Below are positions 1 through 64,000 of a stretch of 64,000 nt of DNA, piece after piece. This DNA is from Blattabacterium cuenoti. GTDB taxonomy: Bacteria > Bacteroidota > Bacteroidia > Flavobacteriales > Blattabacteriaceae. The notes beneath the pieces were generated by a model, which had not been told where the DNA came from, made no database searches, and saw only the letters and a list, made by a program, of their open reading frames with translations. A program made the position numbers and the translations under genes. The stretch covers positions 558,001 through 622,000 of the forward strand of contig NZ_CP059191.1 in NCBI RefSeq assembly GCF_014251575.1. Reading direction: 5' to 3'. Position 1 is the first letter of the stretch. Each line of letters opens with the position of its first letter.

Positions 1-877
1 TCTCTCTCACAGGTGTGGTAATATAAACTAATTCTACAGATCTAATTAAAGATTCAATATTTTTTGGTTTTTTAAAAAGTTCTAAATAATGAATGTATCC
101 TATAATATTGTCTATATTATCTTTGTAAATCACTATTTTAGATAATCCACTTTCTGTGAAAAGATTACGAATATTATCCATAGAAGAAAATGTAAGATTA
201 GAAGAAACGATCTCTTTTCTAGGTATCATACATTCTCTTGCTTTTTTTTCTGAAAAATCCAAAGCTTTATGAAAAATTTCAATTTCAGATTCTATAATCT
301 CTTTTCCCTTTCCCTTAATATTGTTTTCCATATTCTCTGATAGAAAATAAATTAAATCTTCTTTATCAAAAATTTTCTTTTTATCATTTTCTTTTTCTCC
401 TAAAATTTTTAGAAAAACATTAGAAATCCAAATAACAGAGTTAGTAATAGGAGAAAAAATCTTACATATAATATATACGGGAACAATAAATAAATTCAAT
501 AATTCATTTGAATATACACTAAATATTATTTTAGGAATAAATTCTCCAACAATTAAAATAACAGTAGCGGAAAAAACCGTTTCTAAAAAAATTATCCATA
601 AAGAATTATCCAAAAATTCTTTTGGTAAAATAGAAAAAAATAATTTTCCCATATAAATCCCATATATAACTAAAGATATGGTGTTCCCAATTAGCATTGT
701 AGTTATAAATTTTTTAGGATTACTAATGCTTTTATAAAGAATTTTAGAACGAAACGATCCTCTTTTCTTTTCCAATTCTATTCGAAATAGACTAGAAGAA
801 ATTAAAGCCATTTCCATCCCAGAAAAAAAAGCAGATACAAGTATAGTAATAAAAACTATACTAATATGAAAAATCAT
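1..877 (-). CDS. Hemolysin-family CNNM/CorC membrane protein (partial, C-terminus beyond left edge)
   Basis: Reading from the ATG at 877 gives a membrane-embedded N-terminal CNNM (DUF21) domain starting with a long hydrophobic helix ending FFSGMEMALIS, the usual opening of this family, followed by further membrane segments. At about residue 216 comes the linker motif MIPRKE, which in CorC/CNNM proteins precedes the paired CBS domains; CBS sequence continues to the window edge. The family is implicated in divalent-cation efflux or membrane integrity; the substrate here cannot be read. The start overlaps the stop of lptC as ATGA (874-877), so the two are translationally coupled. The lptC neighbour is the usual flavobacterial arrangement. 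GldE, a gliding-motility paralogue, is an alternative, but context favours the general hemolysin family. Confidence 0.85.
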   Translation of the reverse strand, partial: MIFHISIVFITILVSAFFSGMEMALISSSLFRIELEKKRGSFRSKILYKSISNPKKFITTMLIGNTISLVIYGIYMGKLFFSILPKEFLDNSLWIIFLETVFSATVILIVGEFIPKIIFSVYSNELLNLFIVPVYIICKIFSPITNSVIWISNVFLKILGEKENDKKKIFDKEDLIYFLSENMENNIKGKGKEIIESEIEIFHKALDFSEKKARECMIPRKEIVSSNLTFSSMDNIRNLFTESGLSKIVIYKDNIDNIIGYIHYLELFKKPKNIESLIRSVELVYITTPVRE

Positions 878-1356
878 ATTGGTAAAGTCCCACTAATATT
901 TTTTAATTTAATTTTTTTGAAATCTTCAGAAACTTCTATTCCATTTGTTGCATGTAATATAGTTCCATCTGAATTATATATCATTGTATACTTTTCATTA
1001 AATATTTTTTTCTGTTTTCTATTCCAGAAAATTTCTTCAGTTTTCACAAAGTATCCATTAGAATTCATAATTTTAATATTTCCTTTAATATGATAGATTA
1101 TTTTTCCAATTGATTTAACCCAATCTGCTTTAAGATAAGTATATTTATTGGTATTATTTTCATAAATAAATAAGTAAAACCCATTCGGAAATAAGGTGTA
1201 AGAAGTATATTCTTTGATGAGAGGTGAATACAGAAAAATTCTCAATAAACCATTTTCTTTGTATAAAATACTTGTTTTAACGAAAATTTTTTTAGGTATT
1301 TTTTTTTTATTTTTTTTGATTAAAAATTCTTTTTTTTCGCAAGAAAAAACAAACAA
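874..1356 (-). CDS. lptC: LptC-like LPS-export lipoprotein (start codon uncertain)
   Basis: Matches the LptC/YrbK pattern: a repeating beta-strand pattern with GNIKIMNSNGYFVKTEEIFWN and later DGTILHATNGIEVSEDF, as in the periplasmic bridge component of the Lpt machine that passes LPS from LptBFG to LptA. The only canonical start, TTG at 1356, leaves just MFVFSC before the cysteine, too short for a signal peptide. The frame stays open upstream and reads NKSKSYTIIFFLLILFVFSC, a perfect lipoprotein signal with a V-F-S-C lipobox. The real start is therefore probably a non-canonical codon near 1404-1407 (two ATA codons). The gene ends in an ATGA overlap with the downstream CNNM gene. Function call moderate to good; the start is unresolved. 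Confidence 0.75.
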   Translation of the reverse strand: MFVFSCEKKEFLIKKNKKKIPKKIFVKTSILYKENGLLRIFLYSPLIKEYTSYTLFPNGFYLFIYENNTNKYTYLKADWVKSIGKIIYHIKGNIKIMNSNGYFVKTEEIFWNRKQKKIFNEKYTMIYNSDGTILHATNGIEVSEDFKKIKLKNISGTLPI

Positions 1357-1387
1357 AATTAATAAAAAAAATATGATTGTGTAACTT

Positions 1388-1417
1388 TTTGATTTATTAC
1401 TTATTATTGTATTTTTG
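1388..1417 (+). promoter_or_regulatory. Bacteroidota-type promoter for tRNA-Phe
   Basis: TTTG at 1388-1391 and TATTTTTG at 1410-1417 match the Bacteroidota -33 (TTTG) and -7 (TAnnTTTG) elements with an 18-nt spacer. The box ends 8 nt before the tRNA, so the leader would be only a few bases. It lies over the upstream coding extension of lptC on the other strand. Confidence 0.55.
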
Positions 1418-1425
1418 TTTACTAT

Positions 1426-1498
1426 GGTATCTTAGCTCAGTAGGTAGAGCAAAGGACTGAAAATCCTTGTGTCCCCGGTTCGATTCCGGGAGATACCA
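1426..1498 (+). tRNA. tRNA-Phe (GAA)
   Basis: A full cloverleaf can be drawn: acceptor GGTATCT/AGATACC, D arm with AGCTCAG and GAGC, anticodon stem AAGGA/TCCTT with loop CTGAAAA, and T arm CCCCGGTTCGATTCCGGGG. The anticodon GAA lies at 1459-1461. The discriminator base is A at 1498; no CCA is encoded. It sits alone on the plus strand between minus-strand lptC and skp genes. Confidence 0.97.
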
Positions 1499-1502
1499 CT
1501 TT

Positions 1503-2006
1503 TTATATTCCTAATTCTTTTTTAACTTCCTCTGTTATATCTTTTCCTTTATTAACCAAAACTCCTTTTCCAGGACTACAATCATCAACTCTCACAATAT
1601 TTTTATCTTTTTCTATTACTTTATAAATTGCATTTTCTATTTTCTTATATATAGGATTTAATAATTTATTTTGTTTTTTGGTTAAATCATCAGATGCTGT
1701 TTTTTGATATGCATGAGCTCTTGCTTGCAAAATTTCTAGTTCTTTTTTAAGAATTGGATTTTTATTTTTTTGAAATTTTTCTGCTTTTTTGTGAAATTCT
1801 TTTGATAATTTATCTAGTATATTTTCATGCATTTTACTAATTCTATCTAATTCTCTCTGAGCATTAGAAAATTCTGGCATTTTTTCTATAATAATCATAC
1901 TATTAAGACAAACAATTTTTTGTTGACATTCTTTAAAAGAAGAAGAGTATGAATATCCAAATAAAAAGAAAAATAATAAAAAATAAAAAATTGTATTTTT
2001 TTTCAT
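1503..2006 (-). CDS. skp: OmpH/Skp-family periplasmic chaperone
   Basis: A 167-residue protein with a clear Sec signal (Lys-rich start, then a Phe/Leu-rich core to about residue 20), followed by a long charged helical region rich in Lys/Glu typical of the coiled-coil arms of Skp. Skp holds unfolded outer-membrane proteins in the periplasm and hands them to BamA. It lies 21 bp downstream of bamA on the same strand, as in other flavobacteria, which often carry two tandem copies; only one is present here. Sequence identity in this family is low, so the call rests on length, signal peptide, helical pattern and neighbour. Confidence 0.85.
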   Translation of the reverse strand: MKKNTIFYFLLFFFLFGYSYSSSFKECQQKIVCLNSMIIIEKMPEFSNAQRELDRISKMHENILDKLSKEFHKKAEKFQKNKNPILKKELEILQARAHAYQKTASDDLTKKQNKLLNPIYKKIENAIYKVIEKDKNIVRVDDCSPGKGVLVNKGKDITEEVKKELGI

Positions 2007-2027
2007 ATGATTTTTATATTTTGTTAA

Positions 2028-4532
2028 TTACAAATCTTTTCCTATAATGAAATGTGTTCTCCATTTTGATTGAGTTTTATTTGCTATATCAAGAGGGTAT
2101 CCAAAATCCACTCCTATAAATCCTATTGGATTCCAGAATAAACGAAATCCAAATCCAAAAGATTTATTCATTGTTAATGGATGAAAGTTTTTATAAGAAT
2201 CTCCTACATTTCCTCCTTCCATAAAAAAAATAGTCCAAATTTTAAAATTTGAAAAATCCTTGATTAAATAACGCATTTCCAAAATAAGTTTATTGTAAAT
2301 CACTCCTCCATAATTTGGAATTGAATATCTAAAATCCTTTGTTAGAAAAGGATATCCCCTTAACGGAATATGGTCTCTATTTTCTAATTTTGATTCAAAT
2401 AAATTATTTTGTACTCCACCTATATAAAATTTTTGAAATGGAAACAATTCTTTTGAATCATCATATTGTCCTAGATATCCAAATTCACCTCCTATTTTTA
2501 ATGCCATGTTTTTTATAATTTTTTTATACCAAGAAAAAATTATTTTCAATTTATAATACTCCATCCATTTCATTTTATTTTCATTATTATCCTTAAAAAT
2601 CATGGAGTATGGAAGAGTGAATATGCTATTCAATTGTATTTTTGATCCACTAAACGGAAATATGATATCTGGTTCAGTAGAAAGTCTTTGTAATGAAATC
2701 AAAAAGCTAAGATTGTGAAACCTATGTTTTTGATACAAATCGATTTTTTTTATATTGTAAATAAATTTATCGTAATCTATAGATGTTAAAATTTTTGAAT
2801 AAGGATCTAAAAAAGTTAAAAACTTATTTAAATTAACAGAAGTTCCTATTTTTTCTAAAAATTGTTTGTCTTCTATTTTAGCATTTTTATATATTTGAGA
2901 TAAAAAATAAAAATCTTCCTCATTTTTTATTTTCTTTATTGAATAATCTCCTTTCAAAATTAGGGATGTCGGATTTGTTTTTTCTATCCAAGGTTCTGTG
3001 AAAGAAAAACCATAGGACGTAAAATCTTTTCCTAATTGACTAAAAATAACTAATTTTTGTCCCTCTCCTTGAGGAATAGGATTCCATAATTTCCATTGAA
3101 AAAAGTTCTTAGAAGAAAAGTTTCCAAAATTTAACTTAAAATTTCCAATAATTTTTTTCATATCTTTTCCTCCAAATCCTCCATGAAATTGAAATTCATT
3201 AGTATTTTTTTCTACAACATGCCATTCTATATCTACAGAACTATTTTCTTTATTGGGCCTAATTTCAGAATATACTTTTTCGAAAAGGTTTAAATTTTCC
3301 AAATTTAATAAACTATATTTCAGTTTTTTAGGTGAAATAAGATCTCCTGGATAAGTTTTTAATTCTCTTCTAATTACATTATCTTTAGTTATTGAATTTC
3401 CTAATATTTCAACTTTATTTATATAAACAGGTTGATTTTCTTTGATTTTTATTTCCAAATCTATTTTATGGTCTATGACTCTCTTCTCTATCGGAATTAT
3501 ATTAACAAATAAATAGCCTAAATCTAAATAAGTATATAGAATGCTGGAAGGAAAATAAGCATTTAAAATATTTTTTTCGATTTCAATTTTGTTATAAATA
3601 TCTCCTTTTTTGTAAAAGAGAATATTTTTTAAATAATTTGTTTTTAGTTTTTTATTTCCTAAAAAATATACATTTCCTAAATAATATCTATTCCCCTCAA
3701 TCACTTTTATTTTTATTCCATAATTTCCAGATTTTTCTTTCCAAACAGAATCTAAAAATACTTGAATATCAATAAAACCCATTGATTGATACTTATCTGC
3801 GATATTTTTTAAATCTTTTACTATATTTTCTTGAACGAATAAATAAATGGATTTCTCTATGATTGGAATATAAAAACTTTTTTTTGTTTTGATCATTAGA
3901 TTTAGTAATTCTTTGTCCTTTACCACATGATTCCCCTCAAATAATATTTTTTCTATTCCAATTTTTTTTCCTTTGTCAACAAACAGATATAATCTATTTT
4001 TATTGTTTTCTCTGATTATTTCATTTCTTATATTAATTTCATTATATCCTTTTTTTATGTAATACTCTTGAATATCGTTTTTTATAGTTTGAATAAGATC
4101 ATCAGAAATTTTATCTCCAGATTTAATTTTCTTAATATTGGGAAATTGTTCTTTTCTAGTTCCTATTACTTTAACTTCATGAATTTCTATTAAATCTTCC
4201 AGTTCAAAAAATAAATCTATTTCATTTTGAGATATATCTTTTTTATAAATAGATATATTTCTAAATAGATTGCTTTTCCACAATTTTTGGATAGCATTAT
4301 CTATTCCATAAGAATCAATTAAATCTCCAGAATAAATACCAGATAAATCGGAAATAAAATGACTATCATATTTTGTTTTTCCCATTACATGAACTGACTT
4401 AACAACTAGATTTGAATTTAGATTTCTTGTAACATTAAAATTTTCTTTTTTCATAAAAGAGTAACCTTGTTGTACTTGCATTATTATCATTAATAAACAA
4501 AAAATGATTTTTAGAAAAATGTTTCTTTTCAT
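2028..4532 (-). CDS. bamA: Outer-membrane protein assembly factor BamA
   Basis: An 834-residue protein with an N-terminal signal peptide (about 1-25), a series of POTRA repeats to about residue 440, and a C-terminal Omp85 beta-barrel. The conserved barrel loop motif appears as LRGYP (RGY at about residue 725), followed by alternating hydrophobic strands such as SFGFGFRLFWNPIGFIGVDF and a C-terminal strand. BamA is the central insertase for outer-membrane beta-barrels. It is 12 bp downstream of uppS and 21 bp upstream of skp, consistent with one envelope operon nadK-uppS-bamA-skp. Length is within the usual range and no key segment is missing. Confidence 0.96.
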   Translation of the reverse strand: MKRNIFLKIIFCLLMIIMQVQQGYSFMKKENFNVTRNLNSNLVVKSVHVMGKTKYDSHFISDLSGIYSGDLIDSYGIDNAIQKLWKSNLFRNISIYKKDISQNEIDLFFELEDLIEIHEVKVIGTRKEQFPNIKKIKSGDKISDDLIQTIKNDIQEYYIKKGYNEINIRNEIIRENNKNRLYLFVDKGKKIGIEKILFEGNHVVKDKELLNLMIKTKKSFYIPIIEKSIYLFVQENIVKDLKNIADKYQSMGFIDIQVFLDSVWKEKSGNYGIKIKVIEGNRYYLGNVYFLGNKKLKTNYLKNILFYKKGDIYNKIEIEKNILNAYFPSSILYTYLDLGYLFVNIIPIEKRVIDHKIDLEIKIKENQPVYINKVEILGNSITKDNVIRRELKTYPGDLISPKKLKYSLLNLENLNLFEKVYSEIRPNKENSSVDIEWHVVEKNTNEFQFHGGFGGKDMKKIIGNFKLNFGNFSSKNFFQWKLWNPIPQGEGQKLVIFSQLGKDFTSYGFSFTEPWIEKTNPTSLILKGDYSIKKIKNEEDFYFLSQIYKNAKIEDKQFLEKIGTSVNLNKFLTFLDPYSKILTSIDYDKFIYNIKKIDLYQKHRFHNLSFLISLQRLSTEPDIIFPFSGSKIQLNSIFTLPYSMIFKDNNENKMKWMEYYKLKIIFSWYKKIIKNMALKIGGEFGYLGQYDDSKELFPFQKFYIGGVQNNLFESKLENRDHIPLRGYPFLTKDFRYSIPNYGGVIYNKLILEMRYLIKDFSNFKIWTIFFMEGGNVGDSYKNFHPLTMNKSFGFGFRLFWNPIGFIGVDFGYPLDIANKTQSKWRTHFIIGKDL

Positions 4533-4544
4533 GAATGCAAAAAG

Positions 4545-5276
4545 TTATTCAACGTTTCCAAAACGACGTTTTCTTTGTTGATAATTGATGATGGCTTCAA
4601 AGAAATCTTTTTTTCGAAAATCAGGCCACAAAATATTTGTAAAATACAGTTCTGCATAAGCAGATTGCCAAAGCAAAAAATTGCTAATTCGTTGTTCTCC
4701 GCTAGTCCTGATGATTAAATCGACATCTGGTAAATTTTTAGTATATAAATGATCTTGAAAAAAAGAATCGTCTATATCTCTTAATGAAAATAAACCATCG
4801 AAAACTTTTTTAGCGATATTTTTCGTTGCTCTTAAAATCTCTCTTCTAGCACTATAACTTAGTGCAAGAATCAAGGTACCAGATGTATTATGTTTGGTTT
4901 TTTTCATGAAAAAAAATAGTTCTTTTTGAATAACTTCGGAAAATTTTTCAATTTCTCCTATTGTAATAATTTTCACATCTCTTTCATGAATTTCTTCTAA
5001 ATGAATTTTTAAATTAGTATGAAATAAACGCATCAAATCATCTATTTCTTTCTTGGGCCTATTCCAATTTTCAGAAGAAAACACATATAAAGTCATATAA
5101 GGAATTCCCAATTCTTTACATCCATTTATAGTGTCTCTCACAGATTGTATTGCTTTTTCATGACCGAATGTTCTTAATTTTCCTTTTTTTTCGGCCCAAC
5201 GACCATTTCCATCCATAATAACAGCTACATGATGAGGAATATTATTATAATCTATTTTTTCTAATAAATTTTTCAT
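4545..5276 (-). CDS. uppS: Undecaprenyl (polyprenyl) diphosphate synthase
   Basis: A 243-residue cis-prenyltransferase. The catalytic Asp22 sits in VAVIMDGNGRW, and the family's C-terminal signature RTSGEQRISNFLLWQ and YAELYF is intact. The enzyme condenses FPP with IPP to make the C55 lipid carrier for peptidoglycan and other wall polymers. It lies between nadK (60 bp upstream) and bamA on the same strand. Its presence implies an isoprenoid supply; the only isoprenoid-precursor gene in the window is the frameshifted GHMP kinase at 6328-7256. Confidence 0.97.
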   Translation of the reverse strand: MKNLLEKIDYNNIPHHVAVIMDGNGRWAEKKGKLRTFGHEKAIQSVRDTINGCKELGIPYMTLYVFSSENWNRPKKEIDDLMRLFHTNLKIHLEEIHERDVKIITIGEIEKFSEVIQKELFFFMKKTKHNTSGTLILALSYSARREILRATKNIAKKVFDGLFSLRDIDDSFFQDHLYTKNLPDVDLIIRTSGEQRISNFLLWQSAYAELYFTNILWPDFRKKDFFEAIINYQQRKRRFGNVE

Positions 5277-5336
5277 AAAAAATCATAAATCCATCTTTGG
5301 ACAAAGATATAAATAAAAAATAAAGATTTTTTACAT

Positions 5337-6221
5337 TCAATTTCTTTGATCCATTCCCCATAAAAGTTTTTCTCGCAATGTTTTATAATAAGTATTCTTT
5401 CCTTCTTGAAGAAGATAAATATAAAAAGGAGCTTTTTGGATATACAATTCATTCTCTTTCTTCAGAGAAGTAAGTCTAGTATCCATAGATAAAGAATAAG
5501 ATTTAACACGACTATGTATTTTCAAATGAATTTTTTGATGATCTGATATAATTAATGGACGTGAAAATAGATTATGTGGAGATATAGGAGTAAGAACAAA
5601 ATTCTTATTATCAGGACTAATAATAGGACCTCCACAACTCAAAGAATATCCAGTTGATCCAGTCGGAGTAGAAATAATCAATCCATCTGCCCAATAAGAA
5701 GTCAGAAATTCATTATCAATATAAGCATCTATAGTGATCATAGAAACTGTTTCTTTGCGAAGAATAACAATTTCATTTAGTGCAAAATTAAAAAACTGAT
5801 GATGATCAGTTATTGAAGTTTCCAACCACAATAAACTTCTAGGCATTATATGAAGTTTTCTATTGAAAATTTGATCTATTTTTTGAATAAATATATCTTT
5901 ATTGAAAGTGGCCAAAAAACCTAGATTTCCTGTATTTACTCCAACTATAGGAATTCCAGAATCTCTGATCAATGTAATAGCAGATAAAATAGTTCCATCT
6001 CCTCCAAAAGTAAACATTAAACTGAAATCCTTAGTTAATTCTTTATAATGAGAAAATACAGGAAAATCTAAATTTTTAAATTCTTCAAAAGAGGACAAAA
6101 CGTCAAAAAATGATTTTTCAATATGAATTTCTATTGAATGACTACATGCATAGCCTATGAACTGATTTAAATATGGTATATTTTTTTCTCCAAATTTCTG
6201 TCCATATACGGCTATTTTCAT
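5337..6221 (-). CDS. nadK: NAD kinase
   Basis: A 294-residue protein with the diagnostic GGDGT motif (residues 73-77) and NTGNLGFLA downstream, plus TPTGSTGYSLSCGGPI in the C-terminal half. It phosphorylates NAD to NADP. It is the first gene of the minus-strand run nadK-uppS-bamA-skp; the promoter should lie in the divergent 106-bp gap shared with the GHMP kinase. Start ATG at 6221 gives the usual N-terminus MKIAVYG. Confidence 0.97.
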   Translation of the reverse strand: MKIAVYGQKFGEKNIPYLNQFIGYACSHSIEIHIEKSFFDVLSSFEEFKNLDFPVFSHYKELTKDFSLMFTFGGDGTILSAITLIRDSGIPIVGVNTGNLGFLATFNKDIFIQKIDQIFNRKLHIMPRSLLWLETSITDHHQFFNFALNEIVILRKETVSMITIDAYIDNEFLTSYWADGLIISTPTGSTGYSLSCGGPIISPDNKNFVLTPISPHNLFSRPLIISDHQKIHLKIHSRVKSYSLSMDTRLTSLKKENELYIQKAPFYIYLLQEGKNTYYKTLREKLLWGMDQRN

Positions 6222-6293
6222 TTTAATTTTTCTTAAAAAACTAAAAGAAAATTACGAAATTAAATATTCAAAAAAAATTAATTCAGTTTTTAT

Positions 6294-6301
6294 TAAATTT
6301 G
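6294..6301 (+). promoter_or_regulatory. Candidate -7 element for the GHMP kinase gene
   Basis: TAAATTTG matches TAnnTTTG and lies 26 bp before the ATG at 6328, in the divergent gap with nadK. No convincing -33 TTG is visible at the expected distance. That the broken gene keeps a plausible promoter fits continued expression. Confidence 0.35.
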
Positions 6302-6327
6302 TCGACTAAGGAAAAAAGAAAAATAAT

Positions 6328-7256
6328 ATGAAAGAATCTTTATTTCCTGCAAAAGTTTTGTTATTTGGAGAATATGGAATTCTAGAAAATTCTAGTGGAC
6401 TTTCTATCCCTCATGATTTTTATAAAGGAACTTTAAAATTTCATTCTGTACTTAATAAAGATATTTTATGTTCTAATCATGAAATTAAAAAATATTATAA
6501 TTTCTTATCTATTTTAGAAAAAAAAAACTAATTTTAACAAAATTAGATCTAAAAAAACTGCGTGAAGATATACAATGTGGATTATCTTTTCATTCAAATA
6601 TACCTCAGGGGTATGGAATAGGAAGTTCTGGAGCATTAGTTGCAGCCATTTATGACAAATATGCAAAAAATAAATTCAAAAAATGTTTAAAAAATGAAAA
6701 TATAATAATTTTGAAAAAAATATTTAGTCAAATGGAATCTTTTTTTCATGGAAAAAGTTCCGGAATAGATCCTTTGATTTGCTATCTAAACTTGCCTATA
6801 CTCATTCGTTCAGAAACAGATATATCCACAATCGGAATTCCCAAAAAAAACAAAGGAGAAGGAGCTATTTTTTTATTAAATTCTGGTATTCCTAGCAACA
6901 CTTCTTCTATGATCAAATTTTTTTTTGGAAAATTAAAACACGATAAATTCAAGAAAATTCTAAAAGAAGAATTTATAAAATATAATGAAAAATGTATTGA
7001 AGCTTTTTTAAAAGAAGATTTCAAAATTTTATTAAAACATGTTAAACAACTTTCTACCTGGGTTTTTCATCACTTTCGTCCCATGATTCCAAAAAATTTC
7101 CGTAAAATATGGAAAGAAGGAATATTTAATAATATTCATTATTTAAAATTGTGTGGATCTGGAGGAGGAGGATTTTTTTTGGGATTTACTCCAAATTATG
7201 ACCTTTCGAGAAAAAAATTGGAAAAATACACAATGGAAGTCCTTTTTCGTTTTTAA
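6328..7256 (+). pseudogene. GHMP kinase, mevalonate-kinase-like, split by a frameshift at an A10 run
   Basis: Two reading frames join into one GHMP kinase of about 309 residues. The first (6328-6531) has the N-terminus PAKVLLFGEYGILENSSGLS. The second carries the ATP loop GYGIGSSGALVAA, the HGKSSGIDP segment and the C-terminal LCGSGGGGFFLGF motif. The break is at ten A (6518-6527): the first frame stops at TAA 6529-6531. Adding one A, or a -1 slip, continues directly into ILTKLDLKKLREDIQCG, which is uninterrupted to 7256. Everything else looks intact, so the lesion is very recent, a sequencing error, or is bypassed by slippage. I recall this flavobacterial group as mevalonate kinase next to an RsuA-type pseudouridine synthase, as here; substrate not proven. 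Confidence 0.8.
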
Positions 7257-7258
7257 TT

Positions 7259-7969
7259 ATGCATCATAATAAAATTAGACTAAATCATTACTTATCTAAT
7301 GCAGGAATTTCTTCCAGAAGAAAAGCCGATGAACTTATTCAATCTGGAGCTATAGAAGTTAATGGAAAACCTATTTGTAAATTAGGAACTATCATTCATA
7401 CAAATGATATTGTCACATTTCATGGATCAAAAATTAAAATTCAAAACAAAATTTATATATTACTTAATAAACCCAGAGGTTTTATCACTACAACAAAGGA
7501 TCCATTTAACAGAAAAACAGTAATGAATTTAATTCCAAATTTTTCTAAATACAAAATTTTTCCAGTAGGAAGATTAGATTATTCGACTACTGGAGTATTG
7601 CTTCTCACAAATGATGGATTCTTAGCTGAAAAACTAACTCATCCAAAATATAATGTCAAAAAGATATATCATGTATCATTAAACAAAGAAATTAAGAATG
7701 AAGATTTAGACAAAATTAGAAAAGGGAAAATATATTTAAAAGAAGGAAAGGTTAAAGTGATTTTTGTAAATAAAAGTCATTCAAAAAATCAAATCAAAAT
7801 AGGATTATATATCGGATGGAATAGAATTATTAAACGGATCTTTAAAAAATTAGATTATCAAGTAATTCAATTGGATAGAATCAATTTTGGTGGATTATCC
7901 AAGAAAAATATTAAGACAGGGAATTGGTGTTTTTTAAATCAAAAAGAAGTAAAAAATATAATAAAATGA
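7259..7969 (+). CDS. RsuA/RluB-family pseudouridine synthase
   Basis: A 236-residue protein with an N-terminal S4 RNA-binding domain (IRLNHYLSNAGISSRRKADELI) and the catalytic motif GRLDYSTTGVLLLTNDG, with catalytic Asp107. Members convert specific uridines of 16S or 23S rRNA to pseudouridine; the RluB/RluE/RluF/RsuA choice cannot be settled from sequence alone, although 23S (RluB-like) is usual for flavobacteria. It starts 3 bp after the GHMP kinase stop and overlaps aroQ by ATGA (7966-7969), so all three share a transcript. Confidence 0.92.
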   Translation: MHHNKIRLNHYLSNAGISSRRKADELIQSGAIEVNGKPICKLGTIIHTNDIVTFHGSKIKIQNKIYILLNKPRGFITTTKDPFNRKTVMNLIPNFSKYKIFPVGRLDYSTTGVLLLTNDGFLAEKLTHPKYNVKKIYHVSLNKEIKNEDLDKIRKGKIYLKEGKVKVIFVNKSHSKNQIKIGLYIGWNRIIKRIFKKLDYQVIQLDRINFGGLSKKNIKTGNWCFLNQKEVKNIIK

Positions 7970-8397
7970 AAAAAATAACCATCATCAATGGTCCTAATTT
8001 AAATCTTTTAGGAAAACGAGAAACAGAATTATACGGAACTGAAAATTTTTTAGATTATCTCGATAAAATAAGAAAAAAAAAACTTTTCTCTAATATAGAA
8101 ATTCTTTATTATCAAAACAATAGTGAAGGTAAAATTATAGATATTTTGCATTCTTTAGGATTTCAATCGGATGGCATTGTATTGAATGCAGGAGCCTACA
8201 CTCACACTTCTATAGGAATTGCTGATGCAATCAAATCTATACCAGCTCCGGTTATAGAAATTCATATTTCCAATATTCATTCAAGAGAATCTTTCAGAAA
8301 AAAATCATTTCTTTCTCCCGTGTGTAAAGGAACAATTTTTGGTTTTGGTTTAAAATCCTATGAATTAGGAATATTTAGTTTTTGTTTACAGGATTGA
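7966..8397 (+). CDS. aroQ: 3-dehydroquinate dehydratase, type II
   Basis: A 143-residue protein starting MKKITIINGPNLNLLG. The type II signature GPNLNLLGKRETELYG includes the catalytic Tyr, and the later VIEIHISNIHSRESFR carries the catalytic His and Arg. It dehydrates 3-dehydroquinate in the shikimate pathway. The start at 7966 is preferred over an upstream in-frame ATG because it gives the family N-terminus and forms an ATGA overlap with the preceding gene. Its last 40 bp overlap the convergent engB. Confidence 0.96.
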   Translation: MKKITIINGPNLNLLGKRETELYGTENFLDYLDKIRKKKLFSNIEILYYQNNSEGKIIDILHSLGFQSDGIVLNAGAYTHTSIGIADAIKSIPAPVIEIHISNIHSRESFRKKSFLSPVCKGTIFGFGLKSYELGIFSFCLQD

Positions 8398-8987
8398 TGA
8401 AAATCGTTTAGTTTTTTTTTAATATATTTAACAATATTATTTATTCCATCTTTTCTCTTTGCGGAAACTTTAAACCAACTAGGCATAGTTAAACCATTTT
8501 TTTTAATTTTTTCGATACAAAAAGAAATATTTTTTTCAATAAATTGATGATTCAATTTATCTGTTTTTGTAAAAACAATGCAAAAATTCGTTTTTTTACT
8601 GTTTAATTTTTGCATGAAATCCAAATCTATTTTTTGTATAACAAATCTACAATCTATTAATAGAAATAAACAAACAAGATTCTTTCTATGAAAAATATAA
8701 TCTACAATTAATTTTTGTGTTTTTTTTTTTACTTTTTTTTCTGAAAAAAATCCATATCCCGGCAAATCGATCAAATACCATCGATCATTGATTAAAAAAT
8801 GATTGATATATTGAGTCCTCCCAGGATAAGAAGAAACTTTAGCTATTTTTTTTCTTCCAGCTATGCAATTTATTAAACTAGATTTTCCAACATTAGAACG
8901 TCCTGCAAAAGCATATTCAGGAAAATTATCAATGAACATGTTGATTTTTTTTGAACTTCCTTTAAATTTTACAGAAAAAATTTTCAT
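8358..8987 (-). CDS. engB: Ribosome-biogenesis GTPase EngB/YsxC
   Basis: About 209 residues with G1 GRSNVGKS (29-36), the switch region VSSYPGRTQYINHF, G3 DLPGYG, G4 TKTD and a G5-like SAKRKDG. EngB assists 50S subunit assembly. I chose ATG at 8987 over the upstream ATG at 8999 because it gives the family N-terminus MKIFSVKF. The gene overlaps the upstream hydrolase by 26 bp and the convergent aroQ by 40 bp. An in-frame run of eleven A lies within the coding strand at 8720-8730 (KKVKKKTQK). Confidence 0.95.
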   Translation of the reverse strand: MKIFSVKFKGSSKKINMFIDNFPEYAFAGRSNVGKSSLINCIAGRKKIAKVSSYPGRTQYINHFLINDRWYLIDLPGYGFFSEKKVKKKTQKLIVDYIFHRKNLVCLFLLIDCRFVIQKIDLDFMQKLNSKKTNFCIVFTKTDKLNHQFIEKNISFCIEKIKKNGLTMPSWFKVSAKRKDGINNIVKYIKKKLNDFHQSCKQKLNIPNS

Positions 8988-9753
8988 GATTGAAATCAAA
9001 TTTAGAAAGCCATTTTTCTAGTATTTCTATAAATTTTTTAGGATGTTCCATCATAGGAACATGTCCACATTTATCTATCCAATGTAATTCAGAATCAGGT
9101 AACAATCTATGAAATTCTTCCGCAACTTCTGGTGGAGTAACATGATCTTGTTTCCCCCAAATTAAACAAATAGGTTGTTGAATAACAGATAAATCTTTAG
9201 ACATATTATATTTCATAGCACTTTTAGCAATATATAAAGTTTTAATTCCCTTTTTTTTATCATTGACAATATGAAATACTTCATCTACTAATTCTTTGGT
9301 CGCTATTTTAGGATCATAAAATACTTCTTGTGATTTTTTTCTGATATATTCATAATTTTCTCTTTTAGGAAAAGCATCTCCAAAAGCTTTTTCAAACAAT
9401 CCTGAACTTCCCGTAAGAACTACAGAATGGACTAAATCCATTCTTTTTTTTGCTATAATTAAAGCAATATGTCCTCCAAGTGAATTTCCTACTAAAGTAG
9501 CTTTTTTAATTCCTATTTTCATTAAAAATTGGATAATATATTTAGATAAATTAGAAATATTTGTAAGAAATAATGGCATATTATAAAGAGGTAATGAAGG
9601 AATAATTACTTTATAACCTTTTTTTGGAAAAAAATCTAAAAGAGCCTTGAAATTACTTAATCCTCCCATTAACCCATGAAGCAAAATCAAAGGATGCCCT
9701 TTCCCCTCTTTTATATGAGTAAATTTTCTTTCTTTATTATTAAGATTAAGCAT
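8962..9753 (-). CDS. Alpha/beta hydrolase
   Basis: A 263-residue alpha/beta-hydrolase fold protein. It has the oxyanion-hole HGLMGG, the nucleophile elbow GNSLGG (Ser), an acid in IWGKQDHVTPP and the catalytic His in KCGHVPMMEHP, so the triad is complete. Substrate unknown. The start at 9753 gives MLNLNNKE and begins 4 bp after the rnc stop; the longer in-frame start would run deep into rnc. A hydrolase directly before engB is a recurrent flavobacterial pair. Confidence 0.88.
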   Translation of the reverse strand: MLNLNNKERKFTHIKEGKGHPLILLHGLMGGLSNFKALLDFFPKKGYKVIIPSLPLYNMPLFLTNISNLSKYIIQFLMKIGIKKATLVGNSLGGHIALIIAKKRMDLVHSVVLTGSSGLFEKAFGDAFPKRENYEYIRKKSQEVFYDPKIATKELVDEVFHIVNDKKKGIKTLYIAKSAMKYNMSKDLSVIQQPICLIWGKQDHVTPPEVAEEFHRLLPDSELHWIDKCGHVPMMEHPKKFIEILEKWLSKFDFNHENFFCKI

Positions 9754-9757
9754 ACTA

Positions 9758-10501
9758 TTAAGTATTATTTTTTCTACATTTTTTTTGAACAAGAAAATAA
9801 GCTGCTTTTGCAGCCATCTCCTCCGATTTCTTTTTTGAAGTCCCTCTCCCTTCAGTTTTAATTCCACATTCTAATACGGTAAACTCTGATAAATAAGTAA
9901 TTACATTTTTATTTTCTATTTCTCTAAAAGTTTTAAAATTTATTATTAATTTATTTTTTTGAGACCATTCTATCATCCATACTTTATAACTAAAAATTTC
10001 ATTTTGTAACTTCGCAATATTTACATAAGTATGCAATATCTTCTGATGGACGAAATCTTTACAACCTTGATATCCTATTTCCAAATAAATAAATCCTATT
10101 AAAGCTTCAAGTGTATTTCCCAATATGTTATCAGATATGACTGATTTATTAAAAAAAATATCTGTAATAGTTAATTTTCTAGAAATTTCATTCAAATTTC
10201 TTCTGCATACTATTTTAGATCGTATTTGAGTTAACTCTCCTTCTTTTTTATCAGGAAGTTTTTCACATAAAAAATGTGATATAATAGAATTTAACACAGC
10301 ATCTCCTAAAAATTCGAGTCTTTGGAAATTAACAGAATAATTTTGATTCAAATTTTTTCTTTTTATAGAAAAACTATAAATGAATACTTCCTTTAAAAAT
10401 TTCGTATTTTTTGGACAAAATCCTAATATTTTTATTAATCTTCCGATTAGAATAGAGTCTTCATCTTTTTCAAAATTTTCAAAAGTAGTATTAGACAACA
10501 T
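9758..10501 (-). CDS. rnc: Ribonuclease III
   Basis: A 247-residue protein with the RNase III signature RLEFLGDAVLNSIIS and the second catalytic acidic cluster NTLEALIGFIYLEIG, followed by a C-terminal dsRNA-binding domain (ECGIKTEGRGTSKKKSEEMAAKAAYFLV). It processes rRNA precursors and other double-stranded RNA. It overlaps the end of fabF by 11 bp, in the order acpP-fabF-rnc typical of Bacteroidota. Confidence 0.96.
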   Translation of the reverse strand: MLSNTTFENFEKDEDSILIGRLIKILGFCPKNTKFLKEVFIYSFSIKRKNLNQNYSVNFQRLEFLGDAVLNSIISHFLCEKLPDKKEGELTQIRSKIVCRRNLNEISRKLTITDIFFNKSVISDNILGNTLEALIGFIYLEIGYQGCKDFVHQKILHTYVNIAKLQNEIFSYKVWMIEWSQKNKLIINFKTFREIENKNVITYLSEFTVLECGIKTEGRGTSKKKSEEMAAKAAYFLVQKKCRKNNT

Positions 10502-11756
10502 TTATTTTTTTGAATAAAATACAAACATTGTGTCCTCCAAATCCAAAAGTATTACATATACTAATTTTTACTTCTTTTTTTATAGCTTTATTTGGAGTAA
10601 AATTAATTTTTGGATCTATATTCCTGTCTATATGAAATAAATTTATAGTTGGAGGTATTATTCCTTTTGTTAAAGGAAGTATAGAAGCTATTGCTTCTAT
10701 TGCTCCTGCAGCACCCAACAAATGTCCTGTCATAGATTTTGTAGAATTAATATCTATATTATATATATTTTTCTTAAAAACTTCTTGAATTGCTTTCACT
10801 TCTGCAAGATCTCCCAACTGAGTAGAAGTTCCATGAGAATTAATATGATCAACATCTTCACATTTGATTCCTGCATCTTGAATGGCCGTTTTCATAGCTA
10901 AAACGATTCCTTTTCCTTCTGGATGAGGCGCAGTAATATGATAAGCATCTCCAGACATTCCAACTCCTCCTATTTCAGCATATATATTGGCTCCTCTTTC
11001 TTGAGCATGTTTATATTCCTCAAGTATAAGACATCCAGCCCCCTCTCCTAATACAAAACCATCTCTCTCTTCATCAAAAGGACGTGATGCTGTATGATAA
11101 TCTTCATTTCTAGTAGACAAGGCATGTAGAGCATTAAACCCTCCTACTCCACTTTGGGTAATAGCTGCTTCAGAACCTCCTGCAACCATTATATCTGCTT
11201 TTCCTAAACATATTAAATGATAAGCATCTGCAATAGCATTAGAGGAGGAAGCACAAGAAGATACAGTTGCGTAATTTGGACCATGAAGACCATAATTCAT
11301 AGAAATGAAACCAGCAGTAATATCTATTAGCATTTTAGGAATAAAAAAAGGGCTAAATCTAGGAGATCTTCCTCCATTTACATAATCAGAAATAGATTCT
11401 TCCAAATTGAGAAGACCTCCAATTCCTGAAGCCCAAATCACTCCAACTCTTTCTCTTTTTTCTTTGAAAAAATTAATACCACTATTTTTTATAGCTTCTT
11501 CAGAAGCAACAATTCCATATTGTGCACATGGATCTAATTTTCGTCTTTCTTTTTTACTGAAAAAAATACTGGGATCATAATTTTTTAATTCACAAGCAAA
11601 TTTAGTCTTGTATTTTTTAGTATTAAAATAAGTGATAGGAGCACATCCACTTTTTCCATTAATAAGAGAAATCCAATATTCTTTTACATTATTTCCTATC
11701 GGAGTAATAGAACCAATACCAGTAACTACTACTTTTTTTAATTTATCCATATTCAT
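10491..11756 (-). CDS. fabF: 3-oxoacyl-ACP synthase II
   Basis: A 421-residue condensing enzyme with the complete Cys-His-His triad: the Cys in VSSCASSSNAI, the first His in NSHGTSTQLGD and the second His in TGHLLGAAGAIEA, plus the C-terminal NTFGFGGHN. It elongates acyl-ACP with malonyl-ACP in fatty-acid synthesis. It follows acpP by 15 bp and overlaps rnc. The alternative start MDKLKK two codons later is equally possible. Confidence 0.97.
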   Translation of the reverse strand: MNMDKLKKVVVTGIGSITPIGNNVKEYWISLINGKSGCAPITYFNTKKYKTKFACELKNYDPSIFFSKKERRKLDPCAQYGIVASEEAIKNSGINFFKEKRERVGVIWASGIGGLLNLEESISDYVNGGRSPRFSPFFIPKMLIDITAGFISMNYGLHGPNYATVSSCASSSNAIADAYHLICLGKADIMVAGGSEAAITQSGVGGFNALHALSTRNEDYHTASRPFDEERDGFVLGEGAGCLILEEYKHAQERGANIYAEIGGVGMSGDAYHITAPHPEGKGIVLAMKTAIQDAGIKCEDVDHINSHGTSTQLGDLAEVKAIQEVFKKNIYNIDINSTKSMTGHLLGAAGAIEAIASILPLTKGIIPPTINLFHIDRNIDPKINFTPNKAIKKEVKISICNTFGFGGHNVCILFKKINVV

Positions 11757-11771
11757 ACATACATAAAAAAG

Positions 11772-12038
11772 CTAATCAGATTTTTTATCAATATTCTTTT
11801 TATCAATTAAAAGATCTTCTATAGCCTGTATGGCTTCTCCTACTGTTGTTATTTTTTCTGCCTTTTCATCAGAAATACTAATGTCAAATTCTTTTTCAAA
11901 TTCCATAATAAGTTCTACTATATCTAAGGAATCTGCTCCTAAATCATTAGTAAAACTAGCAGTAGGAACAATTTCACTTTCATCTACACTTAATTTATCT
12001 ACAATAAGAGCATTGACTCTGGATGCAATGTCAGACAT
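11772..12038 (-). CDS. acpP: Acyl carrier protein
   Basis: An 88-residue acidic protein with the phosphopantetheine attachment site [17 protein letters not shown] (Ser in DSL). It carries growing acyl chains for FabF (next gene), FabG (36.1 kb) and FabZ (56.1 kb). The C-terminal extension [11 protein letters not shown] is Lys-rich and a little longer than usual. It is the first gene of acpP-fabF-rnc. Confidence 0.97.
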
Positions 12039-12061
12039 AGGATCATAATTTTTTTATTGTA

Positions 12062-12069
12062 CAAAATTA
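12062..12069 (-). promoter_or_regulatory. Candidate -7 element for acpP-fabF-rnc
   Basis: On the minus strand this reads TAATTTTG (TAnnTTTG), 23 bp before the acpP ATG. No clear -33 TTG. It sits back to back with a second such box for pckA in the same 103-bp divergent gap. Confidence 0.4.
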
Positions 12070-12091
12070 GTAAACTTTTGTAAATCATATA

Positions 12092-12099
12092 TAAATTTG
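12092..12099 (+). promoter_or_regulatory. Candidate -7 element for pckA
   Basis: TAAATTTG (TAnnTTTG) lies 42 bp before the pckA ATG, in the divergent acpP/pckA gap. The nearest upstream TTTTG (12076-12080) is closer than the usual -33 spacing. Confidence 0.4.
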
Positions 12100-12141
12100 C
12101 TGTATGCTTAAATAGTATATACAGAAATCACAGAAGAATAT

Positions 12142-13725
12142 ATGATGGCTCTTTCTCTAGAAAATTACGGAATATTGAATTCTTATGACAATTATCAGTT
12201 AAATCCTTATGAATTACAAAACATAATTATTCAAAAAGGAATGGGAGTAGAAACTAAATCAGGAGTTTTAGCAATAAATACTGGTTCATTTACTGGAAGA
12301 TCTCCTGAAGATAGATTTATTGTAAAGGACAGTATTACAGAAAAAAAAGTTTGGTGGGATGAGAAATTCAATCGATCTTTTGATCCAGAAAAATTTGATC
12401 ATTTATATCGAAAAGTAGTTCGATACTTATCTGGAAAAACATTATACATTAGAGATGGATATCTTTGTTCTGATAAACGTTATCAGTTCAATGTTCGTTC
12501 TATTAGTGAATATCCATGGTCCGATTTATTTATTCATAATCTTTTCCTAAGATTTACAAAGATTGATCAAATTTTACCAGATTGGTTATTATTTTGTGCT
12601 CCAGGATTTCAAGCTGATCCTATAAAAGATGGAACACGGAAAAAAAATTTTTCTATATTGAATTTTTCTAAAAAAATAGTTTTGATTGGAGGATCAGGAT
12701 ATACAGGAGAAATAAAAAAATCTATCTTTTCTGTCCTAAATTTCATACTTCCTGTATATAAAAATGTATTTCCCATGCATTGTTCTGCAAATGTAGGAAA
12801 ATATAAAAAAGATACAGCTCTTTTTTTTGGATTATCTGGAACAGGAAAAACGACTATATCCAATGATATCAACAGAAATTTAGTGGGAGATGATGAACAT
12901 GGATGGACTTGTGATAACATCATTTTTAATTTTGAAGGAGGATGTTATGCAAAAATATTAGGTATTTCTAGAAAAAAAGAACCTATGATTTATCATGCTA
13001 TAAAAAAAGGAGCTATGTTAGAAAATGTCATTTTTAAAAATGAAACCCAAGAAGTTGATTTTTTAGATGATTCTATTACTCAAAACATTAGAATTAGCTA
13101 TCCTATTTATTTTGTAAATAATATTGAGAAAGAATTATTGTCTTCTAATATCAAAAACATTTTTTTTCTTACATATGATGCTTTTGGAGTTTTACCACCC
13201 ATAGCTAAATTAAATCGATCACAATCTTCTTATTATTTTTTGTTAGGATATACTTCTAAAGTAGCTGGAACTGAATTAAATATAGTTAAACCAAAAGCTA
13301 CATTTTCTTCTTGTTTTGGTGCTCCATTCATGCCTTTACATCCTGTTCAATACACAAATATGCTAATGAAAAAATTAGATAATACCAAAATAAATGTTTG
13401 GATGGTTAATACAGGATTAATATCAGGAGGATATTCATCTGGATATCGTATCAAATTAAATGATACTCGAAAAATTGTGAAAAGCGCTCTAGATGGTTTG
13501 TTATCAGAGGTCCCTTACGAAAAATATCCAATTTTTAATTTTAAAATACCAAAATATTGTCCAGGTATATCTTCTCATATATTAAATCCAAAAAATTCAT
13601 GGAAAAATGAAAAAATGTATCAAAATCAAGTCAAAATACTTGCTAGAAAATTTATTAACCATTTTGATATATACAAAAAATATACAGACAAAAATATTTC
13701 ATCTGGAGAACCTATTTTAGAATAA
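12142..13725 (+). CDS. pckA: Phosphoenolpyruvate carboxykinase (ATP)
   Basis: A 527-residue protein with the ATP-PEPCK signatures TGRSPEDRFIV near the N-terminus, GLSGTGKTT (kinase P-loop), DDEHGW (metal binding) and ENV in the active region. It interconverts oxaloacetate and PEP, allowing gluconeogenesis from amino-acid or TCA carbon. Length is normal. The last 14 bp overlap convergent ribE. Start is MMALSLEN; the second Met is also possible. Confidence 0.97.
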   Translation: MMALSLENYGILNSYDNYQLNPYELQNIIIQKGMGVETKSGVLAINTGSFTGRSPEDRFIVKDSITEKKVWWDEKFNRSFDPEKFDHLYRKVVRYLSGKTLYIRDGYLCSDKRYQFNVRSISEYPWSDLFIHNLFLRFTKIDQILPDWLLFCAPGFQADPIKDGTRKKNFSILNFSKKIVLIGGSGYTGEIKKSIFSVLNFILPVYKNVFPMHCSANVGKYKKDTALFFGLSGTGKTTISNDINRNLVGDDEHGWTCDNIIFNFEGGCYAKILGISRKKEPMIYHAIKKGAMLENVIFKNETQEVDFLDDSITQNIRISYPIYFVNNIEKELLSSNIKNIFFLTYDAFGVLPPIAKLNRSQSSYYFLLGYTSKVAGTELNIVKPKATFSSCFGAPFMPLHPVQYTNMLMKKLDNTKINVWMVNTGLISGGYSSGYRIKLNDTRKIVKSALDGLLSEVPYEKYPIFNFKIPKYCPGISSHILNPKNSWKNEKMYQNQVKILARKFINHFDIYKKYTDKNISSGEPILE

Positions 13726-14320
13726 ATATATCATCATAATTACTGAGATATTTACTAATATATTTTCCCAATATATCAAACTCTACATTCACAATATCTC
13801 CTACTTTCATAAGGTGAAAATTTGTTTTATTATAAGTATAAGGAATAATGGAAACGCTAAATATATAGTGATTACATGTTATAATAGTAAGACTTATTCC
13901 ATTGATAGCAATCGATCCTTTTTCTACAATTGTGTGATTTAATTTTTTTTTAGACCGAAAAAAAAATAGCCAACTTCCATTTCTATTTTCTATTTGAATA
14001 ATTTCAGCAGTTGTATCTACATGTCCTTGTACTACGTGTCCATTTAATCTTTCAAACATCATTAACCCTCTTTCTAAATTTACTTCATCTTTAATTTTTA
14101 AAAAATTTAAATTAGTGCAAAACAAAGTTTCTTCAGAAGCTATGACTGAATAAGTTTTTTCATTAATATCTATAATGGTAAAACATATTCCATTATGGCA
14201 AATGCTTTGATTTATTTTAATTTCATCTAAAAATGGATTAATGAAAGTAATACAAAGATTATTTTTATCACGATTGAATTGATATACTTTTGTTGTACAT
14301 TCTACAATACCAGTAAACAT
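13712..14320 (-). CDS. ribE: Riboflavin synthase alpha chain
   Basis: A 202-residue protein made of two similar lumazine-binding repeats. The first begins MFTGIVECTTKVYQF; the second begins with GHVVQGHVDTTAEIIQIENR, the family hallmark. It dismutates two 6,7-dimethyl-8-ribityllumazine molecules into riboflavin. With ribF at 17.2 kb it points to flavin self-sufficiency. It converges on pckA with a 14-bp overlap. Confidence 0.95.
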   Translation of the reverse strand: MFTGIVECTTKVYQFNRDKNNLCITFINPFLDEIKINQSICHNGICFTIIDINEKTYSVIASEETLFCTNLNFLKIKDEVNLERGLMMFERLNGHVVQGHVDTTAEIIQIENRNGSWLFFFRSKKKLNHTIVEKGSIAINGISLTIITCNHYIFSVSIIPYTYNKTNFHLMKVGDIVNVEFDILGKYISKYLSNYDDIFILK

Positions 14321-14354
14321 AATTATTTATAATTTTTATCAAATTAAATATTAA

Positions 14355-15392
14355 ATGAATTATAGAAAAAAAAAAATTAGAGTGGGGGTTACCACAGGTG
14401 ATATTCACGGAATAGGGATAGAAATTTTTTTAAAAGTATGTCGTAAAAAAAGACTTCTAGATTTTTTTACTCCAATATTATTTGGATCTACTAAATTATG
14501 TTCTTATTATAATAAAATCTTAAATCTGGATATAAATCATATTCGAGAAGTAAAAAATTTTAAAGAAATTATTGATTACAAAATTAATGTATTCAATATA
14601 TGGAAAGAAGATATAAAATTTGAATCTATAAAAATCAATCATCCAGATTCAGGGAAATATCCTATTTTATCTTTAAAAAAAGCTGTGAAAGCTTTAAAAG
14701 AAGGAAAAATTGACGTACTTGTAACAGCTCCAGTAAACAAAAAATATATGAATTTGAAAGGTTTCTCATTTTTTGGACATACTGAATATTTACAAAATGT
14801 TTTGGAAGGAGAATCATTAATGGTAATGATTCATGACATTTTAAAAATAGCTTTAGTTACTAATCATTTGCCTTTAAAAAAAGTCACTTCAGAATTAAAC
14901 ATAAAAAAAATAATAAAATCAATAAAAATTCTACATCAATCCCTTATTATTGATTTTTCTATAGAAAAACCAAAAATAGCAGTTTTAGGATGTAATCCCC
15001 ACTCAAGTGATAATGGATTAACAGGAGATGAAGAAAAAATAAAAATTAGACCTGCTGTTGATTGTTTGTTTCAAAAACAAGGCTGGCTGGTTTTTGGCCC
15101 TTATTCTTCAGACAGTTTTTTTGGAAATCAACTCTATCGTAATTTTGATGCTGTTTTAGCTATGTATCATGATCAAGGATTAATTCCTTTTAAAACATTA
15201 ACTTTTAATCAAGGAGTGAATTTTACAGCAGGTCTTTCTCATATACGAACTTCTCCAGATCACGGTGTTGCCTATGATATAGCTAAAAAAGGAATTGCTA
15301 ATGAAAATTCTTTTGAAGAAGCTATTTTTAGTGCTATAAAAATATTTAAAAATAGAAAAGAATATATGAAACTAAGTTTTTCTAAAAAATCA

Positions 15393-15398
<6 letters not shown>
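14355..15398 (+). CDS. pdxA: 4-hydroxythreonine-4-phosphate dehydrogenase
   Basis: A 347-residue protein with VGVTTGDIHGIGIE at the start, VTAPVNK, a FFGHTEYL metal-site His, and AMYHDQGLIPFK with HIRTSPDHGVAYD near the end: all PdxA signatures. It acts in the DXP-dependent route to pyridoxal phosphate; pdxH (44.2 kb) completes the path. The fourth codon onward is an A11 run (14376-14386) read in frame as RKKKI, a slippage-prone tract. It overlaps convergent atpC by 6 bp. Confidence 0.95.
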
Positions 15399-18139
<2,741 letters not shown>

Positions 18140-18156
<17 letters not shown>

Positions 18157-20803
18157 TCAAATTATTCAACACCTACTATTGTCACAAAAAACTAATTTGA
18201 ATCAGAAATACATATTAATATCAAAAGGATATCCTATTATAGAATATATAAAAAATAAATATAAATCAAAATTTAGCTCAGAGACTGAATTTTTTACAAT
18301 TGAAAAATTTTTCGAAAAAATTTCTGGATTACAAATTTTAGACAATCATTCTATTCTTCTTTATTTTTTTTCTATCTTAAAAAAAGATGATTTTTTAGAC
18401 AAAAATTTCAATAGTTTTTTTAATTGGGGACCTAAAATATTAAATGACTTTCAAAATATCGACATCAATATGATTGATGTTGAACAATTTTTTTCTTCTA
18501 TTATTTCTGCAGAAAAAATGAATAAGTGGAATTTTAATATTTTAGAACAAGAAAAATTTCTTTTTTGGGAAAAGATTCATGAATATTATTATATTCTGCA
18601 ATCTAAACTTTTAAAAAAAGGAATCACTTATCAAGGAATGCTTTTCAAAATAGCTCTTTCTCGTTTTGGTTTTTTTTTATCTGAAAATTCAAGTACAAAA
18701 ATTTTTTTCTTTATAGATCTTATTTTGAATAAATGTGAAAAAATTTTTGTTCAAAAAATCATTCAATATAGTCATGGGTTAGTCTATAACTTATATGAAT
18801 ATGAAAATAAGATCAAAAAAAATATTTTTGAATCTAAAAATCAAAATACAAATTCTAAGACACATAAAAAATTTAATGATTTAAAAGTAATTGAAGTTTC
18901 AAAAGAAATAGAACAAGTAAAAATTGTAGAAAATATAGTATACAAATTGGTTAAAAAAGGGATAAAACCCTACAATATACTCATAATTCCAGGGGATAGA
19001 TGCTTATTAATTCCGTTGTTAGATTCTATGAAAAGATTAGGAATCAACATATCTATAAACATAGATTATTCCTTCAAAAATATTCCTATTTATTATACTC
19101 TTTATTCTATATTCCAATTATTATTAAGAAAAGATAAGTTAAAAAAATTCACTAAAAAAGATGTCATTAGAGTTCTATCTGATGGATATATTCAAAAGTT
19201 TTTTTTAAAAAAAAATTCTTTATTAAAAAAATTGAAAACTGAAAATGATTCAGATTTTATTTCCGAAGATTTCATAAAAAAATATCTAATAAAAAATGAT
19301 TTATGGATTATTTTCCAAATTTCAACTCATGACACAAAAATTATTCTTCTAAGTCTTATTGGTTTTATCAGAAAATTACAAAAACGACTTTTTGTAAACA
19401 TGAATAAACATTTTATAGAATTAAGATTTCTTTTTAATCTAGAAATTTATATCTACAAACTAAGAATAATAGTTAGAAAGAATAAAAATTTCTTATTCGG
19501 AATAAATGACGTATTTAACATATATGAACAATTCGTGAATACAAAAAGTATACGATATATACATAAAAAAAAAAGAGGATTATACATAACAGGTTTTATG
19601 GATATTTTTTTTAAAAATTTCGATGTGGTGATCATTACCTCCTTTAATGAAGGAATAATTCCTCCAAAAAATCATGAAAAAAAATATTCTTTTATTCCTT
19701 TTGATCTTCGTCAAAGATTAAAAATGAAAGATTTTAATAATGATGTTTATTTTTATCATTTTATAAGAATTTTTCAATCTTCTACAGAAACATATTTGAT
19801 ATATAAAAATCAACCAGATGAAATTAATTCTGGAGAAAAAAGTCGTTTTCTACATCAAATGGAAATGAATTATAAATTATCAACAGAAAAAATAAACAAT
19901 CCATTTATTCCTATTAATTTACTAAAAGTTCCCATTGTAATTGAAAAAACAAAATCTATCATTCATCGTTTGCATGAATTAATTGTTCAAGGACTATCTC
20001 CTTCTTCTATTCATTTATATAATTACAATCCTCTTTTATTCTATTACAAAAAAATACTTAGTTTAAATGATCCAGAAGAAATTTTCTTTAAGAAAAAAGT
20101 AGGACAAATCATTCACCAGATATTAAAAATTTTATATTCTCCAATAATAGAAAATTTTATAACAATTAATCGTATTCATGATATGAAAAAAGTTTATGAA
20201 TCTATTGTTAAAAAAGTTCTTTTAGGAAAAGAAAAAACCATTGAAGGAAAAAATATGTTATTTTATTGTATAATAAAAGCTTATATAGAAAATTTTATTT
20301 CATGGGATGAAAAAAGCATTCAAAATGGACACAAAATTTTTGTGAAAAAAATAGAATGCAAAGTTTCTACAATATTAAATGTAGGATCAAAACAAGTGAA
20401 TCTACATGGAATTATTGATCGTATAGATGAATACGATGGGATTACTCGTATTCTTGATTACAAAATAGGATTTCAAAAAATTAAAGAAATGAATGTTTCT
20501 TTAAAAAATATTGAAAACATTTTTCAAGATCCAAGTTATGCAAATACTATGCAATTACTTATTTATGTTTATTTGTGGTTTAAATCCTCTACTTTTTTTG
20601 GAAATAAAAAAAAACCTCCCTCTATAGGAATTCTTTCACCCGAAAAAAACGGAAAAATATTGCAAATTCCTATAAATTTTTTTCATCAAAAAAAAAGAAA
20701 TATTACGTACGAAGATTATAGAAAAAATTTTCTTCCATTTCTTATTAAAAGAATTTCAGAAATATTAGATCCAAAAATACCAATTATAGAAAAAATTTAT
20801 TGA
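18140..20803 (+). CDS. AddB-like PD-(D/E)XK nuclease family protein
   Basis: An 887-residue protein. The N-terminal and middle parts resemble a degenerate UvrD/AddB helicase-like region without a P-loop, including GFMDIFFKNFDVVIITSFNEG. The C-terminus holds the PD-(D/E)XK nuclease core at about residues 754-780: GIIDRIDEYDGITRILDYK, with the catalytic Asp, Asp and Lys. Bacteroidota encode such proteins beside a UvrD-type helicase for double-strand-break repair; that partner is not in this window. It overlaps ribF by 17 bp and converges on leuB with a 7-bp overlap. Confidence 0.85.
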
Positions 20804-21855
20804 TTTTGAATATATCTATCTATATAATCCCCCACTTCTTCAGTAGTTGAAAAAAACTCTGATTCAATAATATCTGGGGTACATACTTTTTCTTCAATGG
20901 ACTTTCTAACAGCTTTTTCTAAAATATTTTTTTCTTTATGCATTCCAAAATATTCTAACATCATAGACCCTGAAAGAATACATCCCAAAGGATTTGCTAT
21001 ATTTTTCCCCTTCGCTTGGGGGTAAGATCCATGTATAGGTTCAAACATAGATTTATGATTTCCTATAGAAGCTGAAGGCAATAAACCCAAAGAACTTGTA
21101 ATCACACTAGATTCATCTGAAAGAATATCTCCAAACATGTTATCTGTTAGAATAATATCAAATCTTCTAGGATTTAGAATAATTTGCATAGCGGCATTAT
21201 CTATATACAAAAAATCCAAATTTACACCTGGATAATCCAATGCTATTTTTCGAATAACTTCTCTCCATAATCTAGAAGTTTCTAATACATTTGCTTTATC
21301 CACCAATGTTACTTTCTTTTTTCGAGAAAGAGCTGCTTTAAAAGCCATTTCTCCAATTCTTTCAATTTCTTTTTTGGAATAAAAACAATAATCATAAGCT
21401 TCTTCTCCATTTTTAGAACGACCTTTTTCTCCAAAATAAATTCCTCCTGTCAATTCACGGTATATAATAAAATCAACTCCATCCAATAGTTCCTTTTTTA
21501 TAGGTGATTTATTGACTTCTGAATAAACTATTATAGGACGAATATTGCAATATAAATTCATTCTTTTTCTTAATTTTAATAATCCATCTTCAGGTCTCTT
21601 TCCTCTTGGATTATGATCATATTTTTCGTCTCCTATACAACCAAATAAAACAGCATCTGATTTTAAACAAACATCTATAGTTTCTTCCGGCATTGGATCT
21701 CCAAATTTTTCTATAGCCATAGATCCAGCTATAGTTTTATGATAATAAAAATCATGATTATATTTTTTCGCTATAGAGTTTAAAACTTTTATTGTTTGTT
21801 TCATGATTTCAGGACCTATTCCATCTCCTTCTATTACAGAAATATTTTTTTTCAT
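20797..21855 (-). CDS. leuB: 3-isopropylmalate dehydrogenase
   Basis: A 352-residue beta-decarboxylating dehydrogenase. It has the N-terminal ISVIEGDGIGPEIM, the Arg-rich substrate segment (LRKRMNLYCNIRP, YRELTGGIYFGE) and the metal/NAD region DNMFGDILSDESS with EPIHGSYP. It oxidises and decarboxylates 3-isopropylmalate. It is the last gene of leuACDB; its ATG overlaps the leuD stop (21852-21855). IPMDH rather than IDH follows from the leu context and GGIYFGE loop. Confidence 0.97.
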   Translation of the reverse strand: MKKNISVIEGDGIGPEIMKQTIKVLNSIAKKYNHDFYYHKTIAGSMAIEKFGDPMPEETIDVCLKSDAVLFGCIGDEKYDHNPRGKRPEDGLLKLRKRMNLYCNIRPIIVYSEVNKSPIKKELLDGVDFIIYRELTGGIYFGEKGRSKNGEEAYDYCFYSKKEIERIGEMAFKAALSRKKKVTLVDKANVLETSRLWREVIRKIALDYPGVNLDFLYIDNAAMQIILNPRRFDIILTDNMFGDILSDESSVITSSLGLLPSASIGNHKSMFEPIHGSYPQAKGKNIANPLGCILSGSMMLEYFGMHKEKNILEKAVRKSIEEKVCTPDIIESEFFSTTEEVGDYIDRYIQNQ

Positions 21856-22448
21856 AGAATATTTTTTCTATTTTTTTCAAAATTTTTTACATCTTTTTTT
21901 ATGGAAAATAAAAAATCTATATCATCATAACCATTTAAAAAACAATTTTTTTTGTATGGATGAATATAAAATTTATCAATTTCTCCTGTTTCCATTATTG
22001 TAACCTTTTGATTGATTAAATCAACTTTTATTTTAATTTTCGGATTTTTATCAATTGTGTCAAACAATTTTTTCAAAAAAAAGTCAGAAACTTCTACAGT
22101 CAGTAATCCATTATTCAATGCATTTTCTCTAAAAATATCAGCAAAAAAACTAGATATTACAACTCTAAATCCATAATCGTAAATAGCCCATGCAGCATGT
22201 TCTCGACTGGAACCACAACCAAAATTTCTTCCTGATAAAAGAATTTTTCCACTAAAATTAGAATTATTTAATATAAAATCTTCATTTAAAGATCCATCTT
22301 TTCTATAACGCCAATCTATAAAAAGATTTTTTCCACATTCTTCACGTTTAATTTCTTTTAAAAAACGAGCAGGAATAATCTGATCAGTATCTATATCCTC
22401 TATAGGCAATGGAATTGCTTGGCTAGTTAACATCGTAAATTTTTTCAT
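21852..22448 (-). CDS. leuD: 3-isopropylmalate dehydratase small subunit
   Basis: A 198-residue swivel domain of isopropylmalate isomerase with the conserved DIDTDQIIPARFLK and GRNFGCGSSREHAAWAI. It pairs with LeuC to interconvert 2- and 3-isopropylmalate. It overlaps leuC by 26 bp and leuB by 4 bp, favouring stoichiometric coupled translation. Confidence 0.97.
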   Translation of the reverse strand: MKKFTMLTSQAIPLPIEDIDTDQIIPARFLKEIKREECGKNLFIDWRYRKDGSLNEDFILNNSNFSGKILLSGRNFGCGSSREHAAWAIYDYGFRVVISSFFADIFRENALNNGLLTVEVSDFFLKKLFDTIDKNPKIKIKVDLINQKVTIMETGEIDKFYIHPYKKNCFLNGYDDIDFLFSIKKDVKNFEKNRKNIL

Positions 22449-23817
22449 GAATATATTTATTTACATCTACAATTTTTCCTTCAATAGCTATAACAGCAGC
22501 TGTTAAAGGACTTGCTAATAAAGTCCTAGCTCCTGGCCCCTGTCTTCCTTCAAAATTTCTATTAGATGTAGAAACACAATATTCTCCTGAAGGAATTTTA
22601 TCCTCATTCATTCCCAAACAAGCAGAACATCCTGGTTGACGAAATTCGAATCCACAGTTTCTAAAAATTATATCTAATCCTTCTTCTTTGGCTTGTTTGA
22701 CTACCTGATTTGATCCAGGAACTATCATTACACGAACATGATTAGCTTTCTTTTTTCCTTTTACTATAGAAGCTACTAGTCTTAAATCTTCTATTCTAGA
22801 ATTAGTGCAACTTCCTATAAAAATATAATCAATTCTTTTTCCTATTAAAGATTCTCCTGTAGAGAATCCCATATAATTTAAAGATTTTTGATCTGTATCT
22901 AATTTTGGAATAGACTCAGAAATTTTTATTGCCATACCAGGATTTGTTCCATAAGTTATCATAGGCTCAATTTCTTCAACATTGAAAACGTACTCTTTAT
23001 CAAATTTTGTATTCTGATCTGTTCTTAAAGATTTCCAATATTCTATTATTTTATGCTTTTTTGATTCCTTGAAATGTTTACATTTTTCAATGTAATCAAA
23101 AGTAATTTGATCTGGAGCAATTAATCCTCCTTTTGCTCCCATTTCAATACTCATATTACAAATAGTCATTCTTCCTTCCATGCTCATTTTTTGAATAGAA
23201 GACCCTGTGTATTCTATAAAATGACCGATTCCCACATCTACTCCCAATTTTGAAATAAGATACAAAATGACATCTTTTGACGTTACTCCCCTTTTTAAAT
23301 TTCCATTTAATTGAATTCTCATTTGTTTTGGTTTGGATAATAATAAACATTGACTAGCCATAACCATGGTTACCTGACTAGTTCCAATTCCAAAAGCTAT
23401 ACATCCAAAAGCACCATGAGTAGAAGTGTGACTATCTCCACAAACTATTGTCATACCAGGTAAAGTATAACCTAATTCAGGACCAATCACATGAACAATT
23501 CCATTATTTTTATGACCAAGTTGATATAACGTGATTCCAAATTTTTGGCAATTATCTGTTAACAAATTTATTTGTTTTCTAGACAAAAAATCTAAAACAG
23601 GTAAATGTTGATTTATTGTAGGAACGTTATGATCCGCAGTTGCTATAATTTGTTTAGGTCTGAAAACAGAAAAATTTCTTTTTTCTAATTCTATAAAAGC
23701 TTGAGGACTAGTTACTTCATGTATATAATGTCTATCAATATAAATAACATATATTCCGTTTTCTAATTCTTTAACTATGTGAGATTCCCAAATTTTATCA
23801 AATAATGATTTTGACAT
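22423..23817 (-). CDS. leuC: 3-isopropylmalate dehydratase large subunit
   Basis: A 464-residue aconitase-type protein with all three Fe-S cysteines: the Cys in FIGSCTNSR and the two in PGCSACLGMN. VCGDSHTSTHGAFG marks the substrate region. It forms the [4Fe-4S] catalytic half of isopropylmalate isomerase with LeuD. It follows leuA by 2 bp and overlaps leuD by 26 bp. Confidence 0.98.
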   Translation of the reverse strand: MSKSLFDKIWESHIVKELENGIYVIYIDRHYIHEVTSPQAFIELEKRNFSVFRPKQIIATADHNVPTINQHLPVLDFLSRKQINLLTDNCQKFGITLYQLGHKNNGIVHVIGPELGYTLPGMTIVCGDSHTSTHGAFGCIAFGIGTSQVTMVMASQCLLLSKPKQMRIQLNGNLKRGVTSKDVILYLISKLGVDVGIGHFIEYTGSSIQKMSMEGRMTICNMSIEMGAKGGLIAPDQITFDYIEKCKHFKESKKHKIIEYWKSLRTDQNTKFDKEYVFNVEEIEPMITYGTNPGMAIKISESIPKLDTDQKSLNYMGFSTGESLIGKRIDYIFIGSCTNSRIEDLRLVASIVKGKKKANHVRVMIVPGSNQVVKQAKEEGLDIIFRNCGFEFRQPGCSACLGMNEDKIPSGEYCVSTSNRNFEGRQGPGARTLLASPLTAAVIAIEGKIVDVNKYIHEKIYDVN

Positions 23818-23819
23818 TT

Positions 23820-25034
23820 TTAAACAACATTTATTCTTCTGTTAGTATTATTAGTAGGATGCAATATTTGATTATTTGCATTCAAATTAGCTTTTTTTAA
23901 TATCGTTTTTAATTCCCTATCGGTAATTTCTTTCTTTTCATCTGCATATTTTAAAAAAATAGAATAAACCAAATCTAAAGAATTTTTATTCAAAAAATGA
24001 CCCAGTTTTTTATAACGATAAGCCAAAGCTGCTCTTCCACTTCTAGCTGTTAGAATAATTGAAGATTGATCTATTCCAACATCTTCTGGATTAATACTTT
24101 CATAAGTTTCCCTCTTTTTTATGACTCCATCTTGATGAATTCCTGATGAATGAGAAAATGCATTGATTCCTACAATAGCTTTATTAGCTTGAACTCTCAT
24201 TCCTGTACATTCAGACACTAGATGACTTGTGGAATAAATAAGTTTTGTATTTATATTAGTAAATAAATTCAAATGAGAGTTTTGTTTAATAATCATAACT
24301 ATTTCTTCCAAAGAAGTATTTCCAGCTCTTTCTCCAATTCCATTAATAGTACATTCCACTTGTTCTGCTCCATTCATAATTCCAGATAAAGAATTAGCCG
24401 TAGCCAGTCCCAAATCATTATGACAATGAGTAGATAATTTGATTTTATGAACCCCTTTAACATTTTCTTTTAAAAAGCGTATTTTATCTCCATATTCTTC
24501 TGGAAGACAATACCCTGTAGTATCAGGTATATTAATAACCGTCGCTCCATATTTGATCACATTTTCACATACTTTTGCTAAAAATTCATTTTCTGTACGC
24601 CCCGCATCTTCCGCATAAAATTCAACATCTTCTACAAACCTTTTTGCATATTTTACTGCATGAATAGCTCTTTCTATAATTTTTTCCGGGGTGCTATTGA
24701 ATTTATAACGGATATGACAATTTGAAGTTCCTATTCCTGTATGAATTCTTGGTTTTTTAGCATGTTGTAACGCTTGTCCTGCTATCTCTATATCTTTTTC
24801 TACTGCTCTAGATAATGCACAAACTACAGTTTTTGAAACTGATCTACAGATTTCTTGAACAGATTGATAATCTCCTGGACTAGAAGTGGGAAATCCTGCT
24901 TCAATAACATCCACCCCTAAAGACTCTAATCTTTTAGCTATTTTTATTTTTTCTTTAGTATTTAATCTGCTTCCAGGAACCTGTTCTCCATCTCGCAAAG
25001 TTGTATCAAAAATTTGTATTCTTTTCTTTTCCAT
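23820..25034 (-). CDS. leuA: 2-isopropylmalate synthase without regulatory domain
   Basis: A 404-residue protein containing the HMGL-type TIM barrel: [13 protein letters not shown], the metal-binding [12 protein letters not shown] and [13 protein letters not shown]. It condenses acetyl-CoA with 2-ketoisovalerate, the committed step to leucine. The sequence ends soon after the linker subdomain, so the C-terminal LeuA allosteric domain (about 120 residues in the E. coli-type enzyme of roughly 520) is absent, suggesting no leucine feedback inhibition. Short flavobacterial forms exist, so this may be ancestral. First gene of leuACDB. Confidence 0.95.
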
Positions 25035-25057
25035 ACCATTGGATTATTTGATAATCT

Positions 25058-25065
25058 CAAAACTA
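25058..25065 (-). promoter_or_regulatory. Candidate -7 element for leuACDB
   Basis: On the minus strand this reads TAGTTTTG (TAnnTTTG), 23 bp before the leuA ATG. No leader peptide or attenuator-like hairpin is visible in the 143-bp divergent gap, so the operon may be constitutive. Confidence 0.4.
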
Positions 25066-25177
25066 TTTTTTCCAATAAAAAAATAGAAATGAATTATTTT
25101 AATACTTACAATATTCAATTAATAAAATTATTTTATATTTTTCTATTTATCAAACTAAATATTATTATACAATTACA

Positions 25178-26731
25178 ATGTCTAATTACAATAAATCAGA
25201 TCATCTTCTTTTATTAATTCAAACTTTATCAAAATCAGAAAAAAGAAATTTTAAACTTTATGCTAGTCGCATAAAAAAGAATAAATGCGCCAAGTTTATG
25301 AAACTTTTTGAAATCATGAGCAAAATAAATTATTATGATGAAAAAAAAATATTAAAATCACCTATAAGCAAAATGCAACTATCTAATATAAAAGCTAATT
25401 TATACAAACAAATTTTGATTAGTCTTAAGTTGCAACACACTGAAAAAAATCATGATATACAAATACGTGAATATTTAGATTTTGCTAAAATTTTATATAA
25501 TAAAGGTTTATATATACAAAGCTTAAAATTATTAGGAAAAGCAAAAATCATTGCTAGATGTTATGAATATAACACTATTCTTTTAGAATTAGTAGAATTT
25601 GAAAAAATGATAGAATCTCAACATATAACTAGAAGTCTTTATTCTAGATCAGGAGAATTATCAGCAGAGTCTAAAGAATTAATTGAAAGAATACAATGTA
25701 ATAATGCTTTATCTAGTCTTTCTTTGGAATTATATGGTTTATATTTAAAAGTAGGATATGTCAGAAATGAAAAAGACAAAATATTTATAGAAACATATTT
25801 TCGTACAAATCTTCCAAAATTTGATATTGATAAACTTAGTTTTTACGAAAAATTGTTTTTATATCAGGCTCAAGTATGGTATCATTACATCCGACAAGAT
25901 TTTATTATGTGCTATAGATCATCTTATAAATGGGTAGAATTGTTTCAAAATCATACAAAAGAAAAAAAAATAGCTCCTGTCAGTTACTTAAAAGGATATC
26001 ATTATTTATTAGATACTTTGTTTTATTTGAATCATTACTCAAAGTTTACTAATGTATTAAAGAAATTTGAAAAAGAAGTCAAAAATGGAGAAATACTTAT
26101 AAATGGAAATACCAGAATATTAATTTTCATGTATACATATACTAATCGTATTAACAAACATTATATGGAAGGAAGTTTTTCAGAAGGTGTGAAAAAAATC
26201 ATTCCATCATTATTTATGGATTTCAATAAAATCTCTAATCGTCTAGACTCTCATTATATTATGGTTCTTTATTACAAAATTGCTTGTTTGTATTTCGGAA
26301 GTGGAGATCATGAAAAAACCATTCTATATTTGTCAAAAATTATGGAAAATAAGAAAAAAAATTTACGACAAGATTTACAATGTTTTGCCAGACTCCTACA
26401 TTTAATTGCTTGTTACGAAAGTGGATTAGATGAAAATATGGATCAAAAGATTCAGTCTGCATACAGATTTTTCATTCAAATGGATGATTGGTATATCGTG
26501 CAAAAAAAAATTATTCATTTTTTTAAAAATCTGGGAAATGTATATCCACATCAAATAAAAGGTCAGTTTAAAAAATTAAGAGATAAATTAATTAAATATT
26601 ATGATCATCCTTATGAAAAGAGAACTTTCCTATATTTAGATATTATTTCTTGGCTGAATTCTAAAATAGAGAATAAATCCGTAGAAGTCATCATAAAAGA
26701 AAAGTTTCTAAAAACTAACTCCCAAAAATAA
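25178..26731 (+). CDS. Conserved helical (TPR-like) protein of unknown function
   Basis: A 517-residue soluble protein with no signal peptide or membrane segment. It is predicted to be almost wholly helical, with regularly spaced aromatic/Leu pairs (for example YIQSLKLLGKAKIIARCYEY and YKIACLYFGSGDHEKTILYL) that resemble TPR/SEL1-type helical repeats. I recognise it as a conserved flavobacterial protein of unknown role. It stands alone on the plus strand, divergent from leuA. Retention in a reduced genome suggests a useful function, probably protein-protein binding. Confidence 0.8.
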   Translation: MSNYNKSDHLLLLIQTLSKSEKRNFKLYASRIKKNKCAKFMKLFEIMSKINYYDEKKILKSPISKMQLSNIKANLYKQILISLKLQHTEKNHDIQIREYLDFAKILYNKGLYIQSLKLLGKAKIIARCYEYNTILLELVEFEKMIESQHITRSLYSRSGELSAESKELIERIQCNNALSSLSLELYGLYLKVGYVRNEKDKIFIETYFRTNLPKFDIDKLSFYEKLFLYQAQVWYHYIRQDFIMCYRSSYKWVELFQNHTKEKKIAPVSYLKGYHYLLDTLFYLNHYSKFTNVLKKFEKEVKNGEILINGNTRILIFMYTYTNRINKHYMEGSFSEGVKKIIPSLFMDFNKISNRLDSHYIMVLYYKIACLYFGSGDHEKTILYLSKIMENKKKNLRQDLQCFARLLHLIACYESGLDENMDQKIQSAYRFFIQMDDWYIVQKKIIHFFKNLGNVYPHQIKGQFKKLRDKLIKYYDHPYEKRTFLYLDIISWLNSKIENKSVEVIIKEKFLKTNSQK

Positions 26732-26738
26732 ATTATTT

Positions 26739-27098
26739 TCATATCAATAAAAAAAAAATTCTAAAAAATAGAATCATAAAATATGAAAAAATAAAATTTG
26801 CAAAAGTTTTTAATAAACTAGAAAAATCATCATATTCAATCATTAAGCAGAAAAAAACAAAAACACCAAAAAATAACTTAATTATACCACATAATACATA
26901 AATATATACAGTTAGTTTGGATTTTTTTATACTTGCAAGTAAACAAATAAAAAACAAAAAACTGCTGAAAGGCAACAAAAAAATATATATTCTTAATATG
27001 AAAAAAAAATTTTTTCTGAAAAAAACGGCACTAAAAATGACGTGTATTAAACTAAAAAAGAAAGTAAAAAAATTGTATCCAATGATCTTTTTTATCAT
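26739..27098 (-). CDS. Small integral membrane protein, probable four helices
   Basis: A 119-residue, strongly hydrophobic protein with about four membrane segments (around residues 8-26, 32-55, 63-82 and 95-118) separated by short Lys-rich loops. I cannot assign a function; the size and topology recall small flavobacterial membrane families such as DUF6168, but that is only a resemblance. It lies between the helical protein and tyrS on the opposite strand. In such AT-rich DNA a hydrophobic frame can arise by chance, so this is a moderate call. Confidence 0.5.
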   Translation of the reverse strand: MIKKIIGYNFFTFFFSLIHVIFSAVFFRKNFFFILRIYIFLLPFSSFLFFICLLASIKKSKLTVYIYVLCGIIKLFFGVFVFFCLMIEYDDFSSLLKTFANFIFSYFMILFFRIFFLLI

Positions 27099-27127
27099 TA
27101 ATAAATAATATCACTTTTAATAAATAC

Positions 27128-28405
27128 ATGCAAAAAAATATCATTGACGAACTCTCATGGAGAGGTTTAATAAAAAATAAAGTTTCTGGTATAGAAAATC
27201 AATTAAAAAAACCTACCACAATGTACATAGGATTTGACCCTACATCTGATTCTCTTCACTTAGGAAGTTTGCTTCCTCTTATCATTCTCATTCATTTTCA
27301 AAAAATGGGACATAAATCCTTAGTATTGATTGGTGGAGCAACAGGTTTTATAGGAGATCCTTCTGGTAGAAAAGATAACAGGATTTTTCTTAGTCAAGAA
27401 ATTTTACAAAAAAATACAGAATCTATAAAAAATCAAATCCTAAGACTTTTGAAGTTTCATTCAGAAAAAATAGAATTATTAAATAATTTAGATTGGATTC
27501 AAAATGTTTCTTTTTTGGAATTTATTCGTGATATTGGAAAATATTTTACTGTAAATTACATGATTTCTAAAGATTCTGTGAAAAAAAGAATTAATGATGA
27601 AAAAAACGGAATTTCCTTTACTGAATTTTCTTATTCTCTGATACAGGGATACGATTTTTTATATTTAAATCAAATGAAAAATTGTCTATTACAAATAGGT
27701 GGATCTGATCAATGGGGAAATATCACAACAGGAATAGAACTTATCAGAAAAAGAACAGGAAAAAAAGCATATGGATTTACTTTTCCTTTAATCACAAAAT
27801 CGAATGGAATAAAATTTGGAAAAAGTGAAAAAGGTGAAAATATATGGTTAGATAAAAATAAAACTTCTCCATATAAATTTTATCAGTTTTGGATCAACAT
27901 TTCTGATTTTGAAATTGAAAAATATATAAAAATATATACTTTTTTTTCTAAGGAAAAAATCGATCAATTAATTATTCAACACAGAAAAAATCCAAATAAA
28001 AGATTTTTGCAAAAAAAATTAGCCCATGAAATCACTAAATGGGTTCATGGAAATGAAATTTCCGAAAAAATCATAAAAATCACACATATATTATTCGATA
28101 AAAAAAATGAAATTTTACAATTCTTAAATGAAGAAACTCTCATTTCTATATACAATCACATTCCACATATGGTTCTCTCTTATGAAGAATTTGAAAAAGG
28201 AATTTTTTTATTAGATCTTTTAAAAAAAAGTGGCTTTTTTTATTCTAAAAGTGAAGCTAGTCGTGCTCTAAAAGCAAATTCAATTTATTTAAATAAAATT
28301 CTAATAAAAGAAAATTTTTTGCTACAAAAAAATAACATTATAGGAAAAAAGTACATTTTACTCCAATTTGGGAAAAAAGAATTTTTTATTATAAAAATTG
28401 AATAA
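27128..28405 (+). CDS. tyrS: Tyrosyl-tRNA synthetase
   Basis: A 425-residue class I synthetase. The HIGH-type motif is HLGS in GFDPTSDSLHLGSLLPL, tyrosine-binding residues lie in GGSDQWGNITTG, and the KMSKS-type loop is KFGKS. A C-terminal S4 domain (about 355-425) contacts the tRNA. It charges tRNA-Tyr. It converges with era, leaving only 2 bp between stops. Confidence 0.97.
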   Translation: MQKNIIDELSWRGLIKNKVSGIENQLKKPTTMYIGFDPTSDSLHLGSLLPLIILIHFQKMGHKSLVLIGGATGFIGDPSGRKDNRIFLSQEILQKNTESIKNQILRLLKFHSEKIELLNNLDWIQNVSFLEFIRDIGKYFTVNYMISKDSVKKRINDEKNGISFTEFSYSLIQGYDFLYLNQMKNCLLQIGGSDQWGNITTGIELIRKRTGKKAYGFTFPLITKSNGIKFGKSEKGENIWLDKNKTSPYKFYQFWINISDFEIEKYIKIYTFFSKEKIDQLIIQHRKNPNKRFLQKKLAHEITKWVHGNEISEKIIKITHILFDKKNEILQFLNEETLISIYNHIPHMVLSYEEFEKGIFLLDLLKKSGFFYSKSEASRALKANSIYLNKILIKENFLLQKNNIIGKKYILLQFGKKEFFIIKIE

Positions 28406-28407
28406 AT

Positions 28408-29288
28408 TCAGTACCCAAAAAATTTCAATTTTTTGTAGTCATATCGCCAATTTGGACAAACTTTCACATGAAGCTTTAATTTGATCTTTTTTCTCAAAAA
28501 AGACTCTATGCTTTTTATCGAAAAAAATTTCAATTTTTTAAGACGATCTCCTCTCTTTCCAATTAAAATTCCTTTTTGAGAACTACGTTCTACATATATA
28601 CAAGATAATATCTGTATGAAATTTTTTTCATTTTTAAAAATGACTGTATTTATTTCTACTGAGTAAGGGATTTCTTTTTTGTATAGAAAAAATATTTTTT
28701 CTCTAATTATTTCATTTACAAAAAAACGTTTAGATCTGTTACTTAAAAATTCCTTGGGATAATAAGGAGGGTGTTCAGATAATAAGGATATAATTTTATT
28801 CATCAAAAGATCTTGATTCATTTTTTTTAATGCAGATATTGGTAATATTTCTGAATTAGGAAATAATTTATGCCAATAATCAATTGCATGATACAATATA
28901 TTCTCTCTACATTTTATTCCTATTTTATCTATTTTATTAATTAATATAATAATGGGAACATTTTTTTTTTAAGTTCATTAAATATTGGAAAGTATTCTAG
29001 TTTTCCAATTTCTGTTATTAACAAAATAATATCTGCATCATCCAATGATTTTTCCACATATTGCATCATAATTTTTTGCATAGGGTAAACAGGATGAATG
29101 ATTCCTGGAGTATCAGAAAATATGATCTGAAAATTCGATTCATTAATAATTCCTAATATTCTATGACGAGTAGTTTGTGGTTTATATGTTATTATGGAAA
29201 GTTTTTCTCCTACTAAAGAATTCATCAAAGTAGACTTTCCTGTATTAGGAAATCCTATAATATTAACAAAACCAGATTTATGAATCAC
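28408..29288 (-). CDS. era: GTPase Era, split by a frameshift at an A10 run
   Basis: Two frames form a complete Era. The N-terminal piece (29288-28941) has G1 GFPNTGKS, the switch segment YKPQTTRHRI and G3 DTPG. The second frame supplies VPIIILINKIDKIG (G4 NKID), G5 SALKK and a C-terminal KH domain with GKRGDRLKKL. The break is ten A on the coding strand (28961-28970): as written the frame runs KKKMFPLLY then stop; with eleven A, or a -1 slip, it reads KKKNVPIIILINKID and continues without a stop to 28408. Era is normally needed for 16S rRNA maturation, so rescue by polymerase slippage, or a sequencing error, is more likely than loss. Confidence 0.85.
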
Positions 29289-29297
29289 TGTTATTAA

Positions 29298-31925
29298 TTA
29301 TTGAATGTTAACATTTTCTAATTTTTCTGATTGACGAAATACAATTCCTTGTTCTTTGAAAAAATCTATCAAGATTTTATTATTTTTCTGTATTTTTTCT
29401 CCAATAATTTCTTTAGAAAGATTATTTAAAATTTCATGTTGAATAACTCTTTTTAAAGGTCTAGCTCCAAAATGAGGATCGTATCCTTTTTCAGATAAAT
29501 ATTCTATAGCTTCATGAGTAGATTCTATACAAACATTCTTTTTATTTAATAATAAATCACTTAATTTTTTCATTTGCAATTTAACAATACCTCTAATTTC
29601 TTTTCTAGAAAGAGGTTTAAACAAAATAATTTCATCAATACGATTAATAAATTCAGGTCTTACAATATTTTTTAACAAATCTATTAAAGCTTTTTTTGTA
29701 GCTTCCATTCGATTAGAAGATATTTCTTGATCTAAATTTTCCTGAATAATATCCGCTCCTATATTGGAAGTCATAATAATAATAGTATTTGTAAAATTAA
29801 CTGTTCTTCCTTTATTATCTGTCAATCTTCCATCATCCAAAACCTGTAATAGAATATTAAAAACATCTGAATGTGCTTTTTCTATTTCGTCTAGTAAAAT
29901 TACGCTATAAGGACGTCTTCGTATAGATTCTGTTAATTGTCCACTTTCATCATAACCTATATATCCAGGAGGAGCTCCTATAAGTCTGCTGACAGAATGA
30001 CGTTCTTGATATTCACTCATATCTATACGAACCATATTAGTTTCATCATCAAACAGATATTCTGCCAATGTTTTAGCAAGTTCTGTTTTTCCTACTCCTG
30101 TGCTTCCCATAAAAAGAAAAGATCCTATAGGTTTTTTTTCATCTTGTAATCCAGCTCTAGAACGTCGTATTGCATCTGCTACAGATTGAATAGCATCATT
30201 TTGTCCAATCACTCTTCTGTGTAACTCTTTTTCCAAAAATAATAATTTCTCTCTTTCACTTTGCAACATTTTAGTAACTGGAATTCCAGTCCATTTGGAT
30301 ACTACTTGTGCGATGTCTTCTCTGGATACTTCTTCTTGTATCATTTTTTTTCCCTTATCTTCCTGTTTTTTTAATTTATCTTCAAATTCTTTTACTTTAT
30401 TTTCTTCTTCTTTTATTTTTCCATATCTTAATTCTGCCACTCTTCCATAATCTCCTGATCTTTCAGCTTGTTCAGCTTCAAATTTAAAATTTTCTATTTT
30501 ATCCTTAGCTTTTTGTATTCCTTCAACTAAATCTTTTTCACTTTGCCATTGAGCTTGTAATTGCATTTTTTTTTCATTTAATTTAGACAATTTCTTTTTT
30601 AAAGGAATCAACTGTTTTTCATCATTTTCTCTTTTCAAAGCTTCCATTTGTATTTCCATATGCATTATATTTCTGTGCAATACATCTAATTCTTCTGGTT
30701 TTGAATTAATTTCCATTCTTAACTTTGAAGCAGCTTCGTCTACAAGATCTATAGCTTTATCAGGTAAAAAACGTTCATTAATATAACGTTTTGACAATTC
30801 TACAGCTGCTATAATAGACTCATCTTTAATTCTTACTTTATGATGACTTTCATATTTTTCTTTAATCCCACGCAATATAGATACAGAGTCAGTAACAGAA
30901 GGTTCATCAACGTATACTTGTTGAAATCTTCTTTCTAAAGCTTTATCTACTCTAAAATATTTTTGATATTCATTTAAAGTTGTAGCTCCTATTGCCCTAA
31001 GTTCTCCTCTTGCTAATGCTGGTTTTAAAATATTTGCTGCATCCATAGCCCCTTCTCCTCCTCCTGCACCAACCAAGGTATGAATTTCATCAATAAATAA
31101 AATAATTTCTCCATCTGAAGATGTTACTTCTTTGACGACAGCTTTAAGACGTTCTTCAAATTCTCCCTTGTATTTTGCTCCTGCAATTAAAGAAGCCATA
31201 TCTAAAGAAAAAACTTGTTTATTTCTTAAATTATCCGGAATATCTCCACTAATAATACGATGAGCTAGTCCTTCAGCAATAGCTGTTTTTCCTACCCCTG
31301 GTTCTCCAATTAAAATTGGATTATTTTTTGTTCTTCTAGATAATATTTGCAATACTCTACGTATTTCTTCATCACGTCCAATAACTGGATCTAATTTCCC
31401 TTTGTAAGCCCATTCGTTAAGATTTTTTGCGTATTTTCCCAAAGAATTGTAGGTATTTTCAGCTGTAGTAGAAATCACATTTCCGCTTTTTTTTCTAATA
31501 TTTTCAATTATTTTTTTAATTTTTTCACCTGTAATCCCTTGATCTTTCAAGATTTGAGAAGCATGATCTGAACTCATAAAAATTCCGTAAAAAATATGTT
31601 CTACAGAAATAAATTCATCTTTTAATGTTTTAGCATAATCTTCCGCTATACTTAACATTTTTGTTACATGTGAACTAAAATGTTGACTAAAAGATCCACT
31701 TATTATTTTTGGATAAGAAGAAATAATACGGTCTAATCCTGATATTATTGATTGAGGGTTTACTTTTAATTTCTTTAGAAGAAAAGGTATTATATTTTCC
31801 TCAATCTTTAAAATGGATTTCAAAATATGTGCATTTTCAATAGACTGTTGATGATTATTTAGTGCAATATGTAGTGCTTCCTGTATTACTTCTTGAGATT
31901 TTATAGTAAACTTATTAGAATTCAT
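29298..31925 (-). CDS. clpB: ATP-dependent chaperone ClpB
   Basis: An 875-residue Hsp100 disaggregase. It has an N-domain (1-145), NBD1 with Walker [10 protein letters not shown], a long charged coiled-coil middle domain (about 405-530) that marks ClpB rather than ClpA/C, and NBD2 with [12 protein letters not shown]. The ClpP-binding tripeptide loop of ClpA/X is not evident. It resolubilises aggregated proteins with DnaK, useful in a symbiont with mildly unstable proteins. It lies 9 bp upstream of era on the same strand. Confidence 0.97.
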
Positions 31926-31951
31926 ATGAAAATGAAATTTTTTGTTTCAGT

Positions 31952-31959
31952 TAGGTTTG
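31952..31959 (+). promoter_or_regulatory. Possible -7 element for the prfB-speA-speB-cmk-fabG-menD run
   Basis: TAGGTTTG fits TAnnTTTG, 73 bp before the prfB ATG in the divergent clpB/prfB gap. No matching -33 element; weak support. Confidence 0.25.
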
Positions 31960-32032
31960 ATTGTATTCTTAATTGTAAGATAAAAAAAATTTATGATCAG
32001 CATAGTTTTTGAAAAATATTTATTTTCGTACT

Positions 32033-33130
32033 ATGATAAAAAAAGAAGAGTTTCAATCTATTTCCGAAAAAATTCATAAAATTCATGATATTCTAAAAAT
32101 TGATCAAATCAAAGCATCTCTTGAAAAAGAACAAAAAAAAATATCAAATCCTAGTTTTTGGAAGAATTATAAAAAAGACAAAAATTCTATAAGATATATA
32201 CATAATTTGAAAACATGCATCAATGATTTCATGGAATTGAAAAATTCTTTAGAAGAATTAGAGATCATATTTTCTCTTTCTAAAGAAGAAAATTTAGAAA
32301 AAGAATTTGAAATTCAATTGCATAAAACTAAAAAATTGCTTTCAAATATAGAATTGAAGAATCTTCTATCAGAAAAAGAAGATTCATTCAACGCTATTTT
32401 GCAAATTTCTTCTGGAGCAGGAGGAACTGAAAGCTGTGATTGGACTTCCATGTTAATGAGAATGTATTTTATGTGGGCTGAAAAACACAATTATTCCGTT
32501 AAAAAAATCAATTCCATATCTGGAGATATTACTGGAATCAAATCTGTTACTCTAGAAATTGATGGAATTTATGCTTTTGGATATTTGAAAGGAGAAAATG
32601 GAGTCCATAGATTAATACGCATATCACCATTTGATAGCAATTCAAGACGTCATACTTCTTTTTCTTCCGTTTATGTTTATCCTATGATCGATGACAATAT
32701 AGATATAGATATTAAAATTTATGATATTCAATGGGAGACTTTCCGTTCTAGTGGAGCAGGAGGACAAAATGTCAATAAAGTAGAAACAGGAGTGAGGTTA
32801 CGCCATAATCCAACAGGAATTACAATAGAAAATACAGAATCTCGTTCTCAAATGCAAAACAGACAAAAAGCTTTAAAACTTTTGAAATCTAGGTTATTTG
32901 AGATAGAAATGATTAAAAAAAATGAAAAAAAAGATAAAATAGAATCCGAAAAAAAGAAGATAGAATGGGGTTCTCAAATTCGTAATTATATTATGCATCC
33001 TTATAAATTAGTAAAAGATTTAAGAACAGGTTATGAAACTACACAAATTCAATCTGTTATGGATGGTGAAATAGACGTTTTCTTAAAAAAATTCTTGATG
33101 TATAAAAAAAACAAAGAGAATCAAATCTAA
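32033..33130 (+). CDS. prfB: Peptide chain release factor 2
   Basis: About 365 residues with the UGA/UAA-specific SPF tripeptide (residues 198-200, in [15 protein letters not shown]) and the catalytic GGQ (243-245), so this is RF2. The coding frame is continuous from the ATG at 32033: the CUU-UGA programmed-frameshift site of many bacterial prfB genes is absent, so the classic autoregulation cannot operate. An upstream in-frame TTG at 32009 would add eight residues. It is first in a plus-strand run reaching menD. Confidence 0.95.
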
Positions 33131-33143
33131 CTATTTTATTCAA

Positions 33144-34550
33144 ATGAAAATTCGTTATGCTGATCTTATAGATCAAACTTTTGATTTTCCTACTGAGGAG
33201 TTTTCTATTAAAAACAATCTGCTAGAATTTCATGGAATTCCATTAATGGATCTGATCAAGAAATATGGAACTCCGTTAAAATTTACATATTTACCAATCA
33301 TATCTCAAAACATAAAAAAAGCTAAAAAATGGTTTGAAAAAGCTATTCGTTCTAATCAATATAACAATAAATATACTTACTGTTATTGCACAAAAAGTTC
33401 TCATTTTTCTTTTATATTAGAAGAAGCTTTAAAAAATAATATAAGCATTGAAACTTCATATGCTTATGATATAGAAATTGTCAAGAATCTTTATCAAAAA
33501 GGAAAAACTAATAAAAAAATTGAAGTAATATGCAATGGATTTAAAACGAAAAATTATATTGAAAATATATCAGAATTGATAAATAACGGTTTTTATAACA
33601 CAATTCCTATATTAGATAATTCAGATGAATTAGAAAAACTCAATTTAGTTATCAATTATCCTTTTAAATTAGGTATACGCATAGCTTCTGAAGAAGAACC
33701 AAAATTTGAATTTTATACTTCTCGATTAGGAATAGGATATAAGGACATTATTGTTTTTTATTTAAATAAAATAAAAAATAATCCTAAAGTGGAATTAAAA
33801 ATGTTGCATTTTTTCATTAATACAGGAATAAAAGATACTGCTTATTATTGGAATGAACTTTTTAAATGTTTGCATATTTATGCTAGTTTGAAAAAAATAG
33901 CACCAGAATTAGAGATTCTGAATATAGGAGGTGGGTTTCCGATTAAAACATCTATGTCTTTCAATTATGATTATGAATATATGGTTAATGAAATTGTTTA
34001 TCAAATAAAGAAATTTTGTCAAGAAGAGAATGTTTCAGAACCACATATATATACAGAATTTGGTGCTTATACTGTAGGAGAAAGTGGAGGAATTTTATAT
34101 AAAATTCTTAATCAAAAACGTCAAAATGATAGAGAAAAATGGAATATGATAGATAGTTCTTTTATGACTACACTTCCTGATACTTGGGCGATCAGTCGAA
34201 GATTTATTATGATGGCTATTAATCGTTGGAATGATTGTTACGAAAGAGTTTTTTTGGGAGGATTAACATGTGATAGTGATGATTATTATAACTCAGAACA
34301 ACATATGAACGCTATATATCTTCCTTGTTTTCGTGAAAAATATCCACTTTATATCGGTTTTTTCAATACTGGAGCTTATCAAGACACAATTAGTGGATAT
34401 GGAGGAGTCCATCATTGTTTAATTCCACAACCTATTCATGTATTGATAAATCATGACGAAAAAAATAATGACGAAAAAAATAATTTGGTATATAGAATAT
34501 TTCGTCAATCACAGAGTCCTGAGGAAATATTAAAAATATTAGGTTATTGA
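33144..34550 (+). CDS. speA: Arginine decarboxylase (biosynthetic, PLP, alanine-racemase fold)
   Basis: A 468-residue fold-III decarboxylase. The PLP-binding Lys is in YCYCTKSSHF, a Gly-rich phosphate-binding stretch in LEILNIGGGFPIKTS, and the Cys/Asp active-site loop in GGLTCDSDDYY. It converts arginine to agmatine. The TGA stop overlaps the speB TTG start, so arginine to agmatine to putrescine is one translational unit. It is shorter than the E. coli enzyme (about 650) but normal for Bacteroidota. Confidence 0.92.
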   Translation: MKIRYADLIDQTFDFPTEEFSIKNNLLEFHGIPLMDLIKKYGTPLKFTYLPIISQNIKKAKKWFEKAIRSNQYNNKYTYCYCTKSSHFSFILEEALKNNISIETSYAYDIEIVKNLYQKGKTNKKIEVICNGFKTKNYIENISELINNGFYNTIPILDNSDELEKLNLVINYPFKLGIRIASEEEPKFEFYTSRLGIGYKDIIVFYLNKIKNNPKVELKMLHFFINTGIKDTAYYWNELFKCLHIYASLKKIAPELEILNIGGGFPIKTSMSFNYDYEYMVNEIVYQIKKFCQEENVSEPHIYTEFGAYTVGESGGILYKILNQKRQNDREKWNMIDSSFMTTLPDTWAISRRFIMMAINRWNDCYERVFLGGLTCDSDDYYNSEQHMNAIYLPCFREKYPLYIGFFNTGAYQDTISGYGGVHHCLIPQPIHVLINHDEKNNDEKNNLVYRIFRQSQSPEEILKILGY

Positions 34551-35419
34551 AAATTTTTTATAAAAAAACTTTTGCAGGAATATCTAAAAAATATGCTACA
34601 ATCGAAAAATCTAAAACGGTATTAATTCCTGTTCCATATGATTCCACTCAAACATGGAAAAAAGGTTCTAAAAAAGGACCTGAAGCTTTTTTATCTGCAT
34701 CTGAACATATAGAATTATATGATATTGAAACTGATTCAGAAGTATATAAAAGAGGAATTTTTATTGTTCCTCCTATTACAAACAATTCAATTTCCTCTAA
34801 AGAAATGGTTAAAAAAGTATACAATGTTACAAAAAAATACCTTTTTAAAGAAAAATTTGTAACTCTTATAGGAGGAGATCATTCTATATCAATAGGAAGC
34901 ATTAGAGCTTTTGGAGAAAAATATCCAAAATTAAGTATTCTTCACATGGATGCACACATAGATTTACGTACTGCATACAAAGGAAATCCGTATAATCATG
35001 CTTGTTCTATGCATGAAGCTTCTAAAAAATATCCTTTAATACAAATAGGTATCCGTAGTATGGATATACTTGAAAAAAAATTCCTTCAAAAAGGAAACGT
35101 TTTTTATATGCATGAAATTTATCAAAATGATTTATGGATGAAAAAAGCCATTCAAAAACTGTCAAAATATGTATTTATTAGTATAGATATAGATGTTTTT
35201 GATCCAAGTATAGCCCCTTCTACTGGGACTCCAGAACCAGGTGGATTGGATTGGTATACTACTTTGAAATTTTTCAAAAAAGTTTTTGAAAAAAAAGAAA
35301 TCATAGGTTTTGATATTGTTGAACTTTTGCCTAATGAAAAAGAATCTTCTACAGATTTTTTAGCTGTCAAGCTTTACTATAAATTACTGTCATATAAATA
35401 TGAATTAACTACATCATAA
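34547..35419 (+). CDS. speB: Agmatinase (ureohydrolase)
   Basis: A 290-residue ureohydrolase with the full manganese-binding set: GGDHSI, DAHIDLR and SIDIDVFDPSIAPSTGTPEPGG. It splits agmatine into putrescine and urea. Arginase is an alternative for the family, but coupling to speA makes agmatinase the better call. The start is TTG at 34547, overlapping the speA stop as TTGA. The urea produced could feed a urease, which is known in Blattabacterium but not present in this window. Confidence 0.9.
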   Translation: MKIFYKKTFAGISKKYATIEKSKTVLIPVPYDSTQTWKKGSKKGPEAFLSASEHIELYDIETDSEVYKRGIFIVPPITNNSISSKEMVKKVYNVTKKYLFKEKFVTLIGGDHSISIGSIRAFGEKYPKLSILHMDAHIDLRTAYKGNPYNHACSMHEASKKYPLIQIGIRSMDILEKKFLQKGNVFYMHEIYQNDLWMKKAIQKLSKYVFISIDIDVFDPSIAPSTGTPEPGGLDWYTTLKFFKKVFEKKEIIGFDIVELLPNEKESSTDFLAVKLYYKLLSYKYELTTS

Positions 35420-35423
35420 TATT

Positions 35424-36131
35424 ATGAATCATAAGATGATTATAGCTATAGATGGATATTCTTCATCTGGAAAAAGTACTTTGGCAAAAGAAATTTCCAA
35501 AAGACTAAAATATAAATATATAGATACAGGAGCTATGTATAGAGGTATAACTTTATTAGCTATTAGAAAAAATATTTTTAATAGTGATTTGTGGAATATA
35601 CGAAATTTTATGCCTGTTTTAAGAGATATAAATTTTAAATTTAGATGGAACAAAAAACTCAATGAAACAGACATTTTTTTAAATGAAGAAAATATACAAT
35701 CTGAAATCAGATCATTAAACATTACAAAAAAAGTAAGTTTAATAGCTCAGATTCCTGAAATTCGTGAAAAATTAACTTTTATACAGAAAAATTTCGGAGA
35801 AAAGAAAGGAATTGTTATGGATGGAAGAGATATTGGTCATTCTATTTTTCCTAAATCAGAATTAAAAATATTTATGAAAGGATCTATAGAAGTTCGTTCT
35901 TATAGAAGATATCAAGATCTTAAAAAAAGAGGAGAAAAAGTTTCTTATGAGGAAGTCCAAAAAAATCTCATTCATAGAGATATTATGGATAGTTCCAGAA
36001 AAATTTCTCCACTCAAAAAATCCATAGATTCCATAGAAATAGATAATACATTTTTAAGCATAGAAGAACAATTAAATTTGATCTTTCAATTAATAAATAA
36101 AATCAAAAAAAACAATCATCTTATTGTATGA
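35424..36131 (+). CDS. cmk: Cytidylate kinase
   Basis: A 235-residue CMP kinase with the P-loop GYSSSGKSTLAK, the substrate-binding IDTGAMYRG and MDGRDIGHSIFP, and the RRYQDLKKRG Arg-rich lid. It phosphorylates CMP/dCMP. An alternative ATG four codons in (MIIAIDGYSS) is possible. It begins 4 bp after speB and overlaps fabG by ATGA (36128-36131). Confidence 0.96.
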   Translation: MNHKMIIAIDGYSSSGKSTLAKEISKRLKYKYIDTGAMYRGITLLAIRKNIFNSDLWNIRNFMPVLRDINFKFRWNKKLNETDIFLNEENIQSEIRSLNITKKVSLIAQIPEIREKLTFIQKNFGEKKGIVMDGRDIGHSIFPKSELKIFMKGSIEVRSYRRYQDLKKRGEKVSYEEVQKNLIHRDIMDSSRKISPLKKSIDSIEIDNTFLSIEEQLNLIFQLINKIKKNNHLIV

Positions 36132-36862
36132 AATTATTAAATGGAAAAATAGCTATAGTTACAGGAGGTTCAGGAGATATAGGAAAATCTATTGTAAAAA
36201 CTTTTGCAAGACATGGAGCTAATGTTATTTTTACATTTTATTCCTCAATAAAGGAAGCCAAAAAATTGGTTTTAGAACTCAAAGAATCGGTAGAAGCATA
36301 TCAAATTGATCTTTCAGATTTTAATTCTTCAGAATATTTAGTCGAAAAAGTCATAAAAAAATACGGAAGAATAGATATATTAGTAAATAATGCTGGCGTG
36401 ATCAAAGATAATTTTTTACTTAAAATATCGAAAGAAGATTGGGATTACGTGATAAAAACCAACCTTTATTCTGTTTTCAATTTAACTAAATATGCAATTT
36501 ATCCTATGATGAAACAAAAAAAAGGAAGTATTATTAATATGAGTTCTGTTATAGGATTAACAGGAAATATTGGACAATCCAATTATGCAGCATCTAAAGC
36601 AGGAATTATTGGATTCACTAAATCGATAGCTAGAGAATTAGGAAAAAAAAATATTCGTTGTAATGCTATAGCTCCTGGATATATTGATACAAAAATGAAT
36701 TCTTATTTTAGATCTAAAATCAAAGAAAATTGGATAAAAAATATTCCATTAAAAAGACCAGGAACTCCTCAAGATATAGCAAACTGTACTTTATTTCTTG
36801 CTTCAGATTTATCTAATTATATTACTGGTTCTGTATTAAATGTAAATGGAGGATTAATTTAA
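36128..36862 (+). CDS. fabG: 3-oxoacyl-ACP reductase
   Basis: A 244-residue short-chain dehydrogenase with the NADP-binding TGGSGDIGKS, NNAG and the catalytic Ser-Tyr-Lys set (NMSSVIG and NYAASKAG). It matches FabG closely (LNVNGG near the C-terminus). It reduces 3-oxoacyl-ACP, the step after FabF. ATGA overlap with cmk; 9 bp before menD. Confidence 0.95.
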   Translation: MKLLNGKIAIVTGGSGDIGKSIVKTFARHGANVIFTFYSSIKEAKKLVLELKESVEAYQIDLSDFNSSEYLVEKVIKKYGRIDILVNNAGVIKDNFLLKISKEDWDYVIKTNLYSVFNLTKYAIYPMMKQKKGSIINMSSVIGLTGNIGQSNYAASKAGIIGFTKSIARELGKKNIRCNAIAPGYIDTKMNSYFRSKIKENWIKNIPLKRPGTPQDIANCTLFLASDLSNYITGSVLNVNGGLI

Positions 36863-36871
36863 ATAATCTTA

Positions 36872-38557
36872 ATGTATTCAAATAAAAAAGTTGTGCAAAG
36901 TTTAGGTGAGATCTTAAAAAAAAAATACATATTCAATATCATCATATCTCCAGGATCTCGGAATGCTCCTATCATTATCCATTTTACACAAAATAAATAT
37001 TTTCAAACTTACAGCATTGTAGATGAACGTTGTGCAGGTTTTTTTGCTTTAGGAATAGCACAACAAATCAGAACCCCTGTAGTCATTAGTTGTACTTCTG
37101 GATCTGCTGTTGTCAACTATTATCCTGCAGTTACAGAAGCTTTTTATCAGAAAATCCCACTTATTTTGGTTACTGCAGATCGTCCAAAAGAAATTATAGA
37201 TATTTTTGAAGGACAATCAATTCATCAGGAAAATATTTTTCAAAAACATGTAGAAACATCTGTTCAACTAACAGAAGATGAATCTCAATCAGGAATATGG
37301 TACAATGAAAAATTAATTAATGAATCCATAAATAAATGCATTTTAAAAAATAAACCTATACATATTAATATTCCTTTTTCAGAACCACTTTATAAAACAA
37401 CAAATCAATTACAGGTCAAACCTAAAATCATAAAAAGTATACCTGTAAAAAATTGTTGTCTTGAAACATCAAAATATTATAAAAGAGAACAATATATATG
37501 GAAAAAATATAAAAGAAAAATGATTTTATTAGGACTACATTATCCAGAGAAAAATATGGAAAAAATTTTGAGAAAATTAAGCTTAGATCCATCTATTATT
37601 ATTTTGACAGAAACAACATCTCATGTATCCGGAAAATTATTCTTCTCAAATATAGATCAACTTGTTTTTAATATGACTGTTAAAGAGTGGACCAGTTTAA
37701 AACCTAATATTCTATTAACTGTTGGAATAAATATTATATCCAAAAAAATAAAGTTTTTTTTGAGAAAATATCCTCCAATATATCATTGGCATATAGGAGA
37801 AAACTATGAAAATTACCCAGATACTTATTATAAATTAACTACTTATTGGCCTATAACTTTAGAATCATTTTTTAAAATTTTTAAAGATTATAATCTATCT
37901 ACTTCGGATTACAGATATAAGTGGGAAAAATTAAGAAAAAAAAGAATCAAAAAACATAAATTATTTTTAAAAAAAGAAAAAAGTTTTTCGGATTTAAAAG
38001 TTCTATTTTTTGTATTTAAATCTATTCCTAATAATTCAATTTTACAATTAGGAAATAGTATGATAATTAGATATTATGAACTTTTTAATCAAAAAAAATG
38101 TTCTGTTAAATCTTATTGTAATCGTGGAACTTCAGGAATAGACGGATGTGTTTCAACAGCTATAGGTTCTGCAGTAAGCAGCAAGAAAGTAGTCACATTA
38201 ATCATTGGAGATATAAGTTTCTTTTATGATAGTAATGCTTTATGGAATAATTATGTTCCAAAAAATTTTCGCATTATACTCATTAATAATGGAGGTGGAA
38301 ATATTTTTAGATTTATTTCAAAAACAAAATTTTCTGAAAAAATTTTCAATTTTTTTGAAACAAAACATATTTTTTCTGCAGAAAAAATATGCAAAATGTA
38401 TAATTGGAAATACGAAAAAGTGTCTAATCAACACACTTTGAAAAATAGTTTGTCTTTTTTTTGGAAAAAATCAGATAGTCCTTGTCTGCTAGAGATAGAT
38501 ACTCATAAATATAAAAATGCAGAAATTTTGAAAAAATACTTATCTTATCTATCCTGA
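36872..38557 (+). CDS. menD: SEPHCHC synthase (menaquinone biosynthesis)
   Basis: A 561-residue thiamine-diphosphate enzyme. The N-terminal Pyr domain has SPGSRNAPI and the catalytic Glu in VDERCAGFFALG; the C-terminal PP domain has GTSGIDGCVSTAIG and the cofactor motif GDISFFYD...NNGGGNIF. It adds the succinyl-semialdehyde unit from 2-oxoglutarate to isochorismate, the first committed step to menaquinone. Other men genes are not in the window. It ends 4 bp before the convergent SanA-like gene. Confidence 0.94.
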   Translation: MYSNKKVVQSLGEILKKKYIFNIIISPGSRNAPIIIHFTQNKYFQTYSIVDERCAGFFALGIAQQIRTPVVISCTSGSAVVNYYPAVTEAFYQKIPLILVTADRPKEIIDIFEGQSIHQENIFQKHVETSVQLTEDESQSGIWYNEKLINESINKCILKNKPIHINIPFSEPLYKTTNQLQVKPKIIKSIPVKNCCLETSKYYKREQYIWKKYKRKMILLGLHYPEKNMEKILRKLSLDPSIIILTETTSHVSGKLFFSNIDQLVFNMTVKEWTSLKPNILLTVGINIISKKIKFFLRKYPPIYHWHIGENYENYPDTYYKLTTYWPITLESFFKIFKDYNLSTSDYRYKWEKLRKKRIKKHKLFLKKEKSFSDLKVLFFVFKSIPNNSILQLGNSMIIRYYELFNQKKCSVKSYCNRGTSGIDGCVSTAIGSAVSSKKVVTLIIGDISFFYDSNALWNNYVPKNFRIILINNGGGNIFRFISKTKFSEKIFNFFETKHIFSAEKICKMYNWKYEKVSNQHTLKNSLSFFWKKSDSPCLLEIDTHKYKNAEILKKYLSYLS

Positions 38558-38561
38558 TTTT

Positions 38562-39077
38562 TTAAAAATCAAAAAAAATATCCCATAAAGCTTTAATTCT
38601 AGCAAAAACTTCTCTAAGTTGTATTTTACTGTCAAAAGAAAGACTTTGAGCATTAAAACCAACAACATCTAATCCTAAACAATTTCCAATAAAAACAGCT
38701 CTTTCATTGTGAAATTTTTGAGATATAATTGTAAACTTTTTTTGATTAAAAATTTTATAAACCCTTAAAACAGAATGGAAGGTATTAATTCCATGAAAAT
38801 CTTCATATATAAAATAAGAAGGGATCCCTTTTCTTATTAATTCCTTTTTCATCATTTTTGGTTCATTGTAATTTTTTTCTCTATTATCCCCACTTACAAT
38901 GATATAACGTATTTTTTTATGATAAAAAAGAGAAAAAGCCGCATCAATTCTATACTTGAAATAAGCATTTACTCCTCCTCCATGCAAATATTTAGAAGTA
39001 CCTAAAACTACACCAAATGTATTATATGGAAGAGAATCTATACAATCATAAATTTTTCTTGTTGCCCATAAACTCAT
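38562..39077 (-). CDS. SanA/YdcF-like (DUF218) envelope protein, anchor upstream of first ATG
   Basis: From the ATG at 39077 there are 171 residues matching the SanA/DUF218 fold: VVLGTSKYLHGGGVNAYFKYR, IIVSGDNREKNYNEP and NTFHSVLRVYKIF. The E. coli protein is an inner-membrane protein affecting vancomycin exclusion. The expected membrane anchor is encoded just upstream in the same frame, reading SKIRRILIVIISFIFSCYLG from after a stop at 39138-39140, but no ATG, GTG or TTG lies there; an ATA codon (39129-39131) sits where the start would be. Either a rare start is used or a shortened soluble protein is made. It is downstream of secA on the same strand. Confidence 0.75.
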   Translation of the reverse strand: MSLWATRKIYDCIDSLPYNTFGVVLGTSKYLHGGGVNAYFKYRIDAAFSLFYHKKIRYIIVSGDNREKNYNEPKMMKKELIRKGIPSYFIYEDFHGINTFHSVLRVYKIFNQKKFTIISQKFHNERAVFIGNCLGLDVVGFNAQSLSFDSKIQLREVFARIKALWDIFFDF

Positions 39078-39151
39078 TCCAAGATAACAAGAAAAAATAA
39101 ATGAAATTATGACAATAAGTATACGTCTTATTTTTGATTAATACAATCGTT

Positions 39152-42100
39152 CTAAAAAGAATCATCCTCTATTACCCATTCTCCTTGTTCTAAAAAAAAC
39201 TCTGCTTGTTTAAATTTAATATTCTTAGTTTCTCCTGTAATTAAATGACGAATATTAATTCTATTATTTCTACCCAATTTTTTTCCACTTTTATTTTTCA
39301 TTAAAAAATCCATTTTTATATTATTTTTTGGAATACATAAAATATCACCTCTAATTATGGTAGATTTAAGCAAAAAAGAAACAATTTTTTTGTTAATATC
39401 ATAAACTCTTTCTTGAAATAAATTAAAAGCATTTTGTTTATAAACGATCAGAGGATCTTTTTGTTCAAAAACTGCATTTTGCACAGAATATCGCAAACTA
39501 TCCATCTCACGTAAATGTTCCTTCCATTTTTCATCCATGAAACATAATATAGTCTTTTTTTCAAATATTGATAATAAAGATCTACCTTGGGTCTCATAAA
39601 AATCCTTTAAATCTGATATAGAAACTACATTTTGCAGTCCATCAGTGAAAATAACTTGTATTTGATAAGATTCCTGATTTTTGACAATGATATTAGATAT
39701 AATTGGGATGATATCTAGATCAATGATTTTTTTCTTTTTTTTATCATAAGAATTGAGAATAATATCATGAAGTTGATTCACACAATCACGTTCTTTATAA
39801 GATAAAAACTCTCTCTCCTGAAACGGAAATTTCATATCAAAAATTTGAATAAATTCATATTCTAAATTTTTAAAATCGTTTAGAGATTTATTGACCGATA
39901 TCATCACATCTAGTAAAACATAAACCATATTAGAAATATCTAAATTCAATTCGTCTCCACATAATGCATTTTTGCGCTTTTTATAAATAAATTCTCTTTG
40001 TTTATTAATTACATCATCATAGTCTAACAAACGTTTTCGCATGCTAAAATTATTATCTTCTATTTTTTTTTGTGCTTTTTCAATAGATTTTGTTAACAAA
40101 GGATGTTGTATAATATCACCTTCTCTATGACCAAACCTATCCATAAGTTTTGAAAGTCTTTCTGAATCAATGAATAAACGAATTAAATTATCTTCTAATG
40201 AAACATAAAATTGAGAACTTCCTGGGTCTCCCTGACGTCCAGATCTACCTCTTAATTGATTGTCGACTCTTCTAGAATCATGCCTTTCTGTACCTAAAAC
40301 TGCTAACCCTCCATTTTCTATGACCTCTTTCGATAGTTTAATATCTGTTCCACGACCTGCCATATTAGTCGCTATAGTAACAGATCCAGAAAATCCTGCT
40401 TTCGCTATAATATCTGCTTCTTTTTCATGTAATTTTGCATTTAAAACATTATGCGGTATTTTTCTGAATTTTAAAGCTCTACTTAGAAATTCTGAAACCT
40501 CAACAGAGGTTGTTCCAACAAGAACTGGACGTTTTTTATGTCTAGATAAATGAATAATTTTTTCTATGATTGCATTATATTTTTCTCGTTTAGTTTTGAA
40601 AACAAGATCCTGCAAATCTTTTCTTTGTACAATTTTGTGTGTAGGGATTACGACCACATCCAGTTTGTAAATATGCCAAAATTCTCCAGATTCTGTTTCT
40701 GCCGTTCCAGTCATCCCAGATATTTTTCTATACATTCTAAAATAATTTTGCAAAGTAATTGTCGCAAAAGTTTGACTGGAAGATTCTATTTGTACATTCT
40801 CTTTCGCTTCTATAGCTTGATGTAACCCATCTGAATAACGTCTTCCTTCCATAATACGACCAGTTTGTTCATCTACTATTTTGATTTTCCCTCCTAAAAC
40901 AACATAATCCACATCTTTCTCAAATAAAGTAAAAGCTTTAAGAAGCTGATTGATCGTATGTATTCTTTGTGATTTAATATAAAAATTTTTCAAAATTTTT
41001 TCTTTTTCTTTGATTTCCTTTTCTTTAGAAAGTTTTTTTTTCTCTAAATCAGCAAGTTCCACATTCACATCTGGCAATACAAAAAACCCTTCATCTTCCA
41101 CATTTCCAGACAAAAATTCAATTCCTTTATCTGTTAATTCTACTGTGTTATTTTTTTCATCAATCACAAAATAAAGATCTTTGTCTACTTTATACATTTC
41201 TCTTCCATAATCTTGTAAATATTGATTTTCAGTTTTTTGTAAAGTAAAACGTATATTATCTTCACTCAAAAATTTAATTAAGGACTTTTTCTTTGGTAAT
41301 CCACGATAAGCCTGAAATAATTTAAATCCTCCTAATTTTTTATCTCCATTTTTTATCAAATTTTTTGCTTCCTGCAAAAAATTATTAACTATTATATTTT
41401 GTTTATTAACAAGATTTTCTACTTTTCCTTTAAATAATTCAAATTCCTCTTTATTGTCTTTTTTAGGGTCTACAGGTCCAGATATAATTAAAGGTGTGCG
41501 TGCTTCATCTATTAATACAGAATCAATTTCATCAATAATGGCATAATTTAATTCTCTTTGAACTAATTCTTCTTGAGAGGAAGCCATATTATCTCTCAGA
41601 TAATCAAAACCAAATTCATTATTTGTTCCATAAGTAATATCTGCTTGATATGCTATTTTACGTTTTTGTACATCAGTAGATGAATAATTATCAATGCAAT
41701 CAACCTTTAATCCATGAAATTCCATTAAAGGAGCCATCCAACCCGTATCTCTTCTAGATAAATAATTATTGACTGTAACAATATGCACCCCTCTTCCAGA
41801 TAAAGCATTTAAATAAGCAGATAAAGTAGCTACAAAAGTCTTCCCTTCTCCTGTTGCCATTTCAGCTATTTTTCCTTGATGTAATACGACCCCTCCCATC
41901 AATTGGACATCATAATGGACCATATCCCAAACTATTGATTTACCATATGCATCCCACTTATTTTTCCAAATAGCTTTATTTTCATCCAAAAAAACATAAG
42001 ATTTTGTTTTGGATAATTTTTGGTCAAAAGAGGTAGATTCTACTACAAGTTTCTCATTTTCTTTTAAACGTTTAGCCGTCTCTTTAATTAAAGCAAAGGC

Positions 42101-42436
42101 TTTAGGTAAAAGATTTATCAATTCTTTTTGTTCCGTCCTATAACGTTTCTCTCTAATTTCTTCTATACTAAAGTATATTTTTTGCAAAACGCTAATAGAA
42201 TAAAATTTTTCTTGTATTTTTTTTAACAATTTTTTTTCCTCTTCGTCAAATTCTTTTATAGACTCTTTTATAATTTTTTTAAAATTATGAGTTTTATTTC
42301 TCAATCCATCATCAGACAATAAAGATATCTTCTTCTCCTCTTCTTTGATTTGAACCAAAAATTTTCTAACCTCGTTAAGGTCCCTTTCATTTTTATTAAC
42401 TAATAATTTATTTAATATTCTTCTGATAAAACTCAT
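39152..42436 (-). CDS. secA: Preprotein translocase ATPase SecA
   Basis: A 1094-residue SecA with Walker A MATGEGKTFV, Walker B YAIIDEIDSVLIDEARTPLI, the second ATPase lobe GTTSVEVSEFLS and TNMAGRGTDIKL, and the HRRVDNQLRGRSGRQGDPG-type motif present as RHDSRRVDNQLRGRSGRQG. It drives Sec-dependent export of proteins such as Skp and BamA. The length is typical for Bacteroidota, which carry extra insertions; the C-terminal zinc-binding tail of proteobacterial SecA is absent, as usual in this phylum. Confidence 0.98.
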   Translation of the reverse strand: MSFIRRILNKLLVNKNERDLNEVRKFLVQIKEEEKKISLLSDDGLRNKTHNFKKIIKESIKEFDEEEKKLLKKIQEKFYSISVLQKIYFSIEEIREKRYRTEQKELINLLPKAFALIKETAKRLKENEKLVVESTSFDQKLSKTKSYVFLDENKAIWKNKWDAYGKSIVWDMVHYDVQLMGGVVLHQGKIAEMATGEGKTFVATLSAYLNALSGRGVHIVTVNNYLSRRDTGWMAPLMEFHGLKVDCIDNYSSTDVQKRKIAYQADITYGTNNEFGFDYLRDNMASSQEELVQRELNYAIIDEIDSVLIDEARTPLIISGPVDPKKDNKEEFELFKGKVENLVNKQNIIVNNFLQEAKNLIKNGDKKLGGFKLFQAYRGLPKKKSLIKFLSEDNIRFTLQKTENQYLQDYGREMYKVDKDLYFVIDEKNNTVELTDKGIEFLSGNVEDEGFFVLPDVNVELADLEKKKLSKEKEIKEKEKILKNFYIKSQRIHTINQLLKAFTLFEKDVDYVVLGGKIKIVDEQTGRIMEGRRYSDGLHQAIEAKENVQIESSSQTFATITLQNYFRMYRKISGMTGTAETESGEFWHIYKLDVVVIPTHKIVQRKDLQDLVFKTKREKYNAIIEKIIHLSRHKKRPVLVGTTSVEVSEFLSRALKFRKIPHNVLNAKLHEKEADIIAKAGFSGSVTIATNMAGRGTDIKLSKEVIENGGLAVLGTERHDSRRVDNQLRGRSGRQGDPGSSQFYVSLEDNLIRLFIDSERLSKLMDRFGHREGDIIQHPLLTKSIEKAQKKIEDNNFSMRKRLLDYDDVINKQREFIYKKRKNALCGDELNLDISNMVYVLLDVMISVNKSLNDFKNLEYEFIQIFDMKFPFQEREFLSYKERDCVNQLHDIILNSYDKKKKKIIDLDIIPIISNIIVKNQESYQIQVIFTDGLQNVVSISDLKDFYETQGRSLLSIFEKKTILCFMDEKWKEHLREMDSLRYSVQNAVFEQKDPLIVYKQNAFNLFQERVYDINKKIVSFLLKSTIIRGDILCIPKNNIKMDFLMKNKSGKKLGRNNRINIRHLITGETKNIKFKQAEFFLEQGEWVIEDDSF

Positions 42437-42457
42437 TTAAATCAAAAAATAAATAAT

Positions 42458-42691
42458 TTAAAGTTCATATTCATCTCTATTCCAATAAAAATCTTCATCG
42501 TCACGTGGATAATCGGCCCATATATCTTCTATAGATTCAAAAACCTCCCCTTCTCCATTTTCTAATTGTTGAAGGTTTTCAACTACTTCCAAAGGAGCTC
42601 CAGTACGAATAGCAAAATCAATTAATTCTTCCTTCGTTGCAGGCCAAGGGGCATCTTCTAAATGAGAAGCTAATTCTAAAGTCCAATACAT
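42458..42691 (-). CDS. DUF2795 small acidic protein
   Basis: A 77-residue, strongly acidic protein, MYWTLELASHLEDAPWPATK then EELIDFAIRTGAPLEVVENL, matching the DUF2795 family that is nearly invariant across Bacteroidota. No function is known. It is clearly better conserved and less A/T-skewed in amino-acid use than its neighbours (several Trp, Pro, Ala and Gly), indicating strong constraint. It lies 21 bp upstream of secA on the same strand. Confidence 0.9.
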   Translation of the reverse strand: MYWTLELASHLEDAPWPATKEELIDFAIRTGAPLEVVENLQQLENGEGEVFESIEDIWADYPRDDEDFYWNRDEYEL

Positions 42692-42745
42692 ATATTGATA
42701 TTTTCTATATTTAATATTAAAAAAATCAAAAAAATGATATTTTTA

Positions 42746-42753
42746 TATATTTG
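42746..42753 (+). promoter_or_regulatory. Candidate -7 element for fmt
   Basis: TATATTTG matches TAnnTTTG in the divergent DUF2795/fmt gap, 74 bp before the chosen fmt ATG. No clear -33 element. Confidence 0.35.
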
Positions 42754-42827
42754 ATTTTCAAAAATCAATGAACTTTTTCATAAAATTACAAGATAAAATT
42801 AGTGAATTTAAATTACAAATAAATTAC

Positions 42828-43781
42828 ATGAAAAAGTTTCCAAAAATTGTATTCATAGGGTCAACACATTTTTCACTTTTCCCTTTAAAAGAATTATATA
42901 TGAAACAATATAATATTGTAGGTATAATTACAAGCCCTGATAATCCCCTTCATAAAAAGGGAGAATCTTTTTCTCCTGTAAAAAAATATGCATTGGAGAA
43001 TAATATTCCTTTTTTACAACCTGTAAATCTTCTTGATGATTCTTTTTTAAAAAATCTCAAAGCATGGAATGCAGACATACAAATTGTTGTTTCTTTCAAA
43101 ATTTTACCTCAAAAAGTATGGAATTTACCTAAAATGGGATCTTTTAATTTACATGCATCTATTCTTCCACAATATAGGGGAGCTGCTCCTATCAATTGGG
43201 TCATCATTAATGGAGAAAAGAGAACAGGATTAACAACTTTTTTCATAGAAGAAAAAATAGATTCTGGAAAAATTATTTTCCAAAAAGAAATAGAAATAGG
43301 AAAAGAGGAAACTGCAGGAGAATTAGAAAATAAACTCAAAAAAATGAGTGGATCTATGATCATAAAAACTTTAGAAAAAATTATGAAAAATCAAATAAAA
43401 CTTATTGATCAAAAAAATATTAATTCTTTCAAGTATGCACCAAAAATATCTACTAAAGATTGTAGAATACAATGGAATGATCCTTCTATTGAATCCATTT
43501 ATAATAAAATAAGAGGATTAAGTCCTCATCCTGCTGCATGGACTTTATTATTTTTTAATAAGAAAAAATTTGTTAGGTTCAAAATTTTTATCGTCAAAAA
43601 AATACTAAAAAAACATTCTATTCCTATTGGATTAATATTCATTTCATCATATGAAATGCAAATATCCGTTAAAGAAGGTTTTATATCTGTTGTTGAAGGA
43701 CAAATAGAAGGTAAAAAAAGAATGAATATAAAAGACTTAATTAATGGAATAAAAATAAATAAAAATCTTTTTGTTCTGTAA
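42828..43781 (+). CDS. fmt: Methionyl-tRNA formyltransferase
   Basis: A 317-residue protein with the formyltransferase core SFNLHASILPQYRGAAPINW (catalytic Asn/His region) and ITSPDNPLHKKGE in the N-terminal Rossmann part, plus a C-terminal OB-like domain. It formylates initiator Met-tRNA. I chose the ATG at 42828 because it gives the family N-terminus MKKFPKIVFIGS; an earlier ATG at 42768 would add 20 residues not seen in relatives. Confidence 0.95.
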   Translation: MKKFPKIVFIGSTHFSLFPLKELYMKQYNIVGIITSPDNPLHKKGESFSPVKKYALENNIPFLQPVNLLDDSFLKNLKAWNADIQIVVSFKILPQKVWNLPKMGSFNLHASILPQYRGAAPINWVIINGEKRTGLTTFFIEEKIDSGKIIFQKEIEIGKEETAGELENKLKKMSGSMIIKTLEKIMKNQIKLIDQKNINSFKYAPKISTKDCRIQWNDPSIESIYNKIRGLSPHPAAWTLLFFNKKKFVRFKIFIVKKILKKHSIPIGLIFISSYEMQISVKEGFISVVEGQIEGKKRMNIKDLINGIKINKNLFVL

Positions 43782-43814
43782 AACAAGATTTTTATTAAGT
43801 TGTAGCTATTTATT

Positions 43815-43822
43815 TATATTTG
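43815..43822 (+). promoter_or_regulatory. Candidate -7 element for the HU gene
   Basis: TATATTTG (TAnnTTTG) lies 60 bp before the HU ATG; the 5' leader is very AT-rich. A TTG at 43800-43802 is nearer than the normal -33 spacing. Confidence 0.4.
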
Positions 43823-43882
43823 CTATCGTTAATTATAAGATTGTTTTATAATTAATTAAAATTAAATTAATTATATAAATTC

Positions 43883-44149
43883 ATGAACAAAACAGAATTG
43901 GTTAATTCAATAGCTGAAAAAACTGGAATAACAAAAATAAAAGCTAAAAATGTTACAGATGCATTTATTGAAACAGTAATTGAATCTTTAAAAAAAGGAG
44001 ATAAGGTAACCCTAGTCGGATTCGGAACCTTTTCTGTTGTAGAAAGAAATCCTAGAAGTGGAGTAAATCCTAGAACAGGAAAAAAAATACATATTCCAGG
44101 AAAAAAAGTGGCTAAATTCAAAATAGGAGCAGAATTAACAAAATTGTAA
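43883..44149 (+). CDS. hup: HU-family DNA-binding protein
   Basis: An 88-residue HU/IHF protein, MNKTELVNSIAEKTGITKIK, with GFGTFSVVERNPRSGVNPRTGKKI covering the DNA-binding arm and its Pro, and a PGKKVAKFKIG C-terminal helix. It compacts and bends DNA. Monocistronic: its own promoter candidate upstream and a strong hairpin terminator just downstream. Confidence 0.97.
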   Translation: MNKTELVNSIAEKTGITKIKAKNVTDAFIETVIESLKKGDKVTLVGFGTFSVVERNPRSGVNPRTGKKIHIPGKKVAKFKIGAELTKL

Positions 44150-44158
44150 ATTTATTAG

Positions 44159-44195
44159 AAGATAAAGTTTGTATGTAGAAAACAAACTTTATCTT
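44159..44195 (+). terminator. Hairpin terminator between convergent hup and pdxH
   Basis: A 13-bp perfect inverted repeat, AAGATAAAGTTTG and CAAACTTTATCTT, with an 11-nt loop, followed by TGTTTATT. It starts 10 bp after the HU stop and ends before the pdxH stop at 44202, so it can serve both convergent transcripts. Confidence 0.75.
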
Positions 44196-44201
44196 GTTTA
44201 T

Positions 44202-44858
44202 TCATGGAGATAATCTATACAAAATCCATTTTTTTTCTTCTTTATCTAGACTGTAAACTAGTCTATCATGAAGTCTATTGGGTTGTCCCTGCCAAAATTC
44301 CATTTTATAAGGTTTTATAATATATCCTCCCCAATCAAAAGGACGTTTTATAGTTCTCTTATCAAAAAAATCATTCCATTTATTATATTGTTTTAATAAA
44401 TATTCTTTAGATGAAATAGTGGAACTTTGTTTAGATGCCCAACATCCTATTTTATTTTCTTTAGGTCTTTTTTGAAAATATTCATCTGATTTTTCTTTTT
44501 TGATCTTAGATGTTATTCCTTTAATAAGAATTTGTCTTTCTGTATTTTTCCAATAAAAAGAAAGACATACTTTAGGTATATTTTTAATGGATCTTCCTTT
44601 AAAACTATAATAATTTGTATAAAAAATAAATCCTTTTTCAGAATATTCTTTAAGCAAAACAACCCTAGTCTCTGGTCCCCCGTCTTCTCCTATAGTGGAA
44701 ATAGACATAGCATTAATTTCCTCATTATTTTTTTTATGGAAAAGTTTTTCTTGTTGAAACCAATTATGAAACAATTGAAAAGGTTCTTTTGGAACTTCAG
44801 ATTCTAATAAAGAATTTTGATGATAATTTTTTCTGTAATTACTTAAATCAAAAGTCAT
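44202..44858 (-). CDS. pdxH: Pyridoxine/pyridoxamine 5'-phosphate oxidase
   Basis: A 218-residue FMN-dependent oxidase. It has MSISTIGEDGGPETRVVLLK, the GFIFYTNYYSFKGRSI FMN/PLP region, and the C-terminal EFWQGQPNRLHDR signature. It makes PLP from PNP or PMP, the final step after PdxA. Monocistronic on the minus strand with the shared terminator downstream. Confidence 0.97.
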   Translation of the reverse strand: MTFDLSNYRKNYHQNSLLESEVPKEPFQLFHNWFQQEKLFHKKNNEEINAMSISTIGEDGGPETRVVLLKEYSEKGFIFYTNYYSFKGRSIKNIPKVCLSFYWKNTERQILIKGITSKIKKEKSDEYFQKRPKENKIGCWASKQSSTISSKEYLLKQYNKWNDFFDKRTIKRPFDWGGYIIKPYKMEFWQGQPNRLHDRLVYSLDKEEKKWILYRLSP

Positions 44859-44887
44859 AATTTTTTATTTTTTAAAAATGTATAAAA

Positions 44888-44895
44888 CAAAAATA
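44888..44895 (-). promoter_or_regulatory. Candidate -7 element for pdxH
   Basis: On the minus strand this reads TATTTTTG (TAnnTTTG), 29 bp before the pdxH ATG. No -33 TTG at good spacing. Confidence 0.4.
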
Positions 44896-44939
44896 TACTA
44901 ACTTTATTATGCTGTTATGTGTTTTCTTATTAGAAATAA

Positions 44940-45013
44940 GGCGTGATAGCTCAGTTGGTCAGAGCGTTGGATTCATAACCCAGAGGTCGGGGGTTCAAAT
45001 CCCCCTCACGCTA
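44940..45013 (+). tRNA. tRNA-Met (CAT), elongator type
   Basis: The cloverleaf has acceptor GGCGTGA/TCACGCT (with a G1-T72 wobble), a D arm with C11-G24 as in elongators, an anticodon loop TTCATAA with CAT at 44974-44976, and a T arm GGGGGTTCAAATCCCCC. Discriminator A at 45013; no encoded CCA. The A31-C39 mismatch in the anticodon stem is also what I recall from Bacteroidota tRNA-Met. It lacks the C1-A72 and three G-C pairs of an initiator. Confidence 0.85.
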
Positions 45014-45044
45014 TTTATAATATATTAGTTAGAACACAAAAAAT

Positions 45045-46205
45045 ATGTATTTCTTTGTTTCTAGTCATTCTCTATTACAAAAATTACATACTTTATATCA
45101 AATTGTAAATTCTAAAAACTCAAGTTCAAAATACTTGATTTTTGAAATTATAGAAAATCAATTGAAAATTATTGCTTTATGTGATTCGGAAAATATAGTG
45201 AATACATCTATCAAGGTCAATGCAAAAAAATCTACAAAAGAAAAAGTAGTTGTATCTACTAAGTTTATGATAGATATTTTAACCACATTTCCGAATGAAA
45301 CACTTCTTTTTAAGAAAAACAAAAATGCACTTAATATTTGTTCTGAACAAGGATCTTATAAAATCCCTATCTTTTTTCATAAAGATTCAATTGATTTTTT
45401 TCAGAAAAAAAGACCCATATTGAGATCATCTACTATGAAAATAACTTTATTTTCAAATATTATTTCAAAAATATTAAATCAGACGTTATTCGCTGTTGGA
45501 GATAAAAAATTTCAACCAATCCTGAATGGAGTTTTTTTTCAATTTTCTCCTTATGAAGCAAATTTTATAGCTACAGATACTTTTCGTCTCGTTAAGTATA
45601 CTATCAAAAATTTGAAAATTGATAAATCTATTGAATTTACCATTTCAAAAAAATCTCTTGATATAATTAGAAAAATTTTAAAAAAGGAAAAGAATAGCAA
45701 TGTTGTCATTGAATACAATAATAAGATCAATGTAGTATTTCATTTTCAAAATCATATTTTTTCATGTAGATTAATCAATGAAAAATATCCAGATTATAAT
45801 TCTGTTATTCCCAATAATAATTGGGACGTTTCTTTTATTATCAATAGACTTTTATTATTAAATACCATCAGAAGAATTTCCATTTTTTCTAAAAAAAGAA
45901 AAAATTTCATTTACTTACACTTAAATCATAATAAATTGAAAATATGTGAACAAAATACTATAAACAATGATAATTTTGAGTCTAAAATTAAATGTAAACC
46001 TATTTTTGATGATTTAAAAAAAACAGAAAGTATAAAAATGGGTTTCAACTCTAAATTTTTAATTGAAATTTTATCTTCTTTAAATGAAAACTTTATTTGT
46101 TTCGAACTGTATTATTCAAATAAAATAGGTATTTTAAAACCCTTTTCTAATGAAAAGAAAAAAAAAGAAGAATCCATTTCTATATTGATTATGTCTACAA
46201 TATGA
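45045..46205 (+). CDS. dnaN: DNA polymerase III beta subunit (sliding clamp)
   Basis: A 386-residue clamp with three repeated domains. Recognisable parts are LNQTLFAVGDKKFQPILNGVFF and FIATDTFRLVKYTI in the middle domain and EKYPDYNSVIP before the third. The sequence is divergent and Lys-rich, as expected in a reduced AT-rich genome, but length and landmarks fit. It tethers the replicative polymerase. It overlaps pheT by ATGA (46202-46205). Confidence 0.92.
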   Translation: MYFFVSSHSLLQKLHTLYQIVNSKNSSSKYLIFEIIENQLKIIALCDSENIVNTSIKVNAKKSTKEKVVVSTKFMIDILTTFPNETLLFKKNKNALNICSEQGSYKIPIFFHKDSIDFFQKKRPILRSSTMKITLFSNIISKILNQTLFAVGDKKFQPILNGVFFQFSPYEANFIATDTFRLVKYTIKNLKIDKSIEFTISKKSLDIIRKILKKEKNSNVVIEYNNKINVVFHFQNHIFSCRLINEKYPDYNSVIPNNNWDVSFIINRLLLLNTIRRISIFSKKRKNFIYLHLNHNKLKICEQNTINNDNFESKIKCKPIFDDLKKTESIKMGFNSKFLIEILSSLNENFICFELYYSNKIGILKPFSNEKKKKEESISILIMSTI

Positions 46206-48280
46206 AAATATCATACAATTGGTTGAAAAAATATATATCTATTGATATTAATGCGGAAACAGTATCTGGTATTTTGACTGATATTGGATTACCAGTAAAA
46301 AGTATAAAAAAAATATTCTATGAGGATGAAATAGAAGACTCTATTTTAGATGTTGAAATAACTCCCAATCGTACGGATGCTATGAGCCATTATGGAATAG
46401 CACGTGATTTGTATGCTTTTTTAAAATTACGTGAAAAAACGGTCTATTTGTCCAAACCTCTAATAATAAATGAAAGGATACATCATCATGATAAATATCA
46501 TGTTCAAGTTTTTATACAAGAAAATAAAAAATGTATCAGATATTCCGGAATGTCCATTTATGGAATAAGAATAGAACCGTCTCCCTATTGGTTAGTTTCT
46601 AGACTAAAATCTATAGGTATAAAATCGATTAACAATGTAATGGATGTTATAAATTTTGTTATCTATGAATTAGGACAACCAATCCATGTTTTTGACATGG
46701 ATCAAATAGAAGAAAAAAAAATTATAATAAAAAATGCGGAAAGAAATACGTATTTTCAATCTTCAGATTGCATCACACGAAAACTTGATGAAGAAGATCT
46801 AGTGATCTGTGATGCAAAAAAACCATTGTCTATTGCTGGACTAATTAATAGTATTCAATCTGATATTCATTTAGATACTAAAAATATTTTTCTTGGAAGT
46901 GCTTGTTTTAGCCCTATTCTTATCCGTTTAATTGGAAGAAAACACTTAATAAAAACAGAATCACAATATCTTTTTGAAAGAGGAGTAGATCCTAATCAAA
47001 CTGCATCTGCTTTGCAAAGAACTGCTTTTCTTATAAAAAGTATAACTAAAAAAAAAACATATTTTCATATTATTGATGTTTATCCTAGTCCAATTTATCC
47101 TTCAACAATCAAACTTAGATATAATAAAATTAGAAATGTTCTAGGAAAAGAAATCTCCATAAATAAAATAAAAAAAATTTTATCATTATTAGAAATCGTA
47201 ATTCATTCTGAAAATCAGAAATATTTATTTGTATGTGTTCCGCTTTACAGAATAGATGTTAAAAGAGAAATAGATTTAATCGAAGAAATATTGCGTATTT
47301 ATGGCATCAATAAAATTAAAATATCTGATCGAGTCAAAATATCCCCAATTCCTAACTGTTTTTACAAAACAGAACATAAAATACAAAAAATACTTTTCGA
47401 ACAATTAATTTGTTATGGATTTCAGGAAATTATTTCTTCCACTATGATAAATGAAGATAAATATTCCACTTTACTCAATTCTTTTTTTAATAGAGAAGAA
47501 ATTAGAATCGTTAATCCAATTAATCAAAATTATAAATTGATGCGTTCCAGTTTATTATTTGGTATGATAGATTGTATAGAATATAATTATAATAGAATCA
47601 ATTATTATAATTCCAGTATCAAATTTTTTGAAATAGGAAAAATATATTATAAGCAGAATGATAAATTTTTAGAAAAAACATATCTCGGAATTGTTATATC
47701 AAAAAAAATAGAAAAAAAACATGTTGAATCTCAACCTTTTTTTTATTTAAAAGGAATTGTTGAACAAATTTTTCAAAAAAGCGGAATTAACAATTATACT
47801 CAAATTTTTTCCAAACATCCTTTATTAGAAAATAGTATTTCTATGTTATATAACAATAAAAATATAGTTGAAATAGGAAAATTAAAAAATAATATTTTGA
47901 AAAAAAAAGAGATTTTCTATGCAGAAATTGATTGGGAATATTTAATTTCTATTATTCAAGAAAAAAAAATAATTTATGTTCCGTTTTCTAAATATCCTAC
48001 TTCAAGGAGAGATTTATCTTTGTTAGTTGATAAAACTATTTCTTTTGAAAAAATCAATCAGTTAATAAAGAAAGAAGAAAATCATGTGATTAAGAAAATT
48101 CAAATATATGATTTTTATGAAGGAGATAATTTGCCAAAATCAAAGAAATCCTATACTGTTAGTTTCTTTTTTGAAAGCGAAAAAGAAACATTGAATGACA
48201 AAATTATTAAGTATTACATGAAAAAAATTGAATCTTTATTAAAAAAAGAATTGAAAGCTGAAATCAGAGAAAGAAAATAG
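46202..48280 (+). CDS. pheT: Phenylalanyl-tRNA synthetase beta subunit lacking the N-terminal tRNA-binding domain
   Basis: A 692-residue PheT, about 100 residues shorter than usual (about 795-810). The N-terminus MKISYNWLKKYISID is followed, after SIKKIFYEDEIED, directly by the B1/B3 boundary SILDVEITPNRTDAMSHYGI. The EMAP-like OB-fold tRNA_bind domain normally inserted between about residues 39 and 150 is missing. B3/B4 editing, B5 and the C-terminal FDX-ACB domain (FSKYPTSRRDLSLLVD to the end) are present. It charges tRNA-Phe with PheS, which lies outside the window. It is coupled to dnaN by a 4-bp overlap. Confidence 0.93.
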   Translation: MKISYNWLKKYISIDINAETVSGILTDIGLPVKSIKKIFYEDEIEDSILDVEITPNRTDAMSHYGIARDLYAFLKLREKTVYLSKPLIINERIHHHDKYHVQVFIQENKKCIRYSGMSIYGIRIEPSPYWLVSRLKSIGIKSINNVMDVINFVIYELGQPIHVFDMDQIEEKKIIIKNAERNTYFQSSDCITRKLDEEDLVICDAKKPLSIAGLINSIQSDIHLDTKNIFLGSACFSPILIRLIGRKHLIKTESQYLFERGVDPNQTASALQRTAFLIKSITKKKTYFHIIDVYPSPIYPSTIKLRYNKIRNVLGKEISINKIKKILSLLEIVIHSENQKYLFVCVPLYRIDVKREIDLIEEILRIYGINKIKISDRVKISPIPNCFYKTEHKIQKILFEQLICYGFQEIISSTMINEDKYSTLLNSFFNREEIRIVNPINQNYKLMRSSLLFGMIDCIEYNYNRINYYNSSIKFFEIGKIYYKQNDKFLEKTYLGIVISKKIEKKHVESQPFFYLKGIVEQIFQKSGINNYTQIFSKHPLLENSISMLYNNKNIVEIGKLKNNILKKKEIFYAEIDWEYLISIIQEKKIIYVPFSKYPTSRRDLSLLVDKTISFEKINQLIKKEENHVIKKIQIYDFYEGDNLPKSKKSYTVSFFFESEKETLNDKIIKYYMKKIESLLKKELKAEIRERK

Positions 48281-48282
48281 AA

Positions 48283-49728
48283 TTATATAAAATCAGATAG
48301 TTTTTTTAAAACTTTTTCTAATCCAGTTTCCTTTTCGATTATTCTAGATATATTTTTTATATGAATTCTTTTTTGTTGCATACTGTCTCTATATCTCATA
48401 GTCACTGTATCTGTTTCTATGGTTTTATAATCCACTGTAAAACATAGAGGTGTTCCTATCGCATCTTGTCTTCGATATAATTTACCAATAGATTCTTTTT
48501 GATCATAAATTAATTTATGATTCATTTTAAAATCATTAAATATTTTTTTTGCAGTTTCTGGCAATCCATCTTTTCTAACTAATGGAAGAATGGCAGCTTT
48601 GACAGGTGATAAATAATAAGGAAGTTTTAGGACTATACGTATATTTCTATTTTCTAATTCTTCTTTTTTAAGAGAAGAAGAAAATATGGCTAAAAAAAGA
48701 CGATCTAACCCTAGAGATGTTTCTATCACATAAGGAATATAATTTTTTTTTGATTCAAAGACTCTTAATTTTTTTTTTGAAAAAAATTCATGTTTTTTCA
48801 AATCAAAGTCTCTTCGAGAATGTATTCCTTCTATTTCTTGAAATCCAAAAGGAAAATGATATTCAATATCTGCACCTACACTAGCATAATGTGCTAAATG
48901 ATCATGATTACGTAATTTATAATTCTTTTGATCTCCAAAAATTAAATGCCATTTTAAACGGACATTTTTCCAATATTCATACCATCTTTTTTCTTCTTCA
49001 GGAAGAATAAAAAATTGCATTTCCATTTGCTCAAATTCTCTCATTCTAAACAGAAATTTTCTTGCAAATATTTCATTTCTAAATGATTTCCCTATTTGAG
49101 CTATTCCAAATGGAATTTTCATTCTACTAGATTTTTTAACATTATGAAAATTGCAAAATATTCCTTGAGCTGTTTCTGGACGAAGAAATAAATCTTTTTT
49201 ATTTTCATCTTTGATTTTAAACATCATATTAAAATGACGAATTTTTGTCCAATTTTTTGTTTTAGAAATAGAATCACAAATGTTTAATTCATCAAATAAA
49301 ATTTTGAGATCTGATAAATCCTTTTTTTTTAAAGATTGAGACAAACGAAATAATATATCTTCTTTTTTTTTAGGATTATTTGAAAAAGTTTTTTCTACAT
49401 GTTCTTTAATAAGAATATCAGGACGATATCTTTTTTTGGAATCCTTATTATCAATTAATAACTCATTAAACTCATCCACGTGCCCTGATGCATTCCAAAT
49501 ATCAGAACGCATTAATATAGAGGAATCTATTCCTACTATATTCTCATGAATAAGAGTCATTGTTTTCCACCAAAATTCCTTTATATTATTTTTTAATTCA
49601 ATTCCATACGGTCCATAATCATAAACAGCATTTAATCCACCATAAATTTCACTAGAAGGAAAAATAAAACCATAAATTTTTGCGTGAGAAATTAAAAAAT
49701 CAAAGAAATGATTATTCCATTCTTTCAT
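48283..49728 (-). CDS. glyS: Glycyl-tRNA synthetase (single-chain, alpha2 type)
   Basis: A 481-residue class II synthetase of the archaeal/eukaryotic-like homodimer type used by Bacteroidota. Motif 1 region GGLNAVYDYGPYGIELKNN, motif 2 FRNEIFARKFLFRMREFEQM, and motif 3 ETSLGLDRLFLA, with a C-terminal anticodon-binding domain ending KVLKKLSDFI. It is slightly shorter than free-living relatives. It overlaps trxB by 17 bp. Confidence 0.96.
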   Translation of the reverse strand: MKEWNNHFFDFLISHAKIYGFIFPSSEIYGGLNAVYDYGPYGIELKNNIKEFWWKTMTLIHENIVGIDSSILMRSDIWNASGHVDEFNELLIDNKDSKKRYRPDILIKEHVEKTFSNNPKKKEDILFRLSQSLKKKDLSDLKILFDELNICDSISKTKNWTKIRHFNMMFKIKDENKKDLFLRPETAQGIFCNFHNVKKSSRMKIPFGIAQIGKSFRNEIFARKFLFRMREFEQMEMQFFILPEEEKRWYEYWKNVRLKWHLIFGDQKNYKLRNHDHLAHYASVGADIEYHFPFGFQEIEGIHSRRDFDLKKHEFFSKKKLRVFESKKNYIPYVIETSLGLDRLFLAIFSSSLKKEELENRNIRIVLKLPYYLSPVKAAILPLVRKDGLPETAKKIFNDFKMNHKLIYDQKESIGKLYRRQDAIGTPLCFTVDYKTIETDTVTMRYRDSMQQKRIHIKNISRIIEKETGLEKVLKKLSDFI

Positions 49729-50668
49729 GATATAAAGATAAATATCTTTCCAAATCTAATGCAGCCATGCATCCAGTCCCAGCAGAAGTAATAGCTTGCC
49801 TATAATTAGGATCTTGTACATCTCCTGCAGCAAATACTCCTGGTTTATTAGTCATAGTGCTTCCTTTTTTAACAATAACATATCCTCTATCATCCAAATC
49901 TAATTTATTTTTAAAAATTTCTGTATTGGGAATATGACCTATTGCAATGAACAAGCCGCTAATTAAAAGAGTAGTAATTGTTTTTTTTTCATGATTAAAT
50001 ATCTTAATTCCTTCCAAAAAATCATTTCCAATAATTTTTGTGATATTAGAACAAAATAATACATTTATATTATTTTTTTTTGAAATATAGGATTGTAATA
50101 TTTTGGATGCTATCAAATAATTTTTTCTAACTATCAAATATACTTTTTTGCAAATTTTTGATAAATAATTTGCTTCTTCTAAAGCTGTATCTCCTCCTCC
50201 TATCACTGCAACATCTTTTCCTTTGTGAAAAAATCCATCACAAGTAGCACAAAAAGAAATTCCTAATCCTATGAATTCCTTTTCTCTATCTATTCCTAAA
50301 AATTTAGGACGAGAACCTGTAGCTATAATAACCCCTCTGCTCTTGATACATTCTTTTTCTTTTTCAAAAAAAATACGATGGACCCCTCCTTTCTGATTGG
50401 ATAAAAATACATTTTTTACGGATTGGTTTATAATTATAGTATTAAAACGTTCTGCTTGTTTTTTGCAATTTTCCATAAAATCTATTCCATTTATTCCTGC
50501 AGGAAATCCAAGATAATTATCAATGCTCGTTGTAGTAGTTAATTGTCCACCTGGCTGAAATCCTACAAAGAGAATCGGATGAAGATCCGCTCTTGAGGCA
50601 TAAATAGCAGCAGAATAACCAGCAGGTCCAGATCCAATAATGACACAATCTTGTATTTTTTTTAGCAT
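49712..50668 (-). CDS. trxB: Thioredoxin reductase
   Basis: A 318-residue flavoprotein with FAD-binding GSGPAGYSAAIYASRA, the redox-active CATCDG and NADPH-binding GGGDTALEEA, ending in FAAGDVQDPNYRQAITSAGTG. It regenerates reduced thioredoxin. It lies directly upstream of glyS with a 17-bp overlap; ATG at 50668 gives MLKKIQDCVIIGSGPAG. Confidence 0.97.
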   Translation of the reverse strand: MLKKIQDCVIIGSGPAGYSAAIYASRADLHPILFVGFQPGGQLTTTTSIDNYLGFPAGINGIDFMENCKKQAERFNTIIINQSVKNVFLSNQKGGVHRIFFEKEKECIKSRGVIIATGSRPKFLGIDREKEFIGLGISFCATCDGFFHKGKDVAVIGGGDTALEEANYLSKICKKVYLIVRKNYLIASKILQSYISKKNNINVLFCSNITKIIGNDFLEGIKIFNHEKKTITTLLISGLFIAIGHIPNTEIFKNKLDLDDRGYVIVKKGSTMTNKPGVFAAGDVQDPNYRQAITSAGTGCMAALDLERYLSLYHERME

Positions 50669-50747
50669 AAAAATATTTTTTCCTAATAAAAATTTATTTT
50701 TCTAATTTCTGAAATTATTTTTATTTAATTTTTTCAATATAATTATC

Positions 50748-51182
50748 ATGCATTTTTTCAATTTTTTTGTTAAAAAACATTTACATTTAAATCGAATCAA
50801 AAAAAAAATCTATATATTTTGTTCGATTAGAAAAAAATTTTATTCATTTACTCATGAAGAAGTCACACGTCAATATATAATTTTTTTGTTAAAAAAAGTA
50901 AAAAATTACAAAAACTCGAATATATGGATAGAATTTCCTTTACAAATAAACAAACTAAATAAAAGAATAGATATTCTAGTTCTATTGAATGAAAAACCAC
51001 ACATACTTATTGAATGTAAAGCTCCTAAAATTTCTATAACACAAAAAGTTTTTGACCAAATTTCCATATATAACAGTGTAGTACAAGCTCCTTTTTTGAT
51101 GATAAGTAATGGAATAAAAATTTTTATTTTTCAAGTAGATTCGTATAAAAAAAAGTTCTCATTCTTAAAAAAGATTCCATAA
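50748..51182 (+). CDS. Orphan HsdR-N-like PD-(D/E)XK-fold protein
   Basis: A 144-residue protein matching the type I restriction enzyme R N-terminal domain family. EEVTRQYIIFLLKK in the N-terminal helix, then the nuclease-fold core KRIDILVLLNEKPHILIECK with Asp, Glu and Lys of the PD-(D/E)XK motif. No modification, specificity or helicase gene is nearby, and short stand-alone copies are common in Bacteroidota, so this is a conserved single-domain protein rather than part of a restriction system. Function unknown; possibly DNA repair. Confidence 0.8.
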   Translation: MHFFNFFVKKHLHLNRIKKKIYIFCSIRKKFYSFTHEEVTRQYIIFLLKKVKNYKNSNIWIEFPLQINKLNKRIDILVLLNEKPHILIECKAPKISITQKVFDQISIYNSVVQAPFLMISNGIKIFIFQVDSYKKKFSFLKKIP

Positions 51183-51191
51183 AATTTTATC

Positions 51192-52202
51192 CTAAGAAGA
51201 CAGAGAAGACATGTAATGAATAAGATCTACTAATTTTGTGGAATAACCAACCTCATTATCATACCAAGAAACTATTTTTAAAAAATTTTGACTCAACATC
51301 ATGCTAGAATTAGCATCAAAAATAGAAATTCTATCATCTCCTATAAAATCTGATGAAACAACAGCTTCTTCTGTATATCCTAATATTCCTTTTAATGTAG
51401 TTTCAGAAGCTTTCTTCATACAGTGTTTAACTTGATCATAATTAGTCTTATTTTTCAGAAAAACTGTAAAATCCAGAACAGATACGTCTGTAACAGGAAC
51501 CCTAAAAGCCATTCCAGTTAATTTTCCATTTAAATTTGGTATAATTTTTCCGACTGCATTAGCGGCTCCCGTAGATGCAGGAATAATATTAGTTAATGAA
51601 GATCTTCCTGCTCTCCAATCTCTAGCAGAAACAGAATCAACTACTTTTTGAGTAGCTGTGGAAGCATGTATAGTGGTCATTAATCCCTCTAACACTCCAA
51701 AATTATCATCTAACACTTTGACAATTGGAGATAAACAATTCGTAGTACAGGAAGCATTTGATACTATTTTTTCATTTGGTTTCATTTTTGTATGATTAAC
51801 TCCCATTACAAACATAGGAATATCATCTTTAGGAGGAGCTGATAAGATCACTTTTTTAGATCCTGATTTCAAATGTGCATTAGATAAATCTCTTGTTAAA
51901 AAAAGTCCAGTAGATTCAACAACATATTCTACATTTAAGTCTCCCCAATTGAGTTTATTAGGATCCTTTTGATTAGTTACTTTTACTCGTTTTTCATTTA
52001 GAACTAAATATTTTTCATCTTCTATCCGAATATTTCCTTTAAAGGAACCATGAACCGAATCATATTTTAATATATAAGCTAAATACTCTATAGAAACTAA
52101 ATCATTTACACATACTACTTCAATATTTTCCCTATTTAAAGCAGATAATAAAACTAGTTTTCCTATTCTTCCAATCCCATTTATTCCTATTTTAATAGAC
52201 AT
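51192..52202 (-). CDS. gapA: Glyceraldehyde-3-phosphate dehydrogenase
   Basis: A 336-residue GAPDH with INGIGRIGKLVL (NAD fold), the catalytic Cys in SNASCTTNCLSP, HASTATQKVVD and the C-terminal SWYDNEVGYSTK. It serves glycolysis and, with PckA, gluconeogenesis. It is the last gene of the minus-strand run sucD-pth-tRNA-lepA-gapA, 31 bp after lepA. Confidence 0.98.
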   Translation of the reverse strand: MSIKIGINGIGRIGKLVLLSALNRENIEVVCVNDLVSIEYLAYILKYDSVHGSFKGNIRIEDEKYLVLNEKRVKVTNQKDPNKLNWGDLNVEYVVESTGLFLTRDLSNAHLKSGSKKVILSAPPKDDIPMFVMGVNHTKMKPNEKIVSNASCTTNCLSPIVKVLDDNFGVLEGLMTTIHASTATQKVVDSVSARDWRAGRSSLTNIIPASTGAANAVGKIIPNLNGKLTGMAFRVPVTDVSVLDFTVFLKNKTNYDQVKHCMKKASETTLKGILGYTEEAVVSSDFIGDDRISIFDANSSMMLSQNFLKIVSWYDNEVGYSTKLVDLIHYMSSLSS

Positions 52203-52233
52203 ATTAAATAATTTTTTGATTTATTTTGTAAAA

Positions 52234-54024
52234 TTAATTTTTAACTTTCAAGAAAGTCATAAAAGCAGATGATGGAATTTCCACTTTTCCTATCTTTCGC
52301 ATTTTTTTCTTTCCTTTTTTTTGTTTTTCTATGAGTTTTCTTTTACGAGAAACATCTCCTCCATAACATTTATCAGTTACATTTTTTCTTAAAGCTTTAA
52401 TAGTTTCTCTTGCTATAATTTTTCCAGATACAGAAACTTGAATAGGAATACTAAATTGATGTTTTGGGATTAATAAAGCTAATTCTTGACATATTTTTTT
52501 TGACAAAGAGTAAGCTTTATTTTTATGAACCAAAAGAGATAAGGGTTCTATTTTTTTATGATTAATCAATACAGTAATTTTTTTTAAATCTGAATTTCTA
52601 TAACCAATAAAACTATAATCAAAAGAAGCATATCCTCTTGAAATTGTTTTCAATTTATCATAAAAATCAAATACAATTTCGGATAAAGGCATTTCAAATG
52701 TAATTTTTATTCTTTCAGATGTCAAATAATTTTGATTTTCAATCATGATTCCACGTTTACCAATACATAAAGATATTATACTTCCTATATAAATATCTTT
52801 AGTAAAAATAGAAACTAAAACGTAAGGTTCTTCTATTTTTTTAAATTTTTCCATTTCTGGAAAATCTGAAGGATTATTAATTAAAAGAACTTGATCATTT
52901 TTCATATGAACTTTATAAGAAACATTAGGAATGGTAAGAATTACAGAAATACCATATTCTCGTTCTAAACGATCTTTAACCACTTCCATATGAAGTAATC
53001 CTAAAAAACCGCAGTGGAAACCAAATCCTAAAGCAGGAGATGATTCACTACTAAAAGAAAGAGCCGAATCATTTAAATGTAATTTTTCCATAGAAGAATG
53101 TAATTCCTCATACTTATCGGAATCAACTGGATAAATACTTGCAAAAACCATAGGTTTAACCTCTTCAAATTTTTCTATAGCTTTAATAGAAGGATCATTA
53201 TCATCTGTTATTGTATCTCCTACTTTTACTTCATAAGTATTTTTTATTCCAGAAACAACATATCCAACATCTCCCGTATTAATTCTATTTTTAGAAACAC
53301 GTTTTAATTTAAGAGTCCCTATTTCATAAGCATAATAAACTTTTCCTGTGGACATGAATCGTAATTTCTGTCCTTTTCGAATAGAACCATTTTTGATTCT
53401 AAAAAAAGCTTCAACTCCTGTAAATGGATTATATAAAGAATCAAAAATTATAGCCTGCAAAGGGGCTTTTGGGTCTCCTTTTGGAGAAGGAATGCATGTA
53501 ACAATTCTTTCCAAAATATTACTAATTCCTAGTCCATTTTTAGCACTGACAGGAATAATATCTTCCATTTTACATTGTACTAACTCCATTATCTCTTCCA
53601 TAACTTTTTCAGAAATAGAATCCAATAAATCAATTTTATTCAAAATTGGAATAATAACAAGATTCTTTTTCAAGGCCAAAGAAAGATTAGATATAGTTTG
53701 AGCTTGTACACTTTTAGTACAATCCACAACAAGTAAAGCACCTTCACATGCAGCAATAGAACGTGACACTTCATAAGAAAAATCTACATGACCAGGTGTA
53801 TCTATTAGATTCAGAATATATACTTGATCATTATATTTATATTCCATTTGAACAGCGTGACTTTTGATAGTTATTCCACGTTCTCTTTCCAAATCCATAT
53901 CATCTAATAACTGATTTCGTATTCTTTTAGAAATAGTTTTTGTAAACTCTAATAAACGATCTGCTAATGTACTTTTTCCGTGATCTATATGTGCAATAAT
54001 ACAGAAATTGCGAATATAATGCAT
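52234..54024 (-). CDS. lepA: Elongation factor 4 (LepA)
   Basis: A 596-residue translational GTPase with G1 AHIDHGKSTLADRLLE, the switch region RERGITIKSHAVQM, DTPGHVDF, NKIDL and the EF4-specific C-terminal domain (EPLSLLVHK, RKNVTDKCYGGDVSRKRKLI). It remodels stalled ribosomes. I start it at ATG 54024, giving MHYIRNFCIIAHIDHGKST; a longer in-frame start at 54084 would run into the tRNA-Arg gene and is rejected. Confidence 0.97.
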   Translation of the reverse strand: MHYIRNFCIIAHIDHGKSTLADRLLEFTKTISKRIRNQLLDDMDLERERGITIKSHAVQMEYKYNDQVYILNLIDTPGHVDFSYEVSRSIAACEGALLVVDCTKSVQAQTISNLSLALKKNLVIIPILNKIDLLDSISEKVMEEIMELVQCKMEDIIPVSAKNGLGISNILERIVTCIPSPKGDPKAPLQAIIFDSLYNPFTGVEAFFRIKNGSIRKGQKLRFMSTGKVYYAYEIGTLKLKRVSKNRINTGDVGYVVSGIKNTYEVKVGDTITDDNDPSIKAIEKFEEVKPMVFASIYPVDSDKYEELHSSMEKLHLNDSALSFSSESSPALGFGFHCGFLGLLHMEVVKDRLEREYGISVILTIPNVSYKVHMKNDQVLLINNPSDFPEMEKFKKIEEPYVLVSIFTKDIYIGSIISLCIGKRGIMIENQNYLTSERIKITFEMPLSEIVFDFYDKLKTISRGYASFDYSFIGYRNSDLKKITVLINHKKIEPLSLLVHKNKAYSLSKKICQELALLIPKHQFSIPIQVSVSGKIIARETIKALRKNVTDKCYGGDVSRKRKLIEKQKKGKKKMRKIGKVEIPSSAFMTFLKVKN

Positions 54025-54054
54025 AATGAGAATTAGGTTAATAAACAAATCAAA

Positions 54055-54127
54055 TAACCTTGAAGGGATTCGAACCCATACCATAGAAATCGGAATCCTA
54101 TATTCTATCCTATTAAACTACAAGGTT
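54055..54127 (-). tRNA. tRNA-Arg (CCG)
   Basis: The minus-strand cloverleaf has acceptor AACCTTG/CAAGGTT, anticodon stem TAGGA/TTCTA with loop TTCCGAT, and anticodon CCG at 54091-54093. T arm ATGGGTTCGAATCCCTT, discriminator A. It lies between pth and lepA and is probably processed from their common transcript. CGG codons are rare here, so retention of this isoacceptor is notable. Confidence 0.93.
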
Positions 54128-54134
54128 GAATTAA

Positions 54135-54701
54135 TTAAGAATTATTATTGAATAAATTCATCGTTTTTTGTAGTCCATTTGTTACAAATGAAAATACTAT
54201 TTTTACCCCTATATCTAATTTAGAAAATAAAAAATTTATTTCTTCATTTTTCCAATTTTCTAATACATAATCATCTACCTTTTTTTTAAAATGATTTTTA
54301 ATCCCAAAACGAAGACGTGCATAATGTGATGTTCCTATTTCTTTTTCTATGCTTTTTAATCCATTATGTCCTCCACTCCTTCCCTTTCCTCTTAAACGGA
54401 AAAGACCAAAATTAAGATAAATATCATCAGATATTATAAGAACATTTTTTAAGAAAATTTTTTCTTTCATCATCCAATATTTAACAGATAGACCACTATG
54501 ATTAACGTAAGTAGAAGGTTTTAAAAAAAAAAGTAATTTTTTTTGATAACTGAATTTTGAAATGAATCCTAGTTTTTTTTTTGAAAAAGAAAGAAAATGT
54601 TTTTTAGCAATTTGATCTAAAATTAAAAATCCAAGATTGTGTCTTGTTTTTTCATAGAAATATCCAGGATTACCTAATCCAGTTATCAAAAATTTATCCA
54701 T
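54135..54701 (-). CDS. pth: Peptidyl-tRNA hydrolase
   Basis: A 188-residue Pth with GLGNPGYFYEKTRHNLGFLILD, carrying the catalytic His and Asn, and RLRGKGRSGGHNGLKSIE. It recycles peptidyl-tRNA dropped from ribosomes. It sits 37 bp after sucD and 7 bp before tRNA-Arg. Confidence 0.97.
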   Translation of the reverse strand: MDKFLITGLGNPGYFYEKTRHNLGFLILDQIAKKHFLSFSKKKLGFISKFSYQKKLLFFLKPSTYVNHSGLSVKYWMMKEKIFLKNVLIISDDIYLNFGLFRLRGKGRSGGHNGLKSIEKEIGTSHYARLRFGIKNHFKKKVDDYVLENWKNEEINFLFSKLDIGVKIVFSFVTNGLQKTMNLFNNNS

Positions 54702-54738
54702 TTCAAATTTTTTGAAAAAATTTTACTGACTTAATCCA

Positions 54739-55614
54739 TTAATGAAAAACTTCATATACAGTCATCCCTATATTTGCTGGAGATTTAACTATATGTATTC
54801 CATTTTTTTCCATTATATTCATTTTTGCTTGTGCTGTTTCTATTCTTTTTTCTATAATAGCACCAGCGTGTCCCATTGTTCTTCCTTTCGGAGCCGTTTG
54901 TCCTGCTATAAAACCTATTACTGGCTTTTTATTGTTCAATTTTTTTATCCATTCTGCCGCTTCAATCTCCAATCTTCCCCCTATTTCTCCTATCATAACA
55001 ATACATTCAGTTTCTTTATCCTCTAAAAATAATTTCATAATTTCTTTTATACTCATTCCAATAATAGAATCTCCTCCTATTCCAATAGCTGTAGAAATTC
55101 CATAACCAAATTTTACAATTTGATCAGCAGCTTCATAAGTAAGAGTTCCTGATCTAGAAATTATTCCTATTTTTCCTTTTTTTCTAAAAACTGAGTTAGG
55201 CATAATTCCTACTTTAGATTCTTCTGTAGAAATAATTCCAGGACAATTTGGACCGATTAAACAAGACCTTTTTTCTTTTAATAAATGTTTTACTTTAATC
55301 ATATCTGAAACAGGAATTCCTTCTGTAATACATACAATCACTTCAACATTCGCATAAATAGATTCAAAAATAGCATCTGAAGCAAAAGAAGAAGGGACGA
55401 AAATAACACTCACATTTCCTCCTGTTTTTTTTACTGCTTCTTCAACAGTATTAAAAATAGGAACTCCTAAATAAACCTTTCCTCCTTTTCCTGGAGTAAT
55501 ACCTCCTACTATAGGGGTTCCATAATTCATCATTTGTTCAGTATGAAATAAACCCTCTTTTCCAGTTAATCCTTGTACAATAACTCTAATGTTTTTATCT
55601 ATCAAAATACTCAT
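54739..55614 (-). CDS. sucD: Succinyl-CoA synthetase alpha subunit
   Basis: A 291-residue protein with the CoA-binding VQGLTGKEGLFHTEQM, the IGPNCPGII stretch, SRSGTLTYEA and the phosphorylated His in GRTMGHAGAI. It makes succinate and ATP/GTP from succinyl-CoA in the TCA cycle. Start ATG at 55614 gives MSILIDKN; the earlier ATG at 55635 adds seven unlikely residues. The beta subunit is not in the window. Upstream lies a 515-bp stretch without a clear gene. Confidence 0.96.
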   Translation of the reverse strand: MSILIDKNIRVIVQGLTGKEGLFHTEQMMNYGTPIVGGITPGKGGKVYLGVPIFNTVEEAVKKTGGNVSVIFVPSSFASDAIFESIYANVEVIVCITEGIPVSDMIKVKHLLKEKRSCLIGPNCPGIISTEESKVGIMPNSVFRKKGKIGIISRSGTLTYEAADQIVKFGYGISTAIGIGGDSIIGMSIKEIMKLFLEDKETECIVMIGEIGGRLEIEAAEWIKKLNNKKPVIGFIAGQTAPKGRTMGHAGAIIEKRIETAQAKMNIMEKNGIHIVKSPANIGMTVYEVFH

Positions 55615-55658
55615 AATCTTTTCTAATTTATGCAAAATTTTTACTTTATAATTCTTTA

Positions 55659-55820
55659 TTAAAAATTAATGTGATGCATTGATCTTAAAAAGTTATCCAA
55701 ATAAGGAATCAATAATCTATTTTTTGTTTCTAAAAAATAAATTTTATTGGTGTTATTAACGGTATCTACTTTTTTAACAATTTCTGTGTTTTTCACTATT
55801 AAAATAACTGTAGAAGTCAT
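55659..55820 (-). CDS. Small ORF of unknown significance (53 aa)
   Basis: An ATG-started frame reading MTSTVILIVKNTEIVKKVDT and ending SMHHINF before TAA. No motif is recognised. It is the longest open frame in the 515-bp gap and may be a fragment of a lost gene or chance. Confidence 0.2.
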   Translation of the reverse strand: MTSTVILIVKNTEIVKKVDTVNNTNKIYFLETKNRLLIPYLDNFLRSMHHINF

Positions 55821-55913
55821 TTTTAATATGAAAAAAAATAGTACACATTAATCCATTTTTTTAAAAAATCTATATTATTTTTATCAGTTTTTCTTTTATT
55901 CGTATTTGATCAT

Positions 55914-55935
55914 AATTTATTTCATGAAATAAATT
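55914..55935. repeat. Perfect 22-bp palindrome
   Basis: AATTTATTTCA followed immediately by its reverse complement TGAAATAAATT. It could be a hairpin terminator remnant behind lpxC-fabZ or an operator; no T tract follows on either strand. Confidence 0.4.
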
Positions 55936-56129
55936 CCTTTATATAATAAATTCCGATAAAAAGTTAAATTACGCTTTAACCTTTTTAAATTTATACTTTA
56001 TGGATTTTTTAATTTAGTTATTACAAATAACATATCCTTATTCTTTAAAAAAGAAATTATTTTATTCTTCTTTATCCCATTGTATATTGGAATCATTTTT
56101 TTAAATCAAAGTTTTTGTCAAAATTTGTC

Positions 56130-57449
56130 TTAATTTTTAACTACTTTTGCCATAACTTCTGCTTCTATCACAAGTTTATTATTTACGTAACCTTTTCCTT
56201 TCATATGAACTATTCCTCTTTTCATAGGTTCCAATAAATCAACTTTAAAAATGATTATGTCTCCAGGTACTATTTTATGTTTAAATTTAACTTTATCTAT
56301 TTTTAAAAAATAAGTAGAATACAATTCAGGATTGTTTAATTTATTTAACACAAGTATTCCTCCTACTTGTGCTATAGCTTCTATCTGCAATACTCCAGGC
56401 ATGATCGGTTCTTTTGGAAAATGCCCTATAAAAAACGATTCATTCATAGTTACATTTTTAACTCCTGTGACACTAGATTCCGTTAAATCTATGATTTTAT
56501 CCACCATAAGAAATGGAGGTTTATGAGGCAAAATTTTCATGATCTTTTTTATATCTAAGATGGGATCCCTTGCTAAATTAAATTTAGGAATATCATTATT
56601 TTTAAATATTTTAACTTTTTTAATTAACTCCTTTAAGAATTGCATAATAATATAATTATCAGGCTTATAAAAAATCAATTTTCCTTTTAATTTAGCACCT
56701 GTTAAAGTTAAAAAACCTATAATATCTAAAAGAAGATGTTTAGCTATTTCATTAGATTCTTGATAGGTAAATGAAGAAAAATAAGATATAGGTTTTTCTT
56801 TCATTTTAAGTTGATTGATTGAAAATAAATTATTACCTTTTATAGATTTTTTAGTCATTTTTTCACGAAGAATACAAAAAGTTTTTGAATTAGCTATTTT
56901 TTGTTTAAACTGATCTAAATGTTTTAAAACTGCATTTTGTCCAAATTTTGAATCAAAATCTATTATAGTCATGATTTCAAATTTTTTAGCGGGGAAAGCC
57001 ATGATTTCTGCTCCTGTTTTTTTATTTTCATAAGAAATAATTTCTTTTATCGAATAATATTTTCTGTTTGCATCTTGTTCTATTACTCCAACTTTTTCAA
57101 TTGCTTCTACAAATAATTTTGAAGAACCATCCATAATAGGAATTTCTATGTTATCTAATTCTATAATAACATTATCTAAATCCATTCCTGTAAGAGCCGC
57201 AAGAACATGTTCAATCGTATAAATTTTAAATCCATTTTTTTCCAAAATAAGACCTTGATCTATTCTTTCTTTTAACAAGAAAGAAAAATGAGCCTTTATG
57301 CAAGGTTTTTCTTTGATATCTGTTCTAATAAAAATAAATCCTGTATGTTCTGGAGCTGGTTTAAAAGTAATAGTCACTTTTTTTTCAGTATATAAACCGA
57401 ATCCTTGCAAAGAAATTTTTTCTGCAATAGTTTTTTGCTTTTCAAGCAT
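56130..57449 (-). CDS. LpxC-FabZ fusion with a degraded LpxC active site
   Basis: A 439-residue fusion typical of Bacteroidota. Residues 1-290 are LpxC-like (UDP-3-O-acyl-GlcNAc deacetylase) and 296-439 are FabZ (3-hydroxyacyl-ACP dehydratase). The zinc ligands remain: His81 in TIEHVLAAL, and His238 and Asp242 in HLLLDIIG. However, the general-acid His (A. aeolicus His265, in the usual GHxxN) is Asn265 in YKPDNYIIM; its partner Asp246 is Phe; and the GLHTG motif reads GLYTE (Tyr20). FabZ is intact, with ILPHKPPFLMVD and GHFPKEPIMPGVLQIEA (His343, Glu357). I infer that FabZ function is selected and lipid A deacetylation is lost or weak. Confidence 0.92.
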   Translation of the reverse strand: MLEKQKTIAEKISLQGFGLYTEKKVTITFKPAPEHTGFIFIRTDIKEKPCIKAHFSFLLKERIDQGLILEKNGFKIYTIEHVLAALTGMDLDNVIIELDNIEIPIMDGSSKLFVEAIEKVGVIEQDANRKYYSIKEIISYENKKTGAEIMAFPAKKFEIMTIIDFDSKFGQNAVLKHLDQFKQKIANSKTFCILREKMTKKSIKGNNLFSINQLKMKEKPISYFSSFTYQESNEIAKHLLLDIIGFLTLTGAKLKGKLIFYKPDNYIIMQFLKELIKKVKIFKNNDIPKFNLARDPILDIKKIMKILPHKPPFLMVDKIIDLTESSVTGVKNVTMNESFFIGHFPKEPIMPGVLQIEAIAQVGGILVLNKLNNPELYSTYFLKIDKVKFKHKIVPGDIIIFKVDLLEPMKRGIVHMKGKGYVNNKLVIEAEVMAKVVKN

Positions 57450-57568
57450 ATAATATATATATTAGATTTTTATTGAAAACAATAGGATATAAATTTATTC
57501 ATAAGAAAGTATTAGAAAAATAAAAAACTTTATGTAATTTATTCATTGTTGATTATCTGTGTTTATAT

Positions 57569-57739
57569 ATGAGTCTTACAAAGCGTGTTACTTTTTTTTT
57601 TGTAGGTTTTATTATCGGAATTTTGATTCTGTTATTTTTTTCTCAAACATTTCGAAAAAGATTGAAAAATAAAAAAATAGTAGAAAAAAAAGACTTTCAT
57701 AATCTTAGAAAACATGAAAAGAACTTATCAGCCTTCTAA
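57569..57739 (+). CDS. Short membrane-anchored ORF (56 aa) upstream of rpmH
   Basis: ATG-started frame reading [20 protein letters not shown] and on to an Arg/Lys-rich tail ending EKNLSAF. One membrane helix (about 9-26) with positive flanks. It overlaps rpmH by 26 bp. Flavobacteria have a longer protein (DUF4258-type, as I recall) with a similar anchor at this locus, so it may be a truncated survivor. A T10 run (57592-57601) lies in frame. Confidence 0.45.
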
Positions 57740-57863
57740 CAGAAAAAAAGTAAATGTTCACGGATTTATCAAACGAATGAATACGAAAGCAGGTCGCTTG
57801 ATTATATCTAGAAGAAGAAAAAAAGGAAGAATAAAATTAGCAGTTTCTAATTTCAAAAAATAA
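57714..57863 (+). CDS. rpmH: 50S ribosomal protein L34
   Basis: A 49-residue, highly basic protein, [20 protein letters not shown] then [19 protein letters not shown], an unmistakable L34. It begins inside the preceding short ORF in another frame and its last 11 bp overlap the convergent M14 peptidase. Confidence 0.97.
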
Positions 57864-59013
57864 AATTAAAAAATTCCACATCTCCAATTTCTGGATAGTT
57901 TTTTCCATAAAAAATTTGGCCTGGAGTAATAAATTCTTCATAAGCAAAAAAGTTGGATAAATCTCCTATATCAACGATTTTAGAAACAAAAGAAAGATTT
58001 TTTTTTTCAAAATCAAATTCCTCAAAATTCATTAGTCCTATATCAATTATAAATTGATTATCCCCTTTTTGTATTTGAACCTTCCGATATATTTTATCTA
58101 ATAAAACATTTTTGTTTTCTGGAATGGAAAGATAATATTCATAGTCTTTTTCAAGATTATCGTTGTGATAAGAAACAAAATAAAATCCTGCAAGAATGGA
58201 TAAAAAATTATATTTTCTAATTTTCTCTTTATGATTATCTTTAGGATAATTTCCTGCTTCAAACAATACACAAGGATAACCTAACTTTTGCAGATTATCT
58301 CCAGTTGCTGTAGGATAAAATTCATCAGAAAATCTACCCACTGATCCAACATCAGGTAATACCTTTTGAACTTCTTTCGCAATAAAATGTATAATTCCCA
58401 TAGATTTTTTTCTATGAAAAAAATCATCATTTTGAGATGATACAGAAGGAGATAAAAAAGATAAAATTGCAGGATTAAAACATTCATTTCCAACATTATA
58501 AACACTTTTTTGATCATGTAAATTAAATAAAATATGAGGAGATTCTTTGTAAATCTCCTGAAAAAGAACTTGTATTTCTGGAGATTGTAAACGAATCGAA
58601 TCTCTGTTTAAATCAATGTTTATAGCATTTCTTCTTTGAAATTTTTCAGATCCATCTGGATTCAACATTGGAATATATAAAATGGTTAAACTTTCTTTAA
58701 AAAATTTAACTAAATCATGATTTTCTTGTTTTGAAAGAAAATGAAAAATATCAAACATAGATTTTGTTCCAGTTGTTTCATTTCCATGCATTTGAGACCA
58801 AATAAATATTTTTATTTTTCCAATACCCCATTTGATTTTGAAAATTTCTCTTTTTTCTACAGAAAATCCTATAGGAGTAATAGAGCATATATTATTATAT
58901 TTTTTTATAATTTCCAACAAATTATAATGTCTAAAAATTTTGGAAGGACTAATGCTTTTATCTTTAAAGGATTCATAACCATGAAATATAGATTTTATAT
59001 CAAATAATGACAT
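57853..59013 (-). CDS. M14-family zinc carboxypeptidase
   Basis: A 386-residue metallopeptidase. It has the zinc-binding His and Glu in [12 protein letters not shown], the substrate Arg region [18 protein letters not shown], the third zinc ligand in [11 protein letters not shown] and the catalytic Glu in [10 protein letters not shown]. No signal peptide is evident, so cytoplasmic. The family cleaves C-terminal residues; the substrate is unknown, with peptide or murein-peptide recycling as options. Its end overlaps rpmH by 11 bp. Confidence 0.88.
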
Positions 59014-59284
59014 AATAAATTTATAATTTTTATCTTAAAAGAGTTCTATATTTATTTTAATTTTTTTATCTTTCAATAGCATCAAAAAAAATGGAAAGAT
59101 TATGAAAATTATCAATAAATTTTTATCAATACTAAATTAAACGATTTTGTGGATTATTGATGTATGAATATCAAATATGAATATCAAAATTGTATTTTCA
59201 ATCTCAAAAAAAATGAAATTAAGTTTCATCAGTTTTTTTTCTGTATTTTTTTCTGAAAACAGGACAAAATGAAATTTTTTGATT
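59014..59284. other. 271-bp divergent intergenic region
   Basis: Very AT-rich spacer between the M14 peptidase and the CPBP protease. It should hold both promoters, but I find no exact TAnnTTTG pair. It contains a tandem 13-bp repeat (59163-59188). No RNA gene or ORF is supported. Confidence 0.5.
59163..59188 (+). repeat. Two tandem copies of a 13-bp unit
   Basis: TATGAATATCAAA repeated twice without a gap, about 100 bp before the CPBP gene. It may be slippage or a regulator binding pair. Confidence 0.6.
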
Positions 59285-60079
59285 ATGAAGAATTATTTTA
59301 AAATAAATTACATAGAGTCTATTTTATTAATAGTTGCATTTACTGCTTTAAATTTTTTCAATGCAATTTTTAGAAAGTTATTAATTTCTGTTAATTTACC
59401 TGAAAGTATGATATTTTCAATATCATATACTCTTCCTTTCATATTTTTATTTATTTTCATTTCTCATCAATCTCAAAAAAAAAATCTTATCATAGACTTG
59501 TCTATGAAATTTTCATCATGGTATATTTATTTTATTATTTTTTGCATGATGTTTTGTATGATTCTTCTCAACGAATATATTTCTTCATTGGTCCCGAGAG
59601 AAGGGCCTATATTAGGCAACATGTATAAAGAAATTGAAGATTTTTTGAAAGAAGAAGTTAAAAATCCAATTCCTTTTTTTTCCACTACAGTCTTATTAGC
59701 TCCTATATGTGAAGAAGTTCTTTTTAGAGGAATCATTTTAAATGGAATGTTAAAAAATAAAATACATCCAATCAAAGCCATTTTATTTTCTTCATTTTTA
59801 TTTGGATTGACTCATATGAACCCATGGCAATTTGTAGGAGGTTTTTTTATTGGAAGTTTTATAGGATTCATTTATTTTGTCACATCTTCTATTATAGACT
59901 GTATATTATTACATATCTTTAATAATGCTTTTGCTGTATTTAACATGTTTTTTTTCATAAAAAATGAAGAGATTTCTTCACAAGAGATAGACCTAAATTT
60001 TTGGTTAATTTTGACGATTCTCTTCACTATAATAATTACAGGTAGTATTTTTCTCTTAAAAAGAAGAAGAAAAATATGA
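59285..60079 (+). CDS. CPBP-family intramembrane protease
   Basis: A 264-residue polytopic membrane protein with the Abi/CPBP motifs: EEVLFRG (motif 1, EExxxR), FGLTHMNPW (motif 2 His) and LLHIFNNAFAVF (motif 3 His/Asn), so the metalloprotease site is complete. The bacterial role is unclear; relatives process prenylated or lipid-linked proteins or bacteriocins. ATG at 59285 is preferred over the TTG at 59279. Its stop overlaps the next gene by ATGA. Confidence 0.88.
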   Translation: MKNYFKINYIESILLIVAFTALNFFNAIFRKLLISVNLPESMIFSISYTLPFIFLFIFISHQSQKKNLIIDLSMKFSSWYIYFIIFCMMFCMILLNEYISSLVPREGPILGNMYKEIEDFLKEEVKNPIPFFSTTVLLAPICEEVLFRGIILNGMLKNKIHPIKAILFSSFLFGLTHMNPWQFVGGFFIGSFIGFIYFVTSSIIDCILLHIFNNAFAVFNMFFFIKNEEISSQEIDLNFWLILTILFTIIITGSIFLLKRRRKI

Positions 60080-60336
60080 AAAAATTATTATCAAATATGA
60101 TAAAAGACACTTCCAGAAAAGCAGAGTTTTTTTGTTTAAAAATCAGTGAAAAAGAAACTTATTTCTTGAAAAGAAAATTATCTAGAAAAATTTCAAAAAA
60201 AATTATTGAACACCAAGATTTTGGATATGATTCTGTATTCATTACAAATGATTATAAACATGAAATGAATAAAATCAGTCATAGAATCAAAACTTTCAAT
60301 AACTTAATTCAGTTTCTAAATAATAGAAATTTTTAA
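60076..60336 (+). CDS. Uncharacterised 86-residue protein between CPBP protease and RNase Z
   Basis: Lys-rich soluble small protein (KDTSRKAEFFCLKISEKETY near the start) without a recognised domain. It is tightly packed: ATGA overlap with the CPBP gene and 2 bp before rnz, which argues it is translated. I do not recognise it. Confidence 0.6.
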   Translation: MKKLLSNMIKDTSRKAEFFCLKISEKETYFLKRKLSRKISKKIIEHQDFGYDSVFITNDYKHEMNKISHRIKTFNNLIQFLNNRNF

Positions 60337-60338
60337 TA

Positions 60339-61256
60339 ATGAAAAAACCTTCATTAACTATTTTGGGATGCCACTCTTCCATCCCAACAAATCAATTTCA
60401 TCCCACTGCCCAAATATTGGAAATGAAAGGGTTTTCCTTTCTTATTGATTGTGGTGAAGGAACACAAGTTCAATTAAGAAAAGCAAAAATAAAATTTAAC
60501 AGAATAATACATATATTTATATCTCATCTACATGGAGACCACTTCTTTGGATTGATTGGGTTGTTATCTACATTTCATTTATTAGGAAGAGAAAAATCTG
60601 TCATAATTTACGCTCCAAAAGGATTAAAAGAAATTATAGATGTTCATTTTAAATGGTCTTACACTAGACTAAAATACTGTATAGATCATATAGAATTATC
60701 ATCTGAAAAATTGGAAAAAATCATGGAAAATGAAAAAATAGAAGTTTTTTCTATTCCATTAAAACACAGAATTTATGCTAATGGATTTCTTTTTAAAGAA
60801 AAACCTAGTAATAGAAAATTAAACATGGAAGAGATTAAAAAAATTACTGATATCAAAATTGTAGACTACAAAAATATAAAACAAGGAAAAGATTTTAAAA
60901 CAAATGATGGAAGAATAATCCCAAATGAAAAATTAACGTTTGATCCTCCAAAAATATTGTCTTATGCTTTTTGTTCAGATACTTCTTTTTCTCTTTCTAT
61001 AATTGAACATATAAAATATGTGGATTTATTATACCATGAATCTACTTTTTTAAAAACAGAAGAAAATAGAGCTATCAATACAGGACATTCTACAGCCAAT
61101 CAAGCTGCTCATATAGCAAAAAAAGCCGAAGTCAAAAAATTGTTATTGGGACACTATTCAAATCGATTTCCTAATATCAAAGCATTCGAAAAAGAAGCAA
61201 AAGAAATCTTCTTTAATGTAGAAGCATCAGAACCCTTAAAAACATATTATTTATAA
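60339..61256 (+). CDS. rnz: Ribonuclease Z
   Basis: A 305-residue metallo-beta-lactamase-fold endonuclease. Zinc motif HLHGDH (63-68), further His/Asp in FCSDTSFS and the AINTGHSTANQAAHIA and LLGHYSNRF regions, matching tRNase Z. It trims tRNA 3' trailers, which matters here because none of the five tRNAs encodes CCA. It overlaps the convergent permease gene by 10 bp. Confidence 0.96.
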   Translation: MKKPSLTILGCHSSIPTNQFHPTAQILEMKGFSFLIDCGEGTQVQLRKAKIKFNRIIHIFISHLHGDHFFGLIGLLSTFHLLGREKSVIIYAPKGLKEIIDVHFKWSYTRLKYCIDHIELSSEKLEKIMENEKIEVFSIPLKHRIYANGFLFKEKPSNRKLNMEEIKKITDIKIVDYKNIKQGKDFKTNDGRIIPNEKLTFDPPKILSYAFCSDTSFSLSIIEHIKYVDLLYHESTFLKTEENRAINTGHSTANQAAHIAKKAEVKKLLLGHYSNRFPNIKAFEKEAKEIFFNVEASEPLKTYYL

Positions 61257-62449
61257 TCTGAAATCACTCCATTTATTCTTCTTGAAGAATAAAAAGATAT
61301 AATTGTCCCTATTGTAAGAATAATACTTATAACTATACAAGAATCTGACATTGTTATTTTTACAGGAAAAGGGATTTTTCCTATTGCTTTAATAATTTGA
61401 TATTTCTTTTGTATGAAGGAAATTACATATGCCATAAATAATCCACTAAAACATCCAAAAATAGTAATTAGAAAACCTATATATAAAAAAATAGTTTTGA
61501 TTTTGCATAAAGAAAAACCAATGTACCATAATGTAAAAAGTTCTTTTATTTTATCTAATTGCAAAATAAAAATAGCACTAAATAAATTGAATCCAGTAAT
61601 CAATGTCATTAAACTAAATAGAAAATAGACAAATATTTTTTCTGTATTCAGAACTTTGTAAAAAGCTTTCTCTTTTTCTACTCGTGTTATTATATTAAAA
61701 TTGGATCCAAATTTTTTTATCAAAATTTTTTTTATTTTTTGAATGTTAGCTTCTTTATGAATTCTTATTTCTAATGTTTGAATTCTCTTTTCTTTTATTA
61801 TATTCTGAATTTCATATAAATTACAAAACAAATATTCTATATCCATTTTTCGATTGAATTGAAAAACACCTTTTATAGAAATTTTTTTTTGTATAAAAAA
61901 TGGAATAAAAGTATTATGATCCTTTTTATAAGAAAAAAATAGGATTTTAGAAGGAATTTTGATCTGATTTCTAAATATTATTGGAAAATAAAATACCATA
62001 GAAGACCATCCTACATACACATTTAAATAACCAGGATATAAAGTATTTTTTAAATCTATTTTTTTAAATTTTTCCATAACTTTTTCATATTCTGGATCCA
62101 CACCTTTTAAAGAAATAAAATATTTTTGATTATTATAATGCAAAAAAACTTTTTTTTCCATAGTTTTAGAAAAAGCTATGATTCCTTTTATAGATTTTAT
62201 TTTTTTTTTTATGGTTACGTCGTCAGAAAATAAATCTCCTTTTTTAGAAGAAATGATAATGTCTGGATAATGAATCTGATAAAATTTTTTATTCAAATTT
62301 TCTAATCCAGAAAAAACAAATAAAATTATAGACAGAGAAAATGTGGAAACATTAAGAGATAAAACAGATAAAAAAACAATAACATTCACAATGTTCGTTT
62401 TTTTTTTAGAAAAAAAATAGCGTACAGCTATATAAAATTCTGTTTTCAA
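61247..62449 (-). CDS. FtsX-like ABC permease (LolC/LolE-like)
   Basis: A 400-residue protein with an N-terminal membrane helix (about 20-45), a large periplasmic domain (about 45-260) and three C-terminal helices: the LolC/E-FtsX layout. LolCE extracts lipoproteins from the inner membrane for the outer membrane. The ATPase (LolD) is not in the window. An in-frame A11 run (62210-62220) codes KKK. It lies 4 bp after rbfA. Confidence 0.85.
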   Translation of the reverse strand: MKTEFYIAVRYFFSKKKTNIVNVIVFLSVLSLNVSTFSLSIILFVFSGLENLNKKFYQIHYPDIIISSKKGDLFSDDVTIKKKIKSIKGIIAFSKTMEKKVFLHYNNQKYFISLKGVDPEYEKVMEKFKKIDLKNTLYPGYLNVYVGWSSMVFYFPIIFRNQIKIPSKILFFSYKKDHNTFIPFFIQKKISIKGVFQFNRKMDIEYLFCNLYEIQNIIKEKRIQTLEIRIHKEANIQKIKKILIKKFGSNFNIITRVEKEKAFYKVLNTEKIFVYFLFSLMTLITGFNLFSAIFILQLDKIKELFTLWYIGFSLCKIKTIFLYIGFLITIFGCFSGLFMAYVISFIQKKYQIIKAIGKIPFPVKITMSDSCIVISIILTIGTIISFYSSRRINGVISDYK

Positions 62450-62453
62450 AAAC

Positions 62454-62765
62454 TTAATCTTTTATTGAAACACGAAAATCTAATTTCGGTATTTTTTTCA
62501 CACGATATCTAAGTCTTTTAGAAAGTAATTTTCTATAAAATCTAGATCTAGAACGTATAATTTCTAAAATTTTCTTATTTAAAGAAGGATAAATGCTGAT
62601 ATAGACTTTTATTAAATTCATATCGTGAGTTATGCATACTTTAATCAAAGTAACCAAAAATTTTTCGTTATTTTCATTTTGAATTTCTTCATTCAGAATT
62701 TCTGCTATTTCTATAGAAAATATTGAAGACAATTTTTCATTTTTAATGAGACTCATTTCTTTCAT
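62454..62765 (-). CDS. rbfA: Ribosome-binding factor A
   Basis: A 103-residue KH-type protein: LSSIFSIEIAEILNEEIQ, then VCITHDMNLIKVYISIYPSL and RYRVKKIPKLDFRV, fitting RbfA. It assists 30S maturation, cooperating with Era (28.4 kb). An rbfA-permease pair is common in Bacteroidota. Confidence 0.9.
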   Translation of the reverse strand: MKEMSLIKNEKLSSIFSIEIAEILNEEIQNENNEKFLVTLIKVCITHDMNLIKVYISIYPSLNKKILEIIRSRSRFYRKLLSKRLRYRVKKIPKLDFRVSIKD

Positions 62766-62866
62766 AAGATTTTTACTGAAATTATAGATGAGATGAAAAA
62801 AAATTACAAAAAATTTGTAATAGGAAAAATAATATTGTAAAATTGCAATAATCTCGTTATTTCACA

Positions 62867-62940
62867 GGTCCCATAGCTCAGTTGGTTAGAGCACCTGACT
62901 CATAATCAGGGAGTCGCTGGTTCAAATCCAGCTGGGACCA
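62867..62940 (+). tRNA. tRNA with CAT anticodon, probably tRNA-Ile2 (lysidine-modified)
   Basis: Perfect cloverleaf: acceptor GGTCCCA/TGGGACC, anticodon stem CCTGA/TCAGG, loop CTCATAA with CAT at 62901-62903, and T arm CGCTGGTTCAAATCCAGC. C4-G69 and C5-G68 with discriminator A are the features recognised by TilS in known tRNA-Ile2, and the T arm is nearly that of E. coli tRNA-Ile2. Elongator Met is the alternative. Confidence 0.7.
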
Positions 62941-62955
62941 TTTCGGTACTTTTTG

Positions 62956-63030
62956 TAACCGGGGAGGGATTCGAACCCACAACTTACAGTTTAGGAAACT
63001 GTTGTTCTATCCTATTTGAACTACCCAGTC
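62956..63030 (-). tRNA. tRNA-Arg (CCT)
   Basis: The minus-strand cloverleaf has acceptor GACTGGG/CCCGGTT, anticodon stem ACAGT/ACTGT with loop TTCCTAA, and anticodon CCT at 62993-62995. The T stem GTGGG/CCCTC has a T-T mismatch at 50-64. Its first base (63030) is the last base of the rpmA stop codon, so it must be cut from the rplU-rpmA transcript. Confidence 0.9.
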
Positions 63031-63293
63031 TAATTTTTTTTGCTTGATAGAACAGAAACAACTGATCTATTTTTTTTTATTTTCTTAAAATAAACATATC
63101 CACTTTTTATAGCATATAAAGAGTGATCTTTTCCTATTCCTACATTTCTTCCAGGATGATGTTTAGTTCCACGTTGTCGAACTATTATGTTTCCGGAATT
63201 AGCGTATTGATTTCCATATATTTTAACCCCTAATCTTCTTCCAATTGAATCTCTTCCATTTCTAGAACTTCCTGAACCTTTTTTATGAGCCAT
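63030..63293 (-). CDS. rpmA: 50S ribosomal protein L27
   Basis: An 87-residue protein starting [20 protein letters not shown], followed by [20 protein letters not shown] and [16 protein letters not shown]: a clear L27. It is 6 bp downstream of rplU. Its TAG stop shares a base with tRNA-Arg(CCT). Confidence 0.98.
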
Positions 63294-63299
63294 TTTTAA

Positions 63300-63626
63300 T
63301 TATTGTTTTTTTTCTAAAAAAGAAATTACTTTAATTTTTGAAAAGATAGGTCTAAATCCATTTTTTACTTTATATCCTTTTCTTCTCTTTTTTTTGAAAA
63401 TAATAATTTTACTTCCTTTTATATGTTGTAAGATTTCTACTTGAACACTTATATTTTCTAAAAAAGGATCTCCAAAAAAGTGGATTCCTTTTTTAGAAAA
63501 GAAAAAAACTTGGTTTAAAAATATTCTATCTCCCAAATTCATAGAAGAAATATGAGGAACATAAACATATTTATTTTCAATAAGTTTGAATTGCTTCCCT
63601 TGTACATTTACAATAGCGTAATTCAT
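63300..63626 (-). CDS. rplU: 50S ribosomal protein L21
   Basis: A 108-residue protein with YAIVNVQGKQFKLIENKYVY at the start and the C-terminal KKKRRKGYKVKNGFRP RNA-binding signature of L21. The rplU-rpmA order is universal. It lies 7 bp downstream of the sufS-like gene on the same strand. Confidence 0.97.
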   Translation of the reverse strand: MNYAIVNVQGKQFKLIENKYVYVPHISSMNLGDRIFLNQVFFFSKKGIHFFGDPFLENISVQVEILQHIKGSKIIIFKKKRRKGYKVKNGFRPIFSKIKVISFLEKKQ

Positions 63627-63633
63627 AAAATTT

Positions 63634-64000
63634 TTAATACTTTAATAATAATTTCTTTGCTTTTAAAAGACCTTCAAATAAACAATCTATTTCTTTAAAA
63701 GTGTTATACACAGAAAAACTAGCACGAATCATCCCTGAAACTTTAAAAAAATTCATTAATGGCTGTGCACACAAATGTCCTGTACGAACAGAAATTCCTA
63801 AACGATCTAAAACACTTCCTACATCAAAACAATGTAATTTATTTAAATTAAAAGAAATAATACTGGATTTTTTAGAAAAATCTTTAAATTCTCCATAAAA
63901 TTGAATTCCATCTATGGAACTTAAACGTTGGATCGCATATGACAAAAGTTTTTTTTTATAAGATTGTATATTTGATATCCCAATTTTTTCCACAAAATCT
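63634..64000 (-). CDS. sufS: Cysteine desulfurase SufS (C-terminal part, beyond right edge)
   Basis: The last about 122 codons of a class V aminotransferase. The frame is open to the window edge. LDRLGISVRTGHLCAQPLMN contains the active-site Cys in the RxGHxCAQP loop typical of SufS-type desulfurases, and the C-terminus SVYNTFKEIDCLFEGL is as expected. It delivers sulfur for Fe-S cluster assembly, for example for LeuC. Confidence 0.88.
   Translation of the reverse strand, partial: DFVEKIGISNIQSYKKKLLSYAIQRLSSIDGIQFYGEFKDFSKKSSIISFNLNKLHCFDVGSVLDRLGISVRTGHLCAQPLMNFFKVSGMIRASFSVYNTFKEIDCLFEGLLKAKKLLLKY

Follow-up and report, generated by a model that had tools for sequence, protein, structure and literature searches.

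A recurrent one-base deletion in the poly(A) tract of Blattabacterium era, a frameshifted gene either kept in use by polymerase slippage or being lost

Genes that carry a single insertion or deletion in a long A/T run, and are otherwise clean, have been described in Buchnera and Blochmannia (Tamas 2008 and Wernegreen 2010, as presented in PMC3017870). Blochmannia vafer has eight such homopolymer-frameshifted genes, pth among them, and some of the shifts in these symbionts are common to species; for four of the genes, the passages of that paper drawn on here report no acceleration of rate in the lineage (PMC3017870). Transcripts in which the frame was restored have been observed in these systems, with a figure of about 30% full-length transcripts quoted from earlier work by the same paper (PMC3017870). 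In Buchnera, insertions in transcripts are concentrated in A/T runs, yet a transcriptome-wide study saw none that put a frame right again (PMC5574713). In the flavobacterial symbiont Walczuchella, genes with homopolymer frameshifts carry a pseudogene annotation although they may still function; that account concerns a single genome, and the word era is absent from its main text (PMC3971599). In most bacteria, Era is either essential or important, and it is regarded as hard to lose; Dependentiae, Chlamydia, and most CPR are named as groups that have lost it (PMC10582724). Judging by titles and the openings of abstracts in the open-access literature, we found no report of tract shifts in Blattabacterium. 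The era gene described here resembles the Buchnera and Blochmannia genes in having one indel in a long A/T run with the rest of the gene clean. It differs from them in belonging to a symbiont from the Bacteroidota, in that the shift is recurrent instead of shared, and in being known here from DNA alone, where restored transcripts were observed in the other two genera. We conclude that either polymerase slippage still allows the shifted gene to be read or the gene is being lost.

The gene lies in a 64-kb window, meaning the whole stretch of DNA analysed, of a genome designated G000; its 48 relatives of the same genus are G001 to G048. The features of the locus are collected in Table 1. On the coding strand, the bases GAA CTT are followed by the A10 tract and then by TGTTCCC, and the -1 shift at the tract leaves the gene without one continuous reading frame. 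The 5' frame opens with a GTG start, encodes 115 amino acids, and ends at a stop six codons beyond the tract's final complete AAA codon. All three GTPase motifs, G1, G3, and G4, can be read in the sequence, in agreement with the MMR_HSR1 match, G4 appearing only after the -1 shift. A preliminary description of this DNA had claimed that era is intact save for one missing A in the A10 run and that, once the -1 shift is allowed for, the G motifs and the KH domain share a single frame from 29288 to 28408. Both claims were borne out. The two frames match consecutive parts of the Era family model, with KH_2 in the second, and a frame-aware alignment with the era of G030, at 93% identity, requires a single -1 event and is free of stop codons and gaps. 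No second era was found by an Era-profile search of the whole G000 genome (633,713 bases, one contig). That search returned nine matches, namely the two pieces of era and seven others that, judged by partial coverage and frame lengths, are taken to be other GTPases.

Table 1. Features of the era locus in the G000 window
Feature	Position	Strand	Basis
era A10 tract, site of the -1 shift	28961..28970	-	sequence; T10 on the + strand
5' frame of era, carrying the GTPase domain and G1-G3, stop just after the tract	28941..29288	-	NCBIfam Era 1-108 of 291 and Pfam MMR_HSR1
3' frame of era, carrying NKID (G4) and the KH domain, uninterrupted between the tract and the usual stop	28408..28965	-	NCBIfam Era 110-291 of 291
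G1 motif GFPNTGKS of era	29232..29255	-	sequence reading
G3 motif DTPG of era	29103..29114	-	sequence reading
G4 motif NKID of era, in the shifted frame	28927..28938	-	sequence reading
KH_2 RNA-binding domain of Era	28444..28674	-	Pfam PF07650, 9.1e-14; coordinates converted by hand
Upstream neighbour of era, synteny anchor (presumably clpB)	29298..31925	-	ORF and interval comparison
Downstream convergent neighbour of era, synteny anchor (presumably tyrS)	27128..28405	+	ORF and interval comparison

Runs of at least 10 are the usual site of sequencing and assembly errors, and on such a reading the DNA would be A11 and era plainly intact. The G000 window holds 20 A/T runs of at least 10. Besides that of era, 14 of these sit at least 30 bases within open ORFs of at least 100 amino acids, which is how a background run was defined as being in frame, and over the windows of the three shifted genomes G000, G002, and G044 the number of other such runs within open ORFs is 66. 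Because so many comparable runs lie within open ORFs, simple miscalling is unlikely, and in a survey of the conserved genes of these three genomes against the ORFs of G030, G017, and G005, era alone was broken at a run of at least 10, so that a mistake would need to strike era alone in several genomes. The contrast persists in a larger sample. At runs of at least 10, the era tract is broken in 5 and in frame in 8 copies, counted over all 49 genomes, versus 5 broken and 200 within open ORFs for other genes, counted in 11 windows picked as shifted genomes and their relatives (Fisher test, 7e-5, or 3e-4 if the non-era breaks are set to eight). A general tendency to miscall homopolymers was judged unlikely on the same background of 200 runs in open ORFs and five at breaks. 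The five breaks outside era, assigned to runs by eye, are in dnaN of G030, in aroQ, engB, and an AddB-like gene of G012, and in pth of G022. What favors error is found in individual records. Three genes of G012 are broken at or near runs of at least 10, and G046, also era-shifted, has several more conserved genes frameshifted in its window, mostly at shorter runs, which we take to be pckA-like, ribF-like, addB-like, sanA-like, and aroQ-like. Sequence errors in the G046 record are possible, and that genome is less trustworthy given its other breaks. As an account of the G000 gene, we consider sequencing or assembly error unlikely. Two further apparent frameshifts, near positions 1400 and 7200 of the window, were dismissed on reading the sequence, since the reference ORFs had been started too far upstream, and one near 49700, present in five relatives but absent from G000, was set aside as an over-long start by analogy only.

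All 49 genomes of the genus were searched for era, and the interval from clpB to tyrS was fetched from all 48 relatives. The gene is full-length in 36 genomes, shifted at the same poly(A) tract in five (G000, G002, G022, G044, and G046), and eroded or gone in the other eight (G013, G015, G025, G029, G034, G035, G038, and G043). The preliminary description had proposed comparing the run length among related symbionts, and the outcome agrees with its view that one A is missing: eight in-frame copies (G016, G017, G020, G030, G031, G032, G033, and G048) have A11 at the tract, and the five shifted copies are one A short of this, the run of G044 reading as eleven A only since the preceding codon ends in A. 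In a tree built from TyrS and ClpB, several inner branches of which are weak and three rows of which have one third of the columns, G000 groups with its two nearest relatives, G005 (era in frame, A8) and G030 (era in frame, A11), and each of the shifted genomes adjoins in-frame genomes. Parsimony assigns five changes to the five shifts among the 41 intact or tract-shifted copies, and eight changes to the eight losses. The era shift is thus never common to sister genomes and was not inherited across speciation. The synteny anchor clpB itself looks eroded or missing in G001, G041, and G015, where the search yields at best a fragment or a weak match and long ORFs are absent.

Lesions of era are often, though not always, at the tract, because the gene of G013 is broken elsewhere with the tract still in frame and that of G034 has many lesions, one of them at the tract. 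The era of G022 has a second frame change besides the tract shift. The preliminary description had spoken of a normally essential GTPase, a characterization that fails for this genus. With era eroded or missing in 8 of 49 genomes, the gene is dispensable in close relatives, and cell survival therefore does not require rescue. The same eight genomes weigh against rescue in G000, since a shifted copy could be the first step of loss. Outside the genus, and within the same order, full-length era was above the cut-off in 48 of 55 sampled genomes; the other seven include several incomplete assemblies and one 0.3-Mb genome of the same family.

KsgA and YbeY are factors that act on the 16S rRNA at the end where Era acts. 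Matches to both were above the cut-off in all 49 genomes, and we therefore rejected the idea that era loss is tied to the loss of these partner factors; the YbeY matches of G020, G023, and G046 each have one stop within the matched stretch. The tail of the 16S rRNA, readable in 19 of 20 cases, is GAACATCTCT in 18 and GAATATCTCT in one (G013), instead of GATCACCTCC. The anti-SD is altered in all 19, and so is the sequence that Era contacts. An altered binding site was considered as the reason why era is dispensable and was rejected: the same tails occur in era-intact and era-broken genomes alike and therefore cannot explain which lineages lose the gene. That Blattabacterium lacks the consensus anti-SD has already been published (PMC6107228). 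Elsewhere in the window, at 55640-56130 on the - strand, there is an apparent remnant of EF-P, with only fragments in two frames, whereas the orthologue in G017 encodes the complete protein. From the sequence, a second translation factor seems to have been lost in the G000 lineage.

Codon models of era were fitted to 21 of the 49 genomes, comprising 18 of one clade and three outgroups, with intact era branches in the same run serving as the control for dN/dS (w); seven of these were tested on both parts of the gene, with w of 0.10-0.22. The five shifted terminal branches together gave 0.159 versus a background of 0.113, a difference that is not significant (2dlnL 2.9), and w=1 was rejected for the five jointly (2dlnL 77). 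The likelihood profile placed w of the shifted branches at about 0.11-0.23, from which simple arithmetic suggests that about 5% of their length, or some 13% at the most, has been unconstrained. Over the 3' half of the gene, the shifted branches reached 0.205 versus 0.127 (2dlnL 3.1), the individual values being 0.68 for G044, 0.43 for G000, 0.39 for G022, 0.19 for G046, and 0.085 for G002; intact controls also run high in this half, with 0.75 for G033 and 0.30 for G017. For G000 alone, the whole-gene value is 0.27 and w=1 is rejected (2dlnL 5.0), and the 3'-half value is indistinguishable from 1 in what is a weak test. The G000 gene shows neither multiple inactivating lesions nor, over its whole length, a w near 1; it has no stop and no second indel and belongs to a set of five branches for which w=1 is rejected. 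The shifted copies look constrained; their shifts may nonetheless be recent, as dN/dS gives no date.

The main rival to slippage rescue turns on this last point. It holds that Era is dispensable in the lineage and that the A10 allele is null, a very young pseudogene that receives no rescue and has been caught before decay. The intact copies of the near relatives G005 and G030 mean that the shift can be that recent, and the repeated losses of era elsewhere in the genus, the retention of KsgA and YbeY at the same end of 16S rRNA, and the raised 3'-half values, that of G044 above all, fit such a history. The stop codons fit it less well. Among the 13 non-intact era copies, the five that are free of stops, all broken at one tract, exceed the 1.27 expected under a crude model of neutral decay (P = 0.004; P = 0.028 for four copies if G022 is excluded because of its second frame change). 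The model lets the loss fall anywhere along each of the 13 branches with equal probability and counts stop codons only, and it is rough in that the branch lengths of the 8 decayed copies were scaled from the protein tree. Neutral evolution over the whole of the long G002 branch should have produced about 12 stops, and its era has none, with w at 0.096. These numbers are modest evidence that tract-shifted copies of era outlast null alleles. We regard the young pseudogene as a possible but less than probable account of the G000 gene.

The A-rich slippery heptamer of E. coli dnaX gives a -1 shift in translation. The same kind of heptamer, A_AAA_AAA, is found in the zero frame of G000 era, within CTT AAA AAA AAA ATG, and slipping back by one base at that point reproduces the KKKNVP stretch found in the in-frame G030 protein, so that programmed ribosomal frameshifting could in principle yield full-length Era from unedited mRNA. 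The era tract differs from dnaX in that no stimulatory elements were seen: RNA structure 3' of the tract is unremarkable (fold z-scores of -1.39, -0.11, and 0.44), inspection by eye of the sequence upstream revealed no AGGAG-like stimulator, and CCUCC is absent from the 16S tails that were read. The out-of-frame condition is also the minority state, with five shifted copies against 36 in frame. A programmed frameshift of this type is, in our estimation, very unlikely.

Another gene supplies a parallel to era. The pth gene was matched in all 49 genomes, above the cut-off in 46, and is frameshifted in eight of them (G011, G014, G022, G026, G027, G028, G037, and G048). Each of the eight has its two frames overlapping at a run of at least 10, that of G048 being an A10 run near the 3' end, and no stops were present in the codon pieces examined. 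Three of the genomes, G026, G027, and G037, form one clade in which pth is out of frame throughout, at the same stretch of an A run and a T run, two by -1 and one by -2. Codon models of pth covered 30 of the 49 genomes (31 sequences; G046 was dropped as the motif was not found), with G048 treated as background and represented by a shortened 3' piece. The four branches of the three-member clade gave w of 0.121 versus 0.081, about 59 stops being expected had they been neutral throughout, and the branches of G011, G014, G022, and G028 gave 0.098 versus 0.083. A pth frameshift inherited across speciation is suggested, in this one clade only. Clustering of the shifts on the tree is mild, with 85 of 2000 shuffles needing equally few changes when the seven shifted genomes other than G048 are considered, and three separate recent shifts within the clade could therefore also have occurred. 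The pth gene of Blochmannia vafer is likewise frameshifted at a homopolymer (PMC3017870); that symbiont is of another phylum, Blattabacterium has a three-member clade shifted throughout, and the likeness noted here is that of the gene.

Shifts at or near long runs are seen in other genes of the genus as well. In G030, G016, and G032, the dnaN gene is interrupted at or close to runs of 10-13. It was dropped as a never-lost control when no match was obtained in 8 of the 49 genomes, for which divergence instead of loss is possible. The engB gene is split in at least G012 and G037 and, among the matches listed, engB/YsxC is without a match of its own in nine of the 49 genomes (G002, G010, G011, G016, G017, G023, G024, G028, and G039); a second ribosome-assembly GTPase may be undergoing loss in parallel. 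Tract shifts therefore hit both an ever-present gene, pth, and genes that are apparently departing, era and engB and perhaps dnaN.

The likeliest single reading of the G000 locus, to which we assign a probability of roughly 0.55, is a genuine and recurrent poly(A) deletion in a gene of relaxed need that is probably still partly expressed through transcriptional slippage. By comparison with the relatives, one A would have been lost from a tract whose ancestral length was probably A11. The deletion would be a product of replication slippage at the longest run of era, the -1 state having arisen about five times by parsimony, and it would be tolerated because this genus has less need of Era, as the eight other losses suggest. 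Slippage of RNA polymerase on the A10 template is most likely and would generate a minority of A11 transcripts. Some full-length Era would then still be produced, and the rest of the gene would stay clean for a while. Ribosomal -1 slippage on the in-frame A_AAA_AAA could add to this, with the same protein as the result. Counting against this reading are that the era shift is never common to sister genomes, that G022 has its second frame change, and that frame-restoring errors were not seen in the Buchnera transcriptome (PMC5574713). The preliminary description had proposed that era is likely still expressed by slippage. The plausibility of that proposal has been strengthened by the constraint on the shifted copies and by the parallel of pth, and rescue by slippage in G000 is plausible; actual expression from the shifted gene stays a prediction from the DNA.

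The pth pattern suggests, by analogy, that slippage rescue of the type described for Buchnera and Blochmannia may also operate in a symbiont from the Bacteroidota. Polymerase slippage at long A/T runs might even be a standing decoding step across Blattabacterium, with era, pth, and dnaN toggling frame at little cost, an extension that we put forward tentatively. We are similarly hesitant about the part of it in which pth would have stayed out of frame through the radiation of three species. If the extension is true, such annotated pseudogenes of the genus would be working genes, and tract length would be a crude, reversible setting of expression. With intact, tract-shifted, eroded, and deleted states of era side by side in 49 genomes of one genus, whether a shifted gene is being rescued or has taken the first step of its loss is directly testable in living cockroaches.
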